From NCBI GenBank assembly GCA_027604685.1, contig JADHYX010000023.1:1-64000 (forward strand): a stretch of DNA of 64,000 nucleotides. The letters are read 5' to 3'. Below are positions 1 through 64,000 of the stretch, one piece after another. Under the pieces are notes generated by a model. The model saw nothing but the letters and a program-made list of their open reading frames with translations. It was not told the origin of the DNA and made no database searches. Within the stretch, counting starts at the first letter, position 1; each line of letters begins with the position of its first letter. The position numbers and the translations under genes are program-made. The DNA comes from Lobulomyces angularis (Eukaryota > Chytridiomycota > Chytridiomycetes > Lobulomycetales > Lobulomycetaceae).

Positions 1-704
1 TGGAAGTCATGGTCTTGTCTATTTAAGTCTGCAAATCTTTTGGAATCTTCCTTTGCTTTTACTAAACTTTCATCTAAAACTTTCTGAGCAAGTCTAATAC
101 GCTCTAAGACATCAAGAGCGGTTGGAGATTCTTCATTAGTTATTTCTGTCAACTTGTCCATGCGGGGGTTGAAACCATAATTTGCGAAGAAGGGTGTTAG
201 TTTAGTGCTTTGGTGGGTGGAGTTATTGTAAGCGAATTCGGCATGTGGAAGGAGTGATACCCAGTTATCTTGTTGATAATTAATGAAGCATCGTAGATAC
301 TGTTCTAAGCATTGATTAACTCTTTCAGTTTGTCCATCCGATTCAGGGTGATAACTTGAAGATTTATTGGTTTTAACCTTCAAATTTTTTAGTAGAGCAT
401 TCCAAAAATTTGATGTGAAAATTGAACCACGATCAGAAACTATATCTGTTGGTAGTCCATGCAGTCGGTAAACAGAATTTATAAATAGTTCTGCAGTTTC
501 TACGGCAGAAATTTTTTCTAAACATGGAATGAAATGAGCTTGTTTGGTTCTTCTACAAACGATGACCAAGATTGAATCAAAGCTTTGAGAAACAGGTAAT
601 TTTACAATAAAATCCATACTTATTGATGACCAGGGTTGAGAGGCAATAGGCAAAGGTTGTAAGAGACCATAAGGTTTATGACGAGCAGTCTTCATCCATC
701 TTCC
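1..704 (-). mobile_element. Ty3/gypsy retrotransposon integrase fragment (partial)
   Basis: Reading the minus strand from about 704 down to the window edge gives one open frame with the classic Ty3/gypsy integrase core. It has RHKPYGLLQPLP and SMDFIVKLP (first catalytic Asp), GLPTDIVSDRGS (second Asp) and HPESDGQTERVNQCLEQYLR (catalytic Glu); the second Asp and the Glu are 35 residues apart (DD35E). Downstream comes the usual AEFAYNNSTHQST stretch. All three catalytic residues are present. The frame is closed upstream by a stop at 705-707, exactly where the HHCC zinc-binding part and reverse transcriptase should lie. Nothing recognisable follows up to 1025, so this is a 5'-truncated copy whose 3' part leaves the window. 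No LTR is visible. Family assignment is secure; whether the copy is just truncated or was interrupted by a later rearrangement cannot be seen here. Confidence 0.92.
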
Positions 705-1025
705 TCAATCTGGCTAAATTTTAAATTTTCAGGAAACTAATGGACATTTTGTTAAAAAAAATTATTGTAAAAAATTTAAAAAAATTTAACGTAATTGTAT
801 GCTAGCAGTGCTTTCAGTTTCAAACACAATCACAATTGTTTTAATTCAAAGTTTTATAAAAAGTCTGTATGGTAATATTTTTTCCAAGAAGAAAAATCAA
901 TTTGCCAACCCAATTTTTATTTTTTTTATTTTTTATTTAAGGACAGGAATTTTTTAATTATAAAATTATTTTTTTCTTTTTAACTGTTATTAGAAAAAAA
1001 AATAATTTTAATTAGAAACATCTTT
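705..1025. other. AT-rich stretch without a gene
   Basis: This stretch lies between the broken end of the integrase fragment and the 3' end of the SelH-like gene. It has stop codons in all frames and poly-A/T runs. No LTR end, tRNA or splice-consistent exon was found. Confidence 0.6.
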
Positions 1026-1835
1026 TTAAACAGCTTCCTTTAGTAATTTTGAAAACTCGTCACTTTCAATAAATTTTAATTTTCTTGGTGGTCCCTTACT
1101 TAAACCACTCCAACTAGAATTGTGAAAAAAACAAATTGTAAAATGAGCAGAATGTAAGCATTATAATCAATTTCGCAACTTACATTAATTTTCCATTTAC
1201 TGTTAATTCAAAAGAATTTTTTCTCGTAGTTTTTGGAATAAGGATCTCTGCATCAGGATAATTTTTTTTAACAATCTCAACTACAAAAAAATGTAAAATT
1301 AATGCAACCAGTGTTAACTATATACTAATTCTTTTTTGATGGCCTTTATAAGTGCTACAAGTATTAGCACTTTCAATTAAAAAGTTGACACTTTTTGCAG
1401 CAGCGGTGGAGCTGCCACCAGTAACTTCACCTAATTTTTTGTTTGATTCCTTCTTTTCATCTAAATCTAGTTTTTTACTTTCTTCCTCTTCTTCTTCCTT
1501 TTTTCCCTTTGTCTTTTCTTCCTCCAATTTCTTTTCTGCTTCCAATTTCTTTTCTACTTCCATATCTTCTTCATTTTCTTCTTCAATTTCTTCTTTAACT
1601 TCTTCTTTAATTTCATTTTTTTCTATTTTTTGAGAAATTTTTTTTTTCGCTTTTGAAGGTAAAACACTTTTAGTCTTTACTGAACTATCATCTTGGTTGG
1701 CTGCTTTGCTTCTAGTAACTCTCATAAACACTAGAGCAACCAAAATATTTTTCATCAATTCACAATAAATTTTATAATGTATCGTTGTTTACCTTGGTTT
1801 ATTTCTTTATCATCTTCTACTTTTCGTTTTTTCAT
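1026..1835 (-). CDS. Selenoprotein H-like (Rdx family) protein, Cys form, with acidic/Lys-rich extension
   Basis: The gene is assembled from four minus-strand exons. Exon 1 starts at the ATG at 1835 and encodes MKKRKVEDDKEINQ, whose KKRKV is a ready-made nuclear localisation signal. A first intron (about 1733-1791) leads to a long K/E-rich charged region that is probably coiled coil. Then comes the conserved fold: VNFLIESANTCSTYKGHQ, IVKKNYPDAEILIPKTTRKN, SFELTVNGKL and WSGLSKGPPRKLKF. The last two blocks match animal selenoprotein H (its WTGIKKGPPRKLKF end). SelH is a small thioredoxin-fold nuclear redox protein with a CxxU motif. Here the Sec position is Cys (ANTC) and the first Cys of the motif is Ala, so only one thiol remains. 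No SECIS is needed. It is divergent from the methyltransferase-like gene, with only 80 bp between the two starts. The family call rests on the C-terminal half; the charged region is not conserved. Confidence 0.8.
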
Positions 1836-1915
1836 TTTTCGTTTTCAAGTTTTTTTTTAGAATTTTAAAACAAGGTTTAATTTAAAAACCCTCGTCTCTT
1901 AAGTTTGTAACAATA

Positions 1916-3604
1916 ATGGAAAGATCGTCAAGAAGAAAGAGAAAATCGACCTCTGCACACTCTACTGACTTCAGGTAATTGTTTGTTATATTTTTAACTA
2001 ATTAAACTTTATTTAGCGCAAGTTTCTATGTAGGATATACAGAAGACAATGAAAGTGTTGAACAGATTATGAAAAAATTTGAAGAGTTGGAAAATTTTAA
2101 AAAAGAGCAGTTGAAACTTAAAAGTTTTCCAAATTCACTAAACTGCATCACCACAGAAAATCAAAGATCTGATTCTGAAGCTTTAGAGGAAAATGATGTT
2201 AATCTTAGGCACACTAATCATGGTACTCAAATGGATGTTGACTTAAATCAATCTGATCTTGAGGAGATATTTAAAAGAACTTCAAGTTTTACCGTAAAAA
2301 GCGCGAATTTAGAAAGTGAAGAGCAAATTTTTGAATTTATGGATTTTAATGAAGAAGAAGAAAAGTACTTATTTATCAATTTTTTCTTTTTACAGCTGTC
2401 TTTTAAGCAATAATGAAACTATTTTTTTTTCTTTTATATTTATTGTACCTATTGTTAAAAAATAGTGATTATCAGATAGTTGATGATGACTTTTGGGATC
2501 AAGAATTTGGCATTAAATTTAAGAACTCTAAATCTAATGGTTCCAATAAAGGAAATTTTGATAAACAAGGTTTAATTAATAGATATAAATTACTGTCTGT
2601 TCAAATGAAAGATAAAAACGGCAACATATTCTTAATGAAGAAAAAAGTTATGTAAGCAGATTAAAAAGTAAAAATTTTCTGATATCTATATTCGTTTTGC
2701 AGTGCAATAGATCCAAGTTTGCCCACTTATGTTAAAATACCCGCAAATCCCATTTCTAGAAGTTGGGTCAAGCATATTCTGAACGGTTTTGATGCATGCT
2801 TAGACGTTGATAAAAGTCGGTATTAGTTTTTTTTTTTTTATGTTTGCTAAAATGTTTAAGATATTTTGAATGTTCCAATTTACTGTCATCTTCGTTAAAG
2901 TACAAAATTGGAAATAATTTTCAAGTAATTTTAATGGATCCACCACTAGTAGAAAGTGAAAAAGACATTCTCTTTGATGGCCAATTGACTGTGGAACAAT
3001 TTGTAATCTCTCTCCTTTAAATAAACTAACTTTACAAAAGGGAACACTTGACGTAAATGCATTGATGGAAATTGGATTTCTATTTATATGGACAGAAAAA
3101 GAATTTATACCTAACATTTTACAGTTTGGGAAAAAATGGGGATTTCGATACATTGAAAACTTTTGCTGGATAAAAAAAAAATTAAATAATAAAATCGACA
3201 GTAGACATTCAAATTATTTTAATAAAAGTAAAACAACTTGCCTCATTTTTCGATCAGAGGTAAATAAACCTACTTAATTCATTACCTAATTTCCATCAGG
3301 ATGGTGATATTGATATTAGACATCAAAGAAGTCCAGATTGTGAATTTGATTTTATTAAACCAAAATCAACTACAGGTGGTATTCTAGAGTTAACAGAAGA
3401 AAAACCTCGGTTTATGTATGAAGTCATCGAAACTCTACTGCCTCAGGCCATTTATTCGGAAAATAATTCTAAGGCAGATAAGATGTTGGAATTGTAAGAC
3501 TAAATCTTTTTTTTCAAAAGGCTGATTTTTTTTTCATAAAATAAAGATGGGGTAGAAAAGATAGAAAAAGAAAAGGTTGGACTAACGTTGTTTTCAAGAA
3601 TTAA
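1916..3604 (+). CDS. MT-A70 family adenine-N6 methyltransferase-like protein with DPPL motif
   Basis: Exon 1 starts at 1916 (MERSSRRKRKSTS, with a basic NLS-like start). About five introns follow, near 1975-2018, 2366-2465, 2651-2701, 2819-2859 and 3259-3299, plus a last one at about 3494-3547. The acidic N-terminal half is not conserved. The C-terminal half is the MT-A70 methyltransferase fold: SRSWVKHILNGFDACLDVD, then VILMDPPLVE at about 2925-2954, IGFLFIWTEKEFIP, WGFRYIENFCWIKKK, the RSPDCEFDFIKP strand and KMLELWGRKDRKRKGWTNV at the end. Active members (METTL3, METTL4, MTA1) use DPPW; METTL14, the inactive partner, uses EPPL. DPPL here therefore suggests a partner or weakened subunit, although the acidic residue is kept. 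The substrate (mRNA, snRNA or DNA 6mA) cannot be told from sequence; early-diverging fungi are known to use 6mA in DNA. Fold call strong, activity uncertain. Confidence 0.83.
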
Positions 3605-3914
3605 TGGGACAAAAAGTCTTATTAGTAGAAAAAATTAAATTATACTACATCTTTATTGATTATGTCTTAATGGCACTTTCATCAAAAATCCTCTTAGTAA
3701 ATTAAATTAAAAAATGATGAGTTTTTTTTATTTAAATTTCTTTTTAACTATAAATTTCAGATAATATATACTTTTGAATATACTTTTTTATTAAATAATA
3801 TTTTTAGTTCAAGGATTTAAAATATTTATGCATTTCTTAAAATTATAAAATAAATTTTTTTTCTAAATAATTTTTAATTTTAATGATTTCAAAAACTGAG
3901 GAAAGAAAAAAAAA
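3605..3914. other. Intergenic, AT-rich
   Basis: Tandem spacing between the methyltransferase-like gene and the SerRS gene. It is rich in A/T runs and must hold the 3' end of one gene and the promoter of the next. No TATA-type or other motif stands out from the background. Confidence 0.5.
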
Positions 3915-5621
3915 ATGATAAAATTAAGATTGATGTTTAAGAGAGGAATTGGTAAAAATAAACTTTTCTAACGTATGAAATAAATAAGCAATTTTCTTTT
4001 TTTTTTGTAAATCACCAAGTTTCCATAAATTACAAGTACATTTCAGAAAATGCAGAAGCTATAAAAAAAAATTGTAAATTGAGAAAATTTGATCTGAAGA
4101 TGTGTCCACTTGAGGTAATACTTTTAAAAAAATATTTAAATATATAATTCGTTAATTAAACTAATTTTAAACTTCTCACTTTAATTTGTTTTTAAACAAT
4201 TAATTTTTAAGTCTTATCCATTTCTTATTAAAAAAAATTAAAAAAAATATTATAGATAAAGGATATGTATGAAGAGTTTAAAAGAAAAAATTTTGCGTTA
4301 AACGAAAAAGTTAAAATTAAAAATCAAAAAGTTAAGGAAAACAAAAACTCTGGAAACGAAGAGTTGAAGCAGTTAAGAGAAAGTATTAAGGATGGAAAAT
4401 TGAAACTTGAAGTTTTTAAAACCAATCTTGACAATGCTGCTAAGTCGTTGCCGAATTCTACACATCCAGACACTCCATTAACGGAAGCGTTGTTGATAAA
4501 GGTAAAATCTTACCTTTTTAATCTAAAATGGTATAATTTTTTCAGCAATTTGGAGAAGAAAACTCCTCTGCACACTTCAATGACCATGTAAATTTAACCA
4601 AGTCATTAGATTTGGCTGAGTTTACTAAAGCGGGTAAAGTTACTGGCTCCGGCTTCTATTTTTTAAAAAATAGCGCTGTGATATTGGAGCAAGCATTGAT
4701 TAATTATGCCATAGATTTTTTGACTTTACAAGGATTTTTACCGATGACAACTCCAGATTTAGTTAGACGTAGTGTACTGGATAATTGCGGTTTCCAACCA
4801 AGAACTGATGATAACCAAACGTACTTTATTAATGGCACTGCCGAAGGGAGTGAAAATCAGCTGTGCTTGAGTGCTACAAGTGAGTTCCCTTTAGCGGGCA
4901 TCCATTCCGGCGAGATGGTTGATTTGAAATCCCCAATTAAATATGCTGGGATAGGGCATTGTTTTAGAGCAGAAGGTGTAGCTGGTGGTACAAATAGAGG
5001 GCTATTTCGAGTTCATCAATTCAGCAAAGTCGAAATGTTTGCATTAACCGCTCCCAAAGATAGTGAAAAAGTGTTTGACGAATTTATTGATTTGCAAATA
5101 AAATTGTTTGCAGGGTTAGGACTTTGTTTCAGGTAAGACAAATAATTGTTGTAATTTCTACAAAGAAATAATATTATAACCTTAAGAGTTCTTAATATGC
5201 CCATTGTTGACTTAGGGGCACCCGCTTATAAAAAGTATGATATAGAAGCGTGGATGCCTGGAAGAAAGGGATGGGGTGAGGTAATGTTTCTACAACACAA
5301 GTACTTTATTTTTTTTTGAATTTTAACAAAGCAGAGTATTAATATTTTGAATAGATAAGTTCCACATCTAACTGTACTGATTATCAATCTCGCCGATTAA
5401 ACATTAGGTACTTTTCAAAAGAGAACAATAATAGACCTGATTTTGTGCACACAGTGAATGGTACGGCGGTCGCAATACCCAGATTAATTATTGCAATATT
5501 AGAAAATAATCAAAAAAAAAATGGCGATGTTATAATTCCCGAAGTATTAATTCCATATTGTTTAGGAGGTAGATTAAAAGTTATAAAGCATCAAAAAAGT
5601 TTGTTAGAGATGTTAGATTAA
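3915..5621 (+). CDS. SARS2: Seryl-tRNA synthetase, probably mitochondrial
   Basis: Class II synthetase that charges tRNA-Ser. Exon 1 (3915-3951) encodes [12 protein letters not shown], a short basic amphipathic start typical of a mitochondrial presequence. It splices in phase to [19 protein letters not shown], the usual start of the SerRS N-terminal arm. A Lys/Glu-rich coiled-coil arm follows (about 4260-4500). The catalytic domain carries [24 protein letters not shown] (motif 1 region), [29 protein letters not shown] and the [14 protein letters not shown] loop (motif 2), then [37 protein letters not shown] and [16 protein letters not shown] (motif 3). Introns interrupt the arm and the region between motifs 2 and 3. 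The gene ends [22 protein letters not shown] at 5619-5621. All motif residues appear intact. The mitochondrial call is an inference from the leader and bacterial-like sequence. Confidence 0.93.
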
Positions 5622-5843
5622 ATTACATACATAAATAATCAAAGTTAATTAGGATGGACCTCATTAGCGATGTGTCAATTAATTTATTTTTAATTTTTTT
5701 ACTCACTGTATGAGAATTTATTTATACTCTGTTACTAGAAAGAATTATGCAGAACAAAATTATATGATGTTTTCAGTAGTGAAGGGATAATTCATTATAG
5801 TAACTCCAACATCAACTTCAATATTTATTATGCAATTTTTTTT

Positions 5844-6688
5844 TTAATTGCTCGGTAAATATACATAGGATTCTTCAAACTCCAATAAGAATTCTACTTC
5901 TTCATTAAAATTCGAGTTAGTTTTAAATAAAGAAAATACTGATCTTGAACAAGTTTCATTATCATTTAAGCCGTAATTAAAAAAGTTAAATTTCCCTAAC
6001 AGTAAATTTTGAATGTTAAAATTTAAATTGTTACTAGTTTTAGTTGCCGAAGTCAAATATTTACACTTTTCCTCATCTATTTGCCTTTCACTAGTTGACT
6101 CTTGGCCAATATTTTTAAAAATTTTTTGTTCTAACTCTTTACCAAAAATGGTTTTTTTTTTAACATGATTAATTTTTGAAATTAATATATTCAAGGTCAG
6201 GTAAAGTCTATAAATTAAATCTTTTCCCTGTAACAAAAAAAAAAAAAAATAAAGAAAGATGAAATAAAACAACATTACCTTCCAACTACTTCCACATTTT
6301 TTACACCCAAAATAACTCTTTTGGTGAGTCTTGAAATTAATTTTTTCGTCTAGTTCTTTTTGGTAATTTAAATGAAAATTTTCTTTACCGACATAAATCT
6401 TCAAATTTTGCAGATTTGAGTTAATTTCCTCAAAAATTTCATCTTCTGTCAGTGGTTCTGATTTCAAAAATTTTACTTTCGAATAACTGAAAAAAAAAAG
6501 TAGTTTTTTAAAACATTTTTTTATTTTTATTTTGTTTAACTACAAATATTAAAAATAAATTTTTGTTTTTCAAAGAAAAACATATAAATAAAATTTACAA
6601 GTGATTAATACCATTTTGGGCAAGCCAGGTAAGAATATATATTGTTATTGTGGATGGGAGAAACAGAAAGAGGAAGATATAAATTCAT
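5844..6688 (-). CDS. Uncharacterised protein with two CxxC pairs (zinc-binding)
   Basis: Three minus-strand exons. The start is the ATG at 6686-6688, opening MNLYLPLSVSPIHNNNIYSY. An intron of about 120 bp (GTATTAAT to TTTTTCAG) then rebuilds the first Cys pair across the splice: LACPKCYSKVKFLKSE. The second pair, YFGCKKCGSSWK, lies about 60 residues later, directly before a second intron (about 6233-6278). The rest is Asn/Glu/Phe-rich with no further pairs. Two CxxC pairs some 55-60 residues apart fit a single zinc site of the Mis18/Yippee arrangement, but the surrounding residues do not match well enough to assign that family. It is divergent from PARN (123 bp apart) and converges with SerRS. 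Product unknown; exon structure moderately supported by the in-phase joining of both cysteine knuckles. Confidence 0.6.
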
Positions 6689-6811
6689 GTATATTTAGAA
6701 AATTTGTTGAAAAAGTTCTTGGATAGTCAAAAAAAATGGAGATCTGTTGAAAAGTAAAAAGTCAAAATTTAATTTTTTAAAAAAAAAATTAGTAAAAAAA
6801 AAAAAAAAATA

Positions 6812-9173
6812 ATGTATGATAATGAAGAGAAACAATTTGAAAAATTTTCAGAAAACACCTTTGCAAAAAATGTGGATAGATTTAACTTTGAGGAAACACT
6901 CCAGGAAATAGAACAAAACATTAATAAAGCCAATTTCATTTCAATTGACACAGAAATGACAGGTAAATAGAATTGATTATTTTTTTTTTTTATAGTAAGA
7001 TTTTTTTTATTACCATAGGATTATCATCTGGACTTTCTAACAATTTAGAATTATACGATTCAATGGAAAGTAGATATGAAAAAATAAAAGATTCAGCAAC
7101 CAAATTTCAGGTGGTTCAGTATGGTTTAGGATTATTTTTCTTCAACAGCTTAACAAAAAGATATGAAGTGCAAGCATATAATTTTTACACTTTTCAAAAT
7201 TTTCATAAAAACTTAGGGAACGAATTTAAATCTGCAAAGTAACTATTCTAAAAAAAAATTAAAAAAAATAAAAATAAAGTGTTTCGATACTTTTTCTCTT
7301 TTTAGTTTTTATTTTCAATTAACATTAAAAAAAAAAAAAAAAGGAATTTAATTGAAAAAAGGCATTGCTTTTTATCGCAGGCTGGAAGTATCTCTTTCTT
7401 AAGTGAACAAAATTTTGATTTTAACAGATGTTTTTCTAGAGGAATTAACTTTTTAAATAAAACTGAAGTAAATTTGGTTAAACAGGAAGTGTTGGGAAAA
7501 GAAAGATGTGATTCACCTTTGCTAATTATTGAAGAGGAAGATGTGCGTTTTGTTAATAAAGCAACGTAAAACCAAATTAGTCCAGTTTTCTAAAAATATT
7601 TTTAATAATTAAAGGGAAGAAATCAGTAATTGGCTTCAAAATTCTAACTCAAAATCACTGCAAATTGACGCACCTAGTTCCTACCATAGAAGGTTGTTGC
7701 ATGAACAAGTCAAATTAAAGTATAATGGGTATTGCGCCACAGAAGGGAAAGAAGGATGTGTCATTGTTAAAAAGTTAACTAAAGAAGAAAAAAAAAATTC
7801 GTTAAACAACGACTTAAAATTCGAAGTTACGTTACGGCAATTGATAGGATTTAGCCAGGTTATTGATCTTGTGGTGAAAAGTAAAAAACCAGTAGTTGGC
7901 CACAATCTCTACCTCGGTTTTTTTTAAAAAACCGGTGTTATAATTAATCTCAATTTTTTTCTTAAAACATCAGATTTATGTCATACACTTCACCACTTTT
8001 TGGAAGACTTGCCATCTAATTTTTCAGAATTCAAAATATTAGTTTCTAAATATTTCCCCCTGTAAGCTAACACCATTTTTTATCCAATTAATATTTAATT
8101 TACTTGGTTTTTTTTTTTCAACAGTATTTTTGATACAAAATTTATTTGCACAGACCCAGCTGTTATGGTATATGTTTACCAAAAATATTATATTTATTTT
8201 TTTTTGCAATTTTTTTTTTTTATATTAAAGGAATTTTTTTCAAATTCCAATTTGGGTGAAGCTTCCGCTGCTGTAAGGAAATCTCCATTTTTAAATCCAT
8301 TGATTGGTAAAAAAAACCAAAAATAAAAGCACATTTAAAAATTGTGTATATATTATGTAATTTTATCTCTTTCGATAGAAAGTCCATTTGGGGAAGAGGG
8401 AGAATTGCATGACGCTTCATATGACGCATACATCACAGGATATTTGTTTTTAAAGTTATTTGGGAAAATTTTAAAGTTTGGACTTGATGAGGATGGAAGT
8501 AGAGAAGTAGATTACAATTTGGAAGCTGTAAAAACTTACAATGGAAAGTTATTTTTAATGAAAAGTGATTATGATTGTTTAAACCTGTTTGGAGAGGATG
8601 GTAACAACAAAAAAAAGTATACTAAAAAAAAAATTACAAAAAAAAAAAAAAGATATTCCAGATAGGTCAAATGTATTTCATCTATATGATTCTCCTCAAA
8701 AACTTAATTACAGTGATTTAAACAAAAAATTTAAAAATTTTGGAAAAATTTATTTTCGTCCGGAACAAAATCAAAACAAAATATTTGAAAATGGTAGTAG
8801 TTGTAATAGCGTTGCACATGAAGTGGAAAATAAGTATAATTGCTTTTTTAAGTTGAGGGACACAACGAAAATAAATTCGTTTAAAAAGAGTTTTGGACTG
8901 TGCGAAAATGGCGATGATACAGACAGGCTAAGAAATGATGAAGGGGAACTAGTGGAATTTGACTTTAAGATAGAGACGTATGAATCTTACTTAAATAGAA
9001 GTCGGGAACTGAGTGGTTGTGGAGGTGAGGAATAAAAAAATTTTTTTTCTGTTTATATCGTTTTTGTAGAGAGACCAAAAAAAAGAAAAAGAAATTTATC
9101 GCTAGTTATTGAGGATGATTTAATTAGCGAAACTTCAGAAACAGGAAAGAATGATAATTGTACATTTGTATAA
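6812..9173 (+). CDS. PARN: Poly(A)-specific ribonuclease PARN-like deadenylase
   Basis: DEDD-family 3' exonuclease that shortens poly(A) tails. The start at 6812 gives an N-terminal helix, then NFISIDTEMTGLSSG (first Asp-x-Glu of the DEDD core). FQVVQYGLGLFFF and VQAYNFYTFQNF match the PARN core strands. ELHKSL-type R3H-like text lies around 7620-7860. The third Asp is in VVGHNLYLDLCHTLHHFLED, joined over an intron at about 7919-7972; the last is in ELHDASYDAYITGYLF (His and Asp present). All four carboxylates and the His are intact, so it should be active. An intron at about 8600-8661 contains a consensus TACTAA-like branch site and leads to SNVFHLYDSP and LNKKFKNFGKIYF, the degenerate PARN RRM. 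The tail ends in a basic KKRKRN patch. Seven or more introns; those near 7240-7380 and 8060-8230 are poly-T rich. Confidence 0.92.
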
Positions 9174-9500
9174 ATAAATAATTAAAAAGAAATATAATTA
9201 TATAATCTTAAACGTATTGAATTTGACTTAAATAAAAATGTGTTGTGAGGATTTCCACAGTGCATTAATAAAAAAATTAAATAATTTTTTTGTATCAATG
9301 TATAGAATATATTTAACATATTACTAATAATTTTAACATGCAACAATAGAATAAAAAATATCACAAAAAGTTAAACATTAAAATATATTAAAATATTTCC
9401 ATAATGAAATTTATAAATTAAAAATTTTTTATTTTTTTAGATCTCAAAAAAAAAAAAAAAAAAAAATTGTTTTTGTTTAATCATTTTATTTTATCGTTAT
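9174..9500. other. Intergenic, AT-rich
   Basis: Tandem spacer between PARN and the zinc finger gene. It contains long A runs (about 9445-9467) and no open frame consistent with splicing. Nothing else seen. Confidence 0.5.
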
Positions 9501-10809
9501 ATGCTAAGAAAGGAACGAAAAGACTTCAACTTTTTTGATGGGTAAACAAAAGATTAAAAATATATTAAATAAATGATTTATCTTTAAAACTTATTGCTAA
9601 AAAAAAATAAAAAATAAAAAATACATTTTATTTTTCAAATTAATGTAAAATAAATATATTTCATTTTAATTTTTTTTTTTTTTTTTTTTTGTCCTTTAGT
9701 ATCTTAAATCATTGGAATAAGACAAGAAAACAAGATTTGATTTTACTTGCAAAATACTTTTCAAACTCTGAAACTGCTGTAAATCAAAATCAAAAATATT
9801 TTTTTTAAAAAAAAAAAAAAAAAAATTAAATAAAATATTTAATAATATCGCAATATTTTTTTTTTTTTATTTATTACAAAAAATTTCCTTAACTTAATTT
9901 TTTTTTTAGGTAAACCCTAAATTGACCGATTTAGATCCTAAAGGTTAGAAAAAAAAAAAAATAAATAAAAACAGATGTATCCATATACGGTTTTTTTTTT
10001 TTTTGTATTGAAATATATGCATTTAGTTTATTTAAACTTTTTTTTTTTTTTTTTTTTTGTAAAATTTTTTTTTTTAATTTTTAATTTAAAAAAAAACTAG
10101 AGGGCTACTTTTCTGATCATGTAGTTTCACATTTTTCTTTTAAACTTAGGCCTCTAAAATGCCAGTACTGTCCTCTAGCGTATCGTAATAGACAAGGTAT
10201 TAATTTTTTTTTTTGATTTATTTTTTTTTTCCTTTGGATTTTTTTTTTTTCATTTATTGCTTTTTTTTTTGGCCTTTATTATGAAAAATTAATTTTTTTT
10301 TAAATTTTTTTTTTTTAGATCGAAGAAGACATGAAAATAACTGCCCAGAGCAGTTTGGAAAAGGAGAATATCCTGGTACTCATGATCCACAAATTTCTCA
10401 ACAAGTAAATCAGCAACCACAACAACAACATCAATTTGAAAATAATTTTCAAGTTAGTCAACCATACGATAATAGTTTCCAAGTTACCCCTGATTATAAC
10501 CAAGCAACTAATTTAAGTCACGTTACGAATCATCCCAATCCAGATATGGAGTCAATGGAAAACTTAATTAATGCAAATAATGGGTTGGGTTATAATATCG
10601 CACAATTTAACGAACAAGCCTTTATTCCCTTAACTACTTTGGCCAATGAAAATTCGCCAAATACTAATTTAGAAAATGATGAAAGGAATATTAACCAAAA
10701 ACAGGAACCAAATAATCCAAATTTTGTATATGATTTGGTAAGTAAAATAAATAGAAAAAAAAATTTCAGAAAATTATTATTAATATTAATTTTTTTTTTT
10801 TTAGGCGTA
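9501..10809 (+). CDS. Single C2HC zinc finger protein with Q/N-rich tail
   Basis: Five or six short exons. Exon 1 (9501-9541) reads MLRKERKDFNFFDG; exon 2 (about 9701-9779) continues ILNHWNKTRKQDLILLAKYF. After a small exon (VNPKLTDLDP) comes EGYFSDHVVSHFSFKLRPLK, then CQYCPLAYRNRQ joined across an intron (about 10195-10319) to DRRRHENNCPEQFGKG. The C-x2-C ... H-x4-C spacing is a C2HC variant of the C2H2 finger, split by an intron inside the finger. The remainder (10330-10740) is Gln/Asn-rich, including a short poly-Q near 10413-10430, typical of a transcription factor activation region. A last intron places the stop TAA at 10807-10809. Probably a DNA-binding regulator; target unknown. N-terminal exon choice is less certain than the finger. 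Confidence 0.65.
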
Positions 10810-10861
10810 ATTTACATATTAAAAAAGGTTTTTTTTTGAAACATTACTCTTTTTTTTTTTT

Positions 10862-13800
10862 ATGGTATTGTACTTTATTTTTTATTTTATTTTTTCAAAT
10901 TTGATAAAATATACTTTATTTTATTATATTTGTTAATTTCCATAATTAAATTCACGTCAATAAATTATCATTTTTGGTTAAAAAGTTTTTCATTCTTTTT
11001 TTTTTTGAAAAAATTAAATTAAAAAAAATAAAAAAGTATAACAGACAACCAATTTTGGTTGTAATATTTTTTTATATATGATAAATATATTCTATTTATT
11101 TAATTTTAAAAATTCCATTTGGTAACGAATCTAAACAAATAAATATTACATTTTTTTTTTTTTTTTTCACATATAAACAAAAAAATAACCTTTTTTATTT
11201 CTTTTTAATTTATTTTTTAGTTTTGGAAGTTGATCTTGAAGATGAACTTGACCATGAAGTACGAAATCAAGTAAAACAAATTTTAAGTGAAGAAAAATCA
11301 AAAATAAGTCTTTTTATGATATTTGCGGTAAGATAATTTTTATTATTTACATTTTTTATTTTTATTTTTTATTTAAAGTTTGAATTTTTAAAAACGAATT
11401 TAATTGATGAATTTGTTTCTTTTTTAAGACAATGTCTTACTACTGTTCAAGATAATCCTAGATATTATGAAGGTATAAGTTCAGAAAAAAAAAAAAAGAG
11501 TTTAGTTTTTTTTTTTAATTTTTTTTTTTTCTGTAAAGGTCAAGTTCAAGAACATTGTTTAGTGGCAAACACATTACTAGCTTATTATTTAAATTTGGCG
11601 CGGTCGGAGAGTGATAAATTAGCTAGAGAAAATTACATTGGAAATGCTTTAGAGGTTTGGTTTATTTAGTGGTTTATTATTTTTTTTTGTTAAACTTTAA
11701 AATATTATATAGTTGGTTAAAATTGCTCAGACCATAAAAAAAAAAGATAATTTTACATTAATTCAAAAAGGTTTTTTTTTAAAAAATTTTTTTTATTTTT
11801 TAATCCTTTTTTTTTTTTTTATTCATTAAAAAAATTGTTAGGAAATTTACTTATTATAAAGAACCAATTTAAAGAAGCTCATTATGAATTTAATACTGTA
11901 CTTAAAGATGATCCGAATAATGTGCCATGCCTTTTAAGCTCAGTAATTTTAACAAAAATTAATAAAAATAAGATTAAAATTATATTTTTATATCTAAAAA
12001 TTTTTAATTGTTTCAAAAAAATTGTTACAACTTTTTTTTTTTTTAAAAAGGCATCTTTATACTTTGATACCAAAGATTTTAATAAAGCTCTTGAAATTTA
12101 TCAGAAAATTTTAACACTAGCACCAGATCTAAAACCAGATGTACGGAACAGCATTGGTCATTGCTTTTATAGGTTGGGGATGTTAGAAGAGGCGCGATAT
12201 ACATTTTGTCGCGTTTTGGAGCGAGATGAAAATAATGTTGAAGCATTAATTAGTTTGTCTATCATGGACTGGAATATGTTTAAAAATACAACACTAGAAT
12301 TATCAAAAGAGGAGAGAGAAATTTATTTAAAAAATGCGAACGCCAGATTGAATAAAGCCTTTAAATTGGAACCTACAAATTCTGTAGTCAACATTACAAT
12401 GGCGGATAGACTTTTTAAAAGAGAAGATTATAAAAAGGTATATTTAAAAAAAAAAAAAAATTACACAGTTTTTTTTTTATTTTTTTAAAATTTAATTTTT
12501 TTAAACTTTTTTTTAATATTTTTTTTTTTTAAATAATAAAATTTAATAAAATAAAAAAAAAAAAAACAGGCTTCAATTTTTGCAACCTACGCTGTGAACA
12601 ACCATAAATTTAAAAAAATACAAGCTGAAGCGCTATCTATTAAAGGAAAAATTCATCATATTAATGTATTTTCAACAACAATTTTTTAATGTACTTTTAT
12701 AAAATTAAACCATTCATGAAATACTTAGAATGAATATGACGAAGCACTTAAATGCTTAGAGAGTTCATTAGCCTTGAATCCTGCTTCCTTAGCTGTTCAT
12801 TTCGGTCTTGGTCAATTGTATACCTACCAAGGTAATATATTTTATATATTGTATTATTTAATTTTAATTTGTTCTTTAGGGGATTTTGATAAAGCTATAG
12901 AATCATTTCAATTCATATTACAGAAAGAACCTAACAATTATGAAACTTTAAAGGTAAAAGCAAAAAATATAATATTAAATAAATTTTCAATTATTTTTTT
13001 TTTTATAATATTTTTGCAGAATTTAGCTTTTTTAAATTCAAAAAAAGCAAGTACAAAAGGCGCAGCCTTAGAAGATTTCAAAAAGTTAAATCTGATAATG
13101 AAGACATTCGAAAAAAGTGATAAAGTTGGCGGAGATCCAGAAGTGTTGGTTGAATATGGAAGGCTAAAAGAAGAAACTGATATTAAAGAGGCTCTGGAAG
13201 GTAGTAAACCTTGAGTTTTTTACTAAAATCTTAATGTTTTAGCTTATTTGCAAGCAAAAGCTATTCTCGAAAACAGTGAAGATGGTTGTTCTGCCGAACT
13301 ATATAATAATATCGGCGCATTATATCATATTGAAGGTACCAGATTGGGATTAATCAATATTCGAATAATTGTTTACTTTTTTGCATTATAGGAAATATTG
13401 AAGAAGCAAAAAAATATTATACCCTGTGCTTGAATAAAACAACCTCTGGTGATCACACAAACACTTCAGTCTTGTACAATTTGGGAAGGTTGCATGAAGA
13501 CAAAGCTGAAACTAAGGAGGCTGAGGATCTTTATAAATTAATTCAAACAAAACATCCTGCGTATGTAGACGGTAAAAAAAAAAAAAACAAAAAAATAAAA
13601 AAAAAATGATACTAATTTTATAAAATTTTATTATATTTTTATTGAATTTTTTTTTATTTTTAGCACAGTTAAGGCTGGGTGTGATGATAATGGAGAAAGG
13701 AAATATGAATTCTGCTGAAGATTTTTTTAGGGATGTACATGTGATGGATTCAAAAAATATAGAATCTTTTTTACTCTTAGGAAAATGTCAACAACTGGGA

Positions 13801-15633
13801 AAGCAATACAAACTGGCACGAAGTAGTTTTGTGAAAGTTTTACAAGAAATTGATAGCCATGATTTATATGCGTTATGCTCCGTAGGAAATTTAAATTTAA
13901 AGTTTGCTCGAACAGATCCCTTACAGGTATTTAACAAAAAAAAAAATTTATATACATCTTTTTAAAATTTATTTGTTAAAATTTTCTGATTTTTTTCTGA
14001 TTTCCCTTATACTATTTTTTAATAGAAAGACTTACATTATAAAAGGGCATTCGAATTTTTTGACAAATGTTTAAAAATTGATAGTCAAAATTACTGTGCA
14101 GCATTGGGTGTAGCAATATGTTTGGCAGAAAATTCAAGATTTACTGAAGCAAAAGAAATATTTTCAACAGTATAATAAGTTTTTTTTTTTATTTAATAAT
14201 AAAATTTTTTTGTTTTTTTATTTAGCTGAGAGGAGTAACCTTAGATATTCCCGCAGCTACCGTTAACCTAGGCCACATTTTTATTGAACTTGGTCAAGCA
14301 AGAGATGCAGTTAACTTGGTTAAAAAAACAAATTGTTTTAAAAAATTTATTAATTTATTTTTTTTGGTTGTAGTATGAACATGCATCCAAGAAATTTTAT
14401 GAAAATAAAGATTCTTACGTTTTACATTGTATTTCTAGAGCATATTACATTATTGCAAAGTCTGAAAGGGTAGTTTCTTTTTTTTTTTTTTTTTTTAAAC
14501 TACTAAAATTTTAAATTATTTTTTAATTTTTTCTATTTTATTTTTTTTTGATTGTTAGGATGAAGAATCTATGAAAAAGTCTTTAAGATACATTCAGTTG
14601 GTAAAAAAATTATATATTTTTTTTTTTTGTTTTTTAAATTTTCTTTTGTAAAAATTGTTTTATATTTTAATTATTTTTATAATTTTTTTTTTATTTTGGC
14701 AGGCTGCAAGAATTAATCCGTCAGATCTTTCACTTTTTTATGACATAGCATTAATAAAACAACAATATGCCCATGTTTTAAATGATCAAACTATAGATAA
14801 AAGACCTTTGTTGAAACTATTAAAAGCTGCTGAAGGTTTGGAAACTTCTAGAAAGTAAGTATATTTTTCGTTTCTATCCTTTTTAATTTTTACTACTTTT
14901 TCTTTTTTCTTCGTAGATTATTTGCAGGTCTCTCTGAAATACCTCCAAGTTCTTACCTTGGTTATGATGTCAATCATGCGAGAGAAAGAGGAAATTATTG
15001 CAAAGTATTTCATTTAATAAATTTTTTTTGTTTATTTTGTTTTTTTTAATTTAATTGTAGGATGTTAAAAGAGCGACTGATAAAAAAATTCATGAAACTG
15101 AAGTACTGGAAAGGATGAATAAAGAAAGAATGGTAAAAAAAAAATTAAATTTAATTAAAATTAAAAAAAAATATATATACATTCTTTAAAATAGGAAGCA
15201 TTAATTGAAGAACAAAAAAAACTTGAAGAGCAAAAAAAAAAAATTGAAGTAAATCATATTTTTTTTTTTTAAAAAAATTAAAAATGGTAAAATAGGAATT
15301 AAAGAGAGAAGAAGAAGAAAGAAAACAAAACGAAATTGAAATGAAAAGAAGAGAATTGAAGCAAAAGATGCAGGAAGAACATGAAAGAATGTCAATGTAC
15401 GAGAGGGAAATGGAAAAAGAAGAAAGGGAAAAAAAGCCAAAGAAAAAAGAAAAAAGGTTTGGTGGGAGTGACGAGGATAGTGATAATGCCACTGATAGAA
15501 AAAAAAGGTTTTACGTTTCAAAAATAGCGTCATGTACTAATTTTTTTTTTTTTTTTTCTTTTTTTTTTTTTTTTCTTTTTTCTACACCAGAAAATTATCA
15601 AAAAAGATTATTGATGATGAGGATGACATTTAA
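10862..15633 (+). CDS. CTR9: CTR9, TPR subunit of the Paf1 complex
   Basis: Tetratricopeptide scaffold of the Paf1 complex, which travels with RNA polymerase II and supports histone modification. The conserved start VLEVDLEDELDHEV lies at 11220-11262. The best upstream solution is a micro-exon ATG at 10862-10864 followed immediately by a GT donor, then a 13-bp exon at about 11044-11056; this start is tentative. TPR repeats run through the whole body, for example KASLYFDTKDFNKALEIYQK, NSIGHCFYRLGMLEEARYTF, LNPASLAVHFGLGQLYTYQG, LEDFKKL and LRLGVMIMEKGNMNSAEDFF. Some 16 introns, almost all poly-T rich, divide it. The C-terminal end turns into a Glu/Lys-rich coiled coil (about 15195-15460), then SDEDSDNATDRKKRK and IIDDEDDI-stop at 15631-15633, the acidic/basic tail usual for CTR9. 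It converges with TAO3 with only about 100 bp between the stops. Confidence 0.9.
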
Positions 15634-15735
15634 ATTAATTATATAAATTTATTAATTATCTTTTTATTTTATTAATTTTTTTTTTTTTTAATTTTTCTCA
15701 TGTTGTTACAACAATACCTTTTTTTTTTTCCTTTT

Positions 15736-18700
15736 TTAATAATGAGCTAAAAAGTTTTCGATAATTATTGAACAGCGATCTAAATTCTCTACCTCCAAGT
15801 TTCGGTTATCCTAATGAAAAAACAATAAATAAAAAATTTGATTTTATTTTTTATTATTATACCTCTTTTAAACCTAAAAATGATTCCAAGATTCCCTGTA
15901 ATTCCAACACAGCTTTGTAAAGATGAATTAAACTTAACGCAAAGTTTCCGGCGCTTTTTAGATAGTAGTGCAGGTTAATGCACAATTCATTTTTTATGTC
16001 AAAAATTGATAAATAGTTTTCTTGATAAAATAAAAACTTTTTTAACTCAAAATTCATCTTTAGCAAGTAATTTTCTTTGGTTAAATTAAATTTTTCTTCA
16101 AAGGTATCATCCAACTAGGTTAAAAACAAAAAAAATTAAAAAAAATTAATGAAACTCACAAAAAAAAAAAAAAGATAAATATTATACATTTTTGAATTTC
16201 AAGTATCTTTTGGTAACAGAAAGCAAGTCATTTTGAAGATCTACAGTAGCAACTAATGGTGGCCAGTATCCCATTTCAGTTCCTATTCTCAAACCTTTGA
16301 TGCACTCAAAAATAGCTCTTAAACCTGAGGTTTCAGCAGTGCCATGTATCTTCAAAAATTCTCCAATCAAAAAAATCCATTCTGTATAATAATTTAAGAT
16401 CATTTCAAACAAGGCTGGAAATAATTTAAAACTCTCACAAATGCGTGAAACATCTAAATTTGAATTTGACTCAATTTTTTTAATTGGCGAATCTAAATCC
16501 ATAAACTTTAAAAATTGGCTTTCTATTTTCAAGGGTATTTTTAAATTTGCTATTTCTACAATAAACAAAAGAATTAGTTATTTTATTCATTTGTGATTTA
16601 CTGTTTTTACCTATATAAATTTTAGGAGGCCAGGTCAAATCGATGTCACTTAAGACCCCTTTCAAAACTTCTTGCTTTTCTCTGATAATGTTGGACAATT
16701 TTTCAACATACCGTGAAGTTTGAGATGCACTATTTAATTCGTCGAACTTAATAGTAACTAGACTTTCTGTTGTTATATCGTTACCATTTAAATCCATGTC
16801 GGCGTCAACTCTATGTATTATTATTGAATTTGCTTCTATATTCAAAATTTCGGCCAAGGCAGCTTTTAGTGAAGTTGAAACTTCAGTTTCTTCTTTCATA
16901 ACCTGAACTGGTAGACCTATTTTGAAACATAAGGTAAGATTAGCATTTGGGAGTGAAAGCAACTTTTCAGAAATAGAAGGTTCGACTTTAAAAATTGAGG
17001 GGTACAGTAATTGTGTAGTATCTTCAGCAACTGAATTTTCATTTCGAGAAATTGTTGAAGGGGAAAGTATTGTAGGTTCTATTTCAAAACCGTGCTGGAT
17101 TGAGGTAATAAAACTACTGTAATCATTAAAAGAAGACTCCAAATCAAACTGAGTTGGGTTTTCCTCTTTTAGCATTTCGTCCAATTTTTCTAATTCATTT
17201 GTAAAGTCATCATCCTTGTCTTCTACTGAATTTTTTAACTCTGAATTGGGGGTATGATTAATTGGAATTGATACAATTATCGAATCCTTTTTGTCACCTA
17301 GGCCACGCTTTCCAGATTTTTTTTGTGAGCAAAGTAACGCAACATTAACCATATTTCCCCTGCACATTTTAGAGTATAAAAGAAAGTCCACCTTCTTCCA
17401 GCCGCTCTGCTCATATCCTTTTATTGCACCGTCCTGAGTTGGGTTTTGCATATCATTTTCAACTTCCTTGATTATTTTAGCTATACTTTTACCTCCAAGG
17501 ATTAGTTTTAAATTTGACTCCTCTGCAGTAATTGAATTTTTCAATATTTCATCCAAAACTTCCAAACTTTTTGGATAAAGATCAGTAGATAACAAAGCAA
17601 ATAGCGGTGTTAATAATTTATCGCCAACCTTGGTATCAACACTTTTGATGGATTCAGAACCAGGAAACATCAATTTTAAAATTCGCATTGCGTTGATTTT
17701 ATAATATTTAATGGGGTTAGAAATCAAGTTTGTGAAAACTTTATAACAAAAAAAATTAAATAAAGAGAGATAAAAATGCATTAAGTTTACATAAAAGAAT
17801 ATCTTCTTTATGTGTAGCAAAAAATCCTTGTCGTATGCCGTTAGCAGCATGGCTGATAAAATCTCCTTTTAAACGAAATTTTTGTTTAGAATAGGACTTA
17901 AATAGATGTGCTAGATTATTTTGACCAAGTCTTTCGCAAATAGTTGAGAGATTATAAGCCGTTGTATAACAATCAAGTACAGTTTCCGATAATGCTGCAG
18001 ATTCTGTGGCATGAAGAAGTCGAGGTATATTAGCTAAAACGCAGTGTAATAGTCTCTTTGTAGGATTTTTGTCGACAAACTGATCATTTTCAACCACTTA
18101 ACAAAAAAAAAAAAAAAAAATTATAACTTTTAACAAGGCAATTATTTATACCAATTAAAAGGTTAATCAAAAATAAGCATTTTTCTTCACAAATTGAAGA
18201 AGAAAGTCCCCGGAGGAGGAGGACTTGCAAGCCATCAAATTTTTGAAGCCATTTTGTTGGTATGCTAGTTAAAATGGAAGATAAAATAGAGGGATCATTA
18301 ATATCAACAACGGTGAGAAATTTTTCTAAAATTGATATTGCTTCAAAATATTCCCATTCATGAGGCGAATTTAAACATGCGACACAGGCCCAGAAAAATT
18401 GAGGAAATAGGATTACTCTATGATTTTCTAAGCTGTCAAACATAACATCTAAAGTGTCTAAAATTTCTAAAGCAAATCCTTGAATTTCCTCTGTAGCATC
18501 GGCAATAGTATTAGAAAGGCGATGAAATATCTCACCAAGCATTTGTCTGGTAAAAACGGGGGAAAGACTTCGTAAGATTTGTAAAGAACGGCATGCAACG
18601 TGTCTAACTGGACAGCTGACCCCCCAATTTAAAGCGGTTTCACCCCAACTAAATAATTTTTTTTTTTTTAAACAATATTCAACATAAAAAAAACTACCTC

Positions 18701-21700
18701 TGGGGAAAGGTTGGATCAATTATTGAAAATAATTCAGCAATTTGTTGTACTAATAACGCTAATTCCTTAGTGCTTTTCAACTGTCTTGTTTGCGGAGAAA
18801 TATCTTCATAATTCCACATTCTACCTTCTTTGGAATTTAACGTCAATAGAATTCCATCTATCATTTCGTGAGCCAAATCCCTCGGAATAACAGCTTGAAT
18901 TAAATTTACTAATAACAATCTATTTTGTTCGCAGATGAGAGCAATAAAATGGTCCAGCTGCACAAAAATTACATTCATAAGCAGCGGAATGTGGGGTTTT
19001 AATGCTTCATTTCCGATTTCTACAGTTAGATCAACTAAGAAAACACAAGCTAGCTGACCTTTTGAGAAAGGTGGACGCTTTGGCATATCAGAGAGTATTA
19101 ATGATAAATCAACAGTAAACAAGTTTGATTTATTGACAGATAAAATTGTAGAAGTGTCGTTCATATATCGCTTTGGCTCTTCCACTGGGTTGGGTACCAG
19201 CGTTTTTGGAGATATTCGTGATACTAGGGCGTCAATAAGTGACCTGCATGATGATGTGCGTGATAAGTAAACTATGACTTTCTTAGCATGCATCACAAGC
19301 TTTGGATTTCTTTTCTTCACTCCAAGGTTTAGTAAGTATTCTACAACAATCTCAACATTTTTCTCAACTATTAGTTGTGCTTCATAATCTGTAATTTCTC
19401 TTTTTAAGGTAATATCTGAATCGCTAAAGCTTAAGAGCTTTACCCATATACTTTCAATTTCGGAAACGAACACATCACCAAACTGGATAGTTAAATAGAA
19501 AAGATTATTCAAAATTATTTCAACAAATCCCAGACGAGGAGAGTTCAATGGGGAGTAAATGTATTGTTGATCGGCATTAAGAACTACCGCAAACTCTTCT
19601 CTTTCTCCTGTGGTTGAGAGCTCAATATTCCTTATCCACGGAACAATTAATATTAAAAAATCTTTGATTTGAGATAAGTTTTGGGAATCCACGTGACTGT
19701 TTACTTGTTCTATTCGCTGTACAATTTCGGATAACATCTTTAATAGATGAAGGCTATTACAATATATAATAATGCAAAATGCTCACCTCGTAGGTCATCT
19801 CAGATTTATCTATTGAAAGTCTTGTAGATATCAAAATCTGGGAGTATTTGTAAATTATGGGTAACGAATTGCCAAAAGCAGAAGCTTCATAAGAGATTTC
19901 AAATACATTCTCTGCATGAGGTTTTCCAAAAAAATGAAGCAGCTCAAGGGCCGCTTTTCTGATAGAGAGCATATTGTCTCCTACTTTATACATTCCCAAA
20001 CATATTAATTTATGCGGTTCAATCAGGACTTTCGATTTTTTTTTAACAATAAAATCAACCAGTGCCAAAAAATATCCTCTAGCAATGACTGAATCAGAAG
20101 TTCCAGAGTAACATTTATCTAAAATTTGATAAATTAAATGTGTATCCGAAGAATTAAAAGTTAGCAAGGAATTTAGTGCCGAATCTCCAATATTATGGAT
20201 AGATTCATCCAGACTGAAATAAATCGAATCAATCCAAGTTAATAGTAATGCAATATTAAAGGATGCAGATGTGTTTTTAGGATTGTAAACTGGCCCTTGA
20301 AGTAATGAAGACATAGCTTTCATTGAAGCAAATTCCTGAAATAAATTTAAAAATCGCTATTTGAATTAATAAAAAAATTAAAATACCAGCGCTTTTCGTT
20401 GCTCTTCCATTGTTTGTGTTAAAACTGCTCTTTCACGAATATCCTTAACATGATCCAAAACTTGAAACATCATTTTAGCCTCTCTTTCACGAGTTTTCGC
20501 AGCTTGAACACCGTGACCACTCCATTTTTCAAATAAGGCAAAAAGTTCCACTCTAGTATGAAATGGCAAAAATCTATCCAACGTCAGCCCAGGTTGGGAA
20601 CTTTTTATTAAACGGTCGTAGTATTTTTCTAAAAAACAAGAGTAGTAATAACGAAGCATTTGATGGTCCCATTCCAACTGGATATCTGCTTCCGACAGGA
20701 AATCTTTGGTAGCTAAAAAAATACAACTAAATTTTGAAACGTGAAAATTAATCTAAAATATACTCTTAGTGTAAACGTAAATTGAACTCATAAAAAGGTC
20801 GTTTTTTCTATATATATCGTGATTTACAAAATCTGCTATCATTCCTAAAATATTGGTTAACTCCATACGAAGCCGTTCTAACTTCTTAGAATTATTGTTT
20901 AAAACGAAAGTTTTCCGTTTTTCTGTATTTGAATTTAACAAGCTGCTTTGTTCACCTTTTATTTCCTTATTACTGTTAATGCGATTCCTCATATCTTCCG
21001 AAAGATATTGAAAATACGGCTGAATTTCTTCAAAAAAAGTTTGGTATGAAAGCCAGTGCATGGATGTTAATGCAATAACTGAAGATTGCCTAATCGGCTG
21101 CCTTTCACAAGTTAAGAGAGGGAACAAAATGTGTATAAGATGTTTAGAATTACTAATAATAGTGGGTAAGTTGGAAGGAGCGTGCAAAACAGGTTTTGAC
21201 ATTTCAGACTTCTTCTCCTTAGAATTTAACTTCTCAGATATCTCCTGCAATGGCAATCCCTTTGAATCCAACAAGCTTATGGTGTTGTTACCACGGCGGA
21301 TTTCATTTGCGGCAGTAATTTCTACTGTTGCTGCTGCAAAAATGGAATAAATTTTCCATTGGTCCAAAATTTCTTCAGTTAGTGCTACTGTGTTGCTAGG
21401 TTTACTATTTGCCTTCACCGTAGTATTTAATAACAGTTTTCCTCTATCTCCGAGAGTAGTAATTGAGAACTGCTCAGCACTATATGCAACGCTGGGATAT
21501 AGGATCCTGATTCTAGCTAATATACTTCCTAAACACAATTGAACGGTTGCAGAACAACCATATTCAAAAATCAAACCACATAATTCAGGAATACATCTTA
21601 AAAATATGCAGTAGTCTTGTTGCAGTTCAGAAGAAGCCATTAATATTAAAGCATCTTCACTTGCAACACGGGAACTTTTCTTTCGTGGCTGCTGCTGAGA

Positions 21701-24700
21701 TTTCACCTGTTCGCTTCGTGAACTAGACACAAAAACTGGATCCAAATAGTTCTTCCTTACTAATTCTTCACCAAAAAGCTCCATGATATTTATAATGCGT
21801 GAGCTGTTTGGAACAACCTTGGTTTTCAATTTCTTAGAATTTTGTTGAGTCTGAGTCGTAAACTGTCTAGAACGTCTATTAAATTCTTTTTTCGCATCCT
21901 TTTCAGCTCTCTCAATCATTTTATTGTTGTTCAGAACATTTTCAATGCTTCTTGCTAAGTTTAAAATCTTTATTCCATCTTTTCTACTTTGAAAGTGTTG
22001 AGAAAGGAAACAAATTAAACCCCTCCCTTCAATCTCCTCAACAATCCTTTCGCAAAAAAAAAATTAGTATATCGTAATTTGTCAAATTAATTACCGTTTA
22101 ATTTCTAAATTTGTCCATCTTTTACCGATTAAAATCTCTCTCTCAACTGACACCTGCAAAATTTCTAAAAGATCAATGTAGGTTGCTGCAGAGTTTGCGA
22201 AACATCCATTTTCATATCCTTCATGATTTAACGTCACAAGAATATCATTAAAAATTTCATTTTCAATTTTTCCAACAACCTCAGCAAATATGCGCACTAC
22301 AGAACCTGATAACAATTCTTTATCGCCAAAATCCCAAAATTTTTTTCCATTACTAAAAGTCAGATTAACGTCAAGCTCATTTTTATTTAAAATAGATATT
22401 CTTTTCAGTGCCTCAGTAGCACTGGAACGTATTCCTTTATCAACTAAAATTATTAAAATTAGGATGGAAAATCTATTTTTAATTCTATTACCATGTAAAA
22501 CGTATCTACTTAATAACTCTACTAACCTACCACAACTGAAATTGGTAGGTGTTAGACGAGGCAAACAGTCAATACAGGTTCGAAGTAAATCAAAAAGATT
22601 TTGATGTTCTTTAAATGAATCCTTTTCAGATTTTTCTATTCGTTCAAACTTTAAGTCATTTCCCGAAGCAGAGCTGGTTTGTGAAGAATTGCCTGCTGGA
22701 TAACTTAAACTATTTCTTCTTCCGGAAAGAGATGATCCTTCAGTATAGGAGCCTGAGGTGGGTATCATGCTGGTTGTTGGTTCTTTTGTTGTTGACAAAG
22801 GAGTTGACAAATCAACAACAAGACTATTTCCACATTGAGCATCTAATGCAAAAAAGGCTTTCCCTAACACATCATTTAGCTTTTCCAACATTTCCCTTAA
22901 ACCAGACCCCATTCTTTGGATTACAGAACCTGACAAATAGGAATTCAAAGAAAGTTTTGTAGCAGGAATCTGGAACGCTACTGGAATCGGATTTACTGGA
23001 TTTAAAGACTTAATTCTAGCATTAAATAAATCTTCCAAAGCCGAAAGGGGTAAGACCTTGTTTGACACAGCTGGAGGAACTGTCCAGGAGGAGAGTGGAA
23101 AAGGAGGTGTTGCAAGATTTAATTTACCTATTATTATTAGTATTTTTTTTACTACAAAATAAAATAATACCTTCAATGAGCACTCTAGAAGTAGTTACTT
23201 GTAAAGAAGCTGAGCCTGCCTCTACCATACCATCTTTCTGAAAAATATTTTCGACGTCTGCTAGCAACAGCAAAAAAGCTCTCAGCACAACTATCAATCT
23301 CTCAGGATTAAATAATGCGTCTTCAAGGTGCTTCCAATTATGAAAATTGGAATACTCATCCGTTAGAGTCATAGTTGCGGAATTGGTGATGGAGCTAAAT
23401 GAAGACGAAGAAGAGACCATACTGCTAATGTTTTCAGATCTTGTTCCTTCAATGTTGGAAAATGTAGGAGCAGAGTTGGAGGCATTAAAGCTAGTTGAAG
23501 GAGTAAGAATATCTCTTTGGTATATGTTTGGTTTTTCTCCTTCAAGTAATAAGGGAAAAATTTTTTCTAATCCGAAATCTGCAAACATTAGAAAAAAGAA
23601 ACACTTCAAAAATAATACCTTGATGTTTTAAGCAGATAAACCAGATCAACTGAGACAACATATCCAGACTAGAACTATCACACCCATTTGGAATTAGCGA
23701 TCTACGATGTGATGGAAATATTCCCCCTGGAAAAATTAATAAACTAATGAACAGGTTCATCTATATTACTTATTATTGACTCAATTCTTTTTTGAGAATG
23801 GGAAGCTGATACATCGGGTGACCTAAACAGATAAACCCAGACCTGTTTTACTACCGCTGTTACAGCAACATGACGAAAATTCTTTTCCTAAAAAAAAGTT
23901 TAAAAATTTTTTGTAATTTGTTTACCCTAAATTTCTGAAAACAGCCTTGATATTATTAATTTTAATAATAAAGGATTAAAAAAAATAGTCAAACCTTCTA
24001 TGAATGGCAGCCAATGTTTTAAGAAAAAATCTCTTTTGGAACAGCATAATAAGGTACATACTAATGGAATACCAGACTAAATAAGAATGTTAAGATGTAG
24101 AGGCTAAATTAAATATACTAATGCGTTTCTTGGCTTAGCACATAGCTTACTAGCTTTAGGGTATATTAACTCTATAGTTTTCATCCAAGCTGGCAAATTA
24201 ACTTCGGCAGTAATTATCTAAAGAAAAATTCAATTTTCATGAAGATATTGTTTAGCTGTACAGAAGTAAGAGGATCTAATAAACTGGTAAAAACATCTGC
24301 GTATGCTTGTTTAATTTTTGAATTGTGCGCATTTTGAAAAAATTCTCCACAAACCTAACAATTAATTTCAAAACATTATGCATAAATTCTACTTGTAAAA
24401 ATTCAGTAGTCTCCTCTAAACAATCCATTGGATAAATCTTTAACTTTATAAATCTCATGCATCTTATTAAAAGTTCAATTTTGGATTCTCTCATTAACCC
24501 ACTTTTAGTCAATTCGTTAACAAATCTATAAGAAACCGAATTAAATCTTAGCCTTGAAATTGAACCAATGACCTCAGAAAAAAAATCTAAATTAGCTTGG
24601 CGGTTGAGATGTTTTGCTGTTGAATCACTACATAAATAAACAAAAAAAATAAATGAAACTTTACTAGTACATTTGTTTATACGGATCAGCATTTTTTACT

Positions 24701-25468
24701 TGTCCAAACAACATCTCTTCTAATTTGTCGCCTAATTCTACAGAAAGGGTATCTTTGTTTAAGTTCGCCACAATTTCTAATAACACTTTACACAAAATAC
24801 CTAAAAAAAAAAATAATAAGTATAGTTATTAACTGGGTAGAATATAACTTACAATTGGCGACTAGCTATCCATAAAAAAATAAATTAATTTTTAGTCTAA
24901 TTACAAAAATTTACTAAGCGTTTTTCCTGTAGAGCTGCATCTATATCTTTACCCTTTAAAGTCGGACTAATGGAATTGTTAAAGTAAATTTTTATAATTG
25001 AAAGATTACGGTGGGTTGGGGTATCCTAATATCTTTACCGCCACTACAAGTTCACCAGATAAATACTTTGTTTCTGACTGAGACTGAGTTTTCGTTTTTC
25101 TCCTTTAAAAGTTTTTGTGAATGGTTGAAAAAAAAAAGCAATTCAGTACGAACCACACAATTATGGAATCTATAATTAACTTTGGTGAGTGTTTTGCTAT
25201 AGAACCAATGCTTCTAATAAGCTTATCAAAAACTGGATCTTGTCCAGTTTTTAAGTGAAAGGCTAAGTCGCCATCTCTATCCTTTGATAAATGTTGAATT
25301 GAGAAATGAAGGTTGTAGTGAAAAGTTTTATTAAACAAACCAACGCCACTAGATAATTAAACTTTAGTTCAGCTTGCCTTACAAATTCAAGAAATAAATT
25401 TTGAAGTAAAATAGCCGAGGATGAAGCCTGAAATTGTAAACCTTTTAATATTATAAAGAAAATACCAT
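15736..25468 (-). CDS. TAO3: TAO3/Mor2/Furry cell-morphogenesis scaffold
   Basis: Very large HEAT/armadillo-like scaffold of the RAM/MOR network, which acts with the NDR kinase (Cbk1/Orb6) in polarised growth. The start is ATG at 25466-25468, with a donor directly after the ATG; the next exon reads ASSSAILLQNLFLEF. The N-terminal signature KTGQDPVFDKLIRSIGSIAK and HSPKLIIDSIIVWRK (about 25080-25290) matches the Furry consensus. LRFNSVSYRFVNELTKSGL (about 24500) is the N-terminal morphogenesis domain. The central part (19.7-23.7 kb) has long open exons and Ser-rich linkers. The C-terminal domain has ALNWGVSCPVRHVACRSLQI and LSNTIADATEEIQGFALEIL (18.45-18.64 kb), both diagnostic. The last exon ends IIENFLAHY-stop at 15736. 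About 15 or more introns, mostly in the N-terminal third. Expected size is roughly 2,500-2,900 residues, in family range. No frameshift seen. Confidence 0.92.
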
Positions 25469-25942
25469 TTTTTTTTTATGAAGAATAGTAACACCACTAT
25501 TTAGCTAGGTACTTTAGTATCTTTTTACTCAAAATTAGATTCTTATGACACAGTATTGTAAATTGTATATAAGGATATTTGGTGAATGTATTTTTTAGAA
25601 AAATAATTTTTTGTGAGATTGAAGACTTTTGTTCCTCTAATGAAGAACTTCTATCTTTTCGTTGGAAGTAACGGAAAGATAGTTTGAGAGTTGCACAACT
25701 AACTACATATTATTAACAAAAAGACAGCTGCCTTCCCTCAATTTACACGACAAAATTAACACCTCTCAACTTTACACACACTGCGCAACTTTAAATCCTT
25801 GTGAAATAAGTTAAAACATAAAGGTCTTTTTTCAACAAAGATTACTTTTGTAAAAGTAGCAAAATTCCTAAAGTTTACTATTTAGGAGTTTTTTTGTTTG
25901 AAAATAAAAGGAGGCGTTAAGCTCTTAAAAAACAGGATATCA
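25469..25942. other. Divergent promoter region
   Basis: Shared upstream region of TAO3 (-) and the DUF5710 gene (+). It is less A/T-monotonous than other spacers. A non-coding 5' exon of the plus-strand gene could lie at about 25880-25942, since the open frame extends upstream of the chosen ATG without another ATG. Confidence 0.5.
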
Positions 25943-27784
25943 ATGAAAATTTTAGAAATTTTATTTCTTGATAGTTTTCTTTTAAATTTAATTTCAAATG
26001 ATTCCAAGGAAAAGGAAGCTGATGTTAAAAACTACTTCCGAGTTGTTGCCGTTTTGAATATAAATAGTAAAACAAAGCAAATTATTGGCCCAAAGTGCTT
26101 TAACATGCTGTTTCAACAGAAAAATATTGCTGAGGATGAAAGGTACTTATTTTTACTTTTGCTTACCGTTTTACTTACATTTTTATAAAAAGGAAGAAGC
26201 TTTTTTATGAACATTTCTCGTCGAATTGGGGCGATTTCAAGAATGCTGATCAAAGTATTTTTAAAATTAAGTAAATCACATTAAATGCATCTTTTTTATT
26301 AGCCTTGTTTTGGAAACTATACGTTAGTAACCTCTTCTGTGGATTTTAATCTTTTTTTTAGGTTGAAAGGGTAAAACAAAAAAAACTAAGCAAAAAAACT
26401 TCTTTTGAATTATTTCCTTGTTTGACTGAAGAACTTTTAATTAAAATACCATGCAAAAAAATATTTTATACCAGCCGTTCCAGCGGCTTTTGGTATAGCT
26501 ATGACTATTTGGATGTAAGATTCATAATATACTCTAAATTTTATAATGTAAGGTATTTTTTCTTAATGAGACGATCTCTTCTCAAAAATTTGATAAAGAG
26601 AGGATTCGCTTTACGAAAATTAAAAGGTATACTATTGTTAATGCATCGCATAATTTATTTTTGTTGATAGGGTGAATCAACTCTATGATTATTTTTATAT
26701 GAAAGCGCCTAATTACGAAGAAAACTCACCGATGAATGGAGCTTCAAATTCAAACTCAGTAAAATATTTCAAATTATATCTCTCAAACGACACATATTTT
26801 TGCTTGTTTTTTATGGAAGTATTTTTTAAGCACATATTTGATACCATAGTATGTTTTCTGGAAAATATGATTAATTTTAAATTTGCGGAGAAAGAACTTC
26901 AAATCTTGAAACTAAGTTTTGATCAACATGAAAAATTTTATATTCAAATATTAAGATCTGAAATAAAACCCGAGTTTTTAAAGTTGAATGTTGACATAGA
27001 AGTAATTTTAAATGGATTTATTTTAATTGTATTTGAAAAAAATTTCTGTTTCTTTCCTGGAGAAGAAGATTTGAATTTTGTTTCAGAGAAAATAAAATAC
27101 TTAAATGCGATAAGTGATTTTTTCAGTAAATCAAAACATTTACAAAAGAAACATATTGAAATAAAATCGGAGTATTTGGATGAAGAATACCTTGACAATA
27201 TCCAAATCCTGGAATCCTATTCAAATAGTGGAAAAAGGAAAATACCCGATGATTTTGCCAACAAAGCTTCTAACTCTAACAAAAGTTTAAAAAATCACAA
27301 TGGACAAAGTGCACCTTCAAACAATAATTCTTATTTAAAATCACCAGTTACTCCACAAAATTCTAGACATATAAACAAATTGAGAACTCCATCAAATTCG
27401 AAACCGCAACAAAATCGTTTAACTCCAGCTTCAAATGGTGACAGCGGTTCGTATAATGCACGACTGACGTCGTCGACTTCTCCATTGGAACAACTGTCAC
27501 AGCGATCTAGACCGAAATATGATACTAGTACTATCAAGCAGCACAGTAAGGTGGCAACCAGTAAAATTTTTTTAAACTGTCCTTTTTCTGTAAGTGACAA
27601 AAAACATTAAAACAGCTAATTTTTGCAATTACAGGAAAAGGAATCTTGTAAAGTACTTGGTGGTAAATGGGATCCTGAAAAAAAGAAATGGTGAGTCAAC
27701 TTTTATGTGTAAATAATTTACATTTTATTAAGGTATGCTCCACCTGGAGAAATAGTGGAGAAATTTAGGAAATGGTTGCAATAA
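25943..27784 (+). CDS. Unknown protein with C-terminal DUF5710-type domain
   Basis: Seven exons. The ATG at 25943 opens MKILEILFLDSFLLNLISN; the frame is open a little further upstream, so the true start may be in an earlier exon. Successive exons give FRVVAVLNINSKTKQIIG, NLVLETIR, LTEELLIKIPCKK, RIRFTKIKRVNQLYDYFYM and a long exon (26672-27590). The exon's first half is helical (LENMINFKFAEKELQILKL); its second half is Ser/Asn/Pro-rich and disordered (about 27230-27560). The C-terminal piece is joined over two introns: IFLNCPF-SEKESCKVLGGKWD-PEKKKW-YAPPGEIVEKFRKWL. That is the DUF5710 signature (LNVPF, EK..AK.LGA.WD....WY.P), best known from bacterial plasmid and phage proteins. No catalytic motif was recognised in the main body. 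The neighbouring TnpB fossil is on the other strand. Function not assigned. Confidence 0.68.
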
Positions 27785-28119
27785 TTAATTTTATCTGAGA
27801 TCTGCAATAAATTTCTATTACTAAAATTTAATTTGGAGGGAGTATTAATGCAATATTTTTCACTAGATTAGGTTATAGTCCTAGAAAAATGATAACCTGA
27901 TTATAATTATATGTATAAGTGGCGCTCAATAAACTACATTATAACTTTAAAAAAAAAAACTTAAAAAAAAACCTAACAAAAGTTAAATTAATCCACAGCT
28001 ATATCAACTTCTGTAACCGCCATTGAGTGCAGACAACTTTTTGTTTTTCTAAATATTTCATCTCAACAAAAAGTTTATTTTTATTTTTTTAGAATTAAAC
28101 TTTTCATTTAAAATACATT
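27785..28119. other. Non-coding AT-rich stretch beside the TnpB fossil
   Basis: Between the DUF5710 gene and the 3' end of the decayed TnpB-like gene. In intact IS605/IS607-type and Fanzor elements the guide RNA lies at or just past the 3' end of the nuclease gene, so any relic of it would be here. No obvious hairpin or terminal repeat was recognised by eye. Confidence 0.35.
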
Positions 28120-29100
28120 TTTTTTTTCCGCGTCTTCCTCTCTTTCATTCATTTTCTTACGTTGACTACAAACTGTTCTGTGAAATCTTTGGATCATTTA
28201 GTTTCCACAGGTTGAATAGGTTTTTGTAGTGTAAGCATCATTTACCAAAAAAAGTTTGTTTCCGAAACACCTGGCATTATTTTTAATAAATCATTAATAG
28301 TATCATAGTGCAGTTGCTTGACTATATCTTTGATTTTTTGCTCCTCTTTCAATAAAATACTTTTTCTGAGTAGTTTTTTTTCTTTATTTTTTTCAAAAAT
28401 CCTTCTATTTTTTAGCGATTCAATATCCTTGCATAATTTTCTTAATTTATTTTGATGTTGAGTGGTTACTAAATTTTGAATTTGAACAAACTGTTAAAAA
28501 ATATCTTACTCCAGGGTCCACTTCACAAAAAGTATCATGCTTCATTTTTATTACAAAATCTACTTCAATTAGTTTTATTAAAAATATCGAGTCCCATTTT
28601 TACTTATTTGCAATCAATTATTATTTTTGAGGTCTTCATATGTTTTCCTAACTTTCCAAATTTAATTTTTTTGTTTTTTTTTTAATTGGGTGAATAAATC
28701 TGTAAAAAGTCTTTTTGGTTGTTTAAAGCATGTACAGGGAATTCAATAACTTCATTTATAGCAGTTTTTTTTTTATGCCAACACCAATATAATTTATTAA
28801 TCTTTTGCGAAGATTAGTAAAATAAACTTTATATAGTAAAAACTTCCTTTACACTTCTAGCTCGAATATCTTTTGGAATTTCAATTTCCCATTTTTTTAC
28901 CAAGGTTCACTTTTCTGGTTTTTAAGATCTAAATTTCAATTCTCGTTTCTCCTCCATGTCTAAATTTTCCACTAAATGTTTAATTGTCGTTTGGTATTCT
29001 TTATTGGATTTATGAAAGTTTTTCGTTACGAATTCATCATGTAGAACATAAAATTTAACTTCACTTTTATTTTTTTCTATATCGTTAACTACTTCGCTAT
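28120..29100 (-). pseudogene. Decayed TnpB/Fanzor-type RNA-guided nuclease gene
   Basis: On the minus strand, pieces of a TnpB/Fanzor protein appear in the right order but in shifting frames with stops. WEIEIPKDIRARSVKEVFT (about 28843-28895) is followed after a one-base frame shift by YKVYFTNLRKRL and KKTAINEVIEFPVHALN. KLGKHMKTSKIIIDCK follows. Next, VDPGVRYFLTV (about 28487-28522) is the RuvC-I motif with its catalytic Asp. A basic helical segment KLRKLCKDIESLKNRR and IVKQLHYDTINDLL lie at about 28280-28450. AYTTKTYSTCG at about 28205-28236 starts the zinc finger before RuvC-III, and CSQRKKMNERE (about 28141-28175) is a damaged version of the D/NRD.N region. Several stops and at least two or three frameshifts make it non-functional. 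Borders are approximate. Whether it is Fanzor1, Fanzor2 or IS607 TnpB cannot be decided. Confidence 0.75.
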
Positions 29101-29443
29101 AAACATATCATGCTGTACTCAATCATTTTTGAGGATTTTTTTTTTTGATAAAAAGTTGGGTAAAGTTCCATCTTGAAACATTTTGTAACTTTTTCGTTTT
29201 CGGGTTCCTTAAAAATCAACCAATTAAAAAGGTTTTTAATGGTTGATTTCCCTTTCCTTGAATAAAGGAGCAACAATTTAATTTAGTTTAAGTTTTTATC
29301 GACTTTGTAGAGTTGCTATTTTAAAATAGCTTCTATTTTTTAGTTTTTTCTTGTTTTACTGGGAAAATATTTTTTATGCAAAAATTTTTTTTGTAATTGG
29401 ATTTAATTAATTTAGCAAATTGACTGCAATTAACTAGTTCCTA

Positions 29444-32400
29444 ATGGAAATTGGTATTTACTTTGGAATTTTTTTTTCTTTTAATATGTTTTCAAACCAA
29501 CAGATTTTAAAAAAGATCAAAAATACAAAAAGTATTCACACAACTTAGATAAAATACTACAAACGTTTGACTCTATACAAGAATGGCAAGATATTATCGG
29601 TTTTTTATCCAAATTATCAAAAGTTTTGTCTGTAAATGAATTTCATTTCAATTGCTAATTTTAATGATATGATTTTTCTTTCCAAGTAGCAGAATGATTC
29701 TTTTAAATCCATACCAAGGAAATTAATAATTGCAAAACGATTAGCTCAATGCCTAAACCCCGCATTACCTTCAGGTTCAGTCAAAATTGTTTTGTGAATT
29801 TGATATGTTAAACAGTGCAAATTTTTCAAATTTCTTTTTTTAGGTGTTCATCAAAAAACATTGGAAATCTATGATCTCATATTTGAAATTATTGGATCAG
29901 AGCACTTAGCTGAAGATCTTTCCTTATATTCATATGGATTATTTCCTTTCTTGCAAAATGCGAGCATGTCTCAAAAGCCAGTTGCTCTTTCGATATATGA
30001 AACTCATTATTTACCACTTACTACCAAACTTAAATTCTGCTTAAAAGGTGTTTTTTTTTTTTTTTTTTTTTATTCTGTAATATATTTTTATACTTTTTAC
30101 TTTTTAGGATTCATACTAGCTTTACTTCCTTGTAATACTAAATGAAACTTCATATTGAATATTAATATTTTAAAGGTTTAGAGGAAGAAGGAAATGAATT
30201 TTTTGATAGAACTTTGCAGATTTTAGATACCTTAGGTCTAAGTGTTGGCCAGGGATATTTTTTTCAATGCTTGTGGCTTTGTATTATATCTGTTTCGCAC
30301 TTAAGAGGTGCTGCGTTAGCGTATTTGCTAAAGAGGTTACCAAAAATTGATAAATCGGAAGGTAGAACAGTGTTTTAAAATGATTAACTGTACTGAAATA
30401 GATGTTGCGGTTGTACTGGGTAATGATACTTCATTATTAGCCAGCGCTATACAAGCATCATTAGAGGACAAAAATCTTCTGGTGCAAAGGTCCACTTTGG
30501 AGTTACTAGTTGTCCATTTTAAGCTAGATTTCAAGTGATAATTATTTGCTGTACACCATTATATTAAATTCAACATTTTGATGTAGATTATTTAAGGAAA
30601 TAGATCTTGAAAAAATATTGACCTCTGCATTATATGTTGTGCTAAGAAAAGACATGTCTTTAAATCGCCGACTTTACTCCTGGTTAGGTATTTAATTTTC
30701 TTTTTATATCAAAATTTTATAATTAGGGTCTATTGGAGAGTCTAATATCGGTGAAGAAACAAAATCTCTTCTTTTATCAGCTGCAAAAGTACAAAATATT
30801 TCTAATTGTTGAATTTTATTAAAATACACTAGAATTTGTTCGCAACTGAGTCTTCAGAAATTCAAGAATTGATAAAGCCTTATAAAGTCCTAATTTCACT
30901 ACTTGATAAAGCTGAAATCGGGCAGCTTTTGTTAGATAACATCTTTTTAGATATTCTTACATCATTATATACCAAATGTAAATTATTAGATGAAGATATG
31001 CGATTAGAGGTGATATAATATTTATATTTATTAATATCTGTAGCTTCTTCAAACTGGAAATATGTTTTTTTCGATGGTGGACCCTTTTATAATTTGGAGG
31101 CACCTCTTCATGTTACTTAAATCTTTAAAAATTTCAAAAGATTTAGAGGTATAATGATGCTATTATTTATCATATCTTTATTTGTATAGGAATATGAATT
31201 AATATATTTTGCTATCAGCAACATCAAACTAAACGACGATGAAAACAGCAGGGTTCATATACCGTTGTTTTTATTGTCATTGCTGAATCAACTTGAAGTA
31301 TTTCTAAATACACTTTCTTTTTTAAAATTTGTTACATAGGAGCTCAAGTTTATAGAACTCTCATTAATAAAATCTAGCCAGGTGGAGTATATATTAGAAC
31401 TTTGTAAATATTTGTTAGATATAATACCAGACAATGATTTGATTCAATGCTTTGACGTGACAAAACGGAAAGGAATTGTACAAGTTGACATAGCACATCA
31501 TATTTTTCAAGAGGGAGAACTGAACTTTTCAGATTTTTTTGCAAGAGTGAATGATTTTTATTCAGAAAATTTATTTTTTGATGAACATGCTCATCTTGAC
31601 ACAAGAAGGGAAAGCAACATCAGCTTGAACGACGGGACTCCAACATCCTCTTCTTTACTGAGTCCAAAGGAAGAAAATTTTGATCAACTAGTATATTTTT
31701 TTCAACTTGGGTTTAATTTCACGAAGTATCTGGATTTCAAAATAAAAGAAATTACAGTTTTTCTAAGCAAAAATATTTTACAACTTCCAAACAAAGATAT
31801 TAGAAATTTTTCAAAATCTTTTGAGATATCTAATAACGTAATGAGGAGGGTATCATTGATATTTGATCCAAAGAGTGCCTCTTTAGAGATAACTGACGAC
31901 AACACATTAGCACCTGCTTGGGTAACCGGTTTAATAGCATGTTCTTTGGTTTGGTTTTTATATTATACACTTATGATAAAATTATTCTTAGTGTGACAAT
32001 TTTTCGATTTTAAATGCTTCTCTTACAACTTTACTTGATATCTTCTCGCGATCAGAAAGTAGTTCGTTAAACCTTGGAATTAAAACTGAAGAGTACATTG
32101 AAAAACTTGTGTCTCGTCTTTGGAATTATTTGAGCCCAAATTATTTAAAGTTGCACCTACGAGCGGTTCAGCTAATTTGGAAACTATGCGGTATTGTTCA
32201 ACCTTATTTGGTTGAAGAGTATTTAGTTAGAATACTGAGTGAAAATGTTAATAGCCAATTATCTAACGCCAATATTACAAGCATTACATTTAATAATTTT
32301 AAAGGAGATAGTATTAAGTGCAATTTTGACAACTTTGGAGTGTTTTGGAGAATATCTGGTTTTATATATTGCTAGTAAGTTATTTATTAACGCTTTAGCT

Positions 32401-35400
32401 GTAGAGGAGAGCATAGGAAATCCTAGTTTGATATTTTCTAGACTGCTTTTCATAATGTTTGATACATTACAAACGTCTAATGTGATGACCCGAAAAATGG
32501 GGGAAACCTGGTTTCGAACAAATTTAAAAACTTATGTGAGGTGAAATAAGCGAGAACGTGAAATTTAAAACTTAAAAATTTTGCATTTAGAATCCTAGAT
32601 CCTTTATTTTCCATTTTACTGAATTCCAAAATAAGATTTGTAAGAAGGAAAATCCAGGTTGTTACATCATCTCCAAATTTTACAAAATCCGAACCTATAT
32701 TAGAATTGCTAAATTCCGAAAAGATGAATGATGCAAAAACTGAAAAAACTGATGTTCACTTAAATTTTTTAAATTCCAACGCAAATTTTGGCCAAATCTT
32801 ATATTGCTTCGAAACCCTTAATAACTTAATAAAAGTTGGCGATGGAATGTTACTAAAGAGCCTATGGCTTTCTCTTTTCAATAGTGATGAAATAGAACTT
32901 AAGTGGATTTTTGATGGTTAGTGCAGTAATCACACCCGCTTTTTTGCTTAGTTTTTATTAATATAGAATACGGAATAAGTATAGAAAAGCTTACATATGC
33001 AGAAGTTTTGGTCATGATCTCTATACGGTTTCATTTTTATTCAGTTTATTTCCTCGATTATAACACATTTGTTTTTTTAAGATTTATTCAAGCTGAAATG
33101 GGAAATTTCTTTGAGCATGACATCAGTGCAGAAATTAATTATTACAAAGAACAAAGAACCCATCGCACTAAAAAAACATTAGATATCATGCAAGCTACTG
33201 TAGCAGAATTTCTTAATTCTGTTCTTTTATCATCAAGGGGAGATTATGGGTTATCAATAACTGCAATGATGGTCATTCAAGATGTCATTATCCGCCAACT
33301 TCTCTATTGTGTTAGTAATGGAGTTACGGAGTTGCAACCTAGATTACTAATCGTTTTAAAAACGATATTGAACACTGTTGCTAATGGTAGATTTCAAAGT
33401 ACCTCCTCCAGTATAGCCTCTAATAAAACCTTTTCAGAATCTACAGACTCTATAAAAATACCTACTGCCCCAATGGCTGCTGCGACTCCATTCTCGCGAT
33501 ATAATATCAATGATTCTGTACCGGCGCTAAACATTAAAGAAAAAGCAGAGTCATTGCAAAATCCGGTAATGAATGGTATGCTTTATATTATCCAGGTTGC
33601 ACATATTTGAAAATTATTTATTTAGTATCATCACCGTTATTTGTAAGAACTATAATCGAAGCACTTTGTTTTGAGTTGAATCGGCCAGCACTTCAACACT
33701 GGGTGGATTTTATTCTAGGATCCTTATCTATCTTTAAAGTTTCATTGTATCAAATATTATTTCCTTTAACTCGCTGCATTACATTTGAAATGGGGAAATT
33801 TGTAAACAGATTCAATTTTTTTTTACATTCTAATGGAACTGGTGAATTGCAGTACGACAATAGCAGCATGGAGATGGATTTTTTAGTATTAACTTACGCT
33901 TTGGAAAAAGTTTTGAATTTTAGTTTATCATTATCATCTCAAGAAAATGTCTTGAATGCAACTAAAGATTCCAATAGTTTTAAAGTGATAGCAGATTTTA
34001 TGGTTAATAGTTTATTAAGAGATTCAACAGATGATCTTGAAAAGGAAATTCAACAAAATAACTCTAAAATTCGCGAAAAGCTACTAGACTTTCTAGGAGA
34101 AATAATTTTTATTTTTGGCTTAATATTAAAAGCCTTTGATATCAAGTATGAAAGTGGAATTATCAAAAGTAGTGAGAAAAATATTTCCAATGACATAAAT
34201 GAAAATGAATGTTTTACATGCAGTGTTCAAGAAATCAAAAGAAGGATTGAATACAGAATTAGAAAGTTTTTGGAAACAATCTATGTCAATTTTTCATCAG
34301 ACGTCATTGATTCCATTTTAGAAGTTTGGCTCTTGGTATGTTATGTATGTCAAACTAAATGTTAACATTTTTGGAACATATTTTCAGGACCAAGGAGAGG
34401 GAGAAAGACACTCCTCCGCAATGCAACTATTTAGATTGATTGGAGATTGCAATGAAAAAGTAATTCTAGTAAGCGTAATAGATTCCTTAAGGAACTGCCA
34501 AGGAAATACTAGAAAGGCAAAACGCATGTCGTTCAAGACAGTTACGATGTATAAACAGTAGTTGCTTATTTTTTACTAATATTATATTTCTTAGACCTGA
34601 ATTGTCCTTGCTTAAATTTTTAGAATGGTTTTACACCAACAACTCAACAGATGCTGTAATTGAGACTTGGCCCAGTTTATATACTTATATTAAAGAATGT
34701 TTAGTACTGGTGTATAGCTGCAAATCAATTTTCCCTTCTTTGTTGAGGTAACGGTTTTAAGCTAATTAATGGATCAGTAAATTTAAATATCTTTTCATAG
34801 AATCTTGATATGTATCTTTGACAATCTTTTGGATTCACCTGTTTTTGAAGAAAAAAAATTTCGAAGAGATGCAGAAGTATATTATTGATTATTATATACT
34901 TAAATATTTTACTTTTAAAGGACATTTTTGTTAAGACTTTAGACTACTGTATTTTAATATGTGGGAAGGCTTTTGATCATGGAATTTGGAGGAGAAGCAT
35001 ACAAACTGGCGAAGCCGAAGTTGCTTTTGAACAAAATGGTATGCACGTGAAATCTCTTGTTTAATACTTCGTTAAGATTTGGCCAACGATGAATATGTGA
35101 AGCCGTTAGAATATTTCGAACCGAAGAAAGGAAAAGATGAACGAAATATTATTGATGTAACAAAGTTGTATTCTATTATATTTTTAATTTATCATTTAGT
35201 GTTGTGCTTTTATTGCTGATAAAGTCATCTCTTGCATTAGAAAATACAATTTTGATCAGGACAAAATGTCTACAATTTTCACCAATCTCGTTTATTACGT
35301 AATTACTCCATATCTCAAAAGTAAAAACAAGTACGTTGAATTTTTTTTTATTAACTAACTGTACCAATACATCAAGGTTGCAATATACGTTGGCATTAGA

Positions 35401-36559
35401 CTGCTTAAATGCAATGGTAAAAATACCATATTCCATTAAAACTTGGAAAAAGGAAGTAGAATTAAACTTCAATGAAGTAAAGTTTTTTCAAATCAACGAA
35501 TTCTCACAAATTAGTTTGTGGTCAAACATCATTAACTGCTTGCTAAATGCTGACCGTGAAAAGATAACGGAAATAATATGTACATGAATTTTAATTTAAT
35601 TTCATTTGAATTGTTTCAATCTTTTTTCTAGCCAAAGTTACTGCTGTATCTTCTTCAAGTTTATTTGTTTCAAGAGAGGCAGAACTATTGTCAAGGATTT
35701 TAAATTTACGTAGACTGACATTTGTTGTACTAAGTGCTCCTCTAGATCATTATTTACAGCAGTTACCTTCTCTTCAAGAAAAATTAGTGGAAATTTTTAA
35801 AAGCACTTCTTCTGCTATGCATGTGGAGGTAAACTTATAGCGCTGGGTTTTGTTTTATTAATTTATTTAGGCATATTTTTGCTTAAGAGTACTGCTTTTT
35901 AAATTTTCTTCGCAGCATTTAGCTAATTTGTGGCCACTAGTAGTTACAGAATTGGTTTGTTGCAATTTACTTGTGTTTCAAAGTTTAAATTTTTACCAGA
36001 TCAGGCTTTTTGTGGCTATCCTTAAGAAGGAAACTAAACAACAGGTCTCACTGGAAGAACTACAAGTATTTTTTGCTGCATGTAAATTTTTGGATTTATT
36101 ATTTGTTTTGAGTGTTGAGGAATTTCAATGGTACCTTTCACTTTAAAAAAGTTCAATTATTGTGTTTTATTTTTACTGTTTAGGCATGAATGGATATTTA
36201 TAACTGACACTTTAGAAGGATTAAATAATTTGCAAACTAAGAAAAAACCACAGCCATTGCCATTAATTGAAAAATTTATAAGTAAATTGGAAATAAATGA
36301 CCTGGATGAAAATTACGCAGAAAAGGAAGATGTCAAGTTTTCTAACTCACAAACACAAACACAAAATTTAAAAAAAAGACCGTTGTTAACCAAAAAGTCA
36401 ATAAAAGATATTAGTGAACTGGGATATTTTATAAAAAACATCAGTAGTTTTAATTTTAAATCGAATTATAATTTAGTAAAAGCTGATACTAGTTTTATAG
36501 AAAAAATGTTATTTTTAGAAATTTTAGAAGAAGATAACTCTAACTTAGGATCAGAATAG
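29444..36559 (+). CDS. DOP1: DOP1/dopey leucine-zipper-like membrane-trafficking protein
   Basis: DOP1 acts with MON2 and the phospholipid flippase Neo1 in endosome-to-Golgi traffic. The start is a 10-bp exon at 29444-29453 (MEI plus one base). The next exon then gives DFKKDQKYKKYSHNLDKILQ and IQEWQDIIGFLSKLSKVL, the dopey N-terminal consensus. It continues with RKLIIAKRLAQCLNPALPSG, VHQKTLEIYDLIFEIIGSEH, SLYSYGLFPFLQNASM and FILALLPGLEEEGNEFFDRT, all strongly conserved. The middle and C-terminal parts are less conserved, Leu-rich helices separated by many short introns. The final exon (36185-36559) is Lys/Asn-rich and ends LGSE-stop at 36557-36559. Estimated length is about 2,000 residues, in family range. 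The N-terminal assignment is near certain; exon joins in 31-36 kb are only partly checked. Confidence 0.9.
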
Positions 36560-36874
36560 TATAATGGTTTTTGATGATACAAATACTTCTGGAGTGTTTT
36601 AGAGTCTTGAAGTTGTACTCTTCCTCTTTTCTTTCTTAGGAATAACACTACAGTTTATCAGCGAAATTATAATGGGCATAAGCAAGAACTGAAGAAGGAT
36701 ATTATTCCTTGGATTGTTTAAGTTATTTGAAAATTTCAAAAATGAAATAGAGTCGAAACATCTGTCATTCATTTCAAATTGTAGACGTCCTCCTTACTGT
36801 ATTTTCTTGTTTTCTTTTTCATTTTATTCATTACAGAAATATTATTAATAAAAAATTTTACAAAATAAATTAAT
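36560..36874. other. Spacer between DOP1 and OsmC genes
   Basis: A stretch at about 36640-36720 can be read as a Lys/Tyr-rich exon after an acceptor AG, but the DOP1 frame already stops at 36557. It is left unassigned. The rest is AT-rich. Confidence 0.4.
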
Positions 36875-37440
36875 GGCGATCATAAAAATTTTTAGAAGGT
36901 TCAATTCTACTGAAATTGTCAATTTAAAATTCAATAAATCGAAAAATATCTTTTTTTTACTTAATAAACATAACGAATTAATTAACTTGAAGGTAAATCG
37001 AAAAGGGATTCAGATTTAGTTGAAATTTAAAACAAATAAAAAAAAAAAAAAAATCAAGACAAACGCTGAGGATGCAGGATTTAATCCCATGAAATTATTG
37101 TTAATATCTTTAGGAGGTTGCTCTTCGTTGTCTGTTTCCTCAATTCTCAAAAAACAAAAACAAGAAATTTCAAATTTTCAAGTAGAAGTTAAAGGAACAC
37201 GAGAGGGCGACTATCCTAAACCATTTAAGTTTATTGAAATGAGGTGGGTAACAATTATTTAAATAAATGGTGTGTTATTTTTTTAAAAAAAAAAGGTTTT
37301 TGGTCGAGGGAAAGAACTTAAACAAAGCAAAAGTAAAGAACGCTTTTCAATTAGGAATTAATAAATACTGTGGTGTTCATGCTTCTTTGAATGCAAAAAT
37401 ATCCTTTGAAGTTGAAATCAAAGAAGAACCATTGGAGTAA
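36875..37440 (+). CDS. OsmC/Ohr-family protein, probably mitochondrial
   Basis: Small thiol-peroxidase-fold protein. Exon 1 (36875 on) reads MAIIKIFRRFNST, a basic start with an RRF-ST motif resembling a mitochondrial cleavage site. A very short intron (about 27 bp, GTAAAT to GATTTAG at about 36993-37019) is the simplest join to the conserved part: NAEDAGFNPMKLLLISLGGC (peroxidatic Cys at the start of the long helix), ILKKQKQEISNFQVEVKGTR and EGDYPKPFKFIEMRF. The second intron (about 37241-37294) leads to KNAFQLGINKYCGVHASLN, carrying the second conserved Cys, and the end FEVEIKEEPLE-stop at 37438-37440. Both redox cysteines are present. It fits the YhfA-like OsmC subgroup rather than Ohr by its GGC/YCGVH pattern. 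The N-terminal exon is less certain than the domain. Confidence 0.85.
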
Positions 37441-37856
37441 CTTTTTTTTTATAACTTTTAGTTTGTATATTAGAATTAATTATTTTCAGCTGTTAATAAT
37501 TCCTGATATTTTTAACTAAACATTCTCTCAAAAATAATGTGTAGTAAATTGAAATAATTTTTATTTATAAATCAATGTTAATTTCAACTGACAACAAAAA
37601 AATTTCTTTGGATTACTTACTATTCTATAGAATTGTTTTTTAAAGATTGGTATTTTATTTGAAACTGGTCAAAAATATTGATTGGTTAATTTAAAAAAAA
37701 AAAAAATAAAAAAATAAAAGTATTGATAATCTTTATTGCATTAAAAAAAGAATAACTAGTAAATAAAAATAAAAATACTACTCAAGGTTAAATTAAAAAA
37801 AATTATTAAATTTATGAAATTATTTACAAATTTTAAATAGCTTTTCAAAGAAGAGT
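37441..37856. other. Intergenic, AT-rich
   Basis: Tandem spacer with poly-A runs (for example about 37690-37720). No open frame, tRNA or repeat recognised. Confidence 0.5.
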
Positions 37857-40800
37857 ATGGTCAAGATTGACATATTGGTAGAAGGTGGAGTCTCTTTTAT
37901 ATTCATACTCGCAATTATAGCTTCTATATTGTTACCAATATATGTCAACGAGAGTGGAAATTTGTCAAAAATTGTAAAGGAATATTCAATTAAATCCAGC
38001 GGTTCTGGTAAGAATAAATTTCAATTAAAAAAACCAATTTCCCTTTTTTTTTCATAGCATTTCCAGCGGCTATTTATAAAAATTTATTTGAAGGATACGA
38101 AAAATTATATTCAAATGTTCAATATTTCAACAGTTATGATATAAATGAAAATTTTACTGAGGTTCAACTTGAATTATTGAATGGAGATATAATATTTGCA
38201 TCCAGAGAAAGCAAATTAACCAATACTGTTACACCTAACGATTTAAACTCTGAAACATCAGCAAACTTGGGAGAGCTAACGTTTCCCGCTTTTGGAACAG
38301 CAATAGCAATTGTATACAATTTGCCGTTCCTGAAAGATGTAACTTTAAATTTGACTTCAGATGTTTTGGGGGAGATTTTTAGTGGAAACATTTTATTTTG
38401 GAATGACAAAAAAATTACAGACTTGAACAAAAACGCAAATCTTACTAGTGAATCACTTATTCCTGTGGTTTCGCCTAAACATAAATGCAATCAAGCTTTT
38501 TTTAAATATTTGAGTACTCACAGTAAAAATTTTAGCTCAACTCTGTCAGATGATTGGCCGAATGATTTTCTTAACGTACAAGATGAGTTAAGGGTTATGT
38601 TAGCTGTAGAAACCCTAAGTAACGCGATAGGTTTTGTTACCACAAATACCCTAACGGCACTAGCAACTTCGAATCATGAGTTTATGGTGGCAGCAATACA
38701 GAGAACGGCTTTAGAAGATCCGACGTTGCCTTCATTGGAAAATATCAAAAAAGCAATGGAGGTTCATTTTACTAGCGAGAATTCCAGTAACATAAGAATT
38801 ATTGATTCAGTCAATAAAGGATCGTATCCAATTTCTTTTTTGCAATTTGCTTTCACTAGAAACCATTACCTATTCAACAACCCAAAATTATTAAACCAGG
38901 ACGAAATTAAGAATCAATGTGAAATTGTGCTTGAAATGGTTAAATTTTGGAATTTTACACTTCAAAGCAAGGAAGCGAGTGTAATTTTAAATAGTTATGG
39001 GATGGTCCAAATCGAAAGTTCTTTAAGAAATAATTCCTTAGAAGCTATTTCTTTGATAACTTGCAATAGAATAAATTTATATAAAGGCTTACAGAAATCA
39101 ATCGAGCAAGCTTCTTATTATATAAAAAGTTAATTTAATTTAAAAAAAAAAAATATTTAAATTTGTTTTTGTCTATTTTAGATCCGTTAATGTTAACATG
39201 GAAAAAATCAACGGATTTTTGGAGTAATTTAACAATAGTTTTTCAAGAAGCAATTTTAGGAGGGTTTCTTTATGTTTTGATGTATGGATTACTATTTTTT
39301 TCAACAACAGCTTGCTTTCTTTATCACTTAAAAATTTACAACGACTCGCTAAAGGAAAAAAAAAATAAAGCAGTCGCGAAAAATTTTGCACAAAGACTGC
39401 AAAAGGAGCAAAAGGAAAAGAGCGAAGATATTACTGAGGAAGAAAAATTTGAAGAAATTTTAGCAAAAAAGGGACCGAAAAGTTTAAAGTTACTAGGCAC
39501 CAGTGATCAAAAAACAAAGCAAGCTAGATTGTCAACACAAAACCTTTTTGCTGTTATCAGTTCTTTATTGACATGTCTTCAGTTAATGCACTTGTCACTT
39601 TCGGGAAGTCAACTCGATTTAGAATATTATCCTGTGTATCAGTTTGTTTCTTACGGGAGTTTACTATTTGACAAAAATATTGTCTATTTTTGGGCGCTAA
39701 CTATAGGAGTATTTACATGGCTATTTGGTATGATATTCATCATTTCAGTTAGACCATACCTTCAAGAATTTTATCCAATTTTGATGGAAAAGTACGAATT
39801 TCTCAATAAGTGGCTGGCCTTATTTTTACCAAATTATGCAGCAATTTTTTTCACTCCAACCATCGAAGTATTGGCAAAGGCTTTTGAGTGCAGATATACA
39901 CCAAATCATGTATTTATCAGTAGCTTTGATCCTCGAGCGGTCGATATTACCTGCTACAGCGGAGTTCACTGGGTTATGATTATAGCATCTCTTTTATTTA
40001 TGAACTGTTTTACGATTGCGGTTATTAGATTTTCCACAATTTTGAAGGTAAGTTATGATTAATCTACGTTATTAATAATATTTCTTATAAATTAGGCATT
40101 TCGTCAAATTTTTGATCTTAAAGACGAACCTTGGCTGATAATTTATGAACCTTACATAAAGTGCATCTTAGTTATTGCATACTACAATGTTCCACATGTT
40201 GCCTATTTTATTTCGAGCATTATCTTGATGTCACTAACTGTTGCACTACTATACCAATTTAAACCAAACGCGCACAGATGGTTTGACGTACTTCGTGCAA
40301 CCCTGTACGGTTTTAACTGCGTAATATGTGTGATACTTCTAATTATTGAAGTAGCAGTTCCAGAAAATAATTTTCAAGTGAAATCACTGATTCGTGAAAT
40401 CTTTTCAACTGTTGTTTTAGCGATCACTTGTGCTGGAGTTCTTTTCATTTTGTATTTTGTAAATAAAAAATTTAAACCTATTATATCAGCAGAGGATGCA
40501 AAAAAAAGGAGAAACGAAATTGATAAGCTGTTTAAGGCTATTAGGTTTTAAATTTTTTCAATTCTTATGTTTATCTTATTCAATTTTTTTTTTCTTATTT
40601 TAGTGATGGAGATGCAATGGGTCACTGGGACAGTATTGAAATGCTAAATAATAATGGGGGTTCTCGAAAGGCATCAAATTTACTGGAAACACCTGGGCTG
40701 TCTAACCGAAGAAATAGAGAATCCTTCAAATCTTCTTTTAGCGAAGCAAGTCCAGAGGCACCTGGAAATGACAATTTTAAACCGCGCTCATCAAGAAGTT

Positions 40801-41777
40801 ATGATGCTAACAAGCCTCCTCGAGACATATTGAAAAACAGTGTGGATGTTTCGGAGCAGGATGAAGAAGATTCTACTCCAGGACAAGGAGACCTCGAGGA
40901 GGCTAAGAGAAATGAAGTAAGCAAATTTGTTGACTCAAGCAGCTTGGAGAGAAAGCAATCCATTGTCCCTCCCAGCTTTGGGCCCTCAATCAATTTTATA
41001 TCTCCATCACCGAGTAGAAAAAGTAGCCTCGCAGGAGGTACTACTAGTAGTAATGGAAGACGACGAAGTATTATGCAGAGTGTAATAAGTTACGGGTTAG
41101 GAGAGCCTGAATCCTTAATATCATCTAATCTACTGACCCCAATCGCAAAGGAGAATCGGAGGAGAAGTTATGCCGACAATACAAATAAACCAGCTTTTTT
41201 TAATCCTAGTCTTTCCGGAAATAAACTGATACCTAACACTGTGGGAAACGGAAGAAGAACCAGTTATGCACCAAGTGATGCTAATACATCTAATTCACAA
41301 CTTACAACTGGAAATAACAATTTGAAAAATAATTACTCGGTCTCGAAGGTTTCTGTTGCGCCGTCACTGAGTGTAAGAAATCAAAATTTATGTAGTAATT
41401 CTTTTTAATATTTCATAATTATTATCAAATATGATATAGAACTTTCCGTGGAACGATTTTAGAGATTTGGTGGTTAAAGCCAAACTATCTGGAATCATTA
41501 GTACAGATTTGAGTCTTTCACTATTGGAGGAAATAGAAAATGAAGGTATATTTGAATTAAATAAAATTTTTATTTTTTCTATTTTGTAGATCTATTTATT
41601 GTATTACTGTTTAAAAGAAGTGAAGGGAATTTTCAAAAGTTCATATATCTTATGAACAAAAAAGTATCAGATATTATAGGTACAAAGCGGTACGGAAATG
41701 CAGCAATGCGAAGTAGTAATTCAATGTTAGCTTCCAGTTCCAATAAAGGAATTTTGATGGAAGAGGATGAAGATTGA
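37857..41777 (+). CDS. PstS-like phosphate-binding domain fused to a multi-pass membrane domain (candidate receptor)
   Basis: One gene of six exons. ATG at 37857 opens with a hydrophobic signal/anchor (VSFIFILAIIASILLPIYV). Then comes a PstS-type periplasmic-binding-protein domain: KSSGSAFPAAIYKNLFEGY, GDIIFASRES, LTFPAFGTAIAIVYNLPFL, LTSDVLGEIFSGNILFWND and SNAIGFVTTN, with typical PstS order and spacing. After a short intron (39131-39180) there are about eight hydrophobic segments: LGGFLYVLMYGLLFFST; after a basic cytosolic-type loop LFAVISSLLTCLQL; VYFWALTIGVFTWLFGMIFI; LFLPNYAAIFFTP; WVMIIASLLFMNCFTIAVI; VPHVAYFISSIILMSLTVAL; LYGFNCVICVILLIIEV; and FSTVVLAITCAGVLFILYFV. A Ser/Asn/Arg-rich tail of about 270 residues follows, then a folded-looking end (NFPWNDFRDLVVKAKLSGI, LFIVLLFKRSEGNFQKF), stop 41775-41777. 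Joins: 41360-41440 uses the strong donor GTAAGA. The usual SDGSGT phosphate loop is altered (SPKHKCNQAF). Inferred role: sensing of phosphate or another anion at the cell surface. Confidence 0.88.
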
Positions 41778-42246
41778 AGTTGATTTAATGGAAAATATAT
41801 CAATATATATTTTTTTTTATGATTCTCAAATTCTCTGTATGAAATTTTTTTTTCTTATTTATTTATTAACAGTAACTTTTTAATATATTATTGTATATAT
41901 AGAATAATTTTTTTAAAAAAAAAAATATTGCATCTTTAAAAAAAAATAAATACAGATTTTTTTCCATTACTTTAATAATTTACTTTTTTTCAAAGTACTT
42001 TTGATGTACAGTAAACACACCCAAAATGTCGCACGATCAATACAACTGTTTTTCTAAGGATGGTACTTCGATAAACTTAAGATGAAATTAACAGAAAAAA
42101 TGGAACTTTTAATTCACAAATTAGATTGTTGGTTTTAAGTTGCACCACAACAAGAAAAATTTGTATTTGTAAAATATGCATATATTTTAATTTGTATATA
42201 AAATTAACTTTTTTTTATGATTCTTAACTGTACTTTGTCCCGTTGT
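41778..42246. other. Convergent 3' spacer
   Basis: Between the PstS-like receptor gene and the zinc protein on the other strand. Only a 20-codon frame (from 42026) is present, too short to support. AT-rich otherwise. Confidence 0.5.
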
Positions 42247-42881
42247 CTACTGGTTTCTATTGGATAGTAAGCAAACGACATTTATATTAACTTTTGTTTT
42301 GTTATCAACAAAATTTTGAAATTTTGCAAAGCTTTGTTGAATTTTGACATCTGTAGGATTTTTATCGTCATCCGCCATAGTTTGTACTTTACATGATGAA
42401 TTTCTGCAATTGTTTTTTAAAAGTGTGTTGGATTGACTCTTCAGTAATAGTAGCACTGCGCCTAATTTCGCAGTTAAAGCTTGAATGCAATCTGGGTTAT
42501 GCTGTGAAAAATGTGTTTTACATTTCATATTTTCTAGACATATCTAAACAAAAAAAATGGAAAAAAAAGTTTAGTTCAGTATCAAACACTGGTGTACTTA
42601 CAGGGCACTGAAAAGGATTTAGAACAGTATAATTAACTGAATGACTTTTCATATCCTGCTTTTGAATCAGAATTACATTGCGCGATGCAGTTTCATCTTT
42701 TTTCAAATTCCACTTAAATAAACCGCCTTTAAGAACAAAATTGGAATGTTATTCACGGTGCTCTAAATGTAGTACCTGAATGGACAAAATGTCGTATGCT
42801 TTTGATTTCCGAAACAAAAGGAGTCAGCTTATATGAAGTTTGATCAATGCCAGAAGAAGTAGCGTTCGAGGTTACTTGCAT
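42247..42881 (-). CDS. Small protein with one zinc-knuckle-like motif (CPxC...H...C)
   Basis: Three exons on the minus strand. ATG at 42879-42881 opens MQVTSNATSSGIDQTSYKLT; exon 2 gives GGLFKWNLKKDETASRNVIL and YTVLNPFQCP; an intron at about 42546-42601 splits the motif and exon 3 continues ICLENMKCKTHFSQHNPDC. The result, CPIC then H and C about 11-15 residues on, resembles a UBZ4 (Rad18-type) or other single CCHC finger. The rest is a helical segment (LTAKLGAVLLLLKSQSNTLL) and a Lys/Asn tail, ending SNRNQ-stop at 42247. No family recognised. The in-phase joining of the motif supports the gene model. Confidence 0.6.
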
Positions 42882-43446
42882 TTTGATATGAAAAGTAGGA
42901 TTTTGGAATTTAGTGATTGAATTTACCAATCAACTTGGTGAGCAACGTAATACAAACAATGAATAATGGTAAGGCGGAAAAATTTTACTTGAAGGTTTTT
43001 GTAAAAAAAAATTTAGTAATATTAGCATTTTATATATAGCTCCAACTCCGAGTTCTTGCATTAATTAAGTTATTGCACGTTTAAGAGGATAACCTATTTA
43101 AGAGCTCTCAACAAGCAGTATAGCAGCATCTTTTCAATTTGTTGAAGGCTTTCTTTAAACTTTTTATAAAAAAAAAAAAGAAGATATTTATTATAAAAAT
43201 GCTCATGTTATATACTTGAATTTGTTAAAGTGCTATATCAATAATATTTCAGATTTAAAAAATAACTAAACAGTTGGGTTAATACAAATAATACACAAAC
43301 GGATATATAACCATTGTGTTCCCATAAAGATTTGTCAATAAAGTTACAAAAAATGTAATAAAAAGTATAAATTTAAAAATTAATGTGATTATCTATGACT
43401 TTTATCAATTTTTTTATATGTGGTATATAAGCTGCAAACTTTAAAT
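42882..43446. other. Intergenic, no gene recognised
   Basis: About 560 bp between two minus-strand genes. It has stops in every frame and mixed AT-rich sequence. No tRNA arm or terminal repeat was seen. Confidence 0.5.
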
Positions 43447-44020
43447 CTATCCCTTTTTTAAACTCTTTTCCATTTCCAAAAAACTTTTTACTGAAGGATC
43501 AATTTCCTCTAAAGTGGTATTTTTTATAATAGATTCTATTTCATCGATTAATTTTTCTCTCACGACATCGAATTTGCTGTTTTTTAATTTGGTTTTATCA
43601 TTTAAATTGTTTTTTAAATGTTGAAAAGTTTTTATAAATTGTTGATAATCCTCTACATATATATCCCAAACACACTTAACGCAACCTATTGAATTTTTTT
43701 TTTTTTTTTTTAAAAAAAAGTAAAAAAAAAATTAAGAATGAACTTTTGTTTTAAAATGTAATACCAGACATACAGCATTCATCTGACTTCGGTGCGATAG
43801 GCTTTGTTAAATTAAAATGATTAGAAGCTAAGTAATTTTTTAAATCATCAGAGTAGCTACCAGGATTTTCGTAAGAAAATTTAGTACCAGCAACATTTGT
43901 ATTTACTCTTGAAATTTTTGCAGCATGGCCTGCCTCAATAGCACCTAAATTGTTGCGCAGAGTGTTTTTTTTTATAGTATTCTTTAAAATGAATTCATAA
44001 AATCCCTTGTATCTATTCAT
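43447..44020 (-). CDS. OXLD1: OXLD1-like protein (oxidoreductase-like domain)
   Basis: Two exons. ATG at 44018-44020 gives MNRYKGFYEFILKN, a basic/aromatic leader compatible with mitochondrial import. The domain is LTKPIAPKSDECCMSG, then, across an intron (about 43685-43764), CVKCVWDIYVEDYQQF. The spacing P-x-x-CCxxGCxxCVWDxY is diagnostic for the oxidoreductase-like (OXLD) domain, with four conserved Cys. A helical tail (about 43450-43660) follows, ending LKKG-stop. Animal OXLD1 is mitochondrial; the molecular role of the family is poorly known. Divergent from the CZIB gene, with 71 bp between starts. Confidence 0.85.
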
Positions 44021-44091
44021 TTAATTTATTCATTATTTTCAAGTTTTCCTTGTTGGTCACACGAATTTATTTTAGAAAAAGGTTATTTAAA

Positions 44092-44543
44092 ATGCCAAAA
44101 TATTATCCTCAACTAAAAGCTTCTTTGGAAAATATAACTAATGTTAAACCAGGCGAAAATTTTAATTGGTTTTTTAACTTAATTTTTTTTTTTTTTTTTG
44201 TTTTTTTAATTGCTGCAAACTTAATTTTTACTTGTGATAGGTTGTTCACATTTAAGTGTAGTAATTGCCAAGAGGGTAATTAGTTTTTATTAATGCAGTA
44301 TCAACTTAATTAAACCTTATATAGAACATAAGTCCGTCATGGGGGTGGATCCAAATGAAAAGAGTGAAATTCAGGGAAGTAGAGGAGAAGCAAGTAAATT
44401 GTTTTTTTTTCGCATTAATAATAAATTTTTTTATTTTTATTTAAAATGTTTTTTTATTAGTGCTAGTTGTGAAATGTAAATTTTGCAAGAAAAGTGGCAA
44501 CTGTGACTTGGAATTGGAAAATTTAGGTAATAATAATTTTTAA

Positions 44544-44576
<33 letters not shown>

Positions 44577-44913
44577 ATAAAGTTTCTTACGACATTGAAA
44601 ACAATTATAATTTTAAAACCATTATTAGGTAAAAATTTCCATATTATCAAAACATAAAAAATAAATTTTTAAAAATTATTTGCAGTTTGGAATGTAGAGG
44701 TCTAGAACCACTAACTTGGGTTTTACCGAAGGATGGTATGAGTGAGTTCGTTTCCATTAACCTTTATTTGAAGGATTAACATGTGAGGGGGAAGGAAGTG
44801 GTACGAAGTTTGATATTGATTTCAGTGATGGAGATTGGGCAGATTATGATGAAAAAAATAGTGAGAGTGTGTCAATGTCAGAAATTGAAACTTGCATATC
44901 CAAGAAAAAGTAG
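44092..44913 (+). CDS. CZIB: CZIB family (DUF866) CxxC zinc-binding protein
   Basis: Multi-exon gene. The start at 44092 gives MPKYYPQLKASLENITNVKP, very close to the family consensus MPK...LKA.LENITNL.P. Exon 2 supplies LFTFKCSNCQEG (first CxxC). Next SVMGVDPNEKSEIQGSRGEA, then LVVKCKFCKKSGNCDLELEN (second CxxC), SLECRGLEPLTWVLPKDGM, TCEGEGSGTKFDIDFSDGDW and ADYDEKNSESV. The stop is at 44911-44913. Introns lie at about 44180-44241, 44276-44325, 44392-44460, 44527-44583, 44626-44690 and 44738-44776. Length about 160 residues, as usual. Both zinc pairs intact. Human CZIB (C1orf123) structure is known; its biological role is not. Confidence 0.9.
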
Positions 44914-45022
44914 AATTATCTATGTAAAAGGCTGATATATTTTATTTCCGAAATCATAACCACATTCTTGTTATATTGCAAAGAAATAAATTTAAATTAA
45001 TAGATAAAATTAATAATAATAG

Positions 45023-46210
45023 TTATTCTAAAGTTTTAAAGACTTCTGCAATCTCATTTTTGAATTCATCTTTTGATTGATTGCAGGAAAACTAAAAAAA
45101 GATAAGACTAAAATATTTGTCCGTTTTTTACCTGTTCTAGTTTATTTAACTTGGTGTAATGCTCAAAAAGTGGGCTAGTGGTATCTTTATATTCTTTAAG
45201 TTTTTTTTTAAAACTTTCCATAACAGTACTTTTTTTTCCATTCTTCGATTCTTTAATTAAAAATTCTTTTAATCTCTCTTCCTCAGGGCAACTGAAGTGA
45301 ACAATTAATTTTGATTTTAGAACCTATGTTAAAAAGATGTAGTAAAATAAATAATATTTTTATTTTTAATAGTTTATTTTTTTTCAATACTTCATTTTCA
45401 AATTTCAGTGCTTCTTCCAGATTTCTTGGAAAGCCATCAATCAAAAACTTTCTTGAGTATGAAAAGTTTAACAACCTATGCAGTAATATGATCAAAACGT
45501 CAGTGGGTACATTCAATCCTTTACTCTTATAAGCGTTAATTACCTCTGCATAATCTGAATCTGGATTATTTTGCTCAGTATTTAATATATCATTGACTTC
45601 AAAAAAAATAACAAGTAACGGAAATTAAATAAACTTAATTTGAATTTCAATTACCTGACAAATATTCAAATCCAAATTCCTTAGCTACATCTAAACACTT
45701 CGAATTGCTATCAACTTTTTTAANNNNNNNNNNAAAAAAAAAAAAAAAAAAAACCTCCTGGACTATTCACAACAAAAACGATGGATACATCATTTGGAAT
45801 AGGAAACAACCCCAGTGTTCCAGCATATTTTTCTACATAGTAAGAAAAACAATTAATCAGTGGAAGTTATAATGTATACCATGGGTGTCAGATATAATAT
45901 AAAGAGCAAGCATGGTAATTACACCAGTAGCAATAAACACCTTCAGTTGAAACATTATAGTCTTTTGCTGCAGCCCACTCTTTGGAGAACCATCAGGATG
46001 CGAAGAGCCAGGGGTACCTTGCTTGTGAACACTAACTGAATACTTTTTGTAGTGTCTATTTAAATTCAGAGTGTTTTTGAAAAACTGATTTGTATTTTTA
46101 AGACTTTTGGGGTTAATCGATGTCGTATATGGATGACCTAGGATCGGAATCTGCTTTTGCAATAGAGAATTGAATAATATATTGTAATTGATGCGTTTCA
46201 AAGATAACAT
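45023..46210 (-). CDS. Membrane-anchored adenylate/UMP-CMP kinase-like protein with degenerate P-loop
   Basis: ATG at 46208-46210. The first 110 residues form a basic, Ser/Asn-rich leader (LKRINYNILFNSLLQKQIPI, compatible with mitochondrial import) ending in one membrane segment, FIATGVITMLALYII. An intron at about 45835-45879 leads to VSIVFVVNSPG, where an NMP kinase has its P-loop. The next exon, past an intron that holds a run of ten N, reads VDSNSKCLDVAKEFGFEYLS. The canonical GxPGSGKGTQC therefore reads NSPG-VDSNSKC: the catalytic Lys-position is not Lys. The later parts are well kept: GLNVPTDVLIILLHRLL, RKFLIDGFPRNLEEALKFE (DGFPR) and HFSCPEEERLKEFLIK. The lid region is short. The protein ends EVFKTLE-stop. 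The fold is secure; activity is doubtful because of the P-loop, with the caveat that the adjacent gap could hide a short exon. Confidence 0.75.
45724..45733. other. Assembly gap (10 N)
   Basis: Ten N bases flanked by poly-A inside an intron of the adenylate-kinase-like gene. True length unknown; probably a homopolymer assembly break. Confidence 0.99.
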
Positions 46211-46503
46211 TAAAACAAAAAAAACCTTGGAAAAAAAAAAAAAAAAATTTTTGTAATTAAAGATATTTTTTCCAGATCTTAAAATGTATGTTAGAAATCG
46301 ATAATTTTTTTTTTTTTTTACGTGGGTATTCGGTGAAGTTTAATAATAATTTAATACAAACTTTTTATATAGGTAAAAAAAAAAAAAAGCAAATTCAAAA
46401 TCAATTTTAAATCCGTACATAATTAAAACTACAAATTATTCAAAATAGTTCACATGAATTTTCTTACTTCAAATATTTGTGCTTAATTTTTTTAACAAAA
46501 TTT

Positions 46504-47421
46504 TCAAACATAAAAAACCTTTACTGTGTAGGAATTAATTAACTCTTCATCATCAAAAAATAAAGTTTCAATTATGGTATTACCACTACATATTTAAATT
46601 AAATACAACATACATACTTGTAAAAAAATTAGATTTTACCTGAGTATTTCGCAGGGAATCATATTTTCTTGATCCGAGGCTACAATGTGCTCTAATTCAT
46701 TTGTTGATTCAGGAATCTTAGTAGAGTTTTAATTAGTTTAGAAAAAATTACTGTATGTTAAAATCGAATGGAAATAATTTTTTTTTTTTTTTTTTTTTTT
46801 ACAAAAATAGGTAACAATGATAATAGCAAACCAAAAATTACGACGATGATTATATAAGCGTAAAATGATTCTTTTGTTACGTTTCTTTTCCAGACTACTA
46901 AATTATATCTTTCAAAAGTTAAAGCCAAACAACATGAGAGTGAAACGAAACAAGAAAATACTGTTGTAGCTGATATAAATGTACAGCTAAATTGACTCAA
47001 GGATACTCCACCATATATTAGATTATTTAATGGTAAAGCCAGCACTGTAGTTGTTAAGTGAATAAAATTTTATAAAAAAAATAAAAGTTTAATTAAATAA
47101 TTTACGTATTAATCCTATTAAAAAATCCTAAACATGTGAAAAAAGTTTAAAAATAAATTATATACAAAGTTTTACACTAATACTGTAAGTTAGCAGAGTT
47201 AGATTACACGGACTGAAATCTTTTAATATAATAATTGAAACACCTAGTAACACGTTTCCTTTTGATAATTCGAATAAATATAATAAATAAAAATTTCTAG
47301 TTATACCAATACAAGCAAAAAAATGAAAGAAAAATTCGAACCAAGCGTTTTCATAATCTCCTGAGGCTTTATCAAATGGTATAAATGGTGGTAAATCGTT
47401 AATTGCATAATCTATCCCCAT
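46504..47421 (-). CDS. Rhodopsin-like (class A) GPCR, apparently truncated after TM4
   Basis: Six exons. ATG at 47419-47421 gives an extracellular start, MGIDYAINDLPPFIPFDKAS. TM1 is FFHFFACIGNVLLGVSIIIL, with the Gly-Asn of helix 1. TM2 is LTLLTYSISDFLIGLI, with the class A SxSD motif. TM3 begins at CTFISATTVFSCFVSLS, with the conserved Cys, and ends ALTFERYNLVVWKRN, an ERY version of the DRY motif (about 46905-46913). TM4 is YIIIVVIFGLLLSLLP. The following exons (IPESTNELEH, MIPCEILSGNTII) look like extracellular loop 2 with its Cys. The frame then stops at 46504 (VKVFYV-stop) before TM5-7. A GPCR-like VLIMYGFKI string lies further downstream (about 46400-46425) in a non-joining frame. Either the gene is truncated or remaining exons were missed. 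Class A receptors are rare in fungi. Confidence 0.72.
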
Positions 47422-47699
47422 ACTATATTCTATATTAATGTTGGCTAATTTCTATTTTAAATAATACTGCACCTGAAGTTAAAAAATGCTATTTTAGTAA
47501 ATATGTAATTCTTTTTTTTTATATATTTTTTCTATTTTTTTAATTTTTTATCGACTAGATTTTTTGTTACAAGTTTAACCAATCACACTAAAAAACCTAC
47601 AATATATGTTGGAACATTACCAGATATAATTTTAACAAAAAATTTCTTCCTCTTTATTCGTTTTTTTATAACTTTTAAGATGGAAGTAAAATTTTAATA
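47422..47699. other. AT-rich spacer upstream of the GPCR gene
   Basis: Promoter side of the GPCR gene, merging into the decayed element at 47.7 kb. No distinct motif seen. Confidence 0.4.
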
Positions 47700-48480
47700 A
47701 AACTGTAACAATATCAGCATGATAGCTTTTTGTACCATTTGGGTATAGTTAGCGAAAACAGCCAGGAATATTAGCTCTTAAGAAAGGAGTCGGTCTGTCA
47801 CCACCACGCATAAATGAATTAACTACACATAGTTGGTTTAAGGTAGCTGCTTCATCTCGATTCCATAGTCTTGATCTATTCCATTGTTGCTTATTTTCGC
47901 TGTGGCAAAGCGCAACAAACCATGAACAGTTTGAAGAGTTTCTCTATGACAAGCAGGACAAATTTCCAAGTCTTGTATTCATCTAGTTACATAACATCAA
48001 AACCTCCTCGTCGAAACATCCCTCTAAAACCTTTTCCCTTCTCCTCTTAAACTAAAACACAGGGGAATGGTATTTCCAACTACAATTAATAAATTATTTA
48101 AAACAAAATATGATTCGGTTTTACAATGCTTATAGCACATGTCATTCCAGTATGAAACTCCTGATCCCCAAATAGTTAAATGCTCTCTTCTGTATTCTTT
48201 AATCATATTTCATACTTTAAGAACCAACTCCTCAGGACCACTTTAATAAAACACTGTTAGCATTTTCAGAGTTTTAAACTGTATTATATATGGTTTACGA
48301 TTTAATATCAATATGCATTTTTTTTTCTTTAAATTCATCAAATAAGCATTGTAATTTTGGTATAGAAACATGATCAAGATTATTTTTATCAACAGCATTA
48401 TTTGGTATCAAGTTTTCGCTCAGTAGAAGCTTGGGTAATTCGTCGAAGTTGTAGTCACTAATTTTCTTATTTTTAATTCC
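47700..48480 (-). pseudogene. Second decayed TnpB/Fanzor-like (RuvC-type) element remnant
   Basis: Minus-strand fragments in shifting frames. At the upstream end (about 48299-48472) the frame reads ISDYNFDELPKLLLSENLIP. Then GSGVSYWNDMCYKHCK lies at about 48120-48180. GKRFRGMFRRGGFDVM is followed by LDEYKT (about 47970-48040) and, after frame changes, CPACHRETLQTVHGLLR (zinc-finger-like). WNRDEAATLNQL (about 47840-47880) follows, then MRGGDRPTPFLRANI. The order DE(Y/F)-K/R-T, Cys pair, W-NRD..A..N is that of the RuvC-III and zinc region in TnpB/Fanzor-like proteins of fungi and large DNA viruses. Stops are numerous, so it is dead. It is less clear than the fossil at 28 kb, and could instead be the end of an unrelated transposase. 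Note one 60-codon open piece at 48024-48206. Confidence 0.45.
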
Positions 48481-48602
48481 ACAAACTCTTCATAGTATAC
48501 GTTGGATTGAGGCTTGTGCGGCTGAATTTTTTTGCAAAAAATATTGAATTTGCAAAAAATACTAATTTTTTTTTACTCTCATTCAACGGCCTCCTTTCAC
48601 TG

Positions 48603-51600
48603 ATGGATGTTCCGATGTCTACACAAAACTTAAACAATGGAAGCCGAAAAATTGCTTCCGTTGCGTGCGAAAAGTGCAGGTTATATTCTTACTATTAATT
48701 TTCAGAATTAACTAAACTCTTTTTTTTTTTTGAAATTTTGAAATTTTTTTCATTCCATTAACTTTTTTTTTTAGAGCAGGAAAAACTAAATGTGATACAC
48801 TAAAGCCTACTTGTTCATCATGTAAAAAGCGAAATTTGGATTGCGTTTATCGACAAAATCCGGCAAAAAGAGGTTAAAATTATCTAAAATTGTTTATTTT
48901 TATTTGGATTAGACTAATAACCATTTTTGATTTTTTAGGTCCTCCATCAAAAAAATTTGATAAAAAATCAAAAAAGTCAAAATCTTTAAAAGGTTGTAAT
49001 AATGTTCAGTCTGCACCTAATTTTATATCAAACGAAAATGATAAATTGAATGATTTGGAGGAAATAATATCAATAGAAACCGATAAATCGAATGATTTGA
49101 AAAAAAAAATAGCTGAAAGTTTAATTACCTCTGTATGTAGAGGTGTCCTCAACTCATCACCAAATTTTCTAGCTGAAAGTAATCGAATTGATAACTCTAC
49201 CGCCGGTGTTAGTCAAAATTTTTTGCCCACCACCCCTCCTGTTGATTTACATTTTTTACAAAAAAACAATAATTATTTGTCCATCAATTCTAAAAATGAC
49301 ACAAAAACTTTATTTTCACTAAATTTTAATGCATCTGCTATTGATCGCGAAATAGACTTACGAAGCGAAATCAGTTTATACCCTTCACATCAAGAAAATA
49401 ATTTTCAAGATTATTTAACTCTTCAATCCCCTATATTGCAGGACAATCAGCTGACAGAGTCACCCTTGAGTGTCGACAATAATTATCTAATTTCTCCATC
49501 AATTCAAGATGCTGCTACTTTAACTATTCCTCCCTTTCAAAACGGATTCTTCAAACATACTCAATTTAATTACAGCAATTCTGGCAGCACTCCATTTTTT
49601 GAGAAGAATAATCAACCTCAAAATTTGAAAGACAATTTTTGTTACATGAATGACTCCAGGGCCACTACAAAAGAAATTGTGCAGAATGGAAAATGTTTGA
49701 ATTTTACTCCGCAAGTATCGCGTAGCTTTATACAGTATCGCAGGTTTTCCAATTATGAAAATGACCAAACCATATTTCCTGACTCATTAAGTTTCCCTCA
49801 TGAATATATACCACATTACTTTTTAGTAAAAAGCTTAAGAGTTTGGTTAAATGCTAAAAACGAAATAATCCCTATAGATAATTTCCTCTCACAGCCTAAA
49901 AAAAAGTCTTTTATGTGGATTAATGGAGAATACACAGCAGTGAAGGATGTGATTGAGTTAGAAAGAGAAAAAATTGAACTGGAATTTACATTGTTAAAAA
50001 AAATATTTACAACTGAACTGGTAGCCAGCATTGTTGTGAATACTGAATCTGTGTATTATTTTTATCGATTTTCCTCTCAATTTTTTATTTTCCCTATTTT
50101 TGCTTGTTTTTTATACTTTTAGGGATAAATTTAAAGAAGGTAATTTAGAAGGTATTTTCGACAAAAGAAGTTTTCAGAAGATTTTAGCCACCACATCCCA
50201 TTATACTTACAACATACTTGTTGCATTTGGTTGTCTGCGTTCACAGGTTCCTATTATAATTGCGTAAAACTCCTTTTTTTTATTTATTTCTCTATTTGTG
50301 ATATTTAAGCACCAAAAGCTTTTTGAAAATGGAGGAAATCAAACTACAAAATGTTTAGAATATTTGCAGGAGGCAATAAAACTAATTAATGAAATTTCAG
50401 TTTCTCAAAAATATACCACTGAAGTTTTGCAAGCAAAATTTAACTTGGGGTTCAGAAAAATTTTTTTTTTTGTCTTTAACATTCATTTGTTTTTCATTTT
50501 TTAGAACCTTATTTCTTTTTTGCGGTGATTTCGAGCAAAATAAATACTGGTATAAAGAAGTATACCGAGGAGGTGAAATGTTTAAATTTGATACCCCGAT
50601 TATAAATGTACAAGAAGATTATTCAAAATGCCAAAAGTATCGAAGAATTTTATGGGCGAAATTGATAGGTAAAAATATTGCAAACCTTGCGAAGGATTAA
50701 AAATTAAAAATATCTTTAGAGTCATCAGTATATTTTTCTGATGAGATTATATTTCACAGAAAAGATCACATATGGATGGAATCAGAATTAGAATGGCAAA
50801 AGGCTGGATTAAGTGTTAAAGATTCGAAGAATATTAGTTTAGCAATGAAAAATAATTTTTTGTTTAGATCCTGCATAGAATTTTGTAGAGAATTTTTTCA
50901 GAAAAATGAGATTGATGTGGCAGACTTTAATTTCAAAATCTTAAAATTACACAACAATTTGATATATTTCTATGAAACTTATTTGGAGTCAGAAAATCTC
51001 TTTAGTTTCAAGGAAAACATCAGTTTTAAAGGTAGACCGAAAATTGATACGGACGAAAAAATTAAAAAGTGCTACTTACAAAACTGCATGCTTCAACCAA
51101 AGTTGATTATTTTTTTAAATAGTTTGCTAAAAATTCACTACTGCAATTTTGTAACGAATTTTCAAAGTAATTTAAAGTTTAGGCTAAGTTTAAGAGATGA
51201 TTTTTTATTGGATTGCAACAGTCTAGATATGATTTTGATTATAACTAGGTAAAATTATTTAGATAAGCATCTTAGTTTTTTTTTATTTTTTTTTTCTTCA
51301 ATGATTAGGTGCCTTAGTAACATTTTAGTTGTTGATTTACCATCAACCATAGAATGCATTGATGTTGAAATTGATAATTACTATTTTTTTATGTATGGAA
51401 TTGTTACCGATATTCGTAAGTTTATACATTATTCATTCAAAAAATTTAACTCAAATTTTAATTTTTTTTATTTTTACTAAAAAGAATTAGCTTATCTTTT
51501 GAGGGAAATAATTCTCAACTTGATAACGATATTGAAAAACTTTAAAAACTTGATAGGATGGACAAAATTAAAAGTTTATCGAGATGAAGTTTTAAATTTT

Positions 51601-51744
51601 CATTTCTTTAAAATTTTTATTAAAATTTTAAAAAACAGAAACAATTTAATTTGTGATACTTTTTTTAACCAGATATTTTTTGAAATCGAAAAGGATTTTA
51701 AAACTGTTTTTGATGGTGAAATTAAAGAAAATTCAATTTTTTAA
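48603..51744 (+). CDS. Zn2Cys6 binuclear-cluster transcription factor
   Basis: Fungal-type regulator. ATG at 48603 opens MDVPMSTQNLNNGSRKIASV; the cluster ACEKCR-AGKTKCDTLKPTC-SSCKKRNLDCVY is split by an intron (about 48680-48774). All six cysteines are present with C-x2-C-x6-C-x6-C-x2-C-x6-C spacing. A Lys-rich linker (PSKKFDKKSKKSKSLKG) follows, then a long Ser/Asn-rich disordered region (49.0-49.8 kb). The C-terminal part carries a regulatory-domain-like helical region: ILATTSHYTYNILVAFGCL, LEYLQEAIKLINEISVS, TLFLFCGDF, YRRILWAKLIESSVYFSDEI. Introns occur at about 48870-48938, 50040-50122, 50250-50309, 50449-50505 and in the 50.6-51.5 kb part. The stop is TAA at 51742-51744. Target genes unknown. 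Presence of this family is the strongest single indication of a fungus. Confidence 0.88.
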
Positions 51745-52052
51745 TTTTTATTTGAATAATGCATAAAATTTAATATAACATTGGAAAATATAATAAATTC
51801 AAATCAAACACAACTGTAGCAAAATTTTTCTATTATCACAATACGACTAATAAAAATAGTTTTACCATAAATTATACACTTACTTGTAGCATTTATAGAG
51901 TTTTAATATAATGTTGTGAGATTAATTTTCTTGAGAAATATATACTAGTAAAATGGAGTAAGTCTTTACTGTTAATTTACATATATATATTTAATAAAAT
52001 GAGTTTCATGCTAAAAATAAAATCTATTTTTGAATTTTTTTTATAAAAAACT
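51745..52052. other. Convergent 3' spacer
   Basis: AT-rich region between the Zn2Cys6 gene and the SH3-septin gene, including a short TA repeat at about 51985-51992. No gene. Confidence 0.5.
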
Positions 52053-53830
52053 TATTTCCCGGTCAATTTTTGACTTTGAGCAGAACGCCAAGCTGCGAAT
52101 TTCTCTAAATAAAACTTGTAAATAAAAAGATACTAAAGCAACGGTTACCGGCAGTTTTTTGGCGAATATCATCAATGTAATAATAGAACAAGTATTCCTT
52201 CAATGTTTCCAATTCATTTATGACATTTTTGCTATTTTCTTGAGTTAAAGAAACTGCAAATGGAATTGAACCAACATCATTTGACACTTCAATAAGTTCT
52301 TCTGACGATAATCCAAATTTAAATAAGTTGATGTCATTTTTATTATGTAATTGTTGTAAAATGGAATTTTTTAATTCAAATATTTCTTCTTTTTGTAAAG
52401 AATCACTTTTTATTAAAACTGGTATAACATTGGTGAATGGGGAAAGTACTCGCATATACTCTACATCTGGTCGCATTATGTTTAGTAAAATTTTTTGTTT
52501 CCGACTTCAATAATTTTTAACTTTACCTATCGGTTTTAATCTATGCAATATCGTGTATATGCAAACATCTACAAAACCATGACCACCAGTCCCACCATTC
52601 AAAAACTTGATTAGATTATTTGTGGGAATTGATTTACTAAACACTTTATCAGTTTGTTGAAACTGCCCAACAAGATATTCTACAGACGGCCTTATCTGGG
52701 AAGCAGAGTCAGTAGAATTGCTATATCCCAGGGAGTCAACAAGTGTTATGTTGTACTTTTCTTCTCCCATGTAAATTTGATCTATAATGAATTAAATTAC
52801 AAATTTTAAAGGTAAAGATTTTCACCCGCTGGTATTGTGGAGCACTCATAATGCATTAAACCCTTAATACTCAAAGTTTCAGGGTTCATTTCAACTATTT
52901 CCTTTGAATTAAGTAATGCATTAATCAATGTGGTCTAATAAAAAAAAATTTTGGTTTTTTTCTTTTCTTAGTATACGGAAATATTAACCTTTCCAATGCC
53001 GGTATCACCAACAACCATAATTTTAAGTGTACCAATATTTGCCGGAATTTTTCTTACTCTATTTTTTTTCCACTCATTTATTGATTCAATTTTTTCCCTA
53101 ACAAAGAAAAATGAAAAAAAATTTAAAATGAGCAAAAATAACATATATATATATATTTTTTTTCATAAATTTATTTTATTTCATTTTATTTAATTGTGGT
53201 ACCGTGGGTCAACTTTTGGTTTAATTTTCTCTTTTTTTTCAACATTAATTGCATCCAATTTTCCTGTCAACATTTCAATAGAATTTAAATCTTCTAGTAA
53301 CCCCCTTCAAAAAAAGTCACAAAATTTAAAAAAATCTGCAGAACCAATTTCTTTTTACCAACTGATTCTATCAGAGTTTGCAGCAGGAGATTTTATAAAG
53401 TTCTTTCTATCCAAACTAGACAAATTTTTTAATTGGGACTCGTTTAAATGCAGACTGCTTTGTCTTTGTGAGGCTCTTTGTTTTTTTTTTTCATCTTCAC
53501 TCTGCACGTTTGAAGTAGTAAGATTGTTAGCTTTTAGTCCAACTTGAACTAAAAAGTTTCTTGGTAATAATCCTACAGCTTTTGTAACTTCATTTTTGCT
53601 CAAGCACCACCCATCATCATAACTTTAAAATTTTTTATTGCAAAAAGAAAAAAAAAGTAATATAAATTGATAGTTATTTTATGGAAAGCATATCAAAAGA
53701 TAATGAAATTCGATAGACTTTTTTTTTACTTGTGTAAAATTTGAATGATATCTCCAACATTTAACTCAATTTCATCAGCATGGGTAGGTGTATATTCACA
53801 AACCGCTTCATACTTAATTTCCGTAGACAT
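52053..53830 (-). CDS. SH3 domain fused to a septin-like GTPase
   Basis: One gene of about eight exons. ATG at 53828-53830 gives a canonical SH3: YEAVCEYTPTHADEIELNVG, DIIQILHK, then across an intron YDDGWCLSKNEVTKAVGLLP and RNFLV. A Ser/Lys-rich linker (53.2-53.5 kb) ends in a helical DPREKIESINEWKKNRVRK. The GTPase part then begins: GTLKIMVVGDTGIGKTTLIN, with P-loop GDTGIGK at about 52990-53009. Next, ALLNSKEIVEMNPETLSIKG; YNITLVDSLGYSNS (G3, DxxG kept, but DSLGY rather than DTPGF); QFQQTDKVFS; GFVDVCIYTI-LHRLKPIDVEYMRVLSP; and VIPVLIKSDSL (G4, KSD instead of AKAD). These order and spacing match septins. Ends KFAAWRSAQSQKLTGK-stop, with no long coiled coil and no clear SUE. Likely a divergent septin-like GTPase recruited through its own SH3. 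Fusion is supported by continuous in-phase introns, but splice joins were made by eye. Confidence 0.78.
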
Positions 53831-54098
53831 TGGAAAGATTTTAAATTTTTTTGTGCAAATGCTTTATGGTTGGTTTAAAATTTTTATCACTTTTTCAAAA
53901 AAAATTGGAAAATTAGATCAAAGTAAAAATTGCTCTACCTCAAATGTTTTTTTAAGTAACAAGTTTTAATGCAGTGCTAAAAGTTTATCTCTACTATTCT
54001 AGAAAACAATTGGAAATCTATTTTTTTTTTATAAAATACAACATACAGTTATAAAAATTTCAGACCATAACTAAAAAGTACTTTATAACGACTACCAA

Positions 54099-57000
54099 TT
54101 ATTTATTTTTTTTTTCTCTAGCACAGCTCTTCTTCTTTTTCTCACCAATAGTAATCAAAGAACTTTTTTCTTTGGTTGAACTACCTTTGTAGGTAACTTG
54201 ATTTGATCCTTTAAACTTTTTGCCTTTTTCAGAAATCGAGCTGCAACCAACTGATACTATCTTTTCCTTTTCAATTTCTTCCATTTCAATTTTCGTTTTT
54301 CTTTCCAATTGGTTTTGTAACACTATTTCATCGGGTTTTGTACAAATCGACATAGGAAGTGGTAACTCAACTTTTTTTTCCTCATTTTGAAGTCGTGGCT
54401 CTCTACTTCCATCTTCTTTTAATCCCAACGAATTAATTGGTAAACTACTGGGAACTGATAGTCCATCCTTCTCTTCGTTAATCTGAAATTCCGCATCCTT
54501 TTTTAATATATTTAGTAAAAGATTTTCAAAAAAAAAATTGCTACATACACAATCATCCAAAGGCTCTGCAAAGATTTTTTTATCTTTGAATTCAAACTGA
54601 AAAAGAATTTTTATTTTATTGTTAATAATAGAATAATTAATAAAAGAAAAAAATGAACCATTTTCTTCGTATCTTCAGGATCTGTTGAATACAATTTTTT
54701 TCTATCAAAAGCAATATCTGGTTTCTTAAAGTCGTTGGGTGTGAAGGTAAAATTTGCATGCAGTAATTCAAAATCTTTCTGGGTGATTTTAAATTCCTTT
54801 TTCTCATTGGCTAAATCTATTTTATAAAAGGTCAATATTCAAACAGTAATAAGTAAATACCCAAATTGTTCCCAACTTTTTTGTTTGCGATAGGGTGAAA
54901 CTGGTTATTTACATTGTTGAGTGTGCTGCCATACAAATCCTCATGTAATCCATTATTGTTAATAATGTCTCCCCAATAACTACTTGTTCTGCTTCTTCTG
55001 AATTGATCAAAATCATTTGAGTTAGTGGTAGTGTCTGAAATTCCATTTTCAACGGAAGACATATCCATAATACTTCCTTCTGTGCTTTTAACAGAATATG
55101 TTGATGTTTCCTCTGTCGCATAAAGGATAGTGGATGATTTTCGTAAAGGCAAATTGTTTTCCTTCACATTTTCTTTTTGCTTGGGTAACACTTTGTTCTC
55201 TTTATTTTTTAAAATCAGTCCTTCTTCCTTGAGAAGATTGTTTAAATTCATCCATTGTGGGGAAAAGTCGGCTCTCATTACAGTAAAGTTATTATTATTA
55301 TTTAAAGAGTCTTTCGTGTTCTTTTTTTGACTACTATTGCTAGCGGAAGTAGGGAAACCTGTATTGCCAAAATTTACCCCACCAACTCCAAAAAAGTTTG
55401 AAGTTTTTAAGTATGGGGATGTATTTCCTGTGCTCCTGGGAGAAGCGGTGAGAACGTCTTCTTCATACAAAGAACTAACAGCTTTTTCGCTACCACTACC
55501 CTTGCCACCAAATTGCGTTAATAATTTCAACTGCCTTAATCCTTCTTTTCTTAATCTTTTCATTTCTTCGTCTTCCTCCTCTGCGTTTTCGTCATCTAAT
55601 AAAAATACTCTATCATCCACCTCCAATTCTTCATCATCTGCTTTACTTGTTTTGCTAGCACTTAAAATATCAGAAAACGCACTAGAGTTGGATGACAATC
55701 TACGTGGTCTACTTCTTGGAGACTTTGCTGGTGGTGTAACCACTTCCCTTTCATTCCAGTCAACTCGGTAAGTACCAAAGTCGTTATGATGCTTGGAAAC
55801 TACTGAACTTGAGTGTGTCTCAGAAGCTTCTACTTCAGTGTTTGTATAGCGGGTTGCTTTCTTCAATAAAGTCTCACTAATCATAAATTCGGAAATTGGG
55901 GAAGTCACCTCAGTCTCATTTCTTAACATTGATGATGCAATGTTACTACTAGCGTAAAATGGGACCGCAAATAAAGGAGATTCAGCAGATGTGGAGTTAT
56001 AAGCGTTATCATAAAGTTTGTGCGGAGGGGCAACGTGATGATGGAACTGCAATTTAGCAGGCGGAATTGGTTTTTTTGTTGGTGATATAGATCTGTTTTT
56101 TCGCGCAGTGGAGCTCTTTTGTGGAGAAGGAGATCTTTCTTTTAAAAAATTGGGACTTGCATATCTTTTGCTAGGGCTTATCGACCTTGAAGTTCTCCTC
56201 TGATCCGATTTCTCTGCTTCTACAGTATATGAAGAATGGTTATTATGAACTTTTTCTAAGTGTTGGCCACTTTGTTTCTCTGTGTTGGTATTTTCTTCTG
56301 AAGACCTTTGCTGTGTTATTTTACCATCTGAAGAAACTACAATCCTATTTTTCTCTTGAACTATGGATTGAATTTTAGTTTTTGGAGTCTAAAATAAAAA
56401 AATAAAAAAAAAAAAAAGAAATATTTTAACAACTTACTTCGGCTACATCTTTCTCAAGTTTCCAAATTTTGTAGTCATTATAAAAATACCACCATTTGTT
56501 AAATAGATCCAATTTAATTTCAGTGTCCTCCTCATCAATTCTAAAAAAAAGTAAAAAAATTGTTAATTTAAATATATGAAGTTACTTAGGAGGGGGAGAT
56601 TTCCAAGGCTTACTGCTACCAATAAAATGTACTATACTAATTTTGCTGGAATATTTTACATATGCAGGCAGGTAAGAATAAGATGCAGTTGGAGTAACAT
56701 TAAAAGTAAATGGAAGTCTAGTTGAGACTGGAATCCCTGAAATTTTTTCACCACTGCCCCAAGAAGAAAAAAATGAATTTAGGATACCTTGATCACCACC
56801 TGTAAAATGTTCAAATTTTACAAATTAAACAACAGAAATATATCAAAATTTTATACCATCAAAACTTCCGCACGCTTTAGCATGTTCAATTAATTGATTA
56901 TATATATCGTTATTAGGTTTTAACACAAAAACGCCAGAGTTAAAACAATCTGGCCAGCCAATATCTAAAGTTTTATAAAAAAATTAAAATGAGTACGAGA

Positions 57001-57422
57001 AGCAAAGAAAAAATTTTAATTAAACCTGGAGCAGCAGCAAAAACAGCTTTATTGTCTTCGTTCAAGTATTCAAAAATCCCGTCCACATTTCTTAATACAA
57101 TCGTATCTGCGTCAAGAAAACATAATTTATCGAAATTTTCAAAGAGATTTTTATTCCAGCAGTAAAGTTTGGTGAAAGTAACATCCAATTCTTCTCTACC
57201 CAACAAAGCTAAATTTTCTTTATCAACAGATCTAAATAATGGTACAGGTATAACTAGATCGAATGAAGCATATAAGATAGTAATTGAATAATTTGATAGG
57301 GTTTCAGGTGTATATAAGACAACTTTTTTATATTTTGTTCCTGACCTCCTCAGCGAATGACACAGTGTGAGTGCTCCATTTAAATAGGAATCAGATGTCA
57401 ACAAAGTTATAAATCCATTCAT
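54099..57422 (-). CDS. GYG: Glycogenin-like glucosyltransferase with long C-terminal tail
   Basis: GT8 enzyme that primes glycogen by autoglucosylation. ATG at 57420-57422 opens [20 protein letters not shown] and [20 protein letters not shown]. The metal site is [18 protein letters not shown] (DxD), then, past the first intron, [32 protein letters not shown] and [14 protein letters not shown]. All GT8 landmarks are present; the auto-glucosylated Tyr is probably in the [13 protein letters not shown] region. After [20 protein letters not shown] the protein continues as a very long, Ser/Pro/Glu-rich disordered tail (54.1-56.4 kb) that passes two introns (at about 54840 and 54660). Fungal glycogenins (yeast Glg1/2) also have extended tails that bind glycogen synthase near the end. 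It is divergent from the PanE gene. Confidence 0.88.
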
Positions 57423-57690
57423 TTTTGTTTAAGTTTTATTTTTTTGTCAGCTAATATTAGTTTTATATTATCATCAATTTTTGAGTCACATATACAATCG
57501 AACCTTAATCTGAGGCCGATGCAGGCGATAAAGATCACAAAATTTGATACATTATGCAAATATTAGTTATTCAAATACAGCGATATTTAAGAAGAATTAC
57601 TTAGCTATAATTTTATTAATAAAAATATAGTTTTTTTATCAAAATGATTCAACTTTTTATCCCAATTTTTTTATCACCAATAAACTCAGA

Positions 57691-58757
57691 ATGATAAAAA
57701 ATATTCACATATTAGGTTCAGGGAGTATTGGATTTATAATTGGAAAGGCGTTGTCTTATTCAAAAATCTCTTCAACTTACTTAATTAAAGATTCTAAACC
57801 AAAATTTTCTTCCTTTCAAATTAACGGCAGTACTTTTGAAACCAATTCTGAGTACATTAATGAAAGTAATGATGCAATTTCTCATTTATTTATTTCCACA
57901 AAAGCTTATGATACAGTACCTGCTATCCGGAGTGTTTTTCATAGGCTTTCCCTTAATTCTGTGATTATACTAGTAAGTAATTCATCCCTTTTTTTGTTTA
58001 ATGTTAGAGTTCCAAAGGTTCAGAATGGATTGCTAGGTGTGCAGGATGAATTGCAAAAGTCTTTTACAGAATTGCCCAAATTAGTGTTTTCAAGGTACAT
58101 TAAATTAGTTCTCAATCACAACTTAAGACAATTATTCTTAGTACAACTTTAGGTGGTTATAAGAGTAAAGATTTGGTTGTTAATCAAACTGGTTGCTCAG
58201 GATTGAGTTATTTTAACATCAAAAATGCAGATTGTAGAACTCGAGAATTACTAATTGGCTTAAAATGCTTAAATCCTGTGTTGTTTGATGGAAATTCCAT
58301 TTTGGAAGATTTAAAATTTCGAAACCTTTTGATTCAAAAACTTCACATCAATAGTTGCATTAACCCTTTGACTACAATTTCGAACTGTTTAAACGGCGAA
58401 CTGTTAAACAATGAAAGAAACGCAAAACTTATAATAGAGTTAACGAAAGAAAATGAGAAAATATTTAAACTTTATTTTGCTGGTAAGGAAAATGGCTTAA
58501 ATGAAGTTCAAAATAAAGAACTAGAGGACATTTTTACATTTAAAAACTTAAGTAATGCAGTGTATAGTACGTTAAATGTGACTAAAAACAATAAGAGTTC
58601 AATGTTGCAAGATTTTTTGAAAATGAAAAAAACAGAAATTGATTATTTAAATTTGTATATTGTCAAACTTGGTATTCGTGTTGGCATTGATGCGAAGAAT
58701 AATAAATTAGTTTATGAAATGTTTAGAGAAAAAGAAGGCCAAAGTTTAAGGAAATAA
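57691..58757 (+). CDS. 2-dehydropantoate 2-reductase (PanE/ApbA, ketopantoate reductase)
   Basis: NADPH-dependent step of pantothenate/CoA synthesis. ATG at 57691 opens IKNIHILGSGSIGFIIGKAL (GxGxxG nucleotide site). LFISTKAYDTVPAI holds the conserved Lys-Ala. An intron (about 57973-58017, acceptor CCAAAG) joins VIILVQNGLLGVQDEL, and a second (about 58096-58139) joins the conserved STTLGGYKSKDLVV and NQTGCSG. The C-terminal domain has LLIQKLHINSCINPLTTISN (Asn of the active site with NPLT) and KSSMLQDFLKMKKTEIDYL (SSxxQD...TEID). Ends at 58757. All catalytic residues appear intact. Length about 320 residues, in range. Confidence 0.92.
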
Positions 58758-58872
58758 TAGCATGGATTGTGTCAATTGAAATATAATAGAATTAAAAAAT
58801 AAATTAACTTTTCTTAACAATACATAAATTTTTTTTTTTTTTTTTAAACCCTGAGTAAAAAATTAAAACAAT

Positions 58873-59510
58873 ATGAAAATTTCAACCTCATTAATCTTTG
58901 TTCTATCTTCTTTACTTAATTTGGTTATCTCTGCTGACGGTGTATGTCAACCTACTGGTAATAGATGGATTCATATAAAGTATTAATTTTTTATTGGAAG
59001 GCTGCCATGGTGTTTACACTAACTGCAGGAAAGTTGCAAGAGCTCGCGATAATGACTGCAATAGCACTTCTTCTGATAATCATCGGGTATTATTAATTAA
59101 CAACTTATTTTTAAACTTAATTGTTTACCTCCAGTATTATCCTTGTTACCAAGTTCTAGATCCGGGCTTATGTCGTATGCAAGCTGATGGTGAATGCGCA
59201 TGGTCCGTAAACTCCACCTTTTCTGACTGTTTAGCAAAGTAAGGATTCGACAAGTTTCATGCATTTTTAACTCAAAACATTATTCATCTGTTAATTTACT
59301 TCTAGATATGACTCAGAAGAACAGCTAAACTCAACTGATGTTATTTACATCAATACTACAGAAGAATTTTCAGAAACACCTGCAACTCGAACTTCTTCTG
59401 TTATGAACAGCGAAGGGACTGGGTTAAGCCAAGTTAGCAACGCAATTGCAGAAAAAACTGGCAACTTTCTATTACTTACCGTTTTGTCCATGATACTAAT
59501 GAACCTCTAA
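58873..59510 (+). CDS. Secreted Cys-rich protein with probable GPI anchor
   Basis: Four exons. ATG at 58873 gives a clear signal peptide, MKISTSLIFVLSSLLNLVIS, followed by ADGVCQPTGCHGVYTNCRKV. Exon 3 has YYPCYQVLDPGLCRMQADGE and CAWSVNSTFSDCLAK. About eight Cys in 90 residues suggest four disulfides. Several N-glycosylation sequons (NST, NSTF, NSTD, NTT) lie around them. A Thr/Ser-rich stretch leads to a C-terminal hydrophobic segment (LLLTVLSMILMNL) directly at the stop (59508-59510), the usual form of a GPI attachment signal. It is a surface or wall protein; no known domain was recognised. Introns at about 58961-59000, 59087-59132 and 59240-59306. Confidence 0.75.
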
Positions 59511-59819
59511 ACTTTAGTTATCTTTTTTTTTTTTTTTGTTTTAAGTTAATAATGTTTTAGTTTTTTAATTAAAATGACCTCTTTACGGCTTTAAAAAATG
59601 CTAATAAAATTTTATTTATTTACTCAATCTGTTACTGACGTTTAAATTAAAAACTTAATTACAGGTATTTTTCTAACCAATATTCGATTTATTATCCTAA
59701 GTAATTTAAAAGTTAATTCATCGATTGCAAAGTGTACTTTTATGACGCAGAAAGTGGAGAAGTGCCTCATTTCTATAAATTTTGACTTTTAAGTTACATA
59801 CTTTCACAACCCATAGTTA
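59511..59819. other. Tandem spacer
   Basis: AT-rich promoter region between the GPI-type gene and the sirtuin gene. No motif recognised. Confidence 0.5.
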
Positions 59820-61744
<1,925 letters not shown>

Positions 61745-61961
61745 AAAAATTTATTTTAATTGGACTATTATTTATAAGTAAGATAGAATATAAGTATTTT
61801 TAAATATTTCCAATTAGATGCAAAACTATTTGAATTTTAAAAACATATTGAGGTTTTCTTAAGAACAATATATTATTCGTTGACTTTGCCAAAATAATCC
61901 AATGGTTTTCTAAAAAAATATTAAATTAGAAATGTAAGTTCTTTAACAACTCTAATTGTTT

Positions 61962-63094
61962 TTACTTGGTGTCAATAGTCGATCCACCTTTTTTCCAACC
62001 AATAGGACATACTTCCCCATGTTTATCGGCATACTGAAATGCTGATAAAAATTTATTTACAAAATAAAATTTATAAAAATTACCTTCCACTAAACGGAGT
62101 AATTCATCAATATTTCTACCAACCTTAAATTAAAATGCATAAGAAAAAAATCAAAAAGAATATAAAAAAATATTACAGGTAGATCATTAATGGTTATTTG
62201 ACGCACAACTTGATTTGGATCAATTACTATTATTTAACGGCATTAATTATTTAAAATATATATTTTCATATTATACTAAAAGTTCCTCTTGCAGCCACTC
62301 CTGCTTCTCTAAGCAAAACACCATAACTCAAAGAAATTTTTTTATTTATATCAGATATTAACGGAATCTTCATTTCCCCTAACCCACCTTCTTTTCTTGG
62401 TTGGTTAATCCAAGCTAGATGGGAAAATTTACTAGAAAAATTATACAAATTCAATATCATATTAGCAACACAACTAAAAAGGAATGTATAGCGAAATGTT
62501 ACCTGTCCACGGAACAACCCAACACTTGAGCATCTAACTGTTCAAACTCGTTACTTCTTTCAGACTATATTTTTAATCATAAAAAAAAATGATATTAAAA
62601 TTATCCCTTTAAATTTAGTTTTATTTTCTTATTGGTTGCAGTTATTTTCATAATTTTATTATACTTACGAAAGCAATGATTTCAGTTGGACAAACAAAAG
62701 TGAAATCTAGGGGATAAAAGAATAAGACAACCCATTTCCCTTTATAATCACTAAGGGAAACATCTTTAAATTCTTTATTCTGTAAAACAAAAATGAAAAA
62801 TGAAAAAAGTTAAACTTGAAACTTACCACAACAGCTGGAGCTGTAAAAAGAGGAGCTGGCTTTGTTACTCTAGCTAAGAAAAAAAAGTTAAATGAGAGAG
62901 AAGTTTATAAATATTAGAGAAAAAGATGGATGAAACATGTTAAAATTTCCACCTTGCACAAAGCTACCATTTGTTATAGATCGCTTAAATGATTGATTTA
63001 AACGAGAGCTTGATCTCAACACATTTAATGGTACATTACGGTTTAATTGACCTGATAAGAGTAGAGTTTTTTTTAAAAAATTGGAATTAAACAT
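61962..63094 (-). CDS. Typical 2-Cys peroxiredoxin, probably mitochondrial
   Basis: ATG at 63092-63094. The leader [20 protein letters not shown] and [14 protein letters not shown] is basic, Ser-rich and free of acid, as for a mitochondrial presequence. The mature part reads [36 protein letters not shown] (peroxidatic Cys, about 62670-62702), [40 protein letters not shown] (GGLG motif), [17 protein letters not shown], then [20 protein letters not shown] and [12 protein letters not shown] (resolving Cys). It ends STIDTK-stop at 61962, so the C-terminal YF motif of sensitive eukaryotic Prx is missing, although GGLG is present. That predicts lower sensitivity to over-oxidation. About seven short introns. 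Confidence 0.92.
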
Positions 63095-63647
63095 TATTGA
63101 AATATTTTTTTTTATTTTTTGAACAATTCATTAAACTCAAAGTTCAATTGTAGTAGAAACTATGAAACTATGGTAACAATACTTAATTATAGCTTTTTTT
63201 TGAATATGGTCGTAATTATATTACAGAAGTTGAAACTTCTTAATTCATTGAATCCGTTTAATTGTTCTATTAATTGAATTACAAAATTGAAAACTACCTG
63301 ATTCAATAACAAGAATTATTTGCACAATAATCCTATCATATACATTGATGATATAGAAATTTTTATTTTTGTTCCTTTTTATTTTTTTTTTATTACGATT
63401 TAACGGTACTGTGGTAAAGAATAACAGTTTTTATACAAATGATATAAATATTTATAAAGTTATAAATTATTCTCAATATCGATATATTTTTTTAAGTAGT
63501 ATGGTGCAAAATTAAGAATTTTTTTTTAATAAAAAAAAATAAAACAACTAATTGCTTTCATCAAGACAAGTATACTAAAGAAACATAGAAAAAAATCTAA
63601 ATTAATTTTAACTAAACCAAAATTATCATAAAAAACCAAATAAAAAC
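63095..63647. other. Intergenic, AT-rich
   Basis: Upstream of the peroxiredoxin gene and downstream of the DLD gene. No open frame or motif recognised. Confidence 0.5.

Positions 63648-64000
<353 letters not shown>

Follow-up and report, generated by a model that had tools for sequence, protein, structure and literature searches.

The described systems closest to the gene presented here fall into three groups. Among bacterial binding proteins, X. citri PhoX contacts phosphate through Ser34, Ser62, Asp80, Arg159, Gly164, Thr165 and Asn201 (PMC5439949), while the SAR11 PstS, which lacks the ligand arginine, still binds phosphate via Gly174 and Thr175 (PMC12421899). In early-diverging fungi, SPPG_06488 of Spizellomyces punctatus was reported to carry PBP_like_2 (PF12849) on a glutamate-family GPCR, at a domain cut-off of E 0.1 (Krishnan et al. 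2012, PMC3251606), and class C GPCRs of gut fungi bear type II SBP domains resembling sugar-binding proteins (Seppala et al., PMC5168858). Finally, the nine-helix membrane domain of fission-yeast Pkd2 lies between a putative outer lipid-binding domain and a cytosolic tail (PMC11277609). Our literature search for PF12849 in fungi led to one paper, PMC3251606. Flytrap receptors in fungi are already known; what may be new in the gene described below is the membrane partner.

The gene lies in a window of 64,000 nucleotides from the chytrid Lobulomyces angularis, where it occupies positions 37857..41777 of the + strand (stop included), as do all its features listed here. It consists of seven exons (37857-38007, 38058-39128, 39182-40047, 40096-40544, 40604-41372, 41440-41545 and 41590-41777) separated by six GT-AG introns of 50, 53, 48, 59, 67 and 44 nt, and the spliced frame of 3,600 nt encodes 1,199 aa. 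The introns had been called in-phase; they do keep the frame, but their phases are mixed, and the length of just one, at 48 nt, is a multiple of three. The protein begins with a hydrophobic segment at residues 12-30 (37890..37946; hydropathy 2.71), the expected signal peptide or anchor, followed by a PstS-type binding domain, about nine hydrophobic segments and a Ser-rich tail.

The gene itself is real. The deposited protein HK099_001098 (P0001, 1,303 aa) from the chytrid Clydaea vesicula (Lobulomycetales) contains the same 1,199-aa protein, with two differing tail residues (I/N and F/L, window ~41140-41205), which may point to a separate assembly or isolate, and 104 extra N-terminal residues ahead of it. 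An OsmC-like gene is located directly upstream (window 37020-37440), and in HK099_001098 it is fused to the PBP gene. This merger was rejected: the OsmC profile is matched through its last position, seven residues short of the ORF's own stop, and OsmC is taken as a separate gene because joining it would require an intron of 404 nt, while the introns of the window gene span 44-67 nt. The merger in the NCBI model is probably an annotation error. At the other end of the gene, the C-terminal stretch FPWNDFRDLVV...FIYLMNKK (window 41440-41774) looks ordered by eye and had no match in a Pfam scan at E up to 10.

The binding domain, the membrane domain and the tail share one spliced frame and recur as the same protein inside HK099_001098, in agreement with the original prediction of a single gene. 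The junction between the PBP exon and the membrane exons is intron 2, first placed at 39131-39180 and here corrected to 39129..39181. It is the only frame-joining GT-AG pair found at this junction (lengths 42-71 nt), and its score of 11.5 ranks second among the 23 candidate joins in the window. A split at this point had been named as the outcome to watch for, and the splice-site check instead favours one gene. It is very improbable that two adjacent genes, one for a membrane-anchored PBP and one for a separate membrane protein, were misjoined by gene prediction. The unspliced PBP frame does run into a stop at 39131-39133, as two genes would have it; however, the intron is well formed and joins the frames, the gap between the PBP and membrane frames is just 53 nt, and HK099_001098 joins both parts, though the same model also has the doubtful OsmC merger. 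The fusion of PBP and membrane domain is regarded as likely.

The PstS-like type II binding domain extends over residues ~34-407 (37956..39128, broken by intron 1). Residues 44-310 match PF12849 with E 1.8e-8, above the family cut-off, and a PstS HMM scores the gene product at 71.9 bits, while the best among 1,000 shuffles reaches 4.9, which bears out the proposed domain type. A structure model of exon 2 only, with the first strand absent, adopts the anticipated PstS fold (pLDDT 69.3, pTM 0.72), yet it was guided by 53 PstS rows and so is not independent evidence for that fold. This is the one PF12849 match in the species' own genome (20.76 Mb, 533 contigs), and the closest bacterial PstS proteins are distant, with best tblastn matches of 22-27% identity in plasmids and 24-30% in phage records. 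In sequence profile and predicted fold the domain belongs with PstS, but it is fused in one frame to other parts rather than being the free protein of a PstCAB importer.

The phosphate site gives a different picture. The PhoX ligands, shifted by 24, correspond to positions 10, 38, 56, 135, 140, 141 and 177 in E. coli numbering. Positions 11 and 139 of the same numbering we also take to be phosphate ligands. Across 85 bacterial PstS, conservation reaches at least 95% in eight of the nine columns. Alignments with the 85 sequences leave just one of the eight conserved phosphate-ligand residues of PstS in place, F11; the replacements are S38 by I, D56 by E, S139 by H, G140 by K, T141 by C and N177 by E, with R135 becoming S or V depending on the alignment. 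In the ninth column, T10, the gene product has A. In three alignments the PstS phosphate loop R-x-DGSGT is replaced by SPKHKC (residues 189-194, 38471..38488), which sustains the earlier remark that the loop is altered and that the ligand may differ. PstS-type phosphate binding by this domain is unlikely, judged from these substitutions, and an anionic ligand is possible because the replaced loop is basic. The loss of ligand columns was also considered as a special signal and was rejected as such: the other columns conserved to at least 95% are kept at 26 of 73 in two alignments and at 23 of 73 in the third, and one of eight against 26 of 73 gives p 0.26 (p 0.43 in the third alignment).

The suggestion that the gene encodes a phosphate sensor is weakened because only that one conserved column is kept. 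We consider it quite unlikely that the altered site has retained binding of phosphate or of an organic phosphate, even with the PstS homology, the basic character of the loop and the ability of SAR11 PstS to bind phosphate without the ligand arginine in its favour; the Gly-Thr pair that SAR11 PstS keeps (PMC12421899) is Lys-Cys here.

The membrane domain (residues 436-816, 39265..40455, broken by intron 3) was delimited by hydropathy and loop charge. The multi-segment character anticipated for it holds, but the count of about eight gives way to nine hydrophobic segments after the PBP, at residues 436-454, 529-547, 579-597, 619-637, 671-689, 710-728, 731-749, 766-784 and 798-816, of which that at 710-728 is weak. 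The loop after the first segment is 74 residues long. With nine segments, the predicted inside loops carry 24, 14, 20 and 19 K/R per 100 residues and the predicted outside loops 3, 9, 0 and 15, although one predicted outside loop (15.4) is as charged as the weakest inside loop (14.3). Nine segments put the tail inside and eight would put it outside, so the weak segment decides. The PBP has 10 sequons against 7.2 expected, a weak excess that is reached in 16% of shuffles, and the tail has 2 against 7.1, a number undercut or reached in 1.6% of shuffles; both are in loose agreement with a PBP outside the cell and a tail inside it.

In Pfam scans run to E 1 and to E 10, no family reached its cut-off on the membrane domain, and the sub-threshold matches to ResB (E 0.0016) and 5TM-5TMR_LYT (E 0.0092) were not used. 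A PDB sequence search with this domain returned no matches at E up to 10, and its single-sequence AlphaFold model is all helical but poor (pLDDT 45.7). A possible likeness to protist TRP-like domains, in a Cys-containing outer loop and a Glu-Lys pattern in the sixth segment, was set aside as lacking Pfam support: PF06011 (TRP membrane domain) was not matched in either of these scans, and genome searches with PF06011 and PF08016 found nothing but matched in no control either.

Relatives of the gene were sought among 5.8 billion protein sequences with the whole protein, the membrane region and the PBP core (residues 119-222), and only HK099_001098 was returned; 7,998, 7,515 and 81 candidates were scored, respectively. 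The search relies on exact shared words of 5 residues, at most 100 of which are drawn, and in the case of the whole protein scoring was limited to the candidates with most shared words, so it reaches close relatives and can miss distant ones. A scan of viral_contigs yielded 9 pattern matches and 0 relatives, and a second copy of the membrane part or the PBP part was not found in the own genome. By searches that reach close relatives, the gene is found in one species only.

Class C receptors offer a described fungal parallel. One alternative is a strongly diverged class C GPCR, a fusion of the SPPG_06488 type whose seven-helix domain is not recognised by Pfam and which signals through G proteins, and the window gene does have the N-terminal flytrap of such receptors, of type II and not of the ANF type. 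PF12849 on a glutamate-family receptor has been reported in another chytrid (PMC3251606), and the own genome contains 35 matches to 7tm_3 (PF00003) at E up to 10, with SBP_bac_1 upstream at two loci. The window gene, however, is not one of these 35, and the Pfam scans, to E 1 and to E 10, show no 7tm_3 in it, while the control locus L005 matches in the same scan with E 5.6e-22. With a small HMM built on three class C loci it scores -6.1 bits, while two other loci reach 15.9 and 7.7, and a class C profile comparison gives it 1% probability, both being weak tests, as one of the two controls of the profile comparison reached just 3% and went unrecognised. The nine segments, one of them weak, and the 74-residue loop after the first may also count against a seven-helix receptor, and a diverged class C GPCR is in our view unlikely.

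Class C GPCR-like loci are numerous in the genome; in one of them, L005, the ORF preceding the membrane part encodes filamin and EGF-like domains. SBP_bac_1 (PF01547) has four matches in this genome, three of which lie upstream of 7tm_3 on the same strand within ~0.5 kb, on contigs C103 (L006, L102) and C367 (L103, L104). These loci are likely two class C receptors that carry type II binding domains, and the arrangement looks like the fusions reported by Krishnan et al. and by Seppala et al. The window gene differs from the SBP_bac_1 loci in its binding domain, and its membrane domain has no 7tm_3 score.

The tail (residues 817-1199, 40456..41774, broken by introns 4-6) is predicted to be cytosolic, and its composition and motif counts were compared with shuffles. 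R[RK]xS occurs six times in its 383 residues, whereas 10,000 shuffles average 0.52 and none of them reaches six; SP/TP sites are not enriched (6 vs 4.05). The long Ser-rich tail with many RRxS-like sites was thus correctly described, and the control by phosphorylation ascribed to it is plausible from the motif enrichment: regulation by basophilic kinases would fit these sites.

Taken together, the domains suggest a single-gene surface sensor, with an outer flytrap for a probably non-phosphate ligand, a nine-helix membrane domain and a phosphorylation-tuned cytosolic tail, a reading that we regard as evenly poised between holding and failing. It builds on computed features, namely one frame, a PstS-type domain that has lost the phosphate ligands of PstS, some nine hydrophobic segments and a tail enriched in R[RK]xS; from these we infer orientation, ligand binding, coupling and output. 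The PstS-derived flytrap would sit outside the cell and close on a small ligand, probably not inorganic phosphate, and its movement would pass to the nine-helix membrane domain, which may signal or conduct, while basophilic (PKA-like) kinases would tune the cytosolic tail. The original idea of a ligand-binding module wired to a membrane receptor keeps its footing in the PstS-like and multi-helix domains of one protein, but loses much of the phosphate role; receptor or channel activity rests on layout because the searches, which reach close relatives, found none for the membrane domain.

The same parts could belong to a solute transporter that includes its own binding protein; the flytrap would then hand its ligand to the nine-helix domain for transport into the cell. 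PstS-type proteins serve importers, and about nine helices would suit a carrier. A transporter is nonetheless improbable, as the membrane domain matches no transporter family and a site-rich tail would be more typical of receptors and channels.

Bacterial binding proteins were apparently turned into receptor ectodomains on more than one occasion in early-diverging fungi. A membrane partner outside class C, if true, would mean that flytraps can be coupled to more than one kind of membrane output, and would provide a specific protein through which to study sensing by a swimming chytrid, whereas a diverged class C receptor would be one more member of a described kind.

Bacterial PstS and PhoX agree with the binding domain in sequence profile and fold, but they serve an ABC importer as free proteins and have a conserved phosphate site, whereas here the domain is fused and the site replaced. 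SPPG_06488 (PMC3251606) is likewise a chytrid protein with PF12849 N-terminal to a multi-helix membrane domain; its membrane domain was assigned to the glutamate (class C) family, while the window gene lacks a 7tm_3 match, and the two are likened by description. The gut-fungal receptors (PMC5168858) also join an outer type II binding domain to a membrane domain in early-diverging fungi but, unlike the gene here, place sugar-binding-like SBPs on class C seven-helix domains. The Pkd2 outer domain is a putative lipid-binding one, and the window gene has no Pfam TRP match; still, Pkd2 (PMC11277609) has the order of outer binding domain, nine-helix membrane domain and cytosolic tail predicted here from hydropathy and loop charge. 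We lean towards a channel-type rather than a G-protein output because the layout is most like that of Pkd2. More specifically, and with clear doubt, a bacterial type II flytrap may gate a nine-helix Pkd2-like domain, making up a receptor class of its own: a fungal ligand-gated channel whose origin, through fusion of a bacterial binding protein, would be separate from those of class C GPCRs and ionotropic glutamate receptors.
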